From Hydrogenophilales bacterium (GTDB taxonomy: Bacteria > Pseudomonadota > Gammaproteobacteria > Burkholderiales > Thiobacillaceae): 64,000 nucleotides of DNA. The stretch's first letter is position 1. Each line of letters starts with the position of its first letter. This document shows positions 1-64,000 of the stretch, piece by piece. The DNA is taken from the NCBI GenBank assembly GCA_016195805.1, contig JACPYT010000011.1, positions 124,001-188,000 on the forward strand, read 5' to 3'. The notes under the pieces are model-generated. The model did not search any database. It was not told where the DNA came from and worked only from the letters and a program-made list of their open reading frames with translations. The translations under genes were made by a program, and so were the position numbers.

Positions 1-599
1 ACTCGCCGTTTTCCTTCTTGAGATTGCGTTCGACCGAGTCGATGGAGCCATTCAACCGGTCCTGCATGTCTTCCAGGAAAACCCGGGTATCGCGCGCGGT
101 CAGGTAGCCATAGTAGGCACGTTTTGTGTCGTACACCGTATCGGTGCGCGTCTTCTTGAGTTCGCCCTGCTTGAGGTCGACGTTGCCCTGAGCGGCCTCA
201 CCGTAATGTTCGATCTTGCCAAACGTGAAGAGCGGTTTGATCAGCGCGAAATCGAGATGCGTCCAGTCGGAAATGCCGTTTATCCTGGTGCCGTCGGAGC
301 GCGGCGTACACGGGAACGCGGTGCATGATTGGGCGCCGTTCTGGTAAAACCCGCCCTCGACTTTCGGGGCCAGTCCGACGAAGGCATTGGCACTGAGCCG
401 CCAGCCGTCGTTCCCTTGCACTTCCTCCACCATGCTGCGCGCGGCTTCGACCACCTGTTCGCGCTCCTTGATGCGGGGATCGGCCGCCAGGCTCATTTCC
501 ACAGCCTGCTGCAGGTTGATGGTCTCCGCCTCGCCGGGCAGAGCGGTCAGCAGCATGCCGGCTGCCAGGAGTATGCGGGTCAGTACGTTGCGTGTCATT
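1..599 (-). CDS. TolC-family outer membrane efflux protein, N-terminal part (truncated by window edge)
   Basis: Manual reverse-strand reading from ATG at 599: MTRNVLTRILLAAGMLLTALPGEAETINLQQAVEMSLAADPRIKEREQVVEAARSMVEEVQG...FGKIEHYGEAAQGNVDLKQGELKKTRTDTVYDTKRAYYGYL; signal peptide plus TolC-like helical pattern; absent from the ORF track because it is open at the edge. Confidence 0.75.
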
Positions 600-1077
600 T
601 TGGCACTCCTTCTTGAGCTTTTCCTTCTTGAGCCTTGCCATATAAAAACTGGCCGATCAGATTTTCCAGTACGACCGCGTCCTGCGTGATCAGGATCCGA
701 TCCTTGTTTTTCAGCATCACACTGTCGCCGCCCGGCTCCAGGCCGACGTATTGCTCGCCCAGCAGGCCCGAGGTCATGATGGATGCCGAGGTGTCCTTAG
801 GAAAAGCATAGCGCTTGTCCAGACGCAGCGTGACGACAGCTTCGTATTTTCCATTGTCAAAACGGATATCCGCCACCCTGCCCACGACCACCCCCGCGCT
901 TTTGACCGGTGCACGGGGTTTGAGGCCGCCAATGTTCTGGAAATCGGCAACGACTTCGTAGCTGTCAGTCGAGTTTACGGTGCTCATGCTGCCGACCTTG
1001 AGTGCCAGGAACAGCAGCGCGCCTACGCCCGCGATGACGAATAATCCCACCCAGAGATCGAGTACGGTCCTGTTCAT
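595..1077 (-). CDS. mlaD: MlaD-family MCE-domain lipid transport protein
   Basis: N-terminal TM then MCE domain (GLKPRAPVKSAGVVVGRVADI); next to mlaE and mlaF. Confidence 0.9.
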   Translation of the reverse strand: MNRTVLDLWVGLFVIAGVGALLFLALKVGSMSTVNSTDSYEVVADFQNIGGLKPRAPVKSAGVVVGRVADIRFDNGKYEAVVTLRLDKRYAFPKDTSASIMTSGLLGEQYVGLEPGGDSVMLKNKDRILITQDAVVLENLIGQFLYGKAQEGKAQEGVPK

Positions 1078-1866
1078 TTAATTGAGTCCCCGGAACATGA
1101 ATGCAGTCAAAACAAAATCCAGTGCCAGCACGACCAGGCTGGAGGTCACCACGGTCCGCGTGGTGGCGCCCGACACGCCTTCGGCGGTCGGCGGCGCGTC
1201 GTATCCCTCGAACAGCGCGATGGTGGTGACGGCCACGCCGAACACCACGCTCTTGATGACGCCGTTGAGGATGTCCTGCTCGAAATCGACGGCACCCTGC
1301 ATCTGCGACCAGAACGTGCCCTCGTCCACCCCGATCAGCCGCACGCCGACCAGGTAACCACCGAAGACGCCCAATGCGGAGAACAGGGCGGCCAGCAAGG
1401 GCATGGAAATCACGCCCGCCCAGAAGCGCGGCGCGACCACCCGCGCAATCGGGTCGATTGCCATCATTTCCATCGCCGACAGCTGCTCGGTCGCCTTCAT
1501 CAGGCCGATTTCCGCGGTGATGGCCGATCCGGCCCGGCTGGCGAACAGAAGCCCGGCCAGAACCGGCCCCAGTTCGCGCACCAGGGATAGCGCCACCAGC
1601 GTACCCAGCGCCGATTCGGAGCCATAGCGCTGCAGGGTTTCATAACCCTGCAGACCGAGCACCATGCCGACAAACAGCCCGGATACCAGAATGATGATGA
1701 GCGAGAGCACACCGGTGAAGTACATCTCGCGGATGGTCAACCCGAAGCGGCGGAATGCAGTAGCCGAGTGCAGCAGTATCGCCACGAAGAAGCGCGCTGC
1801 GAAGCCGATGCGCCAGACACCCTGGATCGTGCGGTTTCCCAGATTTTCGATCGCCTGCTTAAGCAC
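1078..1866 (-). CDS. mlaE: MlaE-family ABC transporter permease
   Basis: Permease signature (LVRELGPVLAGLLFASRAGSAITAEIGLMKATEQLSAMEMMAIDP). Confidence 0.95.
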   Translation of the reverse strand: MLKQAIENLGNRTIQGVWRIGFAARFFVAILLHSATAFRRFGLTIREMYFTGVLSLIIILVSGLFVGMVLGLQGYETLQRYGSESALGTLVALSLVRELGPVLAGLLFASRAGSAITAEIGLMKATEQLSAMEMMAIDPIARVVAPRFWAGVISMPLLAALFSALGVFGGYLVGVRLIGVDEGTFWSQMQGAVDFEQDILNGVIKSVVFGVAVTTIALFEGYDAPPTAEGVSGATTRTVVTSSLVVLALDFVLTAFMFRGLN

Positions 1867-2671
1867 GCTGCGCTCCCAACTGAAGGTCGTCGACGAAGGG
1901 CGGCGCTGGATAATGGAACGGCACCGGCCCGTCGGATTCTCCGTGCACGAACTGGTGCACGTAAGGCAGTCCGGAAGCGCGAATTTCGTCCGCCGTGCCC
2001 TCTGCCACGATCACGCCCTCCGAGACAAAATACACATAATCGACGATCTTCAATGATTCCTGCACGTCGTGGGTGACCACCAGCGAGGTCAGCCCCAGGG
2101 TGTCGGTCAGACGACGGATCAGGTTGCCGGTCACCCCGAGTGAAATGGGATCGAGCCCGGCGAACGGCTCGTCGTACATCACCAGCGCAGGATCCAGAGC
2201 GATCGCACGGGCCAGCGCCACCCGCCGCGCCATCCCGCCGGAGAGTTCGGCCGGCATCAGGCGGGCGGCCCCGCGCAGGCCGACGGCATGCAGCTTCATC
2301 AGCACCAGGTCGCGGATGGCATCCTCGGGCAGGTCGGTGTGCTCGCGCAGCTGGAAGGCCACATTGTCGAACACCGACATGTCGGTGAACAACGCGCCGA
2401 ACTGGAACAGCATGCCCATCTTGCGGCGCAGCCGATACAGGCCGGCCCGGTCGAGTTCGCCCAGCGACTCGCCCGCCACGCGCACCGTGCCCTGGCCGGG
2501 CTTGACCTGCCCGCCGATCAGACGCAGGAGCGTGGTTTTGCCACACCCGCTGCTGCCCATGATGGCCACGACCTGCCCCCGTTTGGCGGTCAGGTTGATG
2601 CCCTTCAAAACCGGCCGGGCGCCATAGCCAAACACCGCATCTTTGATCTCGACCAGATTGTCGTTTTGCAA
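1859..2671 (-). CDS. mlaF: MlaF-family ABC transporter ATP-binding protein
   Basis: Walker A GSSGCGKTT, signature LSGGMARR, Walker B VMYDEPFAGLDP. Confidence 0.95.
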   Translation of the reverse strand: MQNDNLVEIKDAVFGYGARPVLKGINLTAKRGQVVAIMGSSGCGKTTLLRLIGGQVKPGQGTVRVAGESLGELDRAGLYRLRRKMGMLFQFGALFTDMSVFDNVAFQLREHTDLPEDAIRDLVLMKLHAVGLRGAARLMPAELSGGMARRVALARAIALDPALVMYDEPFAGLDPISLGVTGNLIRRLTDTLGLTSLVVTHDVQESLKIVDYVYFVSEGVIVAEGTADEIRASGLPYVHQFVHGESDGPVPFHYPAPPFVDDLQLGAQRA

Positions 2672-2804
2672 GAAATCGAGCCTTTTTTTGTTGAGGGCAG
2701 CATTCTACCGAAGCACACCTGCCTGCGGCCTTGCCGAGTAGACCGGGTAGTCTATTCGTCCGGTGTGGTGCGCGCAAGATTAAAGGGGGCGACTTTGCTG
2801 AAAT

Positions 2805-3260
2805 TCAGTAGCCCATCACCTGCCTCAAAGTATTCACCCGTTCCAGCAAGCCGAGATTGGCACTGCGGCTGATCACAAACAGGGGGCCACCGGTTCCTGC
2901 CTGTTGCGTGATGCGCTGCGCCAGAATCCGCAGATCGGGCGCCTCGTCCAGCCACCAGACATGTTCTGCCGACCACGCCGGCATCGCGAGCAGGATGCGG
3001 GGGGAAGCCGGCGGGACGGCCGCAGCGCCGCCCGGCTCCAGCACGAAACAAAATCCGTCCTGCGTGTCCTGCAGCCATTGCGCCCAGTCCGCATCGGAGG
3101 CCACCTGCCAGACGGCTGCCGGCAGATAGACTGCCTGGAATTGCGTGTTGTAATAAGACAACAACCAGTCATCCGGCAGGTCTTCGGGATACAAGCTGCC
3201 GCGCCATTCGGGATGGTCCCAGTTCACGGCGCCGGTCAGAACGAGCGGGAGGGAGGTCAT
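2805..3260 (-). CDS. Hypothetical protein with weak similarity to the N-terminus of DUF72 proteins
   Basis: 151-aa ORF downstream of cysS; WDHPEWRGSLYPEDLPDDWLLSYYNTQFQAVYLPAAVW resembles the DUF72 start. Confidence 0.55.
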   Translation of the reverse strand: MTSLPLVLTGAVNWDHPEWRGSLYPEDLPDDWLLSYYNTQFQAVYLPAAVWQVASDADWAQWLQDTQDGFCFVLEPGGAAAVPPASPRILLAMPAWSAEHVWWLDEAPDLRILAQRITQQAGTGGPLFVISRSANLGLLERVNTLRQVMGY

Positions 3261-3288
3261 GTCGCTATTTCCGCGTCGGGACGGAGAC

Positions 3289-4656
3289 TCAGGCCCGCCG
3301 CCAGGTAGTCCCGCCCGTCCCGTCTTCCAGCACGACGCCTGCAGCCGTCAGCGCATCGCGGATACGGTCGGATTCGGCGAAATCCTTCGCCTTGCGCGCC
3401 GCCTGGCGCGCGGCGATCAAGCTTTCGATCTCGGCCTCGGGCAAGCCGCCGTCCGCGGTTCCCGCCTGCAGGAATTCCGCTGCGTCGCGCTGCAGCAGAC
3501 CCAGCACTCTGCCCAGGCTGCGCAGGGTCTGGGCGGCGGCGGCGTCTCCCCGGTTTGCTTCGCCCGCGAGCTCGAACAGCACTGCCAACGCCTCGGGGGT
3601 ATTGAAGTCGTCGTCCATCGCTGCCTGGAAGCGCTGTGCCGCAGGCTGGCTCCAGTCCGGCGCGGACGCCGTGGCGGGCGCGTTTTTCAGGGCCGTATAC
3701 AAGCGCGTCAGCGCGCCTTTTGCGTCGTCGAGATGCGCATCCGAATAATTCAACGGGCTGCGGTAATGGGCGCGCAGGATGAAGAAGCGCACCACTTCGG
3801 CATCGTATTTCGCCAGCACTTCGCGGATGGTGAAGAAATTACCGAGCGATTTCGACATCTTCTCGTTGTCCACCCGTACGAAGCCGTTGTGCAGCCAGTA
3901 GTTGACGAAAGTGCAGCCGTGCGCGCCCTCGGACTGGGCGATCTCGTTTTCGTGATGCGGGAACTGCAGGTCTTGGCCGCCGCCATGGATGTCGAAATGC
4001 TGGCCGAGCAGCTCGGCGCTCATCGCCGAGCATTCGATGTGCCAGCCGGGGCGGCCCGGCCCCCACGGCGATTCCCACGCCGGCTCGCCTGGCTTGGCGG
4101 CCTTCCACAGCACGAAGTCCATCGGGTCGCGCTTGTAGGGGTCGATGTCCACGCGTTCGCCGGCCCGCAGTTCGTCCAGGCTTTTTCCGGACAGGCGACC
4201 GTATTCGGGAAAGGCACGCACGCTGTAATACACGTCGCCATTGGGCGCCGGGTAGGCCAGATCATTGCGGATCAGTTGCCCAATCAGCGCCAGCATCTGC
4301 GCCACGTATTCGGTGGCACGCGGCTCGTGGTCGGGCGGCAGCACGCCGAGCGCCCGCTCGTCCTCGTGCATCGCGGCGATGAAGCGGCCGGTCAGCGCGG
4401 CCGGCGTTTCGCCATTTTCCTGCGCACGCTTGATGATCTTGTCGTCGATGTCGGTGATGTTGCGGACGTATTCGACGCGATAGCCGCTGGCACGCAGCCA
4501 GCGCGTCACCATGTCGAACACCACGAACACCCGCGCATGACCCAGGTGGCACAGGTCGTACACCGTCATGCCGCACACGTACATGCGGACGACACCGGGG
4601 GTGAGCGGGACGAATTCTTCCTTGGTGCGCGTGAGGGAATTGGTGATGTGCAGCAT
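3289..4656 (-). CDS. cysS: Cysteinyl-tRNA synthetase
   Basis: [26 protein letters not shown] and KMSKSLGNF motifs. Confidence 0.97.
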
Positions 4657-4773
4657 GGTACGGGCGGGCCTGGGGCGAAATGTCAGGGGGCGGACTGAAG
4701 CGGCGCACCGACTGTCTTAGCGGGGTCGATGTTGTTAGAATGCCGGCTTCCCAAGATGATCCGAGCATATCAC

Positions 4774-5307
4774 ATGGCTTTGTCACGTTTCCTTGCCGCG
4801 GTTATTGCCAGCGTCATGCTCGCCAGCCTCCCTGTGCGGGCCGACGAAATACAGGACATCAACCTGCAGTTCCGCAAGGGCGAGTTGCCCGCCGCGCTCG
4901 AGCACGCCAACCGGTATCTGGCCAAGAACCCGAAGGATGCCCAGGCCCGCTTCCTGAAGGGCCTGATCCTCGGCGACCTGGGCAAGACCAACGACGCCAT
5001 CGACGTGCTCAAAGGCCTGACGGAGGATTACCCGGAACTGCGCGAACCCTACAACAACCTGGCCGTGCTGTATGCCTCGCAGGGCCGCTACGAAGCCGCC
5101 CGGAACGCCCTGGAAATGGCGATCCGCTCACACCCCGACTACGTCACCGCCCACGAAAACCTTGGCGACATCTATGCCAAAATGGCAGCGATCGAGTATG
5201 ACAAGGCCTTGGCGCTGGACAGCAAGAACACGACGGTACAAACCCGGCTCAAGCTGATCCAGACCATGCTCGGGGGGCAGGCGACCAAGCCCGCTCAGCC
5301 CAGATAA
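4774..5307 (+). CDS. Secreted tetratricopeptide repeat protein
   Basis: Signal peptide MALSRFLAAVIASVMLASLPVRA then TPR repeats; internal start preferred to 4729. Confidence 0.8.
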   Translation: MALSRFLAAVIASVMLASLPVRADEIQDINLQFRKGELPAALEHANRYLAKNPKDAQARFLKGLILGDLGKTNDAIDVLKGLTEDYPELREPYNNLAVLYASQGRYEAARNALEMAIRSHPDYVTAHENLGDIYAKMAAIEYDKALALDSKNTTVQTRLKLIQTMLGGQATKPAQPR

Positions 5308-5378
5308 CCCATACGTCCGGCGCGGTGTGCGGAAACGGAACCGGACACTTATTCACGTAAACTTTTTTAGGATTTCAC

Positions 5379-5870
5379 ATGGTCAAGCTGCACACGAATC
5401 ACGGCATCATCGTCCTCGAACTCGACGCCGAGAAGGCTCCCAAGACGGTCGAAAACTTCCTGCAATACGTGCGCGACGGCTTCTTCGACGGCACCGTCTT
5501 CCACCGTGTGATCGACGGCTTCATGATTCAGGGCGGCGGCTTCGAACCCGGCATGACGCAGAAACCCACCCGTGCCACGATCGAGAACGAAGCGTCCAAC
5601 GGCCTCAAGAACGAGGCCTACACCATCGCCATGGCGCGCACCCCCAATCCCAATTCGGCCACCGCGCAGTTCTTCATCAACGTCGCCAACAACAGCTTCC
5701 TCAACTTCACCGCGCCGACCCCGCAGGGCTACGGCTATGCCGTGTTCGGCAAAGTGGTCGAAGGCATGGACGTGGTCGACGCGATCAAGAAGGTCAAGAC
5801 CGGCAACCGCGCCGGGCACCAGGACGTGCCGCTGGAAGACGTGGTGATCACCAAGGCGGAAATCGTCTGA
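5379..5870 (+). CDS. ppiB: Peptidyl-prolyl cis-trans isomerase, cyclophilin type
   Basis: [39 protein letters not shown]. Confidence 0.95.
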
Positions 5871-5877
5871 CCGGCCG

Positions 5878-6627
5878 GTGAGCCTGACGGAAAAACCAGG
5901 CGCGGGCCGCACCTACTTCGTTGCCGACCTGCACCTGACCGACGAACGCCCGGCTGCCACCGGGCGTTTTTTTCGCTTCCTGCAGGACGAGGCGGCAGGT
6001 GCAGATGCGCTCTACATCCTCGGCGACCTGTTCGAGGCCTGGATCGGCGACGACCACGACGAACAGGTCGCCGGCGACACGGCGCAACGGCTCGCGACGC
6101 TGGTCGCCGCCGGCACGCGGGTGTACTTCATGCACGGCAACCGCGACTTCATGCTGGCCGAGCGCTACGCCGCGCGTTCCGGCATGAAGCTGCTGGCGGA
6201 TCCGGCCCGCATCGACCTGTACGGCGTGCCGACGCTGTTGATGCACGGCGACACCCTGTGTACCGACGATACCGCCTACCAGGATTTCCGCCGCCGCGTC
6301 CGCCATCCGCTGACGCGCGCGCTGCTGCGCCGCCTGCCACGGGCGTTGCGTAGCCGCATGGCGCGCCAGGCACGGGCCGGCAGCGAAGCGGCCAAGACGC
6401 ACAAGGCCGCCGCGATCATGGATGCGAATGCCGACGAAGTCGTGCGCGTACTGCGCGAACACCAGGCCGGCCGCCTGATCCACGGCCACACCCATCGTCC
6501 CGCGCAGCATGTCCATGAGGTCGACGGCCGCGAATGCGAACGCTGGGTGGTACCCGACTGGTATGCCCGCTGGGGCTATGTGGTGTGCGACGCCAGGGGC
6601 TGCACGCTCAGGGTCGAGGATCTATGA
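5878..6627 (+). CDS. lpxH: UDP-2,3-diacylglucosamine diphosphatase (GTG start)
   Basis: FVADLHLTDERPA, GDLFEAWIGDD, HGNRDFML, HGHTHRPA metallophosphoesterase motifs. Confidence 0.93.
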   Translation: MSLTEKPGAGRTYFVADLHLTDERPAATGRFFRFLQDEAAGADALYILGDLFEAWIGDDHDEQVAGDTAQRLATLVAAGTRVYFMHGNRDFMLAERYAARSGMKLLADPARIDLYGVPTLLMHGDTLCTDDTAYQDFRRRVRHPLTRALLRRLPRALRSRMARQARAGSEAAKTHKAAAIMDANADEVVRVLREHQAGRLIHGHTHRPAQHVHEVDGRECERWVVPDWYARWGYVVCDARGCTLRVEDL

Positions 6628-6648
6628 CGACGCGTTGACCTCGCCTGC

Positions 6649-7302
6649 CTATGACGGCGCATTGACCTGCGCCATGCCCTCCGGCACACGGAACAGTTCG
6701 GGGTTCACCGGCTGCCGGGTTTCGCTTTCGAATGTCCGCGTCCGCCCGGTGAACTCACGTTCCTCCAGGGGCAGGCCGAGCTTGAGCGTGTCGCCCGAGT
6801 TCCACACCTGATTCGCCAGGTCACAGTCATACTGCAAATCGGGAGGCGATGCCTTCCACACCCGGTATTGGGTCGCGGCCAGAATGGACTTCTGCTCGGC
6901 CATCGCACGCGCCACATCCAAGGCGTGCCGGGCGGCAATGCCGGCACTGCATGTCACGCCCTTGACCGTCAGGGTGAAACGCTTGCCGCCGCGCTCGGCC
7001 TTGTCCGCGACCAGCCGGGGCTTCCAGCCGGCGGGTTGCGGCGGCAGCGTGCCGGGCGCGAACACCATCGCCAGCCTGCTGTCGTGCATGACGTTGATGA
7101 CCACGCGCCGCTTGCGGTCCAGCAGGCTGAAATCGCCCGCGTCCTCGCCGCTGTCCATGCGCATGAAATCGGGGGTCACCAGGATGCGCGTCGTGTAAGG
7201 CGGGCCGCCGGGGTCCTGGTCGACATAACGCAGCACCGTCATGTCGTCCGCATGCGCGATACCGACGCACAGCGCGAGCAGAAGACCGAACAGCGCATTC
7301 AT
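6649..7302 (-). CDS. Secreted hypothetical protein
   Basis: ORF with signal peptide MNALFGLLLALCVGIAHA; start at 7302 abuts the metZ stop. Confidence 0.7.
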   Translation of the reverse strand: MNALFGLLLALCVGIAHADDMTVLRYVDQDPGGPPYTTRILVTPDFMRMDSGEDAGDFSLLDRKRRVVINVMHDSRLAMVFAPGTLPPQPAGWKPRLVADKAERGGKRFTLTVKGVTCSAGIAARHALDVARAMAEQKSILAATQYRVWKASPPDLQYDCDLANQVWNSGDTLKLGLPLEEREFTGRTRTFESETRQPVNPELFRVPEGMAQVNAPS

Positions 7303-8474
7303 CACCCCAGCCCGCGCGCCAGGTCTGCCTGGATGTCGGCCACCGATTCCAGCCCAGCAGCGATGCGTACCAGCCCGTCGCCGATGCCGGCTGCCGCGCG
7401 CTGCTCCGCCGTCATGCGGCTGTGCGTGGTCGACGCGGGGTGGGTGATCGTGGATTTGGTATCGCCGAGGTTGGCGGTGATCGAGAGCAGCTTCGTCGCG
7501 TCGATCAGCTTCCAGGCGGCATCCTTGCCCCCCTTGAGCTCGAACGAGACGATGCCGCCGCCGGTTTTCTGCTGGCGCATCGCGAGCTCGTGCTGCGGGT
7601 GCGACGGCAGGCCGGGATACCACACGCGCGCCACCTGTGGCTGGGCTTCCAGCCATTGCGCCAGCGCCAGCGCGTTTCTCGAATGCGCTTCCATGCGCAG
7701 CGAGAGCGTCTCCATGCCTTTGAGGATCACCCAGGCGTTGAACGCCGACAGGGTCGGACCGGCGGTACGCAGGAAGGTATAGACGCCCTCCATCAGCTCC
7801 TTGCCGCCCAGCACGGCACCCCCGAGCACCCTGCCCTGCCCGTCGAGATACTTGGTGGCGGAGTGGATCACGATGTCGGCGCCGAATTCGAGCGGCTTCT
7901 GCAGCGCAGGCGAGCAGAAGCAGTTGTCGACCGCAAGCCAGGCGCCGGCCTCGTGCGCGATATCGGCGAGCGCGCGGATGTCGCTGACTTCGGTGAGCGG
8001 GTTGGACGGCGATTCGACGAAAAAGAGCTTCGTGTTCGGCTTCACCGCCGCACGCCATTCCGCCGGATCGGTCGGCGACACATAGGTCGTCTCAACGCCG
8101 AAGCGGCCGAGGATGTTGGAGAACAGCTGCACCGTCGAGCCGAAGATCGAACGCGACGCAACGACATGCTCGCCCGCTTTCATCAGCCCCATCACCGTCG
8201 CCAGGATCGACGCCATGCCGGAAGAAAATGCCACGCAGCGCTCGGCGCCTTCCAGCGCGGCGAGCCGCGCCTCCATCATGCTGACGGTAGGATTGGCGAA
8301 GCGCGCATAGATGGGCCCGGGCTGTTCGCCCTTGAAACGTGCCGCCGCCTCCGCAGCGCTGCCGAACATGAAGCTCGAAGTGAGGAATATCGCCTCCGAG
8401 TGTTCGTTGAACTGGCTGCGCACCGTACCAGCACGCACGGCCAGCGTCTCAATGTCGAATTCGTCGTTGTTCAT
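7302..8474 (-). CDS. metZ: O-succinylhomoserine sulfhydrylase
   Basis: Cys/Met metabolism PLP enzyme: IHSATKYLDGQGRVLGG, SSGMASILATVMGL, TTHSRMTAEQRAAAGI. Confidence 0.93.
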   Translation of the reverse strand: MNNDEFDIETLAVRAGTVRSQFNEHSEAIFLTSSFMFGSAAEAAARFKGEQPGPIYARFANPTVSMMEARLAALEGAERCVAFSSGMASILATVMGLMKAGEHVVASRSIFGSTVQLFSNILGRFGVETTYVSPTDPAEWRAAVKPNTKLFFVESPSNPLTEVSDIRALADIAHEAGAWLAVDNCFCSPALQKPLEFGADIVIHSATKYLDGQGRVLGGAVLGGKELMEGVYTFLRTAGPTLSAFNAWVILKGMETLSLRMEAHSRNALALAQWLEAQPQVARVWYPGLPSHPQHELAMRQQKTGGGIVSFELKGGKDAAWKLIDATKLLSITANLGDTKSTITHPASTTHSRMTAEQRAAAGIGDGLVRIAAGLESVADIQADLARGLG

Positions 8475-8481
8475 GTTTGAT

Positions 8482-8523
8482 CCAAAAATAAAAAACCCCG
8501 AACGGCAAGCGCGGTTCGGGGTT
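8482..8523 (-). terminator. Rho-independent-type hairpin between the SAM-II-like aptamer and metZ
   Basis: Perfect 10-bp inverted repeat aaccccgaac (8494-8503) / gttcggggtt (8514-8523), followed on the minus strand by TTTTTTATTTTT. Confidence 0.85.
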
Positions 8524-8533
8524 TCCCTGGCGA

Positions 8534-8584
8534 CGCTTTAGCCGAATTTATCAAGCGCCCGCAAGCTGAAGTTCAAATCGGCGC
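8534..8584 (-). promoter_or_regulatory. SAM-II-type riboswitch aptamer upstream of metZ
   Basis: Minus strand GCGCCGATTTGAACTTCAGCTTGCGGGCGCTTGATAAATTCGGCTAAAGCG carries the recalled SAM-II hallmarks: GCGCC/GGGCGC stem, GATTTGAA, CTTGC, TGATAAAT and GCTAAA. Confidence 0.85.
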
Positions 8585-8615
8585 AGGGACAATGTACGCC
8601 CGGCACCGGACAGGG

Positions 8616-10139
<1,524 letters not shown>

Positions 10140-10160
10140 ACCGTGCACCCATCCATAAAG

Positions 10161-10652
10161 TTATTCGAAACGAATGTACTTCGCCACATCGGCCGGCACC
10201 AGCGGCAAGGCATGCTGCGCCATCGCCTGCAGGCTGCCCGACACCTTGGCCTGCTTCCAGAAGTCGGTGCGCGGCAGCGAGGTCAGGCCGGCCGCCAGCG
10301 TCAGTCCGACCAGGATCACCAAGCCCTTGGCCAGCCCCAGCACCCCGCCCAGTACCTTGTCGGCACCACCCAGTCCCACTGCCTTGACCAGCGAAGACAG
10401 GGCATGCCCCAGCAGCAGCACGCCGATCAGTACCACCAGGAAAACCACCGCAAAACCGGCAAAGTAGCGAATGTTCGGGCTCTCGATCCCGATCGGCAAC
10501 AGTGGCGCCACCACCAACGCGCCCCATTTGCCCAGCACAAACGCCAGGAACCAGGCCGCCAGCGAAAACAGCGTGTCGACCATGCCGCGCATCAGCCCGC
10601 GCACCGCCGTCAGGACCAGCACCAGCACCACGATGAGATCGAGCATGCTCAC
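10161..10652 (-). CDS. cvpA: CvpA family membrane protein
   Basis: MSMLDLIVVLVLVLTAVRGLMRGMVDTLFSLAAW; upstream of purF. Confidence 0.92.
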   Translation of the reverse strand: MSMLDLIVVLVLVLTAVRGLMRGMVDTLFSLAAWFLAFVLGKWGALVVAPLLPIGIESPNIRYFAGFAVVFLVVLIGVLLLGHALSSLVKAVGLGGADKVLGGVLGLAKGLVILVGLTLAAGLTSLPRTDFWKQAKVSGSLQAMAQHALPLVPADVAKYIRFE

Positions 10653-11326
10653 TTGGCGAGCACCTGCCCGGTCATGCCATGCTCGGCCAGCTTCACCGCT
10701 GCCGTCACTGCGGCTGCACGCGTGGGGTAGGGCCCCACGCGCACGCGGGTCAGGCTGCCGACCGTGTCGGTGTAGGCCGGCAAGCCGGCCAGCGCTGCGC
10801 GTGCCTTGAGTTCGCGCGCCTTGGCGCCATCGGACAGGGCGGCCAGCTGCACCACGAACGCTTCGCTGGCAGCCTCGGATTTTGCCTGCTGGGCAGGCTT
10901 GGAAGCAGGCCTGGCGGGCTGCGGTTTAGGCAGCGGCCTGGCTGCTTCAGGTTTGACAGGCTCAGACCTGACCGGTTCAGGCTTGGTCCGCTCGACCGGC
11001 GAAGGTTTGGCCGCTTCGTGTGCGGGTTTGGCTAGCGGTTTGGCAGGTTCAGGCGACGTAGGTCGAGGCTCGGGGTGAACTGGGGCAGCCTGTGGCACGG
11101 GCGCAGCAGACGCATCGGATCTGTCCGTTCGTTCGGGCTGTGCCGCCGGCTCCGGGGCGGGCATCGGCGCAGCGGCCATATGGACCGATAGCGAACTCGT
11201 CGGTGGCGGCTCGTCTTCCAGCAACAGCGGCAGCACGATCACCGCCAGCAGGGTCAGTGCCACCGCGCCGATCAGGCGGCGCCGGGCAAGGCGTTTGAGG
11301 TCATTTTCACTGCTGGGTGGCGGCAT
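10649..11326 (-). CDS. SPOR-domain cell division protein, DedD-like
   Basis: Single N-terminal TM, Pro/Lys-rich linker, C-terminal SPOR domain (VVQLAALSDGAKARELKARAALAGLPAYTDTVGSLTRVRVGPY). Confidence 0.88.
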   Translation of the reverse strand: MPPPSSENDLKRLARRRLIGAVALTLLAVIVLPLLLEDEPPPTSSLSVHMAAAPMPAPEPAAQPERTDRSDASAAPVPQAAPVHPEPRPTSPEPAKPLAKPAHEAAKPSPVERTKPEPVRSEPVKPEAARPLPKPQPARPASKPAQQAKSEAASEAFVVQLAALSDGAKARELKARAALAGLPAYTDTVGSLTRVRVGPYPTRAAAVTAAVKLAEHGMTGQVLAK

Positions 11327-12578
11327 GGTCGAGCACGGCGGCAACGGTATAGAACGAACCGAAGACGAGAATTCTATCATCTTCACGCGCCGCGCTTCGT
11401 GCCTCCGCAAGGGCCGCATTCACATCCGGCTGCACATTGACCCATACTGCGCCCGCTTGCGCGCGCAGTATGGCGGCCAGCACCGCAGCATCCAGCGCGC
11501 GCGGCGAAGCGGGGGTGCACGCCCACCATGCATCGACCTCGTCGCGCAAGGCCGCGAACACCGCCGCTGCATCCTTGTCGGCCAGCATGCCGACCACCGC
11601 CAGCGTGCGCCCGCTCACTGGCTGCTCGCGCAAGGTCGCCGCCAGTGCCCGCGCGGCTTCCGGGTTGTGCGCCACGTCCAGAATGACCTCCGGCGCCCGG
11701 GCGATGCGCTGGAACCGGCCCGGTACCTGCGCCGCGCGCAGCCCTTGGCGGATCGCCGCCTCGCTCACCGGCAGGCGTTCGCGCACGGCTTCGAGCGCGG
11801 CCAGCGCAGCGGCTGCATTGCGCAGTTGGTAGGCCCCTGCCATGGCGGGCAGCGGCAACTCCTGCCAGACGACCTCCGGACCGCGATAGGTCCAGCGATC
11901 GCCCTCGCGCAGCGCGGAAAAATCGCGGCCAATGCAGCGCAGGTCGGCGCCGATGCGGCGGGCGTGCTCGGGCAGGCTGTCAGGCGGCGCGGGATCGGCG
12001 CAGATGGCGGGACGTCCGGCACGGTAGATGCCCGCCTTCTCATAGCCGATCTTTTCGCGCGTATCGCCCAGGTAATCCATGTGATCGAGATCGACGCTGG
12101 TGATGGCCGCGACATCGGCATCGAACACGTTCACCGCATCGAGCCGCCCGCCGAGGCCGACTTCGAGGATGGCCACGTCGACGCCGGCAGCGATGAACTG
12201 TGCCATCGCACCCAGCGTGCCGAATTCGAAATAGGTCAGCGAAGTATCGCCGCGCGCCGCATCGACTTTCTCAAACGCGGCGACCAGTTCGGCGTCGCTC
12301 GCTTCCCGGCCGGCAATGCGCACGCGTTCGTTGTAGCGCAGCAGATGGGGCGAGGTGTAGAGGCCGGTCCGGTAGCCAGCGGCGCCGAGGATGGCTTCCA
12401 GATAAGCACAAGTGGAGCCCTTGCCGTTGGTGCCGCCGACCATGATCAGCGGGAAAGCCGGGGCAAGCCCGAGCGCATCCTTGACGCGCCGCCCCCGTTC
12501 CAGCCCCAGTTCAATCGTACTGGGATGCAGCCGTTCGAGCCGCGCCAGCCAGTCAGTCAGCGAGAAGCTAGGCGGCAA
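11307..12578 (-). CDS. folC: Folylpolyglutamate synthase/dihydrofolate synthase
   Basis: Mur-ligase P-loop [35 protein letters not shown]. Confidence 0.95.
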
Positions 12579-13437
12579 GCGCGGGGCGTCCCATCATCAT
12601 CGCCAGCGTGGCGGCCAGTTCGCCGCGCATCTGGCGGCGGTCGACGATGCGGTCGATGGCGCCCTTCTCCTGCAGGAATTCGGCGCGCTGGAAACCTTCC
12701 GGCAGCGTTTCGCGCACGGTCTGCTCGATCACGCGCGGGCCGGCAAAGCCGATCAGCGCATTGGGCTCGGCCACAATCAGGTCACCCAGCATGGCGAAGC
12801 TCGCCGACACGCCGCCCATGGTGGGGTCGGTCAGTACCGAGACAAAGGGTAATCGGTGGCGCGACAACTGGGTCAGCGCCGCCGAGGTCTTGGCCATCTG
12901 CATCAGCGAGAACAGGCCCTCCTGCATGCGTGCGCCGCCGCTGGCGGAAAAGCAGACGAAAGCCGAGTTCGACTCGATCGCCGCCTCCACGCCCTGGACG
13001 AAGCGCTCGCCGACGACCGATCCCATCGAACCACCCATAAACTTGAACTCGAACGCCGCCGCCACCACCGGAACCGCCTTCACGCTGCCGCCGATCACCA
13101 CCAGCGCGTCGGTCTCCGATGTACCGCTCTGCGCCTCTTTCAGGCGGTCGGGGTATTTCTTGCTGTCCTTGAACTTGAGCGGGTCGAGCGGCGTGATGTG
13201 CGCACCGATTTCATGCTGCCCTTCCGCATCCAGCAGCATGGCCAGCCGCTGCCGGGCGCCGATGCGATGGTGGTGGCCGCACTTCGGACACACTTCCAGA
13301 TTGCTTTCGAGATCGGCGCGGTAGAGCACCTCGTTGCATGCCGGGCATTTGGACCACAGCCCCTCGGGCATGGATTTTTTGTCCGCCTGCGCACGCCGCT
13401 TGATTTTCGGCGGCAGGATTTTCTGGAACCAGCTCAT
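12568..13437 (-). CDS. accD: Acetyl-CoA carboxylase carboxyltransferase subunit beta
   Basis: Zinc ribbon [26 protein letters not shown]; carboxyltransferase core [11 protein letters not shown]. Confidence 0.96.
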
Positions 13438-13450
13438 GTATCTTCTCCGT

Positions 13451-14257
13451 TTATTTCGATGCCGCGTCGACGCCGCGGCGCAAGTCGGCCACCAGGTGCC
13501 TGACGCGGATGGCGCATTCGCCTTCCGGCGCGGTCTCGATCTCGTTCACGATGCGGCTGCCCACCACCACCGCGTCGGCAATGCGGGCCACCGCTTCGGC
13601 AGTCGCCGCGTCGCGGATGCCGAAGCCGACGCCCACCGGCAGGCTGCAATGCTTGCGCACCATGGCCAACTTCTGCGCCACCTCCTCGGTATCGAGATTG
13701 GCCGAGCCGGTCACGCCCTTGAGCGACACGTAATAGATGAAGCCGCCGGCGGCCGCGGCCACCTGTTCCACGCGCGATTCCGGCGTGGTCGGCGACAGCA
13801 GGAAAATCGGGTCGAGGCCGTGTGCCTTGAATACGTCCGACACGCCGGCCGATTCCTCGGGCGGAATGTCCACCGTCAGCACGCCGTCCACCCCGGCCGC
13901 CTTCGCCGCCTCGGCAAAGGTCTCGTAGCCCATGCGCTCGACCGGATTGGCATAGCCCATCAGCACCACGGGCGTGGTCGTGTTGGTCCTGCGGAATTCC
14001 GCCGTCATCGCCAGCACGTCCTTCAGCCCGACCTTGTTCGCCAGCGCCCGTTCCGAGGCCCGCTGGATCACCGGCCCGTCGGCCATGGGATCGGAAAACG
14101 GCACTCCCAGCTCGATGATGTCGGCGCCCGCTTCCACCAGCGCGTGCATCAGCGGCACCGTCAGGCCTTTGCCGGGATCACCCGCAGTGATGAAAGGGAT
14201 CAGGGCTTTCCTGTTTTGCGCCTTCAGCGCGGTAAAGGTCGGGCCGATGCGGCTCAT
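13451..14257 (-). CDS. trpA: Tryptophan synthase alpha chain
   Basis: [43 protein letters not shown]. Confidence 0.97.
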
Positions 14258-14302
14258 GGTCTGGTCTTCTGAAAAGTTCGGTTCTATTCGGTGGCCGCAG
14301 GC

Positions 14303-15502
14303 TTACAGGGTGATCCCCGATATCTTCGCCACCGTGTTGATGTCCTTGTCGCCGCGTCCGGACAGGTTCACCAGGATGATCTGGTCCTTCCGCATCGTCG
14401 GCGCGAGTTTCTTGGCGTGGGCCACGGCGTGACTGGACTCGAGCGCGGGAATGATGCCCTCGAACCGGCACAGGTCGTGGAAGGCAGCCAGCGCCTCATC
14501 GTCGTCGATCGCGACGTATTCGGCGCGGCCGGCGTCCTTGAGGTAGCTATGCTCGGGCCCGACGCCAGGGTAGTCGAGACCAGCGGACACCGAGTGGGTT
14601 TCGATGATCTGGCCGTTTTCGTCCTGCATCAGGTAGCTGCGGAAGCCGTGCAGCACGCCCGGGGTGCCCGCCGTGAGCGGCGCCGCGTGCTTGCCGGAGG
14701 CGACGCCGGAGCCGCCGGCCTCGACGCCGATCAGGCGTACACCGTCAAACGGAATGTAGGGATGGAAGATACCGATGGCGTTGGAGCCGCCGCCGACGCA
14801 GGCGACCACGGCGTCCGGCTGGCGGCCGGTGAGTTCCGGCATCTGGGCGATGCATTCGCGTCCGATCACGCACTGGAAGTCGCGCACCAGCATGGGATAC
14901 GGATGCGGGCCGGCGGCGGTGCCGAGGATGTAGAAGGTCGATTCGACGTTGGTGACCCAGTCGCGCATCGCCTCGTTCAGCGCATCCTTCAGCGTCTTCG
15001 AGCCGGACGACACCGGCACCACGGTGGCGCCCAGCAGTTTCATGCGAAAGACGTTGGGCGACTGGCGGGCGACGTCCTCGGCGCCCATGTAGACCACGCA
15101 TTCCATGCCGTAGCGCGCCGCGACGGTGGCCGAGGCGACGCCGTGCTGGCCGGCGCCGGTCTCGGCAATGACGCGCTTCTTGCCCATGCGCCGCGCCAGC
15201 AGCGCCTGGCCGATGGTGTTGTTGATCTTGTGCGCGCCGGTGTGGTTGAGGTCTTCGCGCTTGAGGTAGATCTGCGCGCCGCCATACTGCTCGCTCAAGC
15301 GTTTGGCGTGATACACCGGGCTGGGGCGGCCGACGTAGTGCTTGAGCTCGTACTCGAACTCGGCCACGAAGGCCGGGTCGTTGCGCGCCTTCTCGTATTC
15401 GACGCGCAGTTCGTCCAGCGCCGCCATCAGGGTTTCGGCGACGAAAATGCCGCCGTAGGGACCGAAGTGGCCGCGGGAATCGGGTAGATCGGTGAGCTTC
15501 AT
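14303..15502 (-). CDS. trpB: Tryptophan synthase beta chain
   Basis: [39 protein letters not shown]. Confidence 0.98.
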
Positions 15503-16119
15503 GATGCTTCTTTCGCGTTCGCAATGAATCGCGCAATCTGGTGCGCGTCCTTGATGCCTTTCGATGCCTCGACGCCGGAGGACACGTCCACCGCCCAGGG
15601 GCGCACGCGCTGCACCGCCTCGGCGACGTTATCCGGGGTGAGGCCGCCCGACAGGATGACCGGCCTGGACAGCGCCGGCGGGATCAGGCTCCAGTCGAAG
15701 CGTTCCCCGGTGCCTCCCGGCACGCCCGGTACGAACGCATCGAGCAGCAAGCCGCGCGCGGCATCGAAGTCAGCCGCGCATTTTAGCAAATCCGTGTCCC
15801 GATTCACCCGTACCGCCTTGATAAAGGGTCGGCCGTAGCGCACGCAGTCGGCCGGCGTCTCGGCACCGTGGAATTGCAGCAGGTCGAGCGGCACGGCCTG
15901 CAACACCCGCTCGATGAAGGCCGGCTCGGCATCGACGAACAGGCCCACGCTCTGCACGAAGGGCGGCAGCGCGCGTACCAGTTCGGCGGCGGTCTCGACC
16001 GATACATGGCGCGGGCTCTTTTCGTAGAACACGAAACCCAGCGCATCCGCCCCGGCAGCGCAGGCGGCATGCAGATCCTGCAAGCGGGTGATGCCACAGA
16101 TTTTTACGCGAACAGCCAT
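15499..16119 (-). CDS. trpF: Phosphoribosylanthranilate isomerase
   Basis: [34 protein letters not shown]. Confidence 0.96.
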
Positions 16120-16883
16120 CGATCGGAGCTTTCCGGCAGAGCAAAGTGCGCAGGATACCGGATGTGGGTGAGATACAGACCGGCGGCGTCGAAAGTGGGC
16201 GCGGCAAGCGTGCGGTCGCGGCTTTGCAGAATCTCGTGCATCCATTCGGGCGGCCGGGCGCCGGCACCGACGTGGATGAGACAGCCCATCAGATTGCGCA
16301 CCATGTGATGCAGGAAGCCGTCGGCGCGGAAATCGCACAGCAGGTAATCGCCGCGCCGTTCGACATGCGCCTGCCGCAGTTCCTTGACCGGCGATTTCGC
16401 CTGGCATTCGGCGGCACGGAAGGCGGAAAAATCGTGCTGTCCGATCAGGTGCACCGCCGCCCGGCTCATCGCGTCGGCGTCGAGCGGACGATGGTGCCAG
16501 CCGATCAGGCCGTGATTGAGGCCGGGCCGCACCGGGTGATTCAGCAATACATAGCGGTAGCCTCGTTGCGTCGCGGCAAAACGCGCGTGGAAATCCTCGC
16601 CCACCTCGCGCGCCCACAATACGGCCACCCCGGCCGGCAGATGGCTGTTGACGCCGCGTACCCAAGCCGTGAGCGGACGCTGGGCCGCCGTATCGAAATG
16701 TGCGGCCTGGAACGCCGCATGCACGCCGGTATCGGTGCGCCCGGCCGCGGTAACGACCGTTCTCCCCCCGGCGATCGCCGACACCGCCGCTTCCAGCGCA
16801 TCCTGCACGCCGCAGCCCTGCGGCTGCGACTGCCAGCCGCAGAAACCGACACCGCAATATTCCAGACCCAAGACGATTCTCAT
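16104..16883 (-). CDS. truA: tRNA pseudouridine(38-40) synthase
   Basis: [31 protein letters not shown]. Confidence 0.95.
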
Positions 16884-16911
16884 ATCAACACGGCCCCATG
16901 CTCGCCCGGCC

Positions 16912-17526
16912 TCACGCCAGCACGATCCACACCCCAATCAGGCCCGCAAGTATGACGGCGCTGTCGCAGCCTTGCCAGCGTTCGGTGTACAGGGTGTAGG
17001 TGGCGGGCCCAGCGGCGTCCGGCAGCGGCGCGCGCAGCGCATCCAGCCAGCGGGCCGGTTTGGGCGCATGCTCGACATAGTCCAGGGTCAGTCCCAGCCG
17101 CACCGCGAAGGCGCGCCGGTCGAAGCCGAACCAGACCAGCGGCCGGGCCAATCCATACAGTCCGTAAATCAGGCGGGGGCGCGCGGTGGAGGCGAGCAAC
17201 ACCGCCAGCCCGGCGAGCATCAGCCCCAGCCGCACCACGCGCAACGCACCAAGCCGGAGTCCCTCCACGGTCGGGCTGGCCCATTCCAGCGAAGGCCACA
17301 GCGGCGTCCCCGGCAAAGTATAGGCGTAGGTAATGAGCAGCACCGCCATCAGCCAACGGGTACGGCGCAGCAAGCGCCAGGTTTCATGGCGAACCGGCGC
17401 AAACAGAAAGGCCGTCGCAAGGGCGACGGCCAGGAAAGGAAGCAGGGACGGGGCAGCGCGTTCCACCACCACTGCCCACCCACACCACACAAGGATGCGG
17501 GCAGCGGGGTGGGGGCAGTTAGCCAA
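16912..17526 (-). CDS. Multi-pass membrane protein, possibly CbiQ/EcfT-like
   Basis: Several hydrophobic segments; sits between fimV and truA and overlaps the fimV stop by 8 bp; family assignment tentative. Confidence 0.65.
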   Translation of the reverse strand: MANCPHPAARILVWCGWAVVVERAAPSLLPFLAVALATAFLFAPVRHETWRLLRRTRWLMAVLLITYAYTLPGTPLWPSLEWASPTVEGLRLGALRVVRLGLMLAGLAVLLASTARPRLIYGLYGLARPLVWFGFDRRAFAVRLGLTLDYVEHAPKPARWLDALRAPLPDAAGPATYTLYTERWQGCDSAVILAGLIGVWIVLA

Positions 17527-19915
17527 GCGAACTCAACATGCCTTGCGCATCCGATTTCTGCTTTTCGCTGCCTTCGGCCAGGACTTCGTTGAGGATTTCG
17601 CGCGCGCCTTCCTTGTCGCCCATTTCCACATAGGCACGGGCGAGGTCGAGCTTGGTGCCGACTTCGTCGAGTTCGAGTTCGTTGCCGCCAGATTCGCCCA
17701 GATCGAGATCGAGACCACTGAAGTCGAACTTGCTGTCCGGACCGTTGTCGTCTTCCAGACCGAGATCCAGCTTCAACGTATCATCGTCCGCCGCAGGCAG
17801 GTCAAGCTCAGGCAGATCGAAGCTCAGGCCCTGGGTATCCATTTCCACATACTCGGCCTCGGCTGGTGACGCAGCCTGCTCGGACGGGGTGTCGAAATTG
17901 AGGACGTGTCCCGCGGACTCGAACTCCAGCGGCGCGCTGCTGGTCGCCGGTGCGGTCGGGGCTGCTTCGGGCTCGGCCTGGAAGACAGGTGCCGGTTCGG
18001 CCGCTGCCTGTTCGCCGGCAAACATCACCGCGCCGCCTGCCACCGCTGCGGTGGCCGCCACCGTTGCCGCAGCCGCGGCAGGGGAAGCGCTCGACTGTAC
18101 GCCGCCATACAGCGGATTGGTCGGATCAATGCTGCGGCCCATTTCGCATGCCTTGTCCCACAGCGGGCTGTTCTTGCTGCCGAGCCCGGCGTAAAGCTCG
18201 CCGGCGACCGACTCGAATGCCGCGGTGTTGCGGCGCGCCGCATAGATTTCCAGCAGTTTGACGCGAATTTCGTGGCGATCGGGGTTCTTGCCGATGGCCT
18301 CCTTGAGGATTTCCTCGGCCTGCGCGTCGCGGCCATAGGCCATGTACACCTCGGCTTCGGCGATGGGGTCGACGTCGTGGGTATCGATGGTCCCCAGGCC
18401 TGCCTGGCTGAAATCGGTCAGGAAGGAGGTGTCCCCGGTATTGACGCTACCGCCCGAGGCAGCCCCGATGACCGTATTCGGACGCACGTCGCCGCCGCTC
18501 ATGATGCTGTCTTCGAGGGCAGCGCCACCGGTTTTGCGGCGGCGACCGCCACCCGCCATCATCCACCACAGCACGCCACCCAGGCCCAGCGCGGCGAGGC
18601 CGCCCCCCCAATACAGCGGGTCGGCAAGCAGCGGGTCGTACCAGTTTTGAGCCGGCTCGGGGCTGGCAGGCGGAGCCTTGATGGCCGGCGCGGCCGGCGT
18701 CGGGACAGGGGTGGGCTTGGCAGCCTGCGGAGCAGGCGCGGGAGCGGGCGCAGCTGCCGCGGGTACGGGCGCCTCTTTTTGCGCTTTCTCCTTCATCGCG
18801 ACCAGTTTCTGCATGTTCTGGACCTGTTTTTCCAGCGTGGCCACGCGCTGCTCGGATTCACCCAGCGCTTTTTCACGCGCAGTCGCATCCTCTTCCTGGG
18901 CACGCAGCTTTTCCTGCAGGGCGCGGGCCTGGTCAGGCTTGCCCGCAGTTGCTGCAGGCGGCGTAGCCTTGGACAGTTTCAGGACATCCTTCTGCTCTGC
19001 GGGGGCCGGCTTGGCCTTGTCTTCAACCTTGGGGGTGATCTTGCCGCTGCTGGCCTGCCCCGGCGCAGCCTTGGCCTCGGGGGCCGCACTCACGGCACCG
19101 GCCAGTTTCTGCCGATAGGCGCGCCAGTCATCCGCCTGCAACTTGAGTTCGCGCACCGCTTCCTTTTGCGGGATGGCAGCGACTTTTTCCGCGGACGGGA
19201 CGTTGAGCGTTTTGCCCGCCTTCAGACGATTCATGTTGCCGTCGAACGCCTTGGTATTTTCCCGGTAGAGGCCCACCAGGGTCTGCTCCAGGCTCACGCC
19301 CTCTGGCCGCACCCGGCCGGCAATACCGACCAGGGTGTCGCCCCGCTTGACGGCGATGCGGTCCGCTGGCGCAGGCTTGGCCGCATGCGCGGGGGCAGCC
19401 GCTTTGGGGGCTGCCGGGGCTTGCGGAGCAGTCGTCGGTGCGGGTGCGGCCTTGGCCGCGGGGGCTTGCGACGGCGCCACGGCCGCCACCGGCGCGACAG
19501 TCTGTTTTGCCGTCGTGCCGGGGGGATCGAGCAGCATGGTGTATTCACGCACCAGCCGCCCCGAGCCCCAGTTCAGTTCGACCAGCATGTCGATGAAGGG
19601 ATCGTTCACCGGACGGGCGGAGGTAACTTTCAGTACCGCCTTGCCGTTGGGTTTTTTCTCGACCGTGAAGCGCAGGGAGGACAGCACCGGGGCGAATTCG
19701 ACATGCGCATCACGGAACGCCTGGTCCGAAGCCAGGCTGGCCGTCAGGCTGTCGAGCTCGGCCTTGTCTGCGGCGAACACCTCGATTTCGGCCGCAAGCG
19801 GCTGGCCCAGTGCCGAGGTGACCGATAGCTTGCCCAACCCGGCGGCGTTCGCCATCAGCGGCACGGCGATCAGACCGGCTGCTACCAGTTGGGTCGTGAA
19901 GCGCTTCAATTTCAT
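17519..19915 (-). CDS. fimV: FimV-family pilus assembly/LysM protein
   Basis: N-terminal FimV domain (GLGKLSVTSALGQPLAAEIEVFA), LysM-like segment, coiled coil, TM, acidic C-terminus with FimV C-terminal motif (LDLARAYVEMGDKEGAREILNEVLAEG). Confidence 0.93.
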   Translation of the reverse strand: MKLKRFTTQLVAAGLIAVPLMANAAGLGKLSVTSALGQPLAAEIEVFAADKAELDSLTASLASDQAFRDAHVEFAPVLSSLRFTVEKKPNGKAVLKVTSARPVNDPFIDMLVELNWGSGRLVREYTMLLDPPGTTAKQTVAPVAAVAPSQAPAAKAAPAPTTAPQAPAAPKAAAPAHAAKPAPADRIAVKRGDTLVGIAGRVRPEGVSLEQTLVGLYRENTKAFDGNMNRLKAGKTLNVPSAEKVAAIPQKEAVRELKLQADDWRAYRQKLAGAVSAAPEAKAAPGQASSGKITPKVEDKAKPAPAEQKDVLKLSKATPPAATAGKPDQARALQEKLRAQEEDATAREKALGESEQRVATLEKQVQNMQKLVAMKEKAQKEAPVPAAAAPAPAPAPQAAKPTPVPTPAAPAIKAPPASPEPAQNWYDPLLADPLYWGGGLAALGLGGVLWWMMAGGGRRRKTGGAALEDSIMSGGDVRPNTVIGAASGGSVNTGDTSFLTDFSQAGLGTIDTHDVDPIAEAEVYMAYGRDAQAEEILKEAIGKNPDRHEIRVKLLEIYAARRNTAAFESVAGELYAGLGSKNSPLWDKACEMGRSIDPTNPLYGGVQSSASPAAAAATVAATAAVAGGAVMFAGEQAAAEPAPVFQAEPEAAPTAPATSSAPLEFESAGHVLNFDTPSEQAASPAEAEYVEMDTQGLSFDLPELDLPAADDDTLKLDLGLEDDNGPDSKFDFSGLDLDLGESGGNELELDEVGTKLDLARAYVEMGDKEGAREILNEVLAEGSEKQKSDAQGMLSSLG

Positions 19916-20047
19916 CCCGTATCTCCCTGTTCACCCCGCAGGGCGGGGCTGTTGAATCCTTGACGCCACTATTGACGGCTCGTCAGGCACAATCTTTAGT
20001 GCAACAAGCGCACCAGCCCTGAATTTGCCGCCGCAACCCTTGTCGGG

Positions 20048-21160
20048 TCAGGCTTCCAGCAGGATACGCAACATGCGGCGCAGCGGTTCCGCCGCCCCCC
20101 ACAGCAGCTGATCGCCCACCGTGAACGCGGTGAGGTACTGCGGCCCCATGTTGAGCTTGCGCATGCGGCCGATCGGCACGGTGAGGGTGCCGGTCACCGC
20201 TGCCGGGGTGAGCTCGCGCATGGTGATCTCGCGGTCGTTCGGCACCACCTTCACCCACTGGTTGTGGGCGGCGATCAGGCTGTGGAGGTCGGCGAGCGGC
20301 ACGTCTTTCGTCAGCTTGATGGTGAGCGCCTGCGAATGGCAGCGCATCGCGCCGACGCGCACGCACAGGCCGTCGATCGGGATCGGATTGTCGCTGCGGC
20401 GCATGATCTTGTTGGCTTCGACCTGCGCCTTCCACTCCTCCTTCGACTGGCCGGACTCGAGCGCGACGTCGATCCACGGGATCAGATTGCCGGCCAGCGG
20501 CACCGGCCAAGCGTCGACCGGGTAGCGGTCGGAGCGGATGAAATCCGCGACCTTGCGGTCGATTTCGAGAATGGCGGACGCCGGGTCGGCAAGCAGGTCC
20601 ATGACTTCCGTGTGCACCGCGCCCATCTGCTGGATCAGTTCGCGCATGTTGCGCGCGCCCGCGCCGGAGGCGGCCTGATAGGTCATGGGGGACACCCATT
20701 CGACCAGCCCGGCGTCGAACAGTCCGCCCATTGCCATCAGCATCAGCGACACCGTGCAGTTGCCGCCGACATAGGTCTTGACGCCGCTGGCGATGCCGTC
20801 CTGGATGACTTTCTTGTTGACCGGATCGAGGATGATGATGGCTTCGTCCTTCATCCTCAGCGTCGAAGCGGCATCGATCCAGTAGCCGTTCCAGCCCGCC
20901 GCGCGCAACTGCGGGTAGATCTCTTTCGTGTAGTCGCCGCCCTGGCAGGTGATGAGGGTGTCGCAGGCCTTCAGTTCGTCGATGCTGTTGGCATCCTTCA
21001 GCGGCGGCACGTCGCGGCCGATGTCGGGAGCCTTCCCCCCGGGATTGGAGGTAGTGAAGAACACCGGCTCGATGTGGTCGAAATCGCGTTCTTCCTTCAT
21101 GCGCCCCATCAGCACGGAACCCACCATGCCGCGCCAGCCGATCAAGCCTACTTTCATCAT
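20048..21160 (-). CDS. asd: Aspartate-semialdehyde dehydrogenase
   Basis: [35 protein letters not shown] catalytic Cys. Confidence 0.97.
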
Positions 21161-21215
21161 GTTCGTCTCCAGAAAATCTATTCGTGAATGGCCCGCAGGG
21201 CACTCACGGAATCAA

Positions 21216-22292
21216 TTACAGCGCCTTCACCACCGCGTCGCCCATCTCGCTGCACGACACCTTCTGCGTGCCCTCGGTCCAGATGTCGCCGGTACGCAGG
21301 CCCTGCGCGATCACTTTCTTCACCGCACCCTCGATGCGGTCGGCGGTCGCAAGATCGGCGAAGGTGTAGCGGTACATCATCGCTACCGACAGGATGGTCG
21401 CCAGCGGATTCGCCAGGTTCCTGCCGGCGATGTCGGGCGCGGAGCCGTGGATCGGCTCGTACATGCCCTTGTTGTGCTCGTCGAGCGAGGCCGACGGCAG
21501 CATGCCGATCGAGCCCGACAGCATCGAAGCCGCGTCGGACAGGATGTCGCCGAAGATGTTGCCGGTGACGATCGTGTCGAACTGCTTGGGCGCGCGGATC
21601 AGCTGCATCGCGGCGTTGTCGACGTACATGTGCGACAGCGCGACCTCGGGGTAGTCCTTGGACACCTCGATCATCACCTCCTTCCACAGCTCGGAGCATT
21701 CCAGCACGTTGGCCTTTTCCACCGAACACAGCTTCTTGCCGCGTTTCATCGCGATACCGAACGCCACATGCGCAACGCGGCGCACTTCGGATTCCGAATA
21801 CAGCATGGTGTTGAAGCCGACGCGCTCGCTCCCCCCGGTTGGGCTCGGCCGCACCTCGATACCGCGCGGCTGGCCGAAGTACACGTCGCCGGTCAGTTCG
21901 CGCACGATCATGAGGTCGAGTCCGGACACCACGTCGGGCTTCAGCGAGGATGCCCCCGCCAGCTCCGGATACAGCAGCGCCGGACGCAGGTTGGCGAACA
22001 GGTTGAGCTCCTTGCGGATGCGCAAAAGGCCGCGCTCGGGGCGCAGCGGGCGGTCGAGCGTGTCGTACTGGGGGCCGCCGACCGCGCCGAGCAGCACCGC
22101 ATCGGCCGCGCGCGCGAGTTTCAGCGTGGCTTCCGGCAGCGGATCGCCCGCCGCGTCATAGCCCGCACCGCCGATGGGCGCGGTCTCCATTTCGATTTTC
22201 GCGCCGTCGGCACGCAGGGCTTCCAGCACCTTCACCGCCTGCGCGACGATTTCCGGACCAATGCCGTCACCCGGCAAGACTGCAATCTTCAT
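21216..22292 (-). CDS. leuB: 3-isopropylmalate dehydrogenase
   Basis: [45 protein letters not shown]. Confidence 0.98.
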
Positions 22293-22939
22293 TGTTGGGA
22301 TCCACTAAATAACCAGGGGGCTTCCTGCTTGCGCCGTTCTTCGTATGCCTTGATCTTGTCGGCCTGCAACAGCGTGAGGCCGATGTCGTCGAGCCCATTC
22401 AGCAGACGGTGCTTACGTCCCGCATCCACATCGAACCGGATGCTTTCACCCGTTGGCGTGGTCACCGTCTGCTTGTCCAGATCCACTGTCAGGGCATACC
22501 CCTCATTCGCTTCGCATTCACGGAACAAACGGTCTACCACTGCAACGTCAAGCACAATCGGCAAGATGCCGTTCTTGAAGCAATTGTTGTAGAAGATGTC
22601 GGCGAAGCTCGGCGCAATAATGGCCTGGATACCATAATCCTGCAGCGCCCACGGTGCATGTTCACGGCTCGAACCGCAGCCGAAGTTGTCGCGTGCCAGC
22701 AGCACCGATGCGTCCCGATAGCGCGGCTGATTCAGCACAAAATCCGGATTCAGCGGACGGTCGTGATTCGACTTGCCCGGTTCGCCGTGATCGAGATAGC
22801 GCCATTCGTCGAACAGATTGGGGCCGAAGCCGGCGCGCTTGATCGACTTCAGGAATTGTTTGGGGATGATCGCATCGGTATCCACGTTGGCACGATCCAA
22901 TGGCACAACCAATCCATCCAACACCGAGAACTTACGCAT
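22289..22939 (-). CDS. leuD: 3-isopropylmalate dehydratase small subunit
   Basis: [29 protein letters not shown]. Confidence 0.97.
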
Positions 22940-23208
22940 CACTTGCTCACCTTCTCCAGTTTTTCGCCGCCTTTTTGCATCTTCTCGCCGACCCACTCGC
23001 CCGCCTTCTTGACGCCGTGCTCCGTCGCTTCAGCGCCTTTCTTGATGCCACGTTCCGTTGCTTGCGCACCTTTCTTGATGCCGCGCTCCGTCGCTTCCGC
23101 GCCCTTCTTCACGGCGTCGCCCGTCTTTTGGACGACGCTTTTCTCTTCAGCCCATGCGCCTTGCGCCATCGCCAGCAACACCAACAACCCGAAGATTTTC
23201 TTCATCAT
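22939..23208 (-). CDS. Small secreted protein with 11-residue tandem repeats (leuC-leuD spacer gene)
   Basis: Signal peptide [20 protein letters not shown] then ~4 units of [11 protein letters not shown]-type repeat. Confidence 0.8.
23000..23115. repeat. Tandem ~33-bp repeat within the leuC-leuD spacer CDS
   Basis: Recurring cctttcttgatgccgcgctccgtcgcttc-type units, period 33 bp. Confidence 0.75.
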
Positions 23209-24612
23209 TCACTCCTTGCGGACATCGACGAAATGTCCGGCACACGCAGCAGCGGCCGCCATCGCCGGACTGACCAGATGCGTCCTGCCGCCCTGCCCCT
23301 GGCGCCCTTCGAAATTGCGGTTCGAGGTCGAGGCGCAGCGTTCGCCCTGCTCCAGCCGGTCGGCGTTCATCGCCAGGCACATCGAACAGCCGGGTTCGCG
23401 CCATTCGAAGCCGGCTTCGACAAAAATCCTGTCGAGGCCTTCGGTCTCGGCCTGCCGTTTGACCAGACCGGAACCCGGCACCACCATCGCCAGCTTGACG
23501 TTGGGCGAGACCTTGCGACCCTTCGCCACGCTGGCGGCCTCGCGCAGGTCCTCGATGCGGGAATTGGTGCACGAGCCGATGAAGACCTTGTCGACCGCAA
23601 TCTCGGCGATCGGCGTGCCGGCCGCAAGGCCCATGTATTCCAGGGCACGCGTCCAGTCGTGGCGCTTGACCTCGCTCGGCGCGTCAGCCGGATCGGGTAC
23701 GCGGCCGTTGATGGTCGTCACCATCTCGGGCGAGGTGCCCCACGTGACCTGCGGCTCGATCTGCGCGGCGTCAAGTTCGATCACGCGGTCGAATTTCGCG
23801 TCGCCGTCCGAGTGCAGCGTGTTCCACCACGCCACCGCCTGGTCCCATGCCGCCCCCTTAGGCGCGTAGGGACGGCCCTTCACGTAGTCGATCGTGATCT
23901 GGTCAACCGCCACCATGCCGGCGCGCGCGCCGGCCTCGATCGCCATGTTGCACAGCGTCATGCGGCCTTCCATGGAGAGGGCACGGATCGCCGAGCCGCC
24001 GAACTCCAGCGCATAGCCGGTGCCGCCGGCGGTGCCAATTTCCCCAATAATTGCGAGCGCGATGTCCTTTGCCGTCACACCCTTGCCGAGTTGCCCTTCG
24101 ACCTTCACCAGCATGGTCTTCGAGGGCTTCTGCCACAGGCATTGCGTGGCCAGCACGTGCTCGACCTCGGAGGTGCCGATGCCGAAGGCCAGCGCGCCGA
24201 ATGCGCCATGGGTCGAGGTGTGCGAATCGCCGCACACCACGGTCATGCCGGGCAGGGTCAGACCTTCCTCGGGACCGATGACGTGGACAATGCCCTGGCG
24301 GATGTCGTCCATCCTGAACTCGGTGATGCCGAATTCGGCGCAGTTGGCGTCGAGCGTCTCCACCTGCAGGCGCGACACCGGGTCGGCGATGCCCTGCGAG
24401 CGGTCGGTGGTCGGCACGTTGTGATCGGGCACGGCGATGGCTGCATCCGCGCGACGTGGCGTGCGGTGGGCGAGCTTCAGCCCCTCGAACGCCTGCGGGC
24501 TGGTGACTTCGTGCACCAGATGGCGGTCGATGTAGAGCAGCGTGGTGCCGTCGGACTCGACGTGGACGACGTGGGCGTCCCACAATTTCTGGAATAAGGT
24601 TTGACCGGACAT
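23209..24612 (-). CDS. leuC: 3-isopropylmalate dehydratase large subunit
   Basis: [46 protein letters not shown]. Confidence 0.98.
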
Positions 24613-24651
24613 GCGGAATGTGGCGATACGGCGCGTAAAACGCTGATTATT

Positions 24652-25815
24652 TCATAGCTTGGGGGCCGCTGGCACGGATTTTGTTCCCCCCCACGCCGCA
24701 TACACCCCCCATGCCAGCGCCGCGCTCGCGGCGGCAAGGGTGAAAGTCCAGGCCGAGCCCAGCGTGTCCCAGGTCAGTCCGCTGGCCAGCCCGCCGATGG
24801 TGCCGCCGACACCATAGGACAGGCTGGTGTAGAGCGCCTGCCCGCGTGCCTGGTGGCGCCCGCGGAAATGCTGATGGATCAGCGCCACCGCTGCCGCGTG
24901 GTAGGTGCCGAAGGTGAAGGCGTGCAGCGTCTGCGCGCCCCACACTACCCAGGCCGACTCCACCCCCCAGGCGATCAGCAAAAAGCGCAGCACCGCCAGC
25001 GCGAAGCTCGCCAGAATCAGCTTGCGGGGGGTCACCCTGGCGAAGATGCGCGGAATGACCAGGAAAATCCCGATCTCGCACAGCACGCCGAGCGCCCACA
25101 GCCAGCCGACAGTGGATTTGTCGTAGCCGTGGTCGACCAGATAGATCGAGTAGAAAGTGTAGTAGGGCCCGTGCGTCACCGCCATCAGCAGGCAGGCGGC
25201 CAGCAGCGAGGCCACCTCGGGCCGCTTCAGCACCTCCCAAACCGGGATGTGATCGCTGGCGTGCGGCAGGATCTCGGCCTCGGGAATCACTCGCGCGAAC
25301 GCCACGATGCCCAGCATCACCGCCAGCACCGCCCACGGCAGCCAGCCGATTGCCACATGGTCGAAGGCATAGCCCAGCCCCACCACCATCAGGATGAAGC
25401 CGATCGAGCCCCACAGGCGGATGCGGCCGTAGGCGTCGGTGCGCTCGCCCAGGTGCGACAAGGTCATCGCTTCGACCAGCGGCAGCGACGCGCTCCAGAA
25501 GAAGCTCAACGCAGCCATCACCGCGAACAGCCACCAGAAGCCGCTGCCGAAGAACACCCCGACGAATGCCAGCACGCTGCCAAGCGCCGCGATCTGCACA
25601 ATGGGGGTGCGGCGGCCGCTGCGGTCGGCGATGTGCCCCCAGATGTTGGGCGCGAAGATCCGCATCACCTGCAGCAGCGACATCAGTACGCCGATTTCGA
25701 AGGCGTTGAACGCCAGCGAGCGCAGATACAGCCCCCAGAACGGCGACATCGCGCCGACGAAGGCGAAATAAAAGAAGTAAAAACCGGACAGACGCCAGTA
25801 GGGGAGATTGGGCAT
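24652..25815 (-). CDS. MFS transporter (3-phenylpropionate/nucleoside permease-like)
   Basis: 12-TM-like hydrophobic protein; FYFFYFAFVGAMSPFWGLYLRSLAF N-terminus. Confidence 0.88.
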   Translation of the reverse strand: MPNLPYWRLSGFYFFYFAFVGAMSPFWGLYLRSLAFNAFEIGVLMSLLQVMRIFAPNIWGHIADRSGRRTPIVQIAALGSVLAFVGVFFGSGFWWLFAVMAALSFFWSASLPLVEAMTLSHLGERTDAYGRIRLWGSIGFILMVVGLGYAFDHVAIGWLPWAVLAVMLGIVAFARVIPEAEILPHASDHIPVWEVLKRPEVASLLAACLLMAVTHGPYYTFYSIYLVDHGYDKSTVGWLWALGVLCEIGIFLVIPRIFARVTPRKLILASFALAVLRFLLIAWGVESAWVVWGAQTLHAFTFGTYHAAAVALIHQHFRGRHQARGQALYTSLSYGVGGTIGGLASGLTWDTLGSAWTFTLAAASAALAWGVYAAWGGTKSVPAAPKL

Positions 25816-25975
25816 GAACTCGGATTGCCGCGCGCGGCCAAAACGCAGCGCGCATTATGGGGCCTGTGCCGCGCAGCCGAAAGCGACAGACACGCGCTAT
25901 CACGGCATCGGCTGCAAGCAGCCCATGCACACGACAGCCGTGGTCCGATTTCCCGGAGAACGCCTGCGGAACGGC

Positions 25976-26176
25976 TTACTTCAGAATGAAGGTCAGCTTC
26001 ATCCTGACTTCATATTCGGCAATCTTGCCTTTCTTCACCTTCACGCTCTGATCCATCACCCATGCGCCCGTGATGTTTTCCAGCGTCTCGGCCGCCTTCG
26101 CGATGCCCTGCCTGATCGCGTCGTCGAATCCCTTCGCGGAAGTCGCCGTGACTTCGATGGTTTTTGCGATGCTCAT
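25976..26176 (-). CDS. Dodecin family flavin-binding protein
   Basis: IEVTATSAKGFDDAIRQGIAKAAETLENITGAWVMDQSVKVKKGKIAEYEVRMKLTFIL. Confidence 0.93.
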   Translation of the reverse strand: MSIAKTIEVTATSAKGFDDAIRQGIAKAAETLENITGAWVMDQSVKVKKGKIAEYEVRMKLTFILK

Positions 26177-26263
26177 GACCACCCTCCCATTCAAAAAACC
26201 GACGGTGATCTCAGCCTATCAACTTGCGGCAGGATTCCAACTGCGAAATCAATCCTGCCCAGG

Positions 26264-26800
26264 CTATTTCATCGCCGAACGCAGCTTGACCGTCTCGCCG
26301 GCCACCGCGAACACGCCGTTGCCCCGATGATGCAGCGTCTGCGGTTTCCTGACCGCGGTGTCGACCCACGCCTGCACCACCTCGAGAACGAAGAAGTTGT
26401 AGCGGTTCACCAGCCGCGTATCGGCCACCCGGCACTCCAGGCTGGCATAGCACTCGGCGATCAGCGGGGCCTGCACCTGCGCGGCCTCGACCGGCGTCAG
26501 ACCGAACTTCGCGAACTTGTCGACCGTGCGCCCGGAGCAGTTGCCTATGCCCACCACCTGCTTCGCCAGGTCCAGCGTCGGGACGTTGATCGCGCACTCC
26601 TTGGTTGCCCGCAGCGTGTCGAACGAGGCATTGCGTCCGCTGATCACGCAGCCGATCAGCGGCGGTTCGAATTCCATCATAGTGTGCCACGACATCGTCA
26701 TGATGTTGGCGCGCCCCTTGCGGGCGGTCGTCACCAGCACCACCGGCCCCGGTTCCAGCAGGCCGTAGACATCGGAGAGGGGGTAGGACCGTTTTGCCAT
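26264..26800 (-). CDS. Flavin reductase-like (FMN-binding) protein
   Basis: LEPGPVVLVTTARKGRANIMTMSWHTMMEFEPPLIGCVIS. Confidence 0.92.
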   Translation of the reverse strand: MAKRSYPLSDVYGLLEPGPVVLVTTARKGRANIMTMSWHTMMEFEPPLIGCVISGRNASFDTLRATKECAINVPTLDLAKQVVGIGNCSGRTVDKFAKFGLTPVEAAQVQAPLIAECYASLECRVADTRLVNRYNFFVLEVVQAWVDTAVRKPQTLHHRGNGVFAVAGETVKLRSAMK

Positions 26801-26980
26801 GGCAGAGCTCCTTGCAGAACATGAACACTTTCAGCTTAGTCGGTCCACCTCCCTGTCACAGACTGTCACAGTCTGGAACGGCCTCGACACAACCCGGCCA
26901 CACGCCCTGCCTACCATGCACTCACCCCATGCAAGCGATCGACCTGCACGGGGGAATCTCAAACTGAATAGGAGTGACTC

Positions 26981-27262
26981 ATGAAGCAAACCGCACACGC
27001 TCTGATCCTTGGTTCCCTGGCTGCCGTTTTCTCGGTATCCGCGCTGGCCGACCACAACAGCCCCATGGGCGCCGGCTGGGCCAACATGCCGAATGACATC
27101 CACAACCTCCAGATCGAGGACGATCTGAGTGGAACCGAGTTCAGCGATGTCGTGCGCCAAGGCGCCGGCGCCGACACGGTCAACCGCTATCTGGACAGCA
27201 CCACCACCCTGCAATCGGGCTCGGGCAGCGCTGCCACCACAAGCGGCGGCAGTCGCCGCTGA
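26981..27262 (+). CDS. Small secreted hypothetical protein
   Basis: Signal peptide MKQTAHALILGSLAAVFSVSALA; RBS-like aggagtg upstream; terminator downstream. Confidence 0.75.
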   Translation: MKQTAHALILGSLAAVFSVSALADHNSPMGAGWANMPNDIHNLQIEDDLSGTEFSDVVRQGAGADTVNRYLDSTTTLQSGSGSAATTSGGSRR

Positions 27263-27298
27263 TCGGGCTGGGGCGCTGACGCCCCGCAGCCCGGCCAC

Positions 27299-27331
27299 AA
27301 GACCGTCGCTCCCCGGGGCACGGTCTTTTTT
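27299..27331 (+). terminator. Rho-independent terminator
   Basis: aagaccgt/acggtctt stem followed by T run, after the 26981 CDS. Confidence 0.85.
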
Positions 27332-27500
27332 ATGCCCCTTGCGTTCGCCCTATCCACTCTGATTTCGCCCATGCCTGTGCCATCGCCATTGCGAAAGACG
27401 GCACGGACCCACCCTGCCCAACTGGCAAACGCGTCTTGTATACGGAAGAGACCTGGCCTAGTTTTAATAGAGTCCTTGCAAGAATCTGAAGGAGATCACC

Positions 27501-27872
27501 ATGCTGCACGTTTCAACCGATATCAACCAGCTCATCCGTGAGCCCGTAGACGATCCCGACTTTCCCGATGCCCCGCCGGAGTGGACGCGTGACGACGCAA
27601 TGAACATCGCGCGAGAAGAAGGCCTGACACTCACGGAAGGCCACTGGAGCGTGGTTCGCGCCCTGCAGCATTACTACGCCCAGCATGCGGACGACACCGT
27701 CATCAACCTGCGTGATCTGCACGACGCCCTGGACGAATGTTTCCACCAGCAAGGTGGTCTGAAATACCTGTACACCTTGTTTCCCGGCGGGCCCATCGCG
27801 CAAAGTTGCCGCATTGCCGGCCTCAAAGCGCCGTACATTGCCTCCGATCCCCACTTCGGCAGCGTGGCCTGA
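27501..27872 (+). CDS. DsrC/TusE-family sulfur-relay-like protein lacking the C-terminal Cys
   Basis: LTEGHWSVVRALQHYYAQ...LKYLYTLFPGGPIAQSCRIAGLKAPYIASDPHFGSVA. Confidence 0.85.
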   Translation: MLHVSTDINQLIREPVDDPDFPDAPPEWTRDDAMNIAREEGLTLTEGHWSVVRALQHYYAQHADDTVINLRDLHDALDECFHQQGGLKYLYTLFPGGPIAQSCRIAGLKAPYIASDPHFGSVA

Positions 27873-28217
27873 CGGCTTTATGGCAGCAAGCGGTCACCGC
27901 GCCCGCTTGAGGAAACGGCCGGACACCCGGAAGGTCCTTCGTGAGCCTCCGGAACGCGTACCGCGCACCTGTGCAGGTGCCCCCTTATCCGAGGGTCAAC
28001 GTTCTAACGATTTGCAGCCCGGCGACTGAAAATCTATCCGCCGTACCGCAGGAACCATGGCTTTCTCGCCAAAGTGCCACTCAGGCGCTCGATCAGCGAC
28101 GCGGGGAGAGTGCGCCTGATCATCCCCAAGTGCTTGATCAAATATACAAATCGTCACATACTTGACCCTACAAGCGGCTGGGGTTCCCCCCGCCCTGCTC
28201 AACCCTTTGCCTGATAT

Positions 28218-29039
28218 TTGACGCCAGGTATAAAAAACCACTCTGTGGCCTCCCTGTCCCCGCCTTCGCTGATCGACCTGCAGGATTTGCAGCTGGACGA
28301 CGCGCGCGCGTTGCTGGAGCATGCGGGGCAGGACGGCAGCCAGGAAATGGGCGAGCCGCCGCTCGCCTACCTTCAGCGGGTCATCAATGGGCTGTGCGAG
28401 CTCTCGCTCAAGGACCCCCTGACCGGCCTGGGCAACCGCAGGCATTTCATTGCGACGCTCGAACGCGCGATCGAGGTGGTGGCGCGGTCCGGGGAGTCGA
28501 TTCTGTTGCTGCTGCTCGACATCGATCACTTCAAGAACATCAACGACACCCATGGCCACCTGGCTGGCGACCAGGTGCTGCAAGCCGTCGCCGCCTGCCT
28601 GGCCAACTGCGTGCGTCCGATGGACACGGTCGTGCGCTATGGCGGCGAAGAGTTCGCGATGATCCTGCCCAACTGCCGGCCCAACTGCGGGCGTGTCGTG
28701 GCCGAACGCGTGCGCCGTGCGATCGAATCGCTGTCCATCGCCGTGACGCCGCTGGTCAACTTGCAGGTCACGATCAGCATCGGCGGTGCCTACGCGCCGG
28801 AATGGGTGCGCTCCACCACCGACCTGTGGATCGAGCGCGCCGACCTGCAGCTCTATCGCGCCAAATCCGACGGACGCAACCAGGTGTTTCTCGACCTGCC
28901 CCATGAAATCTCGGTCAGTGCCGAGGAAAAAGGGCTGCTGTTCGGACATTTCGTCGTGGACCCCACTGCAGCGCCCAACAATACGCCCGTTGAAGGCCCC
29001 GACCCCGGGAGCACTTCCACCCATCGAGTAAATGCATGA
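28218..29039 (+). CDS. GGDEF-domain diguanylate cyclase
   Basis: DPLTGLGNRRHF, DIDHFKNINDTHGHLAGDQVL, RYGGEEFAMILP. Confidence 0.92.
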   Translation: MTPGIKNHSVASLSPPSLIDLQDLQLDDARALLEHAGQDGSQEMGEPPLAYLQRVINGLCELSLKDPLTGLGNRRHFIATLERAIEVVARSGESILLLLLDIDHFKNINDTHGHLAGDQVLQAVAACLANCVRPMDTVVRYGGEEFAMILPNCRPNCGRVVAERVRRAIESLSIAVTPLVNLQVTISIGGAYAPEWVRSTTDLWIERADLQLYRAKSDGRNQVFLDLPHEISVSAEEKGLLFGHFVVDPTAAPNNTPVEGPDPGSTSTHRVNA

Positions 29040-29872
29040 ACGATCTGCTCACCCCCATCTCCGAGAAGCAGGACACGGCCCAGCTTCCCTTGAAGCCGCT
29101 GGGCAAGGTCATCGCCGTCACCAGCGGCAAGGGCGGCGTCGGCAAAACTTTCGTCTCGGCCAATCTCGCCGCAGCGCTGGCCAAGCGCGGCCACAAGGTA
29201 CTGGTACTCGACGCCGATCTCGGACTCGCCAATCTCGACGTGGTGCTCAATCTCTACCCTAAGATCACGCTGCATGACGTATTCACCGGCAAGGCCAGGC
29301 TGGAGGAGGCCATCCTCCCGGCGCCGGGCGGCTTTTCCGTGCTGCTGGCGGGATCCGGCATGGTCGAGTATTCGCGGCTCACCCCCGAAGTGCGCAACGA
29401 ATTCCTGCGCATCATGAGCGGCCTGGTGCCGCATTACGACATCGTGCTGCTGGACACCGGCGCCGGGATTTCAGATGTGGTGCTGTTTGCCGTCTCGCTC
29501 GCCTCCGAGGTCCTGATGGTCGCCACGCCCGAACCGACCTCGCTGACCGACGCCTATGCCACCATCAAGGTGCTGGTGGGGCAACAGCAGCGACAGACCG
29601 TGCGCATGGTCGTCAACCAGACCGCCCGCGCGGGTGCGGGACTGCCGATCACCCATCAGCTGCAGCATGTGCTCGACCGTTTCGTGGTGACCGAACCCGG
29701 CCATCCCATCCGCCTGGTCCACATGGGCGACATTCCGGTCGATTCCGAAGTGCGTCAGGCGGTGATGCGGCGCCAGTTGCTGATGCAAACCTCGCCCGGC
29801 TGTCCGGCCGGACAGGCCATTTCGCAGCTCGCCACTCGGCTGGAACAAACCGTCATGCCCAAGCTGGCCTAG
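29036..29872 (+). CDS. MinD/ParA-family ATPase, FlhG-like
   Basis: Deviant Walker A TSGKGGVGKTFVSANLAAALAKRGHKVLVLDADLGLANLDVVL; ATGA overlap with upstream GGDEF gene. Confidence 0.9.
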   Translation: MNDLLTPISEKQDTAQLPLKPLGKVIAVTSGKGGVGKTFVSANLAAALAKRGHKVLVLDADLGLANLDVVLNLYPKITLHDVFTGKARLEEAILPAPGGFSVLLAGSGMVEYSRLTPEVRNEFLRIMSGLVPHYDIVLLDTGAGISDVVLFAVSLASEVLMVATPEPTSLTDAYATIKVLVGQQQRQTVRMVVNQTARAGAGLPITHQLQHVLDRFVVTEPGHPIRLVHMGDIPVDSEVRQAVMRRQLLMQTSPGCPAGQAISQLATRLEQTVMPKLA

Positions 29873-29898
29873 CCTGACAAGAAAACGGGCGCCTGGCC

Positions 29899-30726
29899 TC
29901 AACCGATTGCAGGACCGGCCTTAACCAGCGCCATCACCTTGTTCGGATCCATGTGCAGCAGCGCGGCGATCTCGTGGAAATCGTCCGGCAGGGCCGCGTC
30001 ATGCCAGCCATGTGCGGAATGCCGCGCCAGATTGACCGCCAGCATGACGGTGCGTACCCGGGTCGACTGCGCCAATGCCGGGTCCATCAGGTTTCTCAAC
30101 AATTCTGGCAGACGCCACGCCACGGTCAGCTGGCGTTGCAGATCGAGGCCGGCAAAACCCAGCACGAGTTTCTGCGCCTCGGCACTGCGCAGGGTGTGGT
30201 CGGTCGCCTGCAAACGCTGGATTTCGAGCATCCGCTCGGGGCTGAAGCACCACATCAGCATTTCGGAGACATGGGTGAGCAGTGCGGACACCTGCACTTC
30301 CTCCGCGTGCATGTCGTGCAGGCGCAATGCCCAGTCGAATGCGTAGTACGCCGAACGCTGCGCACGCCGGACGGTGTGCAGCAGATACACCAGCGCGGCG
30401 CGATGCTCCTGCAGCATCTCTTCCGCAATCGGCGTCGCCGGTACTTCGCGAAAAAACGTATCCAGGCCCATCATGAGCAGCGCCTGCTTCACGTCGACCA
30501 GTTCGTAGGTCTGATTGCGATGCTTGTGCGTCTGCATGTAGCGCAGCAGCTTGACCGTCATCAGCGGATCGTCGGTCACCACGTCGGCAATACTGCGCGC
30601 GTTGAGCAGCGCCTCGTCATCGCGCAGGCGTGCCAGTTCGCGCGCCGTGTGCTTCAGCACGGGGATATCGGCCCGTCCCAAAAAAGCGAGCCAGTCAGTC
30701 AGGCTTCCGGGTTGCTGCGGCATCAT
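29899..30726 (-). CDS. HDOD-domain protein
   Basis: IPVLKHTARELARLRDDEALLNARSIADVVTDDPLMTVKLLRYMQTHK...DVKQALLMMGLDTF. Confidence 0.85.
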   Translation of the reverse strand: MMPQQPGSLTDWLAFLGRADIPVLKHTARELARLRDDEALLNARSIADVVTDDPLMTVKLLRYMQTHKHRNQTYELVDVKQALLMMGLDTFFREVPATPIAEEMLQEHRAALVYLLHTVRRAQRSAYYAFDWALRLHDMHAEEVQVSALLTHVSEMLMWCFSPERMLEIQRLQATDHTLRSAEAQKLVLGFAGLDLQRQLTVAWRLPELLRNLMDPALAQSTRVRTVMLAVNLARHSAHGWHDAALPDDFHEIAALLHMDPNKVMALVKAGPAIG

Positions 30727-30896
30727 CCCTCCCTGTGGTCCGGCATGCATCCATCGTAGCGAGGCCGCCGAAAACACCCTGATCGGCAGGCGGGAACGCG
30801 TCCGCTTCCCTCGCATCAACAATTCGAAGCGTCCTTTAGGGTGTATCGGTGCCGCTCGCCATCACTTGAGGCATCGACGCCTTCCGGGGCTACCTT

Positions 30897-31553
30897 TCAC
30901 AGAAGCGGCCTGAAGTAATGCACGCCGAATGCCGCCGCCTGCTCCAGCGTGTACAGGCTGTGGTTCCGCCAATCGCCCTTGTGCCATGCGGCGGCGGCGT
31001 CATCGTCTTTCAGAAATACCATCTCCGTACACAGGCTATGCGCGGCACCTTTGTCCGACGGCGTCTGCCAGCGCACGCCCACCCGTGTCGTGGCCGGCCA
31101 CGCCTCGAGGATGCGTTCCCCGCACTGCCTGATCACGATTGCATCGTCCGTCATCCGGCAATGCGAACGGACGTCCACCGCACAACCGAATAGGGGAGCG
31201 ACCGCGAGCGCATCGAGTGCACACATGGCGTGAATCGAGTGCCCATTGACCGCGAGTGCATGCGGCGTGATCTCCGAGGTGACGGGATAGGCCCCGAGGA
31301 TGTTCCGCCGGTCCACGGATAGCACGATGAGGTCGTCGTCTTCCAGCAGGGTGAGTGCCGCATCGACCTGCTGAGTCCCTACCCGAGCGGCAACTTCGGA
31401 CCGATCAGGCGGCCGTCCGCGCGTGACCAGAAACGCGATCACCGCCCGGTGCAAGGCCTTGAGCGGCGGAGAATGCCGATCTTGCCGCGCCTTCAGCGGC
31501 AGCAGCCGATTCAGGCGCATAACGGATGAATCGACTGATTCGTTCCTGTCCAT
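30897..31553 (-). CDS. MerB-like organomercurial lyase family protein
   Basis: NGHSIHAMCALDALAVAPLFGCAVDVRSHC...SLCTEMVFLKDDDAAAAW...TLEQAAAFGVHYF; matches the recalled MerB Cys/Asp/Cys pattern. Confidence 0.85.
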   Translation of the reverse strand: MDRNESVDSSVMRLNRLLPLKARQDRHSPPLKALHRAVIAFLVTRGRPPDRSEVAARVGTQQVDAALTLLEDDDLIVLSVDRRNILGAYPVTSEITPHALAVNGHSIHAMCALDALAVAPLFGCAVDVRSHCRMTDDAIVIRQCGERILEAWPATTRVGVRWQTPSDKGAAHSLCTEMVFLKDDDAAAAWHKGDWRNHSLYTLEQAAAFGVHYFRPLL

Positions 31554-31636
31554 GGTGTGTATGAAACGTAAAAACGCGGCACGGCCCCACTGCCGGATGG
31601 TTCGCCAACGACCCGACCCCGCTTCAGGCCGGCGGG

Positions 31637-31891
31637 CTATTTCAGGTTGCTGGACGAGAACAAGAGCACCTGGCCCGCAACAAAGTTCACATGGATGGAG
31701 CGTTTTTCATCGCCCCACTGGCAACTGCGCACGCCCATCACATCGTCGCATCGATCGGGCGGCCCGATCAGGTGGGTGACCTCGTCGTACGGCATGCCCA
31801 CGGTGATCTTGCTGTAGTTCTCCAGCGTGAGCTTGCTGCAGCCCAGCAGTGTCAACACCAGGCCCAGCAGCAAAACAGGCGTGATTTTCAT
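31637..31891 (-). CDS. Small SmpA/BamE-like lipoprotein
   Basis: Lipobox LTLLGC; KITVGMPYDEVTHLIGPPDRC. Confidence 0.8.
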   Translation of the reverse strand: MKITPVLLLGLVLTLLGCSKLTLENYSKITVGMPYDEVTHLIGPPDRCDDVMGVRSCQWGDEKRSIHVNFVAGQVLLFSSSNLK

Positions 31892-31925
31892 GAAGACGCT
31901 CCAGGCAGGTTAAGGTTCCGGGTGC

Positions 31926-33257
31926 TTATGCAGCGGGCCGCACGCGCGCCAGATAGTTGGTCGCCAGGGCCTTGTACAGCGGCCTCGGACACACGACACG
32001 GGACACCGCGGTGGCCAGTAGCGTGGCCAGCATCAGCGGCACCACCATGGCATGGTTGTCGGTCATTTCCATCACGATGACAAAAGCGGTAATGGGCGCC
32101 TGGACCACGCCGGCAAAATAGGCCGCCATGCCGATCACGATCAGCGCGCCTGCATCCGCCTGATTGACTAGGCCCGCCACGAACTGGCCGATACCCGCGC
32201 CGGCCGACAGGCTGGGGGCGAACAGCCCCCCTGGAATGCCGCTGACGAACGACACCAGCGTCGCCAGTATTTTCCACACGCCGTACCCCGCCGAAACGCC
32301 TCCTGAACCTTCGATCAGATGCTTGGCCTCGACGTAGCCGCTGCCGAATACGGCGCCCCCGGAGGCGAGGCCGATCAGCGCCAGCGCCAGGCCGCACATG
32401 GCAGCGAACCCTACCGGATGCGTGCGCACGAATCCACCCGCCCGTCCAGGCAGGCCGTGTGTCGAGAAGGCCAGCACCAGGCGGCTGAATCCGCCGCCCA
32501 GCAGGCCGCCTGCCAAGCCGCACAGCAATACGCCGAACCAGCCGGACGCGTCATTGAGCGTGGCGCTGGTTGCGCCGAAATAGGTGTAGTTGCCCTGGAC
32601 GTAGACAGCAGCCAGACCGGCAATGATGACTGCGGTGATGAGAATGCCGCTGGAGCGCTCCTCAAACGAGCGGGCCATCTCCTCGATGGCGAACACGACC
32701 CCCGCGAGCGGCGTGTTGAAGGCTGCCGCCACGCCTGCGCCGCCGCCGGCCACGATCAGGCCGCGCTCCATCAGGTGGCGCGGGAAACGGACCAGCCAGC
32801 GCAGGTTGTACAGCAGCGCAGCGCCTACCTGGACGGTGGGCCCCTCGCGGCCCACGCTGGCGCCGCCCGCCAGACCGACGCAGGTCAGCAGCATCTTGGC
32901 TGCGGCCAGGCGCAGGGACAGCACCGCATTACGATCACCGTCTTCGGTCATGCGGAGGGCGGCAATCGTCTGCGGAATGCCGCTGCCTTCGGCCCCCTTG
33001 AAGTAGCGCTGGGTCAATGCGGCCACGCCCGCCAGGGCCAGGGGTGTGACCAGCAGGGGCAGCCAGGAGGAAACAGCCGCCATCCGTCTGAATAGTTCAT
33101 GGGCATAATCGGCGCTCAGGGCAAACGCCGTAGCCGCCAGCCCCACGCCGATCGCCCCGCCCCAGAACAGCATGTGGCGCAGCCACAGCCGCAGCGAGAG
33201 CAGGCCGACGCGGTGGCGTTTCTGAACGTAGGGAAAGCGGGGACGGGGCCAAGCCAT
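31926..33257 (-). CDS. ClC-family voltage-gated chloride channel
   Basis: GSGIPQTIAAL, GREGPTVQVGAAL, GIPGGLFAPSLSAGAGIGQ selectivity motifs. Confidence 0.95.
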   Translation of the reverse strand: MAWPRPRFPYVQKRHRVGLLSLRLWLRHMLFWGGAIGVGLAATAFALSADYAHELFRRMAAVSSWLPLLVTPLALAGVAALTQRYFKGAEGSGIPQTIAALRMTEDGDRNAVLSLRLAAAKMLLTCVGLAGGASVGREGPTVQVGAALLYNLRWLVRFPRHLMERGLIVAGGGAGVAAAFNTPLAGVVFAIEEMARSFEERSSGILITAVIIAGLAAVYVQGNYTYFGATSATLNDASGWFGVLLCGLAGGLLGGGFSRLVLAFSTHGLPGRAGGFVRTHPVGFAAMCGLALALIGLASGGAVFGSGYVEAKHLIEGSGGVSAGYGVWKILATLVSFVSGIPGGLFAPSLSAGAGIGQFVAGLVNQADAGALIVIGMAAYFAGVVQAPITAFVIVMEMTDNHAMVVPLMLATLLATAVSRVVCPRPLYKALATNYLARVRPAA

Positions 33258-33381
33258 AATGGCGTCATGTTAACCGCTCGGCCCCGCGCCTGTCTCGCTG
33301 AAACGCTTCAATCTGCTTGGATGACAGCGCGTTCGATGATTTTGGAAAAGTTCGGGACAGGGTATTACGGACTCGGCAGGC

Positions 33382-33906
33382 TCAAAACCCGCCGATATAC
33401 GCGTAGCCGTCGTTCTCCAGCTTGATGAGGCGGGTATAGCCGTCGTGCACGATCGTCACGCCGGGCAGGACATCGCTGGCCGTCCACCCCATCGCCTTCA
33501 TCGCGCTGTGGCAGATTTCGACATGTACGCCCAGGTCCAGCAAATCCTGGGTGACTCTGGCACTGAGATTGACGGCGAAAGGATCGTTGACGGCTGTCCG
33601 GTACGTCTCGTCGATCAGCAGAAATTTCGCGGCATCGCCATGCATCACCAGGTGAATATCGAGTTGCCCCGGCGCCACACCCTGTTTGCCGAAGGCCTCG
33701 ATCAGGCCGCGTGCGAAGTACAGTCCCTTGCTGATCCCCGCCGCCGTATCCCCGGAGTGGATGTCGTAGACCGCGCGGTAACGGGCCTGCGGATCGACCT
33801 TTACCAGCGGCCGCTCCACGGCTGCAGCCCCTGCCTCAGCGGCCATTGCCGCGCCGGCCAGCCCCAGCGCGCAGCCCATCGCGCAGATGAATTTCGTATA
33901 GCGCAT
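33382..33906 (-). CDS. Exported DsrE-family protein
   Basis: Signal peptide MRYTKFICAMGCALGLAGAAMA; VHVEICHSAMKAMGWTASDVLPGVTIVHDGYTRLIKLENDGYAYI. Confidence 0.8.
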   Translation of the reverse strand: MRYTKFICAMGCALGLAGAAMAAEAGAAAVERPLVKVDPQARYRAVYDIHSGDTAAGISKGLYFARGLIEAFGKQGVAPGQLDIHLVMHGDAAKFLLIDETYRTAVNDPFAVNLSARVTQDLLDLGVHVEICHSAMKAMGWTASDVLPGVTIVHDGYTRLIKLENDGYAYIGGF

Positions 33907-34038
33907 GATCGTCCTCCCGAACCCATTGAAATACGGGCCTCGCACCCGTCCGAAACGGGATTATCGCGCCCGATGCTTTCTGCATATTCCTTTGTACAGG
34001 GACGCGTCTTTCGATACGACGCCGTTCGCCATCCCGCG

Positions 34039-34974
34039 TCAGAACCAGAACGACGTGCCCTTCATCAGAAACTCGACATGCGGCATATAGTGCGAGCCGT
34101 CGCACGAAAAGGTCACGCTCACCATGTCGTTGAAAATGTTGATCGAGGCCATGCGCAGGTAGAAGGTCGGGTCGGAGAGGCGCAGGGCCTGCATGGTGTC
34201 GAGGATCCTGTCGATGTGTCCCTGCGGTATCGCGGCATCGGCGGGATAGTCGCGCGGCGGATAGACCAGGCAGATGTCCGGATCGCTCAGGGCCTCATGA
34301 TCCAGGATGCGGTAGCGCAACGGATCATCCAGCGTCCAGATCGTCGCCTGGCTGCTGGAAAAATGGATCTGGCACTGGAACACGCCGCGCTGCGTCAGCA
34401 ACTCCTCCAGGATCGACAGCGCCTGCTCCAGGTTGCCATCCATCGGGCTCTCCACCCGGCATTGCTGGAACACGCCGCTGCGAATCGCCGGATCGCCTTT
34501 CACCTGACGCCAGTAGCCCGGCTCTTCGTAGAGTTCCGACATCACCGGCAGATTGCGCAAGTCGAAGTCGGCGCCGAGATAGCCCAGGGCATTGGAATCC
34601 CGGTTCACCGCCTGCAGCGCCGTGAGTGAGGGCCGGTGCCTGTTGAGGCCAATGTAGGCATCCGACAGCAGAAACCCCCAGGCTGGAACCGGTTCCTTCA
34701 TGTACGGGCGTTGCGAGCGGTCGCGTCCGAGGTATCCCGGCATGATCCCCATCTGGCCAATGTTGTTGCAGACTTGTATGCCGTCGGTTCCCACGCAGTA
34801 CAGGAACGAGCAATGCGGAATGCTGGCGAAGTGCTCCGCGAGAACCGTCTCCAGCACTTCGCAATCCCCCCAGGCCGGCGCGCAGCGTTCGGCCAGTTGC
34901 GCCAGCGGCTCGCGCAGGATACGCGCCAGCTCCTCCCGTTGCAGGTAGATGCTGTCCTTCCATGAGTTCTTCAT
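34039..34974 (-). CDS. Stand-alone PDC/Cache-like sensor protein without recognisable output domain
   Basis: FASIPHCSFLYCVGTDGIQVCNNIGQ...GRDRSQRPYMKEPVPAWGFLLSDAYIGLNRHRPSLTALQAV...ALGYLGADFDL. Confidence 0.75.
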   Translation of the reverse strand: MKNSWKDSIYLQREELARILREPLAQLAERCAPAWGDCEVLETVLAEHFASIPHCSFLYCVGTDGIQVCNNIGQMGIMPGYLGRDRSQRPYMKEPVPAWGFLLSDAYIGLNRHRPSLTALQAVNRDSNALGYLGADFDLRNLPVMSELYEEPGYWRQVKGDPAIRSGVFQQCRVESPMDGNLEQALSILEELLTQRGVFQCQIHFSSSQATIWTLDDPLRYRILDHEALSDPDICLVYPPRDYPADAAIPQGHIDRILDTMQALRLSDPTFYLRMASINIFNDMVSVTFSCDGSHYMPHVEFLMKGTSFWF

Positions 34975-35106
34975 GCAGCCTCCATCATTCATGCATGAAC
35001 GCGCAGCCTTCATTTCGCCATCCACCCAAGCGGGGCAGCCAATTGGATACGGATAGTTCGCGATTAGTTCAGGCGGTACGCCGGGCCTGTGCCTGCCGGC
35101 GGTCCG

Positions 35107-37686
35107 TTACGCCGGCTCAGATTCGGCGATGCGCCGGGCGATATGGGCCAGCGCCTCCTCCACCTGATCGATCAGGATCAGGCACAGATCGCCGGCCTTC
35201 AGGTGCGACAACGCGGTATCGATGGCAAGAAACTCGCCGGTGATCTTTTCGACGGCCCGCGTGCGCGATGCATTGCGTAGCCCCTCCTCGAGCAGGGCCA
35301 GCACTTCGCCCTCGGCACGGCCGCGCTGGCACTGGTCCTGATAAAGAATCGCCGCGTCGAACGCCGCGCCCAGAATCCGGGTCTGGTCACGGATGTCCTC
35401 GTCGCGCCGATCGCCCGCGCCGCTGATCACGACGATCCGGCGTTGCGCCGGCAAGGCTTCCACCGCCTTGACGAGGGCGAGAATGGCATCCGGATTGTGC
35501 CCGTAGTCGGCGATGAGCGTGGCACCACGGTAATCGAACAGATTGAAGCGGCCCGGGACGCTCTGTGCCGTGCTGTCGAAGCTGCGCAGGCCGGTGCGGA
35601 TGATGTCCCAGTCCAGTTCCAGCGCCCAGGCGGCGGCGGTGGCCGCCATCGCATTCTCGATCTGGAAACGGATGGTGCCGCCGTGCGTGAGCGGGATGTC
35701 CGCCAAGGGCAGCCGCTGCTCGGCATCGCCCCATGCCGCCACGAGGCAGCCGCCGTCGAGGTAGATCACCCGATGTCCCTGGGCGCGATGGGCGGCGATG
35801 ATGGGGTGGTGGGGCTCGCTGGCGAAGAAGGTCACCGACCCCGGGCAATGGATCGCCATCTCGGCGGTCCTGGGGTCGCAGGCGTTGAGGACCGCGACGC
35901 CGTCCGGGGCGACGTTCTGCACCACCACCTGCTTGAGCACGGCGAGATCTTCCACTGTGGTGATGAAATTGAGGCCGAGGTGGTCGCCCATGCCGATATT
36001 CGTCACCACCGCGACCTTGCAGCGGTCGAACGCCAGGCCTTCGCGCAACAGCCCGCCGCGGGCCGTCTCCAGTACCGCCGCGTCGACATCCGGATGCAGC
36101 AGGATGTTGCGTGCGCTTTTCGGGCCGCTGCAGTCGCCGGTGTCGATGCGCCGGCCCTGCACATACACGCCATCCGTCGCAGTCATGCCGACGCGCTTGC
36201 CGCTGAGGGTCAGGAAATGGGCGATCAGGCGCACGGTCGTGGTCTTGCCGTTGGTGCCGGTCACCGCCACCACAGGGATCCGTCCATCCTCGCCCGGCGG
36301 GAACAGGGTCGAAACAATGGCCTCGCCCACCGGCTGCCCCTTGCCATAGGAAGGCATGAGATGCATGCGCAGGCCCGGCGCCGCATTGACCTCGACCACG
36401 CCTCCGCCCTGCTCTTCCAGCGGCTTGTGCACGGTCTGGCAGACGACGTCGACGCCGCAGACATCCAGCCCGATCATCTGCGCCGCTTCCACCGCCCGGG
36501 CCGCCACCTCAGGATGGACATCGTCGGTGACGTCGGTCGCGGAGCCGCCCGTGCTCAGGTTGGCGTTGTTGCGCAGGACGACCCGCTCGCCCATGGCGGG
36601 GATCGTGTCGGCGTCGTAATTCTGTACGGCGAGACGGGCCATGGCGATGTCGTCCAGGCGTATCCGCGTCAGCGAAGTGGCATGCCCCTCGCCGCGGCGC
36701 GGGTCGCTGTTCACCTGTGCGACAAGTTCGCGCACCGTATGCACGCCATCGCCGATCACGTGCGGCGGCTCGCGGCGAGCCGCGGCGACCAGCCGATTGC
36801 CGGCCACGAGCAGGCGATAATCATGGCCCGGGATGAAGCGCTCCACCAGCACCTCCTCGCTGATCGCCGCCGCTGCGCCATACACCGCCATGAAGTGTTC
36901 CCGCGTGAGGATGTTGACCGTCACCCCCTTGCCCTGATTGCCGTCGCGCGGTTTGACCACCACCGGCAGTCCGACCTCGCAGGCGGCCGTCCAGCCTTCC
37001 TCGGCATCGGTCACGACCCGCCCGAGCGGCACCGGGACGCATGCGGCCTCCAGAAGCTTCTTGGTGAGATCCTTGTCCTGGGCGATCGCCTCGGAAATGG
37101 CGCGGGTACGGTCGGTCTCGGCCGCCTGGATGCGCCGCTGACGGCTGCCCCAGCCGAACTGCACGAGACTGCTCGTCGTCAGGCGCCGATAGGGAATGCC
37201 CCGCGCGACGGCAGCCTGGACGATGGCACCGGTGCTGGGGCCGAGGCGAACGTCTTCGTCCAGGTCCCGCAGCCGTGCCAGGGCATCCTCCAGATCGAAG
37301 GCAGTATCGTCGCGTGCGGCACGGCATAGCGACTCGGCCAGCTCGAGCGCCAGTCGCCCAACGGCTTCCTCGGTATATTCAAAGACCAGCTGATAGGTCC
37401 CCGTCTCGACCGTGGGCGAGGTGACGCAGAAACTGACCGGACAGCCGGCCTGCGCCTGCAGGCCGAGCGCGGCAAAGGCCAGCGCATGCGCCACGGAAAT
37501 GTCGTCCTCGTCCCCGATCGGCCGCATCGGGCCAATTTCCGGAAAACGCGCCCGCAAGCGCGCCTCGAACCCGCTGATCGTGCCGATCATGATCTCTTCG
37601 GATGCACACCGCACCAACGCCTCGATGGCAGTGTGCCGGCTCCAGAGATTGGGTCCGCGCAGTGCCCGGATACGTGATATGTCCAT
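35107..37686 (-). CDS. cphA: Cyanophycin synthetase
   Basis: 859 aa; N-terminal DISRIRALRGPNLWSRHTAIEALV; ATP-grasp VVVKPRDGNQGKGVTVNI; Mur-ligase P-loop VTGTNGKTTTVRLIAHFL; C-terminal lobe ADYGHNPDAILALV. Confidence 0.95.
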   Translation of the reverse strand: MDISRIRALRGPNLWSRHTAIEALVRCASEEIMIGTISGFEARLRARFPEIGPMRPIGDEDDISVAHALAFAALGLQAQAGCPVSFCVTSPTVETGTYQLVFEYTEEAVGRLALELAESLCRAARDDTAFDLEDALARLRDLDEDVRLGPSTGAIVQAAVARGIPYRRLTTSSLVQFGWGSRQRRIQAAETDRTRAISEAIAQDKDLTKKLLEAACVPVPLGRVVTDAEEGWTAACEVGLPVVVKPRDGNQGKGVTVNILTREHFMAVYGAAAAISEEVLVERFIPGHDYRLLVAGNRLVAAARREPPHVIGDGVHTVRELVAQVNSDPRRGEGHATSLTRIRLDDIAMARLAVQNYDADTIPAMGERVVLRNNANLSTGGSATDVTDDVHPEVAARAVEAAQMIGLDVCGVDVVCQTVHKPLEEQGGGVVEVNAAPGLRMHLMPSYGKGQPVGEAIVSTLFPPGEDGRIPVVAVTGTNGKTTTVRLIAHFLTLSGKRVGMTATDGVYVQGRRIDTGDCSGPKSARNILLHPDVDAAVLETARGGLLREGLAFDRCKVAVVTNIGMGDHLGLNFITTVEDLAVLKQVVVQNVAPDGVAVLNACDPRTAEMAIHCPGSVTFFASEPHHPIIAAHRAQGHRVIYLDGGCLVAAWGDAEQRLPLADIPLTHGGTIRFQIENAMAATAAAWALELDWDIIRTGLRSFDSTAQSVPGRFNLFDYRGATLIADYGHNPDAILALVKAVEALPAQRRIVVISGAGDRRDEDIRDQTRILGAAFDAAILYQDQCQRGRAEGEVLALLEEGLRNASRTRAVEKITGEFLAIDTALSHLKAGDLCLILIDQVEEALAHIARRIAESEPA

Positions 37687-37738
37687 GAACGCCTGTTCCT
37701 GTTGGGGTGTCCGACGGCCGATCGGGCCGGTCGAGTGT

Positions 37739-39934
37739 CTATCCTGAATGGCTGGCCTGGCCCGCAGGCGAGTGGAGCGAGACGCAGGTTTCGATCCCGG
37801 CCCGGATCAGGTCCGGCGGAATATCCAGCGCCAGCGCCACGCCGATTGCGGCGAGTATATGCAAGGGTTGCGGGAGGGGGTTCCCGTCCATGACCGACGG
37901 CAGGGTACCCAGGTCGAAGAACGGCCGCTCGTCGGTCCCGCCCGCGATGACCACCTGGTTGCCACGCAGGAACACCGCCCTGCCTCCCCGTGCGCGGTGT
38001 TCGGCGATCACCGGCAGATCGGGGGCGAGCGCGTAGAACAGGACACCGCCGTCGCACAGCGAAGCCAGTTCCGCCACCGCCGGGTCGGCGGCATGCAGGA
38101 CCGCCATCCCCTCCGACAGGACCACATCCACCTGGGTACGCATCACCGTGTGCATGTGCCCGGGTTCGCGGATGTAATACTCGGCCAGCGATGCGTCCAT
38201 CTGCAGGTCGGTCACCACGCCGACCTGGCAGCGGTCATAGGCATAGCCCTCGCCGAGGATCGATTTCGCATCGTGTTCGAAGATGGCGGTGTCCACGCCC
38301 CGGTTCATCAGCAGCTGCCGGCCCACGCGCCAGCTTGCGCAGTTCCCCGGCCTGACCTGGCGCGTGCCCAGATACAGGCCGTCGCGGCAGGCCAGGCCCG
38401 TGCGCTTGCCGGTACACGTAATCAGCTGGGCGACCAGGTGCGCGATGGCGGTGGTTCCCTGCGAGCCGCTGATGCCGACGATGGGGATGCGGCCGCTCTC
38501 CCCATCGGGAAACAGATGGTCGACGATGGCGCGGCCCACCGGACGCGGCGTGCCTTCGGCGGGTTTGAGGTGCATGAGCAGTCCCGGTCCCGCGTTCACT
38601 TCGACGATAGCCCCGCCCTGCGCCGCCAGCGGCCGAGAGATGTCTTCCGCCACCATGTCGATCCCCGCCACGTCGAGCCCGACCACCCGCGCGGCGAGGA
38701 CGGCCGTTTCCACCACGTCGGGGTGGAGCGTGTCGGTCACGTCGAGGGCGACGTTGCCATTGCGCTGGATCAGGACCTTCTGCCCCGCCGCCGGAACAGT
38801 ATCCTGCGTAACCCCCTGGCGCTCCAGCTCGAGACCGACTGCCGGGTCTTCGTCGATCAGGATCTTGTTGAGCGGGTAGTCTTCCGTCGTGCCGCGGCGC
38901 GGATCGGTATTGAGCTGGCTGTCGATCAGCCCGGCGATGGTCGAGCGGCCATCGCCCCGCACCCAGGCCGCCTCGCCGCGCGCCGCCGCGACGACACGCG
39001 AGCCGACCACCAGCAGGCGGTGTTCGTTGCCGGGCACATAGCGCTCGACGATGACCTCGCTGCCTTCCGGCAAGGCCAGTTGATAGGCACGCTCGACATC
39101 TTCGCGCGTGGTCAGATCGAGGGAGACGCCCCGGCCATGGTTGCCATCCACCGGTTTGATCGCGACCGGCAGGCCGATCTCCTCCGCCGCGTCCCAGGCA
39201 TCTTCCGGGCCTTCTGCAATGCGGCCGTCCGGCACCGGCACCCCGCAGGATTTCAGGAGGCTCTTGGTCAGATCCTTGTCGCTCGCGATGCCTTCGGCGA
39301 TCGCGCTGGTGAGGTCCGTTTCCGCCGTCCAGATGCGATGCTGGCGGGCGCCATAGCCGAGCTGCACCAGATTGCCCTCGGTCAGGCGAATGAACGGGAT
39401 ATGCCGGCTGGCCGCTCCGTCGACGATGCAGGCCGTACTCGGGCCCAGGCAGAGCCGGTCTGCCTGGTCGCGCAGGCGCGCCACCGTGCCCTGCACATCG
39501 AAGGGGCGGTCTTCGATGGCAGCCAGCAGCAGGTCGCGTCCGGCCTGCAGGCAGGCACGTCCGACCTGCTCGTTGCGCGTGCGCACCGCCACCTTGTAGA
39601 TGCCGCGCTCGGGGGTCTCGCGCGCCTTGCCGAAGCCGACCTTCATGCCGGCCAGATTCTGCAGCTCGATCGTGAGGTGTTCGAGAATATGGGCCGGCCA
39701 GGTTCCCTCGCGCAGACGCAGCAGGAAGCCGCCGCGCTCGCCGACGCCGCAGCGATGCTCGATCAGGCCGGGCAGCCAGCCGGTCAGGCGCTCATACAGG
39801 CCGGGAATGGTGTTGGAAGGCGAATCCTCGAGGTCGCCGATATCGACCCAGGCTTCGAGCACGGGCCGGTAGGTCCAGATATTCGGACCGTCCAGATGGG
39901 TAACGCGCAGGAATTCGATGGTTTTTCTGTTCAC
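37739..39934 (-). CDS. Second cyanophycin synthetase-like protein (CphA'/CphA2-like), degenerate Mur-ligase domain
   Basis: 731 aa; N-terminal RVTHLDGPNIWTYRPVLEAWVDIG; ATP-grasp VAIKPVDGNHGRGVSLDL; P-loop replaced by VGISGSQGTTAIAHLVAQL; no GHNP-containing C-terminal lobe. Confidence 0.9.
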   Translation of the reverse strand: MNRKTIEFLRVTHLDGPNIWTYRPVLEAWVDIGDLEDSPSNTIPGLYERLTGWLPGLIEHRCGVGERGGFLLRLREGTWPAHILEHLTIELQNLAGMKVGFGKARETPERGIYKVAVRTRNEQVGRACLQAGRDLLLAAIEDRPFDVQGTVARLRDQADRLCLGPSTACIVDGAASRHIPFIRLTEGNLVQLGYGARQHRIWTAETDLTSAIAEGIASDKDLTKSLLKSCGVPVPDGRIAEGPEDAWDAAEEIGLPVAIKPVDGNHGRGVSLDLTTREDVERAYQLALPEGSEVIVERYVPGNEHRLLVVGSRVVAAARGEAAWVRGDGRSTIAGLIDSQLNTDPRRGTTEDYPLNKILIDEDPAVGLELERQGVTQDTVPAAGQKVLIQRNGNVALDVTDTLHPDVVETAVLAARVVGLDVAGIDMVAEDISRPLAAQGGAIVEVNAGPGLLMHLKPAEGTPRPVGRAIVDHLFPDGESGRIPIVGISGSQGTTAIAHLVAQLITCTGKRTGLACRDGLYLGTRQVRPGNCASWRVGRQLLMNRGVDTAIFEHDAKSILGEGYAYDRCQVGVVTDLQMDASLAEYYIREPGHMHTVMRTQVDVVLSEGMAVLHAADPAVAELASLCDGGVLFYALAPDLPVIAEHRARGGRAVFLRGNQVVIAGGTDERPFFDLGTLPSVMDGNPLPQPLHILAAIGVALALDIPPDLIRAGIETCVSLHSPAGQASHSG

Positions 39935-40201
39935 GACGTGAAACGCCTGAAGCAGAGGGAGAAATGAAATGCGGCAGGCATGGAAGAGCAGATCTGGACG
40001 CTGGGGCTTCGCCGGGAAAAATTGTTCGCGCTACGATCAGGTTACACGAAACCAGGGCGCGCAGCATACAATAAACCCCGCTTTGCCGGGGAGTGGCTGG
40101 ATGCTGCTGCACACGTTTCAATGAAAATCCACTGCCGCGCCTGATCGTCCCATATCTTCGGGCGATGCCATTCAGGCCCCTGCCTGGCTGCTCGCCAACT
40201 C

Positions 40202-42508
40202 ATGACCCGAACACGCCATTCTCTCCCCAGCCCCTTCGCGAACGCCCCCGATGTCTGGCAGGCCGAACTGGCCCCGCTGCTCGCGCGCGACGAGCAGGTC
40301 GTTGCCACGCTGGAAACCGATCTCGACGTGCATCTGGCCTTCTCGCCGGGACAGGTGGTGCTGACCGACCGGCGCCTGCTGGCCCGGTCGCCCGGCGACG
40401 AAGACTGGGCTGTCTGGCCGTTGAGGCCGGGCCTGTCCCTGCAGCATCACGATCATGCCGGCGTGGGCACGCTGGAACTGCACGACGCCATCTCGCGTCT
40501 GGCCTGCTGGCGCTTTACCCTGGCCCACAATGTGGCGGCCCTGCGGCTGCACGATCGTTTTGCGGAACACTTGGCGGCCCGACTGACCGGCCAGCCGGTG
40601 GAACCACTGGATGAAGCGGCATGCCCCACCTGCAAGGCGCCGCTCCCGCCCGATCAGGAGGAATGCCCGATATGCAGCCGCGAACTGCATGAGGCGCCGT
40701 CCACCTGGACCCTGTTCCGACTCTGGCGCTTTGCCCGCCCCTACCGGAACCAGCTATTGGCCGGATTCCTGCTGACCCTGGCCTCCACCGGGGCCACCCT
40801 GGTGCCGCCCTACCTGACCATGCCCCTGATGGACAAGGTGCTGATCCCCTATCAGGAAGGCCACCCGATCGATACCGGCGTGGTGGCGCTCCTCCTCCTC
40901 GGCCTGCTGGCATCGGCCCTGCTGGCCTGGAGCCTCGGCTGGGCGCGCACTTATATCCTGGCCCTGGTCAGCGAGCGCATCGGCGCCGACCTGCGCACCA
41001 CGACCTACGAGCATCTGTTGCAGCTGTCGCTGGAATACTTCGGCGGCAAACGCACCGGCGACCTGATGACGCGCATCGGGTCGGAGACCGACCGCATCTG
41101 CGTCTTCCTGTCGCTGCATCTGCTCGACTTCTTCACCGACGTGCTGATGATCGGCATGACCGCGCTGATCCTGTTTTCCATCAATCCCGCGCTCGCCCTG
41201 GTCACCCTGCTGCCGCTGCCCTTCATCGCCTGGATGATCCATCTGGTGCGCGACCGGCTGCGCACCGGCTTCGAGAAGATCGACCGCGTCTGGTCCGAGG
41301 TCACCAACGTGCTGGCCGACACCATTCCCGGCATCCGCGTAGTGAAGGCCTTCGCTCAGGAAAAACGCGAGGCGCAGCGCTTCCGCGAGGCCAACCGCCA
41401 TAACCTGGCGGTCAACGACCGCATCAACAAGACGTGGTCGCTATTCTCGCCCTCGGTCACCCTGCTCACCGAGATCGGGCTGCTGGTGGTGTGGGCCTTC
41501 GGCATCTGGCAGGTCGCCCATGACCAGATCACGGTCGGCGTGCTCACCGCCTTCCTCGCCTACATCAGCCGCTTCTACAGCCGCCTCGACTCGATGAGCC
41601 GCATCGTCTCGGTGACGCAGAAGGCCGCCGCCGGCGCCAAGCGCATCTTCGACATCCTCGACCACGTCTCCAGCGTCCCCGAGCCGACCAAACCGCAGCA
41701 CCTCGACAAGGTGCAGGGCCGCATCGAGATCCGCGACGCCGCCTTCCGCTACGGCAACCGCGGCGTCATCCGCGGCGTCAACCTCGCCATCCAGCCGGGC
41801 GAGATGATCGGCCTGGTCGGCCACAGCGGCTCGGGCAAGAGCACCCTGGTCAATCTCATCTGCCGCTTCTACGACGTCACCGAAGGCGCCATCCACGTCG
41901 ACGGCATCGACATCCGCTCGCTGCCGGTGGCGGACTACCGGCGCCACATCGGCCTCGTGCTGCAGGAGCCTTTCCTGTTCTTCGGCACCATCGCCGAGAA
42001 CATCGCCTACGGCAAACCCGACGCCAGCCGCGCGGAGATCGTCGCAGCGGCTCGTGCGGCGCATGCCCACGAATTCATCCTGCGCCTGCCGCAGGGCTAC
42101 GACTCGCTGGTCGGCGAACGCGGCCAGGGGTTGTCCGGCGGCGAGCGCCAGCGCATCTCGATCGCCCGCGCGCTGCTGATCGACCCGCGCATCCTCATCC
42201 TCGACGAGGCGACCTCCTCGGTGGACACCGAGACGGAAAAGGAAATCCAGAAAGCGCTCGACAACCTGGTGCGCGGACGCACCACCCTCGCGATCGCCCA
42301 CCGCCTTTCCACGCTGCGCCGCGCCGACCGCCTGGTCGTGATGGACCGCGGCCAGATCGTCGAGGTCGGCAATCACGACGACCTGATGGCGCGCGAAGGC
42401 CACTATTACCGCCTCTACCAGGCGCAGGCGCGCAATGTCGACACCGACCTCGACGAGCAGCTCGCGGCCAGTGCCGAGGCCAAACCCCCATTGAAAAACG
42501 CACCATGA
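40202..42508 (+). CDS. ABC transporter, fused TM and ATPase, with N-terminal PH-like region and zinc ribbon; cyanophycin-locus associated
   Basis: N-terminal LTDRRLLARS...DHAGVGTLELHD; CPTCKAPLPPDQEECPICSREL; 6-TM exporter fold; Walker A GHSGSGKST; LSGGERQR; ILILDEATSSVD. Confidence 0.93.
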   Translation: MTRTRHSLPSPFANAPDVWQAELAPLLARDEQVVATLETDLDVHLAFSPGQVVLTDRRLLARSPGDEDWAVWPLRPGLSLQHHDHAGVGTLELHDAISRLACWRFTLAHNVAALRLHDRFAEHLAARLTGQPVEPLDEAACPTCKAPLPPDQEECPICSRELHEAPSTWTLFRLWRFARPYRNQLLAGFLLTLASTGATLVPPYLTMPLMDKVLIPYQEGHPIDTGVVALLLLGLLASALLAWSLGWARTYILALVSERIGADLRTTTYEHLLQLSLEYFGGKRTGDLMTRIGSETDRICVFLSLHLLDFFTDVLMIGMTALILFSINPALALVTLLPLPFIAWMIHLVRDRLRTGFEKIDRVWSEVTNVLADTIPGIRVVKAFAQEKREAQRFREANRHNLAVNDRINKTWSLFSPSVTLLTEIGLLVVWAFGIWQVAHDQITVGVLTAFLAYISRFYSRLDSMSRIVSVTQKAAAGAKRIFDILDHVSSVPEPTKPQHLDKVQGRIEIRDAAFRYGNRGVIRGVNLAIQPGEMIGLVGHSGSGKSTLVNLICRFYDVTEGAIHVDGIDIRSLPVADYRRHIGLVLQEPFLFFGTIAENIAYGKPDASRAEIVAAARAAHAHEFILRLPQGYDSLVGERGQGLSGGERQRISIARALLIDPRILILDEATSSVDTETEKEIQKALDNLVRGRTTLAIAHRLSTLRRADRLVVMDRGQIVEVGNHDDLMAREGHYYRLYQAQARNVDTDLDEQLAASAEAKPPLKNAP

Positions 42509-42975
42509 CGACTGCCCCGCCCCAGCTCACCCGTGACCCCCATGGCCGGCTCCAGCTGACCGCCGCCGATGGCTCCGTGCACGAAGGCGTGGTGCCGGTG
42601 CGCGCCTTTCCCATCGCCGCGCCGACCGAGGGCATTGCCCTGGTGGGCGAAGACGGGCACGAGCTGGCCTGGATCGACCGTCTGGACGTCCTGCCCGAGG
42701 CCACGCGTCAACTGGTCGAGGACGAACTGGCGAGCCGGGAATTCGTGCCGGAAATCCGCCGCCTGCGCCAGGTCTCCACCTTCGCCATCCCCAGCACCTG
42801 GGAGGTCGAAACCGACCGCGGCGAGACCCGCTTCGTCCTCAAGGGCGAAGAAGACATCCGCCGCCTCGGCGCCGCCACCCTGCTCATCGGCGACAGCCAC
42901 GGCGTGCAGTACCTGATCCGCGACCTGTTCAGCCTGGACAAGACCAGCCGCCGGCTGCTTGACCGCTTCATGTAA
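42505..42975 (+). CDS. DUF1854 domain protein, cyanophycin-locus associated
   Basis: HEGVVPVRAFPIAAPTEGIALVGEDGHELAWIDRLDVLP...FVPEIRRLRQVSTFAIPSTWEVETDRGETRFVLKGEEDIRRL; ATGA overlap with the ABC gene. Confidence 0.88.
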   Translation: MTTAPPQLTRDPHGRLQLTAADGSVHEGVVPVRAFPIAAPTEGIALVGEDGHELAWIDRLDVLPEATRQLVEDELASREFVPEIRRLRQVSTFAIPSTWEVETDRGETRFVLKGEEDIRRLGAATLLIGDSHGVQYLIRDLFSLDKTSRRLLDRFM

Positions 42976-42998
42976 AACCGACCAGACCGACTTTTCCC

Positions 42999-44345
42999 AT
43001 GACCCGCGACAATACTTCCGCCAGCGGCGGCATCCTGATCCACGCGCAGGACGAGGCTGGCCTCGCCGCCGCCCGCCATGATTTCCTCGCGCTCCTCGCC
43101 TCGCTCGCGCTCGATCATCAGGTGGAGCGCCTCCAGGAAGGCCTCGCCCTCCGCTTCCGTCTAAAGCCGGATGTCGCGCAGGAATGGGCGCCCGACTTCG
43201 ACACCACCCAGTTGAGCCAACGGCTCAAGCTCGATACCGGGGCCAAGGTCGCCGACCTGGAGCGGGAGATCCTGGTGGCCATGCTGGCGGGGCCGGTGGG
43301 CTTCGAGTTTCCCAGCTTCGCGGAGGCGCGCTCGGCCATCCACATCCGGCGCAACATCGTGCAGGCGGCACGGCGGACTGCCCTCGACTTTCACACCACC
43401 GAGGCTGAGCGCCCCGCGGACTACTGGACCTACGTCGAGGGCAAGGGCTTCACCCTCCTGCCGGGCCAGTCGCTGATCGAGGGCCTGGTGAAGGCCACCC
43501 AGCCCGAGGTGTCCGGCCAGCTCTACGCATTCTCCTGCTACCGGGCGACCGAATACGTCATCCTGCTCGGCCTTGCCCAGGAACTGGCGGTCAGCAACCC
43601 CGAACTGCTCGCTCGCCTGCAACGGCAATGGGAAAGCCGGCCCATCATGTCGGGCCAGTTCCATGACGTCTTCCTGCACGAATACGGCTCGATGGAGGCG
43701 CCGCTTCCGGCAAAGTACTACGTCCCCGGCGACCGCCTCTGGTTCCGCAATCCCGACGAACGCTCCGCCGACGTGACCGGCTACGAAGGCTCGTGGGTGT
43801 TCTATCTCGGCGGCGGCCTCTTCACCAACTTCTGGAAACGCGAGCAGCCCTTCAGCCTGACGGCGAAGTGCCTGGAGATCTACCACTGGCGGCACGGGGC
43901 CTACGTCGACGACCAGGGCGAGATGCAGATGAACGAGGCCATCGTCGAGGAACGGGTGCGCGCCACGCAGAACGATCCCGCAGAGGTGGCGCGCATCCTG
44001 CAGCGCATGCTGCGGCTGCGCGATCCCAAGGGCGTCTATCAGGAAGGGGGCTGCATCGACACCTCGCGGGAAGTTCCCCGCTGTGTCCATCCCGGCACCG
44101 CCGATATCCGCCTGCCCGAACAGCCCTTCGAGCGCTTGGGAAAACTTGTGCGCCTGCTGCGTGCCAAGACCCGTCTCCGACTCGCAGTCTGCGTCGGCCT
44201 GCCCCTCCTCCTGCCCACCCATCATGCTACGGCCGCCCACTCCATTGCCGAGGAGCTCCGTCATGCCAGCCCGTCCGAACAGATCGTCCGGCTCGAAGCC
44301 GGGATGGCGGACTGTCTCGACGCATTGGGCATCCGCCGCAAGTGA
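42999..44345 (+). CDS. Tgl-like (Bacillus spore-coat type) protein-glutamine gamma-glutamyltransferase homologue
   Basis: AGPVGFEFPSFAEARSAIHIRRNIVQAARRT, LYAFSCYRATEYVILLGLAQEL (Cys180), PAKYYVPGDRLWFRNPDERSADVTGYEGSWVFYLGGGLF (Glu263) align with recalled B. subtilis Tgl segments. Confidence 0.75.
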   Translation: MTRDNTSASGGILIHAQDEAGLAAARHDFLALLASLALDHQVERLQEGLALRFRLKPDVAQEWAPDFDTTQLSQRLKLDTGAKVADLEREILVAMLAGPVGFEFPSFAEARSAIHIRRNIVQAARRTALDFHTTEAERPADYWTYVEGKGFTLLPGQSLIEGLVKATQPEVSGQLYAFSCYRATEYVILLGLAQELAVSNPELLARLQRQWESRPIMSGQFHDVFLHEYGSMEAPLPAKYYVPGDRLWFRNPDERSADVTGYEGSWVFYLGGGLFTNFWKREQPFSLTAKCLEIYHWRHGAYVDDQGEMQMNEAIVEERVRATQNDPAEVARILQRMLRLRDPKGVYQEGGCIDTSREVPRCVHPGTADIRLPEQPFERLGKLVRLLRAKTRLRLAVCVGLPLLLPTHHATAAHSIAEELRHASPSEQIVRLEAGMADCLDALGIRRK

Positions 44346-44363
44346 TTCTGGGTACGGCTGCCT

Positions 44364-44825
44364 CTACTGATAGGTCTGCCCGCCGTGCCTGATCCAGCCG
44401 TCAGGGTGGCGGCCGTGCGGGTCGCGGTGGGTCCAGTGGATCACGCCGCCTTTCGGGTTCCATTCATACTCGCCGGAAAAGGCGACCGTGTCGCCTGCGC
44501 GTAGCGCGTCGATGCGCGGCGCCAGATCGATGTTGTGGGCCACCAGCACGGTGCGTCCGGAATCCAGCCGCACGATGAAACGCTGATGCCGGCTGCCGCT
44601 ACCGTCGTCCCGCAACACCTTCACCACCGTCCCCTGCCCCGTTACCTGCAGCCTGCTGATGTGCTGCGCGAACGCGTTTTCAAGGAGGGCATCGCTGCCG
44701 TCGCGTGTTTCCAGCGGCACGCCGGGCCGGATTGACGCCGCCCGGCTGTCGGGTGTGCGCAGACCCGGTGCGAGGGCGAAATAGGCGGCCGCAGCGAGGG
44801 CGGCAATCAGCAGGAATCGGTTCAT
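44364..44825 (-). CDS. DUF3465-like secreted protein
   Basis: Signal peptide, VTGQGTVVKVLRDDGSGSRHQRFIVRLDSGRTVLVAHNIDLAPRID...GGVIHWTHRDPHGRHPDGWI. Confidence 0.85.
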   Translation of the reverse strand: MNRFLLIAALAAAAYFALAPGLRTPDSRAASIRPGVPLETRDGSDALLENAFAQHISRLQVTGQGTVVKVLRDDGSGSRHQRFIVRLDSGRTVLVAHNIDLAPRIDALRAGDTVAFSGEYEWNPKGGVIHWTHRDPHGRHPDGWIRHGGQTYQ

Positions 44826-44920
44826 CAATCGGTCAGGGCGGAAGCTTGCGTCCCGGGTTGTAGCATCCGGAGCGGTCCAATGACAACGTCCGTCGCACGC
44901 GAAGCCGTCGCCGCGCGCGA

Positions 44921-46243
44921 CTATTCCACCCGGTTGCGGCCGTTGCGCTTCGCGCGATAGAGCGCGTCGTCGGCACGACCGAGCAAGGCCGGGGTGGATT
45001 CGCCCGTCTGGTACATGGCGACGCCGAAACTGGCGGTCACGCACCCTACCCGCTCGAACACGTTTTCCGCCAGCGACCGGCATATCCTGTTCGCAACCAG
45101 GCGGGCCGCTTCAAGATCCGTCTGCGGCAGCAGCACGGCGAACTCCTCCCCGCCCCATCGCGCCAGCGTATCGATATGGCGCAGCTGGCCCTGGATGTGC
45201 TGCGCCACGCCCCGCAGCACGATATCGCCCTGGTTGTGTCCCCACGTGTCGTTGATCTGCTTGAAGCGGTCGATATCGATGATGAGCACCGAAAAAGGCA
45301 CCTCGGGCAAACGGCAATGCCGTTCCTGCTCGTTACGCAGCAGTTCTTCGAAGCGCGCACGGTTGGCCATGCCGGTCAGCGGATCGGTCGAAGCGATCTT
45401 CTCCAGCCGTGCCGTCTTGGTTTCCAGGACATGGATGATTTCGCGCAACTCCAGCGCATGATGGTGCATCAGCTCGGCCCACCGGCTGTAGGCCACGCCG
45501 ATCAAATCCCGCTGGGTAATGATGCCGATCAATTCCTTGCTGTGCGCGTCCTCCACCACCAGCCGCTTGAAATTCAGGTCGCGCATGGCCGCCACCGCCT
45601 CGCCCACCGTCAGGTCGCACGGTACGGTGCGGAGCGGCACCGACATGTGCACATGCACCGGGTCCGTCAGCGCCACCTCGTCCTGCAGCAGGCGGATGGC
45701 ATCGCGGGTCGTCACGATGCCCACGCCCATGTCCTGGTCAGTCACGACCACTGCATCGTCCTGGTCAACCAGGCACGCCAGCACCTCGCCGACCGGCGTA
45801 TCGCGCGGCATCTTCTTGACCTCGTGACGGCGCAACAGGTCGCGCAACTGCTGACGCTGCAGCATGGTCTGCGGGTCGAGGCTGGCGAGAATGTCGGTAT
45901 TCGAGACGATGCCGAACAGCCGGTTCGATTCGTCGATCACCGCCGCATACCCATGCGCGTCATCGAACAGCTCGATCACATCCAGCAGGTTGCTTCCCTT
46001 GGCGATGTAGGGCAGGGCATGGTAGCCCGCCTCGCTGATAGCGACATCGAGCCCCCTCTGCGAAAACCGGAGCCGGACCACATCGGAGGCGGTCAGCAGC
46101 CCGTAGCAGCCCGCCCCCTCCTCCACCACCACATTGCGCACCTTGTGTTGCGACATCTGCTGCAACGCATGGCGCACCGCTACGCGTGGCAGCACGCTCA
46201 CGATGTCTGTCGTGGCCAGTTCATCGATCAGGGGAAAACGCAT
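44921..46243 (-). CDS. Multi-CBS-domain GGDEF diguanylate cyclase
   Basis: Tandem CBS-like segments then DPLTGMANRARFEELL and RWGGEEFAVLLPQ. Confidence 0.92.
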   Translation of the reverse strand: MRFPLIDELATTDIVSVLPRVAVRHALQQMSQHKVRNVVVEEGAGCYGLLTASDVVRLRFSQRGLDVAISEAGYHALPYIAKGSNLLDVIELFDDAHGYAAVIDESNRLFGIVSNTDILASLDPQTMLQRQQLRDLLRRHEVKKMPRDTPVGEVLACLVDQDDAVVVTDQDMGVGIVTTRDAIRLLQDEVALTDPVHVHMSVPLRTVPCDLTVGEAVAAMRDLNFKRLVVEDAHSKELIGIITQRDLIGVAYSRWAELMHHHALELREIIHVLETKTARLEKIASTDPLTGMANRARFEELLRNEQERHCRLPEVPFSVLIIDIDRFKQINDTWGHNQGDIVLRGVAQHIQGQLRHIDTLARWGGEEFAVLLPQTDLEAARLVANRICRSLAENVFERVGCVTASFGVAMYQTGESTPALLGRADDALYRAKRNGRNRVE

Positions 46244-46355
46244 GGTGTTTTGCTCCGGGCCGTCGTGTTCCGGGTGGCCTAAATGATCATCAAAAACCAA
46301 TCCGCCGCTGCCTGGATTTCTTCGCTTCGGCGGGGGAATCGGACCCGGCTGTTCG

Positions 46356-47267
46356 TCAGGTCCGCGAGGGCGGCAGGCTGACAACGACAGCTCCGCCTTC
46401 TTTCTTGTCCACCATCAATGCGCCTTTCCTGTGTGCATCGTCGAGGATCTTTCCAAATGCGCCGTAGCCGTATTCCGATTCGCTGAACCCCGGGCGGATC
46501 CGCTTGATGGTGCTCTTGATCAGCGACGCCGAAATGGACCCTTCGCCACCCCGCTCCGCGACCAATTGCTCCACCGTGCTCACCACGAGTTCCACCGCCT
46601 GGTCCTTCTTCACTTCGGCGTTCGGTTCAGCCTTGCTCACGGCCTGGCCCGCGTCGGCCGCCACCGTTTTTTCCGTTGCCGGCCGTGCGCGCCGTCGGGT
46701 CGGGCTCGTCGCCGTGGGCGCAGCGACAGCCGCCTCCTTGACGGGCGGCGCTGCCGCTGCCGGCTTCTTGGCGGACATCTTGTGCGCCGCCTTGATCTGC
46801 ACCAGGTCCTCATAAAAAATGAACTCGTCACAGTTGCCGATCAGCAGCGACGACGCCGAGCCGCGCACGCCGATGCCGATCACGCTCTTGCCGTTCTCCT
46901 TCAGCTTGGAGATCAGCGGCGAGAAGTCCGAATCCCCGCTGATGATCACGAAGGCGTCGATGTGCGACTTGGTGTAGCAGAGGTCGAGCGCATCCACCAC
47001 CATGCGGATGTCCGCCGAGTTCTTGCCCGATTGCCGCACATGCGGAATCTCGATCAGCTCGAATGCCGCCTCGTGCATGTCGCGCTTGTATTCCTTGTAG
47101 CGGTCCCAGTCGCAGTAGGCCTTCTTCACCACGATGCTGCCCTTGAGCAGCAGCCGTTCCAGTACCGGACGGATCCGGAAATCGGGGTAACTGGCCTCCT
47201 TGATGCCAATGGCCACGTTCTCGAAATCACAAAACACGGCAATGTTGCGGATATCCGGTGTGGCCAT
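46356..47267 (-). CDS. NYN-domain (LabA/MARF1-like) protein with C-terminal OST-HTH/LOTUS-like domain
   Basis: NIAVFCDFENVAIG, GKNSADIRMVVDALDL, FVIISGDSDFSPLISKLKENGKSVIGIG; SLIKSTIKRIRPGFSESEYGYGAFGKILDDA. Confidence 0.92.
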   Translation of the reverse strand: MATPDIRNIAVFCDFENVAIGIKEASYPDFRIRPVLERLLLKGSIVVKKAYCDWDRYKEYKRDMHEAAFELIEIPHVRQSGKNSADIRMVVDALDLCYTKSHIDAFVIISGDSDFSPLISKLKENGKSVIGIGVRGSASSLLIGNCDEFIFYEDLVQIKAAHKMSAKKPAAAAPPVKEAAVAAPTATSPTRRRARPATEKTVAADAGQAVSKAEPNAEVKKDQAVELVVSTVEQLVAERGGEGSISASLIKSTIKRIRPGFSESEYGYGAFGKILDDAHRKGALMVDKKEGGAVVVSLPPSRT

Positions 47268-47326
47268 CGTTCCCCTCCTCCAGGCAATTCAATCGTGACC
47301 CGACAAAGCAACGGACACTGTCCCCG

Positions 47327-47923
47327 TCACTTCGGATTGGCCGTTCTGTAATCGGGATCATCCAGCAATTTTCCCACCAGCATGTGATACAGGGCCGCAT
47401 ACTGGTTGACCCCGGTCGGAATAGCTTCCATACCGACAAACGACGACGGCCAGCTTGCGCTGGCTTTCAGTTCCTTGTCGTAAACCGTTTTCCCCAGGCG
47501 CACCACGACGAATCGGGCACCCAGGCTTGCATGGCCCGTATCGAGCGGCACGTCCAGCGTCGAATCTGTCAGGAATCCGCTCACACGGGTGGGTGAAGCA
47601 GGATCGTACAGTCCCGCTGCCTGGAGATCGGTGACCAGCGTCTGCCTCAGATACTGGGCGAACGAAGCGTCTATGGGCGATACGACCGTATTGGAGCGAA
47701 CGCTCAGTCCCTTGTCGAGTGCGGGGCTGACACCCGGACTAGGCCGGAACGGTCCGACGGAAACCGGCGCCGTCCCCGACATGCCGGCCTTCCCGATATT
47801 CCCGAAACTGGCGGTCGGTTCACCCAGCGGCAGTTGGGCACAGCCCGCCAGCCAGACGAGCGCCATTCCTGCCAGGGCAGGCAGGCTCCGTCTGCGAAGA
47901 ACCATCAGTGCGCGTGCGGTCAT
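47327..47923 (-). CDS. Putative lipoprotein
   Basis: Lipobox LVWLAGC; pairs with a neighbouring lipoprotein gene (overlapping by 4 bp). Confidence 0.75.
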   Translation of the reverse strand: MTARALMVLRRRSLPALAGMALVWLAGCAQLPLGEPTASFGNIGKAGMSGTAPVSVGPFRPSPGVSPALDKGLSVRSNTVVSPIDASFAQYLRQTLVTDLQAAGLYDPASPTRVSGFLTDSTLDVPLDTGHASLGARFVVVRLGKTVYDKELKASASWPSSFVGMEAIPTGVNQYAALYHMLVGKLLDDPDYRTANPK

Positions 47924-48540
47924 TTGAATTCGGGATCGCGGGACAATTCGTCAAGCGCGGTGCTCACGACCTGCCGCGTCATGGTTTTGACGGCCATGTC
48001 CAGGCTGTCCATCTTGGTCCCGTTGGCAGGCCCATCTTTTGCCCCCATGACGGTGTGGATGGCATGGCGCGCGGTGCTACTGATGGCAGGAGCCTGCGGC
48101 CGGGCGATGTATTTCATGGTGCAGACATAGCCATCGGAAACCTGCGAGCCCGCCAGCCCGAACGTCATTCCCGTGACAAACCCCTTGCTGAAGGCGTCGT
48201 CGGTCAAGGGCACATTGTTCAGCACGACACTGAGCAGGGCGCCCCCCTCGACCGGCGTCGTCTTCAATTCCGAAAACAGGCCGCTGCCCTTGATCTGCTC
48301 CATCACCAGCGGCGCCAGATATTGGGTTGCCCGGGCGTTCGCCACCCCCTTGGTCTGGAATTCGAAAACCACCTGGACGGGATGGGGCGAAGCCGGCTTC
48401 TTGTAGGCGTCTGCGGGAATCTCTTTCGTGGCCGTGTCCACATAGAAGCTGGCGCACCCTGTCAACGCCAGCAGCCCCAGCATGGGAATCGCCCGCGCCA
48501 GATTCAGAAGGGTTTGAAACCGGGAAATGGACCTGCTCAT
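47920..48540 (-). CDS. Putative lipoprotein
   Basis: Lipobox LLALTGC after signal peptide. Confidence 0.75.
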   Translation of the reverse strand: MSRSISRFQTLLNLARAIPMLGLLALTGCASFYVDTATKEIPADAYKKPASPHPVQVVFEFQTKGVANARATQYLAPLVMEQIKGSGLFSELKTTPVEGGALLSVVLNNVPLTDDAFSKGFVTGMTFGLAGSQVSDGYVCTMKYIARPQAPAISSTARHAIHTVMGAKDGPANGTKMDSLDMAVKTMTRQVVSTALDELSRDPEFK

Positions 48541-48586
48541 GAACGACTCCTGTTCGCGATAAAAGGTGAAAGAGGGGGGTATTGCA

Positions 48587-48934
48587 TCACCGGGTTGTGG
48601 GGGAGGCCTTTCCGAGCCGGTACGCATCGACGATCCCGATCACCCAGCAGCCGGCCAGCACCAGCGAGGCAACCGTGACGACGAGGCTACCCGGACCGTT
48701 CGATGTCTGCGCGACCAGGTCTGCAAGCCGGCCCGGATCGACCATGTCGCCTTCGGATGCCAGTTTATCGAGCACGATCGACGCCTGCTGCACCGCCCGC
48801 TCCACCAGGACCCCGAGGCAGGCCAGGCTGGACACGATCAAGACGGCGCCGCGCGGATAATGTTTCAGGTAGAGATGCCCTGCGCCAGGCAATACGAGGG
48901 CGGATAGCAGGACAGCGTTCGTCGATCGGCTCAT
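48587..48934 (-). CDS. Small membrane protein
   Basis: Three hydrophobic segments (LLSALVLPGAGHLYLKHYPRGAVLIVSSLACLGVLV). Confidence 0.65.
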   Translation of the reverse strand: MSRSTNAVLLSALVLPGAGHLYLKHYPRGAVLIVSSLACLGVLVERAVQQASIVLDKLASEGDMVDPGRLADLVAQTSNGPGSLVVTVASLVLAGCWVIGIVDAYRLGKASPTTR

Positions 48935-49050
48935 CGCCCCCTCACCCCGGGTTCGAGCGGCACGTCACGCACGCTGGTCGACCCGCACGGTCTCACCGAT
49001 ATCCCGCCCGGGTCGGCAGACCGAAACGTCATTGACGCCGCGCATGCGAA

Positions 49051-49488
49051 TCAGCGAAACGAGACCAGACTGATGCCAGCCGTAGCACGGCCATGGCTGC
49101 GCTCAAGCATCCGGGTCCGACGCACGTCCGACATGGCCAGCATCCTGTCCAGACGCTGCGGCGTGTTCAGCTTTTCGAACTCGCCGCGCATGTCCTGCCT
49201 GTCCGCACCGGCCTGACGCATTCCAGGCTGAGTGGCGCTGGCAAAGGTATTCCATGCAGCCTCCTGGTCGGGGCGCAGCTTGAGTTTCTGCTTCAGCTCG
49301 GACAGGCGCTCGGCATGACGCGCTTCCCACTTGGCGCGGTCTGCCTGCCCATGGTGGGCTTCGCAGCCCTCCTTGCCGGCGGGGCCTCCGGCCGGCATCG
49401 CAAAGGACGATGCCGCCAGAATGCCGCTGCCGGCGATCAAACCCACCATCAGGGCACGTTTGGTAAAAGAACCGGGAATCCATTTCAT
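49051..49488 (-). CDS. Spy/CpxP (LTXXQ)-like periplasmic protein, short C-terminus
   Basis: MKWIPGSFTKRALMVGLIAGSGILAASSFA; ERLSELKQKLKLRPDQEAAWNTFASA. Confidence 0.75.
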   Translation of the reverse strand: MKWIPGSFTKRALMVGLIAGSGILAASSFAMPAGGPAGKEGCEAHHGQADRAKWEARHAERLSELKQKLKLRPDQEAAWNTFASATQPGMRQAGADRQDMRGEFEKLNTPQRLDRMLAMSDVRRTRMLERSHGRATAGISLVSFR

Positions 49489-49641
49489 TGCGATCTCCTT
49501 CAGAGACGTTGTCAAAATAGCCGGCCCAGGGCGGGCACGACATGAAACGTATTCTGGGGAGGGGATGTATCCCGTGGATGTCGGGCAGCCGCCATGATGT
49601 AACGGGTTGTAACCGAATGTAACCGGAGCCGCCCGCTAATC

Positions 49642-50355
49642 TCAGCGCTTGCGCCGGTTCCCGAGCAAAGTCCACAAGGCCTGCTCGCCCAGGGGCTTGT
49701 CGCCGTGTTCGATTTTCAGGCTGGCGCGCAGCTCCTCGCCGAAGGCCGGGTCGTAGCGCCAGTTGATCATGGCCACGCTCAGCAGGCTGAGCGCCGCCCC
49801 GACGGCGGCCACCGCCATGTCCTTCTGGGCGTCCCACACATCCCCCTGCGCGCCCAGGAATGCCAGACCCGCCGACGGATCGACCCGGGCGGCCACCAGC
49901 CATTCGATGATCTCGTAGGCGCCCGAAAAGGCCAGCACCAGTTCAAACGGAAACCAGTACGACCACAGCCCGCGCACCTTCGCCACGCGCATGAAGATCT
50001 CGCGCAGCGGATACGCCAGCAGCAGGCCGAAGCTGAAATGCACCAGCCGGTCGTACATGTTGCGCCCCGCCCCGACCCAGTGCTGAAGCGTGGTGCCGAA
50101 CGGAACCTCGGCATAGGTGTAATGCGAGCCGACCACATGCATCAGCATGAAGACGGTAATCAGCGTGTAGGAGAAATTGGATAGTCTGAAATAACGCGCG
50201 GTCAGCAGGATGAGCGGCACGAAGACGAACACCAGATAATTTTCCAGCAGCCAGTCGTGCGGGTACTTCGGTTCGATCGCCGCCCAGGTCCAGACGGCTG
50301 CGAAAATGCCCAGCAACAGGGTGTGGTAGCGGGTCATGCGGCGAACCCGGGTCAT
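49642..50355 (-). CDS. DUF2238 (YjdF-like) membrane protein
   Basis: NMYDRLVHFSFGLLLAYPLREIFMR; FSGAYEIIEWLVA; LGAQGDVWDAQKDM. Confidence 0.88.
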   Translation of the reverse strand: MTRVRRMTRYHTLLLGIFAAVWTWAAIEPKYPHDWLLENYLVFVFVPLILLTARYFRLSNFSYTLITVFMLMHVVGSHYTYAEVPFGTTLQHWVGAGRNMYDRLVHFSFGLLLAYPLREIFMRVAKVRGLWSYWFPFELVLAFSGAYEIIEWLVAARVDPSAGLAFLGAQGDVWDAQKDMAVAAVGAALSLLSVAMINWRYDPAFGEELRASLKIEHGDKPLGEQALWTLLGNRRKR

Positions 50356-50370
50356 GGACAGGAAATCCGG

Positions 50371-51510
50371 CTAGGCGGCGCCACTGACGCGCCGCTTCGT
50401 GCATTGAATCCGGAAGTCTTCCATGAAACCTGCCAGCTCTTCGACCGCGGACAGTTCGAGTCCATTATAGAGGGACGCCCGGATGCCGCCGGTGGAACGA
50501 TGCCCGGCGAGACCGGAGAAGCCAGCCGCTTCGGCTTCTGCAAGAAAGCGTTTTTCCATGTCCGGGCTGGCCAGATTGAAGGTGGCATTCATCCGTGAAC
50601 GGTCCCCGGCATCGGCGCGGCCACGATAGAAGCCATCGCTGGTGTCCAGCATGCGATACATCAACTCGGCCTTGTCGCGGTTGAGATCGGCCATCCTTGC
50701 CAGGCCGCCGATTTCATTGAGCAGCCAGCGCGTGATCAGCAGCACGACGTAGATCGCAAAGACGGGCGGCGTGTTGAAGACGGAGTGTGCCTCGATGTGG
50801 CTGCGGTAATCCAGGAAGCCGGGAAGATCGGTGCGTGCATTCTTGAGCAACGCGTCGCGGACCAGCACGACCGTCACGCCGGCCGGGCCGATGTTCTTCT
50901 GCGCATGGGCATAGATGAGGGAGAAGCGATCGGCTTTGCAGGGCTGCGACAGGAAATCCGACGACATGTCGCACACGCGCGGCACATCGTCCCGGCCCAG
51001 CACCCGATGAAACTGCAGGCCCTCGACGGTTTCATTGGAGACGTAATGAAGGTAGGCGGCATCCTGCGAGAAGGAAAGCTCATCATTGCCGGGAAGCCGC
51101 CGGAAGCCGCCGTCCTCGCCGCTCCAGATCACGCGGCTCGGTCCTTCGCGGCCGGCTTCTGCAAGTGCCTTGCCGCTCCAGTAGCCGCTGTGCAGGTATT
51201 CTGCCGGCGTCGTTTTTCCGTGCAGCAGGGTCATCGGGATCATCGAAAACTGCTGGGTGGCGCCGCCCTGCAGGAACAGGACGTGATAATCGTCGGGCAA
51301 CCCCAGCAAGGTGCGGATATTGTCTTCCAGTTCGCTGACGACCGCGGCGAACCAGTCCGAACGATGGCTGATGCCCAGCACCGACAGGCCGACCCCGGGA
51401 ACGGCCAGAATGGATTCCTGGATCTGCGACAGCACGTGCCCGGGCAGTGCGCCCGGACCGCCCGAGAAATTCAGTCGATTGTCGAGTGGAGTCATGTGTC
51501 GGTGCGTCAT
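50371..51510 (-). CDS. serC: Phosphoserine aminotransferase
   Basis: LNFSGGPGALP, GISHRSDWF, FLQGGATQQFSMIPM, YAHAQKNIGPAGVTVVLVR (PLP Lys), HRSTGGIRASLYN; ATGA overlap with upstream gene. Confidence 0.93.
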   Translation of the reverse strand: MTHRHMTPLDNRLNFSGGPGALPGHVLSQIQESILAVPGVGLSVLGISHRSDWFAAVVSELEDNIRTLLGLPDDYHVLFLQGGATQQFSMIPMTLLHGKTTPAEYLHSGYWSGKALAEAGREGPSRVIWSGEDGGFRRLPGNDELSFSQDAAYLHYVSNETVEGLQFHRVLGRDDVPRVCDMSSDFLSQPCKADRFSLIYAHAQKNIGPAGVTVVLVRDALLKNARTDLPGFLDYRSHIEAHSVFNTPPVFAIYVVLLITRWLLNEIGGLARMADLNRDKAELMYRMLDTSDGFYRGRADAGDRSRMNATFNLASPDMEKRFLAEAEAAGFSGLAGHRSTGGIRASLYNGLELSAVEELAGFMEDFRIQCTKRRVSGAA

Positions 51511-52736
51511 CCGGCCATGGTGAGTCGAAAAAGAAAATCCCTGAAGGCATTTTCCACTTTTTTCATATGGACCTGCTTGTAGGGAAAGAGGTGCTCCGGA
51601 TCCATCGCATGCACGACCATTGTGTGGTCGATCTCGAATATCAGGAGTTCGCCTGCCTGCGTTTCGGCGCAATCGATACACAGGTAGTCGAGCTGCGTGC
51701 GCTGGCAGATCGCGTCCAGCGCGGCGCGGTGGCGTTCGGCAAAATCGCCGAAGCGTTCCATGAACGCCGCTTCCTCGCCCCGCTTCTGCGCATCCTCGTA
51801 CATCCCGGCGTTCACGTAATGGATCATCCAGTTCGATGAAATCCCCATGTGGCAGGCATAGGGCTTGCCATCGATCAGGGCAACGCGGAATTTCCGGAAC
51901 AGCCCATCCAGGCTACGGTAATCGATGAAACGCGACACGAAGAACTCCGCATCCCCGACCTTGCCAAGATAGGCGTCGAGTTCCTCGGGGTGTTCGATCT
52001 TTTCAAGATCGCGCCCGGCCTGCGAGCCGACCGGCCGCACGATGAAGGGAAAATCGCAGCCTGCAATCCGTTCGGCTGGCGCCACGCTGCCCGCAGCGAC
52101 GTCGAGCAACGTCGAACGCGCGGCCTGCAGAGTGGGCGGGATGAGCAGGCCCGGAGCATTCTGCAACAGCCGGCTGGCTGTATCGCGCCCGGTGGATGGA
52201 ATATGCCGCGGTTGGTTGATCACCGGCTTCGGCCAATGCGCCAGGGCGCTGTCGAGCGAGGCAAGCAGCGTGCGGTTCTCTTCCGATTCGCTGATCCCGA
52301 CATAGACGGCATCGTGGTCCGGGATGGGCAAAGCCAGGGGATCATCGGGCGAGACGTAATAGAACACGAGATCGATATCGCTGTCTTCCAGCAGACAGTC
52401 CAGCGGCGTATTGACGGAGATGTCGCCCGGAACCGACAGCACCAGCAGACGCAGCCTGGCGGGCTGCAGGGCCGCGGCGAGCAGGAACACGCGCTTCTGC
52501 TGCAGGGCCAGCGACTGGATCGTCAGGCCAACATCGCGTTGTCCGAGGCATTGCATGACCACCGAGAGGTTCATCCACAGTTCCGCATCGGCGGGGTATT
52601 GCTCAGCCTGTTCCAGCATCGCCTTGCCGAAGGGCCGCAAATCGGCCCCCTCGACACTCGTGCGAAGAAAGGGCGCCAGTCCCAGAAACGGGGTCTCAAA
52701 CTGATTCGGATTGCCAGGGCAGGATAGGGTCGTCAA
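51507..52736 (-). CDS. TPR-like + ATP-grasp domain ligase-like protein
   Basis: PADAELWMNLSVVMQCLGQRDVGLTIQ; FPFIVRPVGSQAGRDLEKIE; FRKFRVALIDGKPYACHMGISSNWMIHYVNAGM; DYLCIDCAETQAGELLIFEID. Confidence 0.85.
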   Translation of the reverse strand: MTTLSCPGNPNQFETPFLGLAPFLRTSVEGADLRPFGKAMLEQAEQYPADAELWMNLSVVMQCLGQRDVGLTIQSLALQQKRVFLLAAALQPARLRLLVLSVPGDISVNTPLDCLLEDSDIDLVFYYVSPDDPLALPIPDHDAVYVGISESEENRTLLASLDSALAHWPKPVINQPRHIPSTGRDTASRLLQNAPGLLIPPTLQAARSTLLDVAAGSVAPAERIAGCDFPFIVRPVGSQAGRDLEKIEHPEELDAYLGKVGDAEFFVSRFIDYRSLDGLFRKFRVALIDGKPYACHMGISSNWMIHYVNAGMYEDAQKRGEEAAFMERFGDFAERHRAALDAICQRTQLDYLCIDCAETQAGELLIFEIDHTMVVHAMDPEHLFPYKQVHMKKVENAFRDFLFRLTMAG

Positions 52737-53095
52737 TTGGTTTCAGCGCCTGTGTTGAAAGTTGGCCGGGAGGCATCGAAGCACTCCCTCGCATGCATCC
52801 CCCCTTTCACGTGAACCCATCGGATGACCGTTGTTGTCGCGTTCAATCAGACGCACGTTAAGCGGGTGGTGAGGTAAAAGTAGCTCACCCGGACATTTTT
52901 GATCCCGCGAACAAAGGGGGAAATTGACGCCAACTATCGTTTTGCCGGCTGCTTGGCCCGGCTATCCGGATTCGTGGCTTGTCAGCCACCGTTGGGAGGG
53001 GCCAGGGCGTTGGACTTTCGTTTCATTGCAAAGGGTGTGGGCGTTTGCGTGTGAATCGGGGCGCCAGCCTCCCTCTACGCCTTTTGACACGCACG

Positions 53096-53761
53096 TCACC
53101 GTTCGAATACCAGACTTTCCGCGCGAACGCCCAGATCCGCCAAAGCGCCGTTGACCGCCTCCATGAAGGGCGGCGGGCCGCAGACATAAAAGCGCTGCGT
53201 GAAATCCGTGATTTTTTCTTCCAGGAAAGTGCGGTCGACACGCCGGTGTTCATACCCGGGCGCAGCGGCACCGGTACAGGTCAGCACGCAGCGCTCACCC
53301 AGCACATGGCGCAGTTCCTTCTCGCAGATCACGTCACGCGGGGTCTTGTTGGAAAAGATCAGGGTCTGGCCGTCCACCACCCCCTTGCGCGCCAGATCGC
53401 GCAGGATGGCTAGAAAAGGCGTGATGCCGGCGCCGCCGGCGATGAACACCCCCGGCCCCTGGTAGCGGATGGTGCCGAACGGCTCGGACATCAGCAGCTC
53501 GGCACCCGGCGCAAGCTGGTGGATCGCCTGGGTCACGCCGGCATGGTCGGGATACGCCTTGATGGTGAATTCCAGCACGCCGTCCTCGGTCAGCCCGGTA
53601 GGCGTGAAGGGTCGCCCCTGCTCGCGCAGGCCGGGGCGGTTGATCGCCAGTTCCACCCCCTGGCCGGGAACGATGGAAACCCCCGCCGGCTTGTCGACGA
53701 TGAAATGTTTCACGTCGTGGGTAACGAACTGGCTCATCAACAGCTTGACGGTATGGTTCAT
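53096..53761 (-). CDS. FNR-family flavodoxin/ferredoxin reductase
   Basis: RPFTPTGLTEDGVLEFTIKAYP, GPGVFIAGGAGITPFLAILRDL, FYVCGPPPFMEAV. Confidence 0.92.
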   Translation of the reverse strand: MNHTVKLLMSQFVTHDVKHFIVDKPAGVSIVPGQGVELAINRPGLREQGRPFTPTGLTEDGVLEFTIKAYPDHAGVTQAIHQLAPGAELLMSEPFGTIRYQGPGVFIAGGAGITPFLAILRDLARKGVVDGQTLIFSNKTPRDVICEKELRHVLGERCVLTCTGAAAPGYEHRRVDRTFLEEKITDFTQRFYVCGPPPFMEAVNGALADLGVRAESLVFER

Positions 53762-53851
53762 CGCCCGCTTCCTCCCGTGAAATACATGTCCGATACCTCG
53801 CACATTCCGGCCGGATCATCGCGTGGCGACGCCACGCGAATCGACCCGGCT

Positions 53852-54271
53852 TCAATACTGATCGGCCAACCAGCCATCCAGAAGCGTGCAGGCTTCCTGC
53901 TTGGGGATGGAAGAATCCATGCCCTGCAGGGGCGTATAGCAAAGATACGGATTGCCCTCGCGATCCGTCAGGTTGCGTAGCGGCATGTCACCCACGGTTT
54001 CATAGCCGCGCGCATCCATCATGATGAACTGGTAGTCCTCGCCGACGCTGACTTCCAGTCTGCCGCCGTTGCCCTCGCCGAATTTTTCCCACCAGGTTTC
54101 GGGGTTGGCCCCGTCATAGAAGGGGGGCATCGCCCCCAACCTGCTGCTGCGATGCCAGGCGATGATGGTCGGATCCTTCATCTGATTTTCTTTCGCTGCG
54201 TCTTTCGCAAGCAGGCTGGCGGCCTGGAAGCCATGGTCCGGGCCGCGATAGTCGATGTGTACGTTTCTCAT
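53852..54271 (-). CDS. Conserved small protein, possibly AF1514/DUF5619-like
   Basis: FYDGANPETWWEKFGEGNGGRLEVSVGEDYQFIMMDARGYE; family name from memory. Confidence 0.65.
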   Translation of the reverse strand: MRNVHIDYRGPDHGFQAASLLAKDAAKENQMKDPTIIAWHRSSRLGAMPPFYDGANPETWWEKFGEGNGGRLEVSVGEDYQFIMMDARGYETVGDMPLRNLTDREGNPYLCYTPLQGMDSSIPKQEACTLLDGWLADQY

Positions 54272-54657
54272 GGGAGCCTCCTGGATAACCGGGAATTGAG
54301 TATGCCGGCGCCGAATCCGGCGCACGAACCGAGTACTCTTTGTAGGCCAACACCCGGCAAAAACAATCGGACATTTCGGGCGCCGCACGAGCAACCGCGG
54401 ATGCCAGGGCCAGGACGTCGAACCCTGTCCCGGATAAAGGACAGAAAATGTCTTTTCCTTACAAGGCATTGCGGAAAATGCCCGGTTTGGTGTCGCCGGA
54501 AGGCGACGAAACCGCAGCCCATCATTCGGGGATGGAAACTCAAGCCCATGAAAAACAACGGATATTCATGCCTGGCACGGCACATGCTGGAGAGGCTTTG
54601 GCTTGTCGGGATGAAAGCCGCGTAACCCAACCTCAATGTACTTATAAGGAGTATGCA

Positions 54658-55017
54658 ATGAAGCAGTATGCCCAGCAGATCCGTACCCAATTTCTGACCC
54701 TGATCATGGCCGGGGTGGCCGGCGCAGGTTTTGCCACGGCCGCCACGGCTGCGGGACTCGGCGGCGTCCACGCCGATGTCGGCGCAGGCGCCAGCGTTCC
54801 GGCACCCGAGCCTGCCCAGGCCGGCGGCGCTGCGGATGCGCACATGAGCTCCTCCGGAAGCGCCAACAATAATGCGCAGTGGCAGAGCGGAGCGACCCGG
54901 GGCGCAGACCGTGCCGCGGAACGCATGAACGCCGACGGCGCCGAAATGAAGCAATCGGGGGGTGCCGACCTTGAGGCCGCCGGCACGACGACGGTAAAGG
55001 GCAAGCACAAACGCTGA
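54658..55017 (+). CDS. Small secreted Ala/Gly-rich protein
   Basis: RBS aaggag upstream of ATG 54658; signal-like TLIMAGVAGAGFATAATAA. Confidence 0.7.
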   Translation: MKQYAQQIRTQFLTLIMAGVAGAGFATAATAAGLGGVHADVGAGASVPAPEPAQAGGAADAHMSSSGSANNNAQWQSGATRGADRAAERMNADGAEMKQSGGADLEAAGTTTVKGKHKR

Positions 55018-55242
55018 GGCCACCGCGAACGCCCTGTCGCTGCGATGCGTTCAGGGCTGAAGGTGGGGCCGGCTTTCGAACCAGGATGCATGCCTGGTTC
55101 GGGATCGGCCCTTTCCGCAGCGGAGCACCGGCCCCGCTTCCCTCCTTTCATAATCGCTCCTGCCCTTCCGGGATTTCCGGAGCAACCAAATCCACCAGGA
55201 ATCAGATCAGCCTCGCTCCCTGATTAACAGGAGACACGTCCT

Positions 55243-56166
55243 ATGACGCGCAGCCCGCATTTTTTCAGCATCGTTCACACGATCCGACACATCTTCAGCC
55301 ACATCGGGGTCACGCTCCTGGCGGTAGGCATCGCCTTCTCGCTTCCCGTGCTGGCGAAATTCATCCTGTTCACCTGGTGGCCCCGGGTGGAGGACAATTC
55401 ACAACTGCTGCTGGCCAACGAAATCATTTTCGCCGCCGTGCTGGTGATGCTGTTCAACCTCTTCCTCAGCGCACGGCAGGGGCGCCTCAGCCACCGCCTG
55501 AACCGCCTGGTCTCGCTGGTGCATGTGCGCGGGGGAAACAACTGGCTCGCGCGCTGGTACGACCGCAAGCTGCTCAACCGGATCACCGGCACCCGCGACG
55601 TGTCGGTGATGTCGGTCACCGGATACGATACGTTCGTCTCGGAGCGGCGCAAGTTGAGCCAGGTGATCGACCACAGTTACGAATTGCGGGTCATGCTGAT
55701 GAACCCTTACGGCACAGGCGCCATGCGGCGCGTGCAATCGCTGGGCGACCCCGCCCCGCTGCTCGAAACCTACCGCGAGGAGACCGCGGCCACGATCGAG
55801 CGGCTGGCTGCCCTGGCAGACGCAGGCAAGCAGGTCACGCTGAAGTTCTACGAGGATCCGCCCTTCTGGAACCTGATCATCACCGGGGAATACGTATGGG
55901 TGCAGTACTGCCACGACGGCCATGAACTGAAAGACCAGCCGGAATACGTCTTTGCCCTGCTCCGCGACAAGCCCACGCAGGGCCTGTTCTCGGCGTTCTA
56001 CGTACACTTTCTCAATCAGTGGAGCGCTCCGCATCACCCGGAGTACGACTTTGCCACCCGCCAACTGATCTACCGCAATGAGCAGGGCAACGAAGTGAAA
56101 CGGCTGCCCTTCCCGCCGCGGGCCGAGCGCAGCGAACGCCGGGCGCCCGTCATGCTGGCAGGCTGA
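55243..56166 (+). CDS. Membrane-anchored protein of unknown function
   Basis: Two N-terminal TM segments then a soluble domain (RDVSVMSVTGYDTFVSERRKLSQVIDHSYELRVMLMNPYG) resembling PLD-like folds without HKD motif. Confidence 0.75.
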   Translation: MTRSPHFFSIVHTIRHIFSHIGVTLLAVGIAFSLPVLAKFILFTWWPRVEDNSQLLLANEIIFAAVLVMLFNLFLSARQGRLSHRLNRLVSLVHVRGGNNWLARWYDRKLLNRITGTRDVSVMSVTGYDTFVSERRKLSQVIDHSYELRVMLMNPYGTGAMRRVQSLGDPAPLLETYREETAATIERLAALADAGKQVTLKFYEDPPFWNLIITGEYVWVQYCHDGHELKDQPEYVFALLRDKPTQGLFSAFYVHFLNQWSAPHHPEYDFATRQLIYRNEQGNEVKRLPFPPRAERSERRAPVMLAG

Positions 56167-56475
56167 ATGCCGGCATATGAACCCCGCTGCGTTGCGTGGG
56201 CCAGCAGCGAACGGCGCATCCTCACGCCACTTGTCGAGCAAGCGGCGTGAACGAGGATTCGCGACTGCCCCAGGCAAAGCCGAGGCAGCCCCCGCCGCCA
56301 TAGACGGCGCCGCAGAGTACGACGCCGCCGGAAGCGCGGCATGTTCCCCGGGGCCGTCCGCTTCCTCTGCAGTGTCCCTGATTCGGTGCCGCCTTCGCCC
56401 GTCCTGACGGTTTTGCTGGGTGAAGCGCGCGACACCGCGTATCGTCTACCCATTGCCACAGCAAGGAGCCCAGGC

Positions 56476-56631
56476 TTGAAACCCAACTATCAGTACGAAA
56501 AGCGGCAAAGGGAGCTGGAGAAGAAGAAAAAGAAAGCGGAAAAGGAACAGAAAAAAGCCTCGACCTCCGAGCCCCCCTCAGCGCCGGGAACGGTGGAAAC
56601 GGTCGTTCCACCAGGCAAGGCACAAAACTGA
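56476..56631 (+). CDS. Small highly basic protein, TTG start
   Basis: RBS aaggag at 56463 then TTG: (M)KPNYQYEKRQRELEKKKKKAEKEQKKAS. Confidence 0.65.
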   Translation: MKPNYQYEKRQRELEKKKKKAEKEQKKASTSEPPSAPGTVETVVPPGKAQN

Positions 56632-56696
56632 TCGGGCTCGGCCGGGTGTTCGACCAAGCTGCCCCGAAAGCCCGGGACCGCGCAACCTGACCCCAT

Positions 56697-57272
56697 TCAG
56701 TCTCCGGGAGGATCGACCGGGCGACTTGTCGCCTGCAGGCCCAGTTTCTCGCCGAGGGATCGCCGCAGCGCCGCGTTCGCCCGCTCCCGCAGGGTTTCCA
56801 GCCGGTTATGAATGCGGTCCAGCTTGTTTGCGGTAATCCGTCTGATGTCTGCGACGGCCAGCATATGCCGGCCCGCAAAGACATCGGCGTAGAGTGTTTT
56901 GAACGCACGCGACAACTGCCTGAGCTGCGCCGCATCCTGTGCGTCGAACCTTTCGCAAAAGAATTCGTAACAGACCAGCGGCCGGCCATAGCCGAGCCGG
57001 CATCCCGAGCCCGGCACATGCCATCCGTCGTTGACCTCGTAGTCCTCAACCCGCGGACCCAGCACGAATCGCAGAAAATCGCTGTCCACGCTTTCGCGGC
57101 ACATCACCTCCCTGCAGCAGACGCTCGTGCAGCGGGCACAGGGGACGTCGTCCTGCAACGCAGCCAGGCTTTGCAGAATGGCTTCCACTTCGATATGAAT
57201 CTCCCGGATCCGGTACAGCTGTTCGCTGAACGCCTTGGTGTCCGCGGCTCCGATTAGCGTTCCTGGCTTCAT
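56697..57272 (-). CDS. Cysteine-cluster protein (possible metal binding)
   Basis: PCARCTSVCCREVMCRE...GSGCRLGYGRPLVCYEFFCERF. Confidence 0.75.
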   Translation of the reverse strand: MKPGTLIGAADTKAFSEQLYRIREIHIEVEAILQSLAALQDDVPCARCTSVCCREVMCRESVDSDFLRFVLGPRVEDYEVNDGWHVPGSGCRLGYGRPLVCYEFFCERFDAQDAAQLRQLSRAFKTLYADVFAGRHMLAVADIRRITANKLDRIHNRLETLRERANAALRRSLGEKLGLQATSRPVDPPGD

Positions 57273-57286
57273 GTATCCCCGTTATT

Positions 57287-57694
57287 TCAGTGGGCCATCG
57301 ACGGCCTGAACGCGCCTTCCTGCGATGTACGCCGGTCGATTCTCGATCGGCGCTCACCCGCCATCGCGGGGGGAAGGTTTGTCCATTGCCCATAAGGATT
57401 GCGGCGATCGTCCTGCCTGCGATCATCGTGATGGATGTAGCTGCATGCGCATTGTTGCTCGGTGCAGCCGGGCACGGGTAGGCCGGGGGCCTCGCCGGAG
57501 AGGTAACGGGCATTTCCAAGCCGTTGGGCGGCTACGCATGCAGGGACGCCGGTGCACACCTCAACACAGTGATAACGGCTGGGTGCGTCCCGTCTTGCGG
57601 CGGGGGCTGACAGACAGGCTTTCTGCCTGGCGGCGTGGCGCAGCCAGAGCACGACTGCGGTCACCAGCAATAGAAAAGCAAACCCCTGCGCCAT
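57287..57694 (-). CDS. Small membrane-anchored Cys/His-rich hypothetical protein
   Basis: N-terminal TM MAQGFAFLLLVTAVVLWLRHA; CTEQQCACSYIHHDDRRQDDRR. Confidence 0.55.
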   Translation of the reverse strand: MAQGFAFLLLVTAVVLWLRHAARQKACLSAPAARRDAPSRYHCVEVCTGVPACVAAQRLGNARYLSGEAPGLPVPGCTEQQCACSYIHHDDRRQDDRRNPYGQWTNLPPAMAGERRSRIDRRTSQEGAFRPSMAH

Positions 57695-57909
57695 TTCACC
57701 GCCTCCCTTTCGGATACGCCCGAAAAACCAATATAGGAGATGGCGGCCACTTGCAAAGGCCCTGCGCTGCCAGAATCGGAACCGTGCGTCGCGTGCTGGG
57801 GAGGCTCCCGCCAGGAATTGTGCGGGCCATGCGGAAAGGATCGGGCTGACTGCCCTCTCATCACACCCAGTGGATTGGAGGCTGCCCCATTCTCCCCCTC
57901 CACTCCTCG

Positions 57910-58113
57910 CTACTTGTCGTGCTCACGCTGATCGGCCTGCCACTGGGCAAACCGGGCGCGAATTTCCGCCATTGTCTTGGCCTCATCAAGCAGCTGATGA
58001 ATTGCCGACAATCCGCAGCGGGCGTCGATCAACGACTGCAGCATGTCCAGCAGTTCGGATTCCACGATATCGCTGTGTACAGCGGGCGGTGGCGTCTTTC
58101 TGGCCGTCATCAT
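57910..58113 (-). CDS. Small hypothetical protein
   Basis: ORF tail MTARKTPPPAVHSDIVESELLDMLQSLIDARCGLSAIHQLLDEAKTMAEIRARFAQWQADQREHDK. Confidence 0.55.
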   Translation of the reverse strand: MMTARKTPPPAVHSDIVESELLDMLQSLIDARCGLSAIHQLLDEAKTMAEIRARFAQWQADQREHDK

Positions 58114-58300
58114 GGCGCAACTCCCAAGGGGACCGATACCCCGGGAAGTGCGATTTACATGCCAGGAAATTTGGTAAGTTCTAACCCCCGGGATGACAAG
58201 GGCCGGACACGCGCCGAATTGGCGCACCGCAAGCCGGGGATAGCGTGACCGAACGGGAGAAACGGCTATAAAGAATGGATCTCCCCCTGAAGGACGCGAC

Positions 58301-58693
58301 ATGGCCAACCCTTTCGTGCACATCGAACTGCAAACCAAGGACCTTGCCAAGGCCAAGGAGTTTTATTCCACGCTATTCGACTGGACGCTGGAAGACATTC
58401 CCGCACCCGACGGCGACCTGCCCTATACCCTGATCAAGGTCGGCGCAGGCACCGGCGGCGGCATGTTCGCGAACCCGGATCCCAAGGTGCCGCCACACTG
58501 GCTCGCCTACGTCGGGGTGGATGACATCGAGGCTTCCACCCTCAAGGCACGCACGCTGGGCGCCACGGTGCTGCAGGACGTGATGGAGGTCGGCGACTAC
58601 GGCTGGCTGAGCGTGATCCGGGATCCCACCGGCGCGGTCATCGCCATGTGGAAGCCCAAAATGGGCACACAGGGCGGCGCAGATCAGGCCTGA
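58301..58693 (+). CDS. VOC/glyoxalase-family protein
   Basis: FVHIELQTKDLAKAKEFYSTLFDWTLEDIP; GDYGWLSVIRDPTGAVIAMWKPK. Confidence 0.93.
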   Translation: MANPFVHIELQTKDLAKAKEFYSTLFDWTLEDIPAPDGDLPYTLIKVGAGTGGGMFANPDPKVPPHWLAYVGVDDIEASTLKARTLGATVLQDVMEVGDYGWLSVIRDPTGAVIAMWKPKMGTQGGADQA

Positions 58694-58739
58694 GCCGGCG
58701 CAACCCGCATCCCTTCGGATGCCCAACCAGGAGAAAGAC

Positions 58740-59066
58740 ATGACCAGACACAGGATGATGTTGTACGGCCCGCTGTTCGCCGCGCTGCTGCTCCCCGGAT
58801 GCGTCGTGTCACCCGCATACGGCCCGGATTACGTGGTGGCGCCGGCACTGCCGGTGACGGTGGAACTCGGCGTGGAACCCTATTACGTTCATGACGGTTT
58901 CTTCTACTACTACCACGAGCGCGACCATCGCTGGAGCTATTCTCGCGACAGGGCGGGCCCCTGGAAAGACCTGCCGCGGGATCGCTACCCCCGGGAGATC
59001 CGCTACAAGGACCGCGACTCGCACGGGGATCGTGACCGGGAGCGCGATCGCGACCACCGTGATTGA
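58740..59066 (+). CDS. Lipoprotein with Arg/Asp-rich C-terminus
   Basis: Lipobox LLLPGC; YYVHDGFFYYYHERDHRWSYSRDRAGPW; RDRERDRDHRD tail. Confidence 0.75.
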   Translation: MTRHRMMLYGPLFAALLLPGCVVSPAYGPDYVVAPALPVTVELGVEPYYVHDGFFYYYHERDHRWSYSRDRAGPWKDLPRDRYPREIRYKDRDSHGDRDRERDRDHRD

Positions 59067-59095
59067 ACGGGTGCGTTTTTCCCGCTGGTCGGTGC

Positions 59096-60133
59096 TCAAG
59101 GCGCCGGGTTGGGAAATTGCCGGTGAATGCGCTCGATGTCCGCCAGGACGTCGGCTGGAAGTCCGACCCGGACGGCGGCCAGGTTCTCCTGCAATTGCGC
59201 CATCGTGGTGGCGCCGATGATCGTGCTGCCGACGCACCAGCGGCCACAGGTGAAGCCCAGGGCCAGCTGGACGGGCGTGAGGCCGTGCCGGTCTGCGAGC
59301 GCCGCATAAGCCGCCACGGCCGGCACCGTATTGAGCGTGTTGTAACGGCTGGCAAACCCGCTGAACAGATTCACCCGGCCCGGCGTCCTGGCGTCGCGCA
59401 GGTATTTTCCGGACAGCACGCCGAATCCGAGCGGCGAATAGGCCAGCAGGCCGATCTTTTCGCGGAAGCCGATTTCGGCCAGGCCGTTTTCCCAGGTCCG
59501 GTTCAGCAGGCTGTAGGCGTTCTGGACCGACACCGGGCGCGGCAGCCCCAACTCGTCGGCCAGACGCAGGACCGTCATCAGCCCCCACGGCGTCTCGTTG
59601 GACAGTCCCCAGTGGCGAACCTTGCCCGCCTCGATGAAGCCGGCCATGGCGGCCAGGGTTTCACGCAGCGGCACCGTCTCGCGCTCCTGCTCCGGGTGGA
59701 AGTGATACTGGCCGAACATGGGTACATTGCGATCCGGCCAGTGCAGCTGGTAGAGGTCGACGTAGTCCGTCTGCAGCCGCTGCAGCGACCCGTCGAGCGC
59801 CTGCTGCAGGTTGGCCCGGCTGAAATTGAGCCGGCCTTCCCTGATCCAGTCCAGCGTACGCCCGGGGCCGGTCGCCTTGGTTGCCAGGACGATGCGGTCG
59901 CGGGACTGGCGCTTCAGCCAAGTGCCCACATGGCGTTCGGTCAGCCCGGTCGTCTCGGCCCGCGCCGGGACCGGATACATTTCGGCGGTATCGATGAAAT
60001 TGACCCCCTGGGCCAGGGCATGGTCCAGCTGGGCATGGGCCTCGGCCTCGCTGTTCTGCTGGCCAAAGGTCATGGTGCCGAGGCAGACAGCCGGGACGGA
60101 CAGATCGCTGTTTCCGAGAAGGATATGTTTCAT
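59096..60133 (-). CDS. Aldo/keto reductase (Tas-like)
   Basis: LGNSDLSVPAVCLGTMTFGQQNSEAEAHAQLDHALAQGVNFIDTAEMYP. Confidence 0.94.
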   Translation of the reverse strand: MKHILLGNSDLSVPAVCLGTMTFGQQNSEAEAHAQLDHALAQGVNFIDTAEMYPVPARAETTGLTERHVGTWLKRQSRDRIVLATKATGPGRTLDWIREGRLNFSRANLQQALDGSLQRLQTDYVDLYQLHWPDRNVPMFGQYHFHPEQERETVPLRETLAAMAGFIEAGKVRHWGLSNETPWGLMTVLRLADELGLPRPVSVQNAYSLLNRTWENGLAEIGFREKIGLLAYSPLGFGVLSGKYLRDARTPGRVNLFSGFASRYNTLNTVPAVAAYAALADRHGLTPVQLALGFTCGRWCVGSTIIGATTMAQLQENLAAVRVGLPADVLADIERIHRQFPNPAP

Positions 60134-60312
60134 CTGGATGAATGGGCCTCAAGTTTTGTGCGGATGCATCGTTAAGGTTTCGTGTCCGGGCCACGCCCCG
60201 CGCGGATGTGGCGCACCGTCTCCGACCCCTCTGTTCACGATAGGTTCAGACGACGCCAGCCTTCGCGCGTGCGGACCTTCAATCATAAACACACGTCTTA
60301 CGAGGAGAGCGG

Positions 60313-61578
60313 ATGGGCAAGGAAACCTTCCTGGCGCGGCAACCCATAGTCGACGCCGAGCATCGCCTGTTCGCCTATGAACTCCTGTTCCGGCAATCGA
60401 TGGCCGCCGTCTCGGCCCAGATCAGCAGCCAGCTGCAGGCCGGCGTCGAGGTCATCGGCAACACCCTCTGTCTCGGTCCCGACTGGCTGCTGCAAGGCAG
60501 GCTCGCCTTCATCAACCTGGACGAAGCCACCCTGATGAGCGACTTCGTCTGCCTGCTGCCGCCCCACCACGTCGTCTACGAAATCCTCGAGACCGTGCCG
60601 GTCTCGCCGGTGCTGATCGCCCGCATCCGCGAACTCCGCCAGCTCGGCTACCGCTTCGCCCTGGACGATTTCGTCTGCCTCGACGAGTACCGTCCGCTGC
60701 TGCCGATGGTCGACTTCGTGAAGCTCGACGTGCTCGAACAGCATCCCGAAAAGACCGTGGAAATCATCGCCCACATCCAGCGCGACTTCAAAGGCCAGTT
60801 CATCGCCGAAAAGGTCGAAACCCGCGAGATGTTCGAACTCTGCCGCGCCAGCGGCATCCAGTATTTCCAGGGCTACTACTTCGCCCGCCCGGAGAACCTC
60901 GCCAGCAAGTCCATCCAGCCGGGTCAGCTGGCCGTGCTGGAACTGATGAACAAGGTGCGCACCTGCGAAGACCTGGGCGAGATCGAGGAGCCCCTGCGCC
61001 GCAATGCCGCGCTGACCCTGCGCCTGCTGCGCTACGCCAATTCCGCCGCCGCCGGCCTGCGCAAGCAGGTCCATACCGTGCGCCAGGCCCTGGCCCAGAT
61101 CGGGCTGATGACGCTGTATCGCTGGCTGGCGCTGCTGCTGGTCACCGCCAACCCGACGCCCACCAACGCCCTGCTGGCGCGCACCGCCGTGACGCGCGGG
61201 CGCCTGTGCGAACTGCTCGGCCGCCCCCGGCTCGACCGCCAGGCCCAGGACGAACTGTTCATCACCGGGCTGTTTTCCCTGGCCGAACCGCTGATGGAAA
61301 TCCCGCTCGCCCGCCTGCTCGAACAGCTTCCCATGCCCAACCCCGTCGTCCAGGCCCTGGTCCACCAGAGCGGCCCCTATGCGCCCTTCCTGAAACTCGC
61401 CGAAGCCTCGGAACGCAGCGACTTCGCACAGATCGCCCGCTACGCCGGCGAGATCGCGTCCAGCCCCGACGAGGTCAATGTCGCCCAGCTGCAATCGCTT
61501 GCCTGGACCGAGGAGCTGGCCAGCGAAGTGGCCCCGACGGCAGTCGGTCTCGCCACGCCTGAAGCAGGGCTGCGGTAG
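60313..61578 (+). CDS. EAL-HDOD (YuxH-like) signalling protein
   Basis: FLARQPIVDAEHRLFAYELLFRQ; FALDDFVCLDEYRPLLPMVDFVKLDV; HDOD region RRNAALTLRLLRYANSAAAGLRKQVHTVRQALAQIG. Confidence 0.92.
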   Translation: MGKETFLARQPIVDAEHRLFAYELLFRQSMAAVSAQISSQLQAGVEVIGNTLCLGPDWLLQGRLAFINLDEATLMSDFVCLLPPHHVVYEILETVPVSPVLIARIRELRQLGYRFALDDFVCLDEYRPLLPMVDFVKLDVLEQHPEKTVEIIAHIQRDFKGQFIAEKVETREMFELCRASGIQYFQGYYFARPENLASKSIQPGQLAVLELMNKVRTCEDLGEIEEPLRRNAALTLRLLRYANSAAAGLRKQVHTVRQALAQIGLMTLYRWLALLLVTANPTPTNALLARTAVTRGRLCELLGRPRLDRQAQDELFITGLFSLAEPLMEIPLARLLEQLPMPNPVVQALVHQSGPYAPFLKLAEASERSDFAQIARYAGEIASSPDEVNVAQLQSLAWTEELASEVAPTAVGLATPEAGLR

Positions 61579-61597
61579 TCACTGCTTGAAACAAGCT
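61532..61597. repeat. 66-bp dispersed repeat, copy A
   Basis: 53/66 ungapped identity with 63229-63294 by hand alignment; overlaps the 3' end of the EAL-HDOD CDS. Confidence 0.8.
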
Positions 61598-61619
61598 GAG
61601 GCGCGACGGCGCGGCGCCG

Positions 61620-62294
61620 TCAACCCGCGTGACCGTCCGTCACCGGCAAATGACCCGTCTTGACATAGATCGTGCAGCCCAACCGGCTGAACGGTTGGTG
61701 GCGGCTCCCATGCGGGCTGCGGATCCAGGTGCCCGCCGGATAGCTGCCGTGTTCGTCTTCGAACACGCCGGAGACAACCAGGATCTCCTCGCCGCCAAAA
61801 TGTCCATGCGGCTGAAAATGGGTTTCGGGCGCCCAGCGCACCAGCGCGGCATGCTCGTGCTGGTGCGCATGCAAGGGCATGACGCCGAGGCCGGGCACCC
61901 GTCCCGGGAGCCAGGGCGTGTTCGCCGTATCGATTCGCACGACAGCGGAATCGGTCGGCTCGAACGGGTAACGTTTGACGAACAGCATGCAGCCCTGATC
62001 GGTGCGTAGCGTGCGGTGCACGCCCGGCGGATTGCGCAGGTAAGTCCCCACCGAATACCTGGCCTCCCCATCCGCCAGTTCGCCCGTCAGAACCAGAATC
62101 TCCTCGCCCACCCCCTGAACGGGCGGATCGAACGAACACCCCGGCGCGCCCTTCACCAGGCCGGTCTCGCCGGCCGCCGCACCGTCATTGCGATCGAGCG
62201 GCTTGCGCCAGGCACCCGCCCCTGCCATGGCCAGCCACGCCATCGATTCCGTGTCCAGAACGACACGCGCACGCAAATCAGCATTGATCCCCAC
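61620..62294 (-). CDS. Tandem cupin (ChrR-like) protein, GTG start
   Basis: Two cupin motifs: GVGEEILVLTGELADGEARYSVGTYLRNPPGVHRT and HFGGEEILVVSGVFEDEHGSYPAGTWIRSPHGSRH. Confidence 0.85.
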   Translation of the reverse strand: MGINADLRARVVLDTESMAWLAMAGAGAWRKPLDRNDGAAAGETGLVKGAPGCSFDPPVQGVGEEILVLTGELADGEARYSVGTYLRNPPGVHRTLRTDQGCMLFVKRYPFEPTDSAVVRIDTANTPWLPGRVPGLGVMPLHAHQHEHAALVRWAPETHFQPHGHFGGEEILVVSGVFEDEHGSYPAGTWIRSPHGSRHQPFSRLGCTIYVKTGHLPVTDGHAG

Positions 62295-62483
62295 GCAACC
62301 TCTTTCATAAAACCCGGGGCCCTCGATTGAGGCGCCCGTTCGCACTGGAAAAAGCCGGCACCGGCCCATCTGACCAAAAACCCGGCCCGGTCCGTACAAT
62401 GCCGGTGTACCGCCGCCCGCTGCACAAGGATATCCGGATTCCCGATCCGGCCCGACCACCTTCTCATGGAGACGAGGACGCTC

Positions 62484-63221
62484 ATGCAAACCAATACCAG
62501 CAATCCTGCACTGAACAAGAACACTTTTGCGAATCTGGCACGCGAGGGCGAGCGCATGACTCTCGGCGGCACGGTCAACAAGACCGCCATCCTGCTGGCG
62601 CTCTCGCTGATCACCGCAATGTGGGTTTGGGGAAAATTTTTCGCGGACCCGTCGACCGCGTCGGTGGGCCCGCTCATGCTGGTCGGCGCCATCGGCGGCT
62701 TCATCGCGGCCCTGGTCACCATTTTCTTCAAGCGCGCGGCGCCCTATACGGCCCCGGTCTACGCGCTGCTGGAAGGGCTGGCCATCGGGGGGGCGTCCGC
62801 CGTGGCGGAAATGCGCTATCCCGGTATCGCGCTGCAGGCGGTGGGGCTGACCTTCGGCGTGCTGGTCTGCCTGTTGGCCGCCTACAAGATGGGCGTTGTC
62901 CGCGCCACCGACAACTTCAAGCGCGGCGTGATCGCGGCGACCGGCGCCATTGCCCTGCTCTATCTGGTCGACCTGGGCATGATGCTGTTTGGCCATCCCA
63001 TCGGCTTCATCCACGAAGGTGGCCCCATGGGGATCGTTTTCAGCGTCGTGGTCGTGGGCATCGCGGCGATGAACCTGGTGCTCGACTTCGACTTCATCGA
63101 GTCCGGCGTCCAGCAGGGTGCGCCCCAATACATGGAATGGTACGGCGCGTTCGGCCTCATGGTGACCCTGGTCTGGCTGTATCTCGAGATCCTGCGTCTG
63201 CTTGGGAAGGCGCGCAAGTAA
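62484..63221 (+). CDS. Bax inhibitor-1/YccA-like multi-pass membrane protein
   Basis: NPALNKNTFANLAREGERMTLGGTVNKTAILLAL; multiple TM segments. Confidence 0.88.
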   Translation: MQTNTSNPALNKNTFANLAREGERMTLGGTVNKTAILLALSLITAMWVWGKFFADPSTASVGPLMLVGAIGGFIAALVTIFFKRAAPYTAPVYALLEGLAIGGASAVAEMRYPGIALQAVGLTFGVLVCLLAAYKMGVVRATDNFKRGVIAATGAIALLYLVDLGMMLFGHPIGFIHEGGPMGIVFSVVVVGIAAMNLVLDFDFIESGVQQGAPQYMEWYGAFGLMVTLVWLYLEILRLLGKARK

Positions 63222-63228
63222 CCACCTC

Positions 63229-63294
63229 CCCGGCGGCAGTCGGGCCTGCCACGCCCAAAGCCGGGCTACGGTAGCCACCACTCCAAACAAGCTT
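63229..63294. repeat. 66-bp dispersed repeat, copy B, with palindrome GGCTACGGTAGCC
   Basis: 53/66 identity with 61532-61597; located just after a stop codon. Confidence 0.8.
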
Positions 63295-63314
63295 GCATCA
63301 ACACAGGCCCCAAT

Positions 63315-63344
63315 AAGAGAGGCGCAGTCCCCTGCGCCTCTCTT
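63315..63344. terminator. Strong hairpin, possible terminator
   Basis: aagagaggcgcag / ctgcgcctctctt, 13-bp perfect stem with 4-nt loop. Confidence 0.7.
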
Positions 63345-63714
63345 CATCCCGGCCGGCCCGGTCGATCCCGGCCCCACGCGCCGCTCGCCTGACACACCGT
63401 AAATCACAGTCGTTGCGCTGCTTCTTCTGATCGATCCTTGCGGCTGCGAAGCGAAATTTCCCCGCATTCATCCCTCGCAAAGGCTCACCCGGCCTGTTGT
63501 TTCAGGCAACCGGCGGACAGGAAACCGGGGGGATGAGACGTACGGGCCATGTTCTCGTCCTGACCGGTCGCATCTCCCTTCACATTCGGCCAATAAGCTC
63601 GTCCGACAGCCTGAATCTCAGGCTGCCGGATATGGACACCTTCTACTTTGATTCATTGCAGGCAAGCGCTGCCGCGTCCATGTGCCAACCTTTAAATTGT
63701 GAATGGGGAACATT

Positions 63715-64000
63715 GTGCTTATACGAATTTTGAAAAAGAACACGCTTGCGGTGATGGTTGCCACGGCTTTCGCCGCCCTGGATTCCGCCCCCTTGCTGGC
63801 GATGGGCGTCACGTACCAACCCTACATCCAGCCGGGGGACGCGAGCAGCTTCGCATCCCACGACCTCAAGGTGATTGCATGGCAGACGGATGAGCCGACA
63901 CCGAACCCGGTAGCCTACACGGTCGAATACGGCCAGAGCCCCAAATACGGCGCCAGGGCAGTGGTAAATGGCCGCGTCGTGGACGACTATCTGAGCGCCG
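63715..64000 (+). CDS. Secreted protein resembling the N-terminal domain of purple acid phosphatase/metallophosphoesterases (truncated by window edge)
   Basis: GTG start after ggggaa; MLIRILKKNTLAVMVATAFAALDSAPLLAMGVTYQPYIQPGDASSFASHDLKVIAWQTDEPTPNPVAYTVEYGQSPKYGARAVVNGRVVDDYLSA; not in ORF track. Confidence 0.6.
   Translation, partial: MLIRILKKNTLAVMVATAFAALDSAPLLAMGVTYQPYIQPGDASSFASHDLKVIAWQTDEPTPNPVAYTVEYGQSPKYGARAVVNGRVVDDYLSA

Follow-up and report, generated by a model that had tools for sequence, protein, structure and literature searches.

The closest characterised relative of the protein described here is Tgl, the transglutaminase of Bacillus spore coats. In the B. subtilis enzyme the exchanges C116A, E115A and H200A lead to inactivity, and the E187A mutant retains about 60% of the activity (PMC6490927). 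The locus itself is one of cyanophycin metabolism. The N-domain of the cyanophycin synthetase CphA carries an endo-cyanophycinase site with the motif Cx19HxxEH (PMC9262961). A recognisable cyanophycinase is present in only 2.8% of the beta-proteobacteria with cphA1 (PMC10206079), and an alternative degradation route has been called for (PMC5178258). With a recognisable cyanophycinase in almost none of them, the use of stored cyanophycin by beta-proteobacteria is an open question (PMC10206079, PMC5178258).

A TGL-family gene in a cyanophycin locus

The analysed window, by which we mean the whole stretch of 64,000 nucleotides from a Hydrogenophilales bacterium, contains a gene of the TGL family next to genes of cyanophycin metabolism (Table 1). 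The host of this stretch is a Thiobacillus. On the plus strand the genes of the ABC transporter, the DUF1854 protein and the TGL protein follow each other, and the two cphA genes are oriented divergently. The start of the DUF1854 gene overlaps the end of the transporter gene (ATGA), and 23 bases separate its stop codon from the TGL start. The profile matches (NF052234, NF052233 and CphA) bear out the neighbourhood given in the preliminary description, with DUF1854 directly upstream and two divergent cyanophycin synthetase genes. A substrate partner gene beside TGL was not found. The 859-aa CphA contains the Mur-ligase domains and lacks the motif Cx19HxxEH in its N-domain; the 731-aa homologue has this hydrolase motif and no detectable Mur-ligase domains. 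The two genes (35107-39934, minus strand) look like a divided pair, one with the Mur-ligase part and the other with the N-domain motif. Upstream of the TGL start codon (42976-42998) no Shine-Dalgarno sequence is evident, yet this start position is conserved throughout Thiobacillus. The TGL gene may rely on the DUF1854 gene before it for its translation.

Table 1. Positions of the cyanophycin genes and of the parts of the TGL gene within the window.
Feature	Coordinates	Strand	Basis
Cyanophycin synthetase, 859 aa	35107..37686	-	Family profile matches; motif check
Cyanophycin synthetase homologue, 731 aa	37739..39934	-	Family profile matches; motif check
ABC transporter, cyanophycin metabolism-associated	40202..42508	+	NF052233, E=0
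DUF1854 protein, cyanophycin metabolism-associated	42505..42975	+	NF052234, 2e-72
TGL-family gene, 448 aa	42999..44345	+	ORF and translation; Pfam TGL PF20085 E=5.6e-36
N-terminal domain, about residues 1-79, beta-alpha-beta-beta	42999..43235	+	Prediction, alignments
TGL catalytic domain, residues 80-347	43236..44039	+	Pfam match; Foldseek top matches 7c9j, 4p8i
Cys180 codon, predicted nucleophile	43536..43538	+	Aligns with Tgl Cys116; invariant
Glu263 codon, candidate acidic partner, YEGS motif	43785..43787	+	Invariant in both groups
Ser265 codon, at the Tgl Glu187 position	43791..43793	+	Profile alignment; invariant
C-terminal tail, about residues 376-448, Thiobacillus only	44124..44342	+	Family alignment

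The similarity of the 448-aa protein to Tgl is real homology, far above chance. The protein matches PF20085 with 124.5 bits (cut-off 23.7) over profile positions 15-225 of 245, and all 24 relatives scanned match the same family. A search of the PDB with the single sequence retrieved Geobacillus Tgl (7c9j, E=3.1e-6) and B. subtilis Tgl (4p8i, E=0.07), and with the family profile these values improved to 1.3e-10 and 4.5e-5. The stretches quoted in the preliminary description pair with Tgl as claimed. With 38.4 bits the protein lies below the cut-off of 307 for the Tgl equivalog NF002869.

The earlier account of the domains has to be extended by a domain of about 75 aa at the N-terminus, which is absent from Bacillus Tgl and gave no match in Pfam; its residues 11-60 are well predicted (block pLDDT 86-95). 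The C-terminal extension of about 150 aa noted before, an extra segment compared with Tgl, needs a correction. Only the tail from about residue 376 is restricted to Thiobacillus, whereas the segment before it, up to about residue 372 (EIYHWRHG...GGCIDTSRE), is conserved family-wide. A signal peptide is not evident in the sequence, which fits the cytoplasmic location of cyanophycin.

Active site and predicted fold

Cys180 aligns with the nucleophile Cys116 of Tgl and is invariant in 24 proteins of the window type (group 1) and nine proteins of a divergent type (group 2). The alignment agrees with the preliminary description on this residue and on Ser179 in place of Tgl Glu115. It disagrees on Glu263, which had been taken as the equivalent of Glu187: in the profile alignment Ser265 occupies this position, and Glu263 pairs with Arg185, two residues before Glu187 in the same strand. 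Both Glu263 and Ser265 are invariant in the 24 and nine proteins of the two groups. Since Glu263 lies in a strand and only two residues separate it from the position of Glu187, its side chain may be oriented to the same side, and it is a candidate for the acidic partner of Cys180. His200 of Tgl lies just beyond the aligned stretch, where an ungapped extension places Phe278, so that the histidine is probably replaced by phenylalanine. At the positions of Arg185 and Asn188, which serve Q-side docking in Tgl, the TGL protein has Glu263 and Trp266. This suggests an acyl donor different from that of Tgl.

Structure prediction was based on a shallow alignment consisting of loci of related genomes only. 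The AlphaFold model of the full-length protein (15-row alignment) reached a mean pLDDT of 52, too poor for geometry, and the Foldseek search with this model was discarded as meaningless. The model of the catalytic core, with a mean pLDDT of 56 moderately confident, sufficed to retrieve Tgl, but not to place Glu263. Two Tgl structures (7c9j and 4p8i) ranked first among 350,542 chains in a Foldseek search, with probabilities of 0.94 and 0.97 and E about 3e-3. In this core model Cys180 sits at the N-terminus of a long helix. The preliminary description had named a missing structural match to Tgl and a non-conserved cysteine as grounds against its reading. Neither was seen: the cysteine is invariant, and the Tgl structures lead the fold matches of the moderately confident core model.

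Group-2 proteins of the Burkholderiales (L084-L091, L093) share with group 1 the invariant cysteine, the YEGS motif and a similar N-terminal region. They are only about 25% identical to group 1, have a signal-peptide-like N-terminus and showed no linkage to cphA, and they likewise tend to occur in genomes with cphA. A group-2 query gave no match in 80 further genomes, an empty result that is uninformative by itself. One TGL match (G334, L096:9036-10388) was excluded from group 1, as it combines a DUF4157-like region (HELTH motif) with a following TGL domain; this protein resembles secretion-system cargo and would represent another context for the TGL fold. A further Burkholderiales protein of the TGL type (G379, L092:8685-10538) has kept 'EC' and 'GEN' and is closer to the catalytic residues of Tgl.

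Distribution and linkage to cphA

For the distribution analysis we used 399 sampled Burkholderiales genomes and 399 genomes sampled across the phylum. PF20085 is present in 40 genomes of the first set and in four of the second, all four of them Burkholderiales. When the divergent types are excluded, 32 of the 399 Burkholderiales genomes contain a group-1 gene. We detected cphA with TIGR02068 in 147 and DUF1854 in 132 of these 399 genomes. Among the genomes with group-1 TGL 31 of 32 possess cphA, compared to 116 of the 367 others (Fisher p=9e-14); G178 is the only exception. Stratification within families yielded a Mantel-Haenszel odds ratio of about 26 (CMH p=1e-5), and in 200,000 permutations within families an overlap as large as the observed one never arose. 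In the Thiobacillus genomes of the relatives set, cphA occurs in all six genomes with TGL and is missing in 18 of the 19 without it. The TGL gene co-occurs with cphA beyond phylogeny, both within families and within a single genus.

The reverse does not hold: about a fifth of the cphA-positive Burkholderiales sampled (31 of 147) contain TGL and 116 do not. One Thiobacillus genome (G021) has a complete cphA-ABC-DUF1854 locus with other genes at the place where TGL would be. Because most cphA-positive genomes lack TGL and the locus of G021 is intact without it, the gene is dispensable. The closest relatives of the window's TGL gene are in Thiobacillus; homologues were found neither in plasmids nor in viral contigs. 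A MAG contig titled Rhizobium sp. (L010, JAIBEL010000011.1) carries a Thiobacillus-type locus, and its title looks wrong.

TGL adjoins the cphA locus not only in Thiobacillus but also in the genomes G355, G146, G291 and G376, with different gene orders and orientations. In G146 (L065) cphA and TGL share 4 bases (ATGA) at the stop of the former and the start of the latter. In the maximum-likelihood tree of TGL, linkage to cphA appears in four separate parts and demands a minimum of five changes, and the strongly supported branches alone require only two. Within the order set, adjacency was observed in six of the 31 cphA-positive group-1 genomes. In the remaining 25 the gene is located elsewhere among varied housekeeping neighbours, and a search for a conserved third gene near these unlinked copies revealed none outside single genera. 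An apparent neighbour family at 32 loci was an antisense open reading frame of TGL itself and was rejected. In one genome (G414, L057) genes identified by eye as ornithine carbamoyltransferase and acetylornithine aminotransferase of arginine synthesis (5351-7454) are located within a few kb of a TGL gene that is not linked to cphA. Linkage to cphA in other genomes, whose absence would have spoken against the preliminary description, was observed as adjacency in several lineages together with a strong co-occurrence. The proposed tie to cyanophycin is backed by this co-occurrence and by the repeated adjacency, but the adjacency is not universal.

Possible function and relation to known systems

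We consider it rather probable that the TGL protein is an accessory, cytoplasmic, cysteine-dependent acyltransferase or hydrolase of the Burkholderiales cyanophycin system, which acts on cyanophycin or on a granule protein. This system would consist of two CphA homologues, the ABC transporter and the DUF1854 protein, with the TGL enzyme as an accessory part. Cys180 at the helix N-terminus, aided by Glu263 instead of the Tgl glutamates, would attack the carbonyl of a side-chain amide or of an isopeptide bond to give a thioester. Transfer of the acyl group from this thioester to an amine would amount to transamidation, transfer to water to hydrolysis. Cyanophycin itself or a granule-associated protein would probably supply the acyl group. 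Of the two outcomes we slightly favour transamidation, since Tgl, the nearest relative of known activity, is a transglutaminase, although the catalytic residues differ considerably from those of Tgl. A bolder version, to which we give a low probability, is that the Cys180 thioester serves to attack amide bonds of cyanophycin, either by release or exchange of the arginine side chains or by a cut in the backbone. The enzyme would then be a first component of a mobilising or remodelling route in beta-proteobacteria without cyanophycinase.

If the protein were a true transglutaminase, it would link granule-associated proteins to one another through Gln-Lys bonds, or Lys-bearing cyanophycin to such proteins. 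This would agree with the Tgl homology, the conserved cysteine and the association with cphA, and Lys-containing cyanophycin is known (reference cited in PMC5178258). The possibility is doubtful, as serine replaces Glu115 and Glu187 of Tgl, phenylalanine probably replaces His200, and no substrate partner gene was found beside TGL. Of the earlier suggestion of Gln/Lys cross-linking or amidotransfer tied to cyanophycin, the link to the polymer held. Cross-linking is not established, since two of the four activity-linked Tgl residues have clearly been exchanged, and a third, His200, probably too; classical transglutaminase activity cannot be assumed. The same replacement of at least two catalytic residues would be expected if the protein had no catalytic activity and used its TGL fold to bind cyanophycin or CphA, but the invariance of Cys180 and its surrounding residues in two groups with only about 25% identity makes this very improbable.

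A papain-like fold is capable of amide hydrolysis, and the enzyme could cut cyanophycin at the backbone or at the Asp-Arg isopeptide bond as part of a beta-proteobacterial degradation route. The genome analysed here gave no match to cyanophycinase (TIGR02069), IaaA or an AstE/AspA-type hydrolase and none above the cut-off to IadA; together with the rarity of cyanophycinase in cphA1-positive beta-proteobacteria (PMC10206079) and the call for an alternative pathway (PMC5178258) this speaks for a hydrolase. Nevertheless, we regard such a hydrolase as rather unlikely. The 731-aa CphA homologue already carries the endo-cyanophycinase motif, and 116 of the 147 cphA-positive Burkholderiales manage without TGL. 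The presence of TGL also shows no clear anticorrelation with cyanophycinase: two of 38 genomes with TGL and five of 42 without it have a cyanophycinase above the cut-off, so that the co-occurrence data do not support TGL as a simple replacement of this enzyme. Given its absence from most cphA-positive genomes and the missing anticorrelation, TGL is not the general answer to cyanophycin degradation, but it could contribute to a route of cyanophycin use in beta-proteobacteria. The co-occurrence itself could be a product of shared lifestyle in stress- or storage-rich environmental bacteria, with a target of the enzyme unrelated to cyanophycin. The unlinked position of TGL among diverse housekeeping genes in most genomes is in line with this view, as is the preference of the divergent group with signal-peptide-like N-termini for cphA-positive genomes. 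We judge it unlikely, because the association holds within families and within one genus and adjacency recurs in separate lineages, once with an overlap of the reading frames. As a conserved cysteine enzyme whose occurrence follows that of cphA throughout an order, TGL is a concrete candidate for modifying the polymer, assembling the granules or mobilising the store. The Tgl family would thereby reach beyond spore coats to an amino-acid polymer, with an altered active site, and the enzyme would be of interest for the tailoring of cyanophycin as a material.

In comparison with Bacillus Tgl (PF20085; 4p8i/4pa5, 7c9j), the TGL protein has a homologous catalytic domain with the catalytic cysteine, predicted at the N-terminus of a long helix, and the core PGD...NPD...G...YLG in common. 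It differs in the additional N-terminal domain and C-terminal segment, in its setting in Burkholderiales with cphA, and in the exchanges Glu115 to Ser179, Arg185 to Glu263, Glu187 to Ser265, Asn188 to Trp266 and probably His200 to Phe278. The cyanophycinases (CphB/CphE, TIGR02069) and the endo-cyanophycinase of the CphA1 N-domain are serine and metallo enzymes; a sequence relationship to either was not detected, Pfam assigns only TGL, and the likeness is limited to a possible overlap of substrates. With the beta-proteobacterial cyanophycin locus (two cphA, NF052233 and NF052234) the TGL gene is associated either by a position inside it or by co-occurrence. In the literature searched no TGL component of this locus is described: NCBIfam lists the ABC transporter and DUF1854 as its sole partners, and a survey of cyanophycin genes names no TGL-type partner. 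Nor does the open literature searched describe an association of TGL with cyanophycin: of eight open papers in which cyanophycin and transglutaminase both appear, PMC7522526 lists the two separately, and the other seven seem unrelated, judged by title and abstract. Taken together, the fold family is already known, whereas its association with cyanophycin and the altered active site appear to be new.
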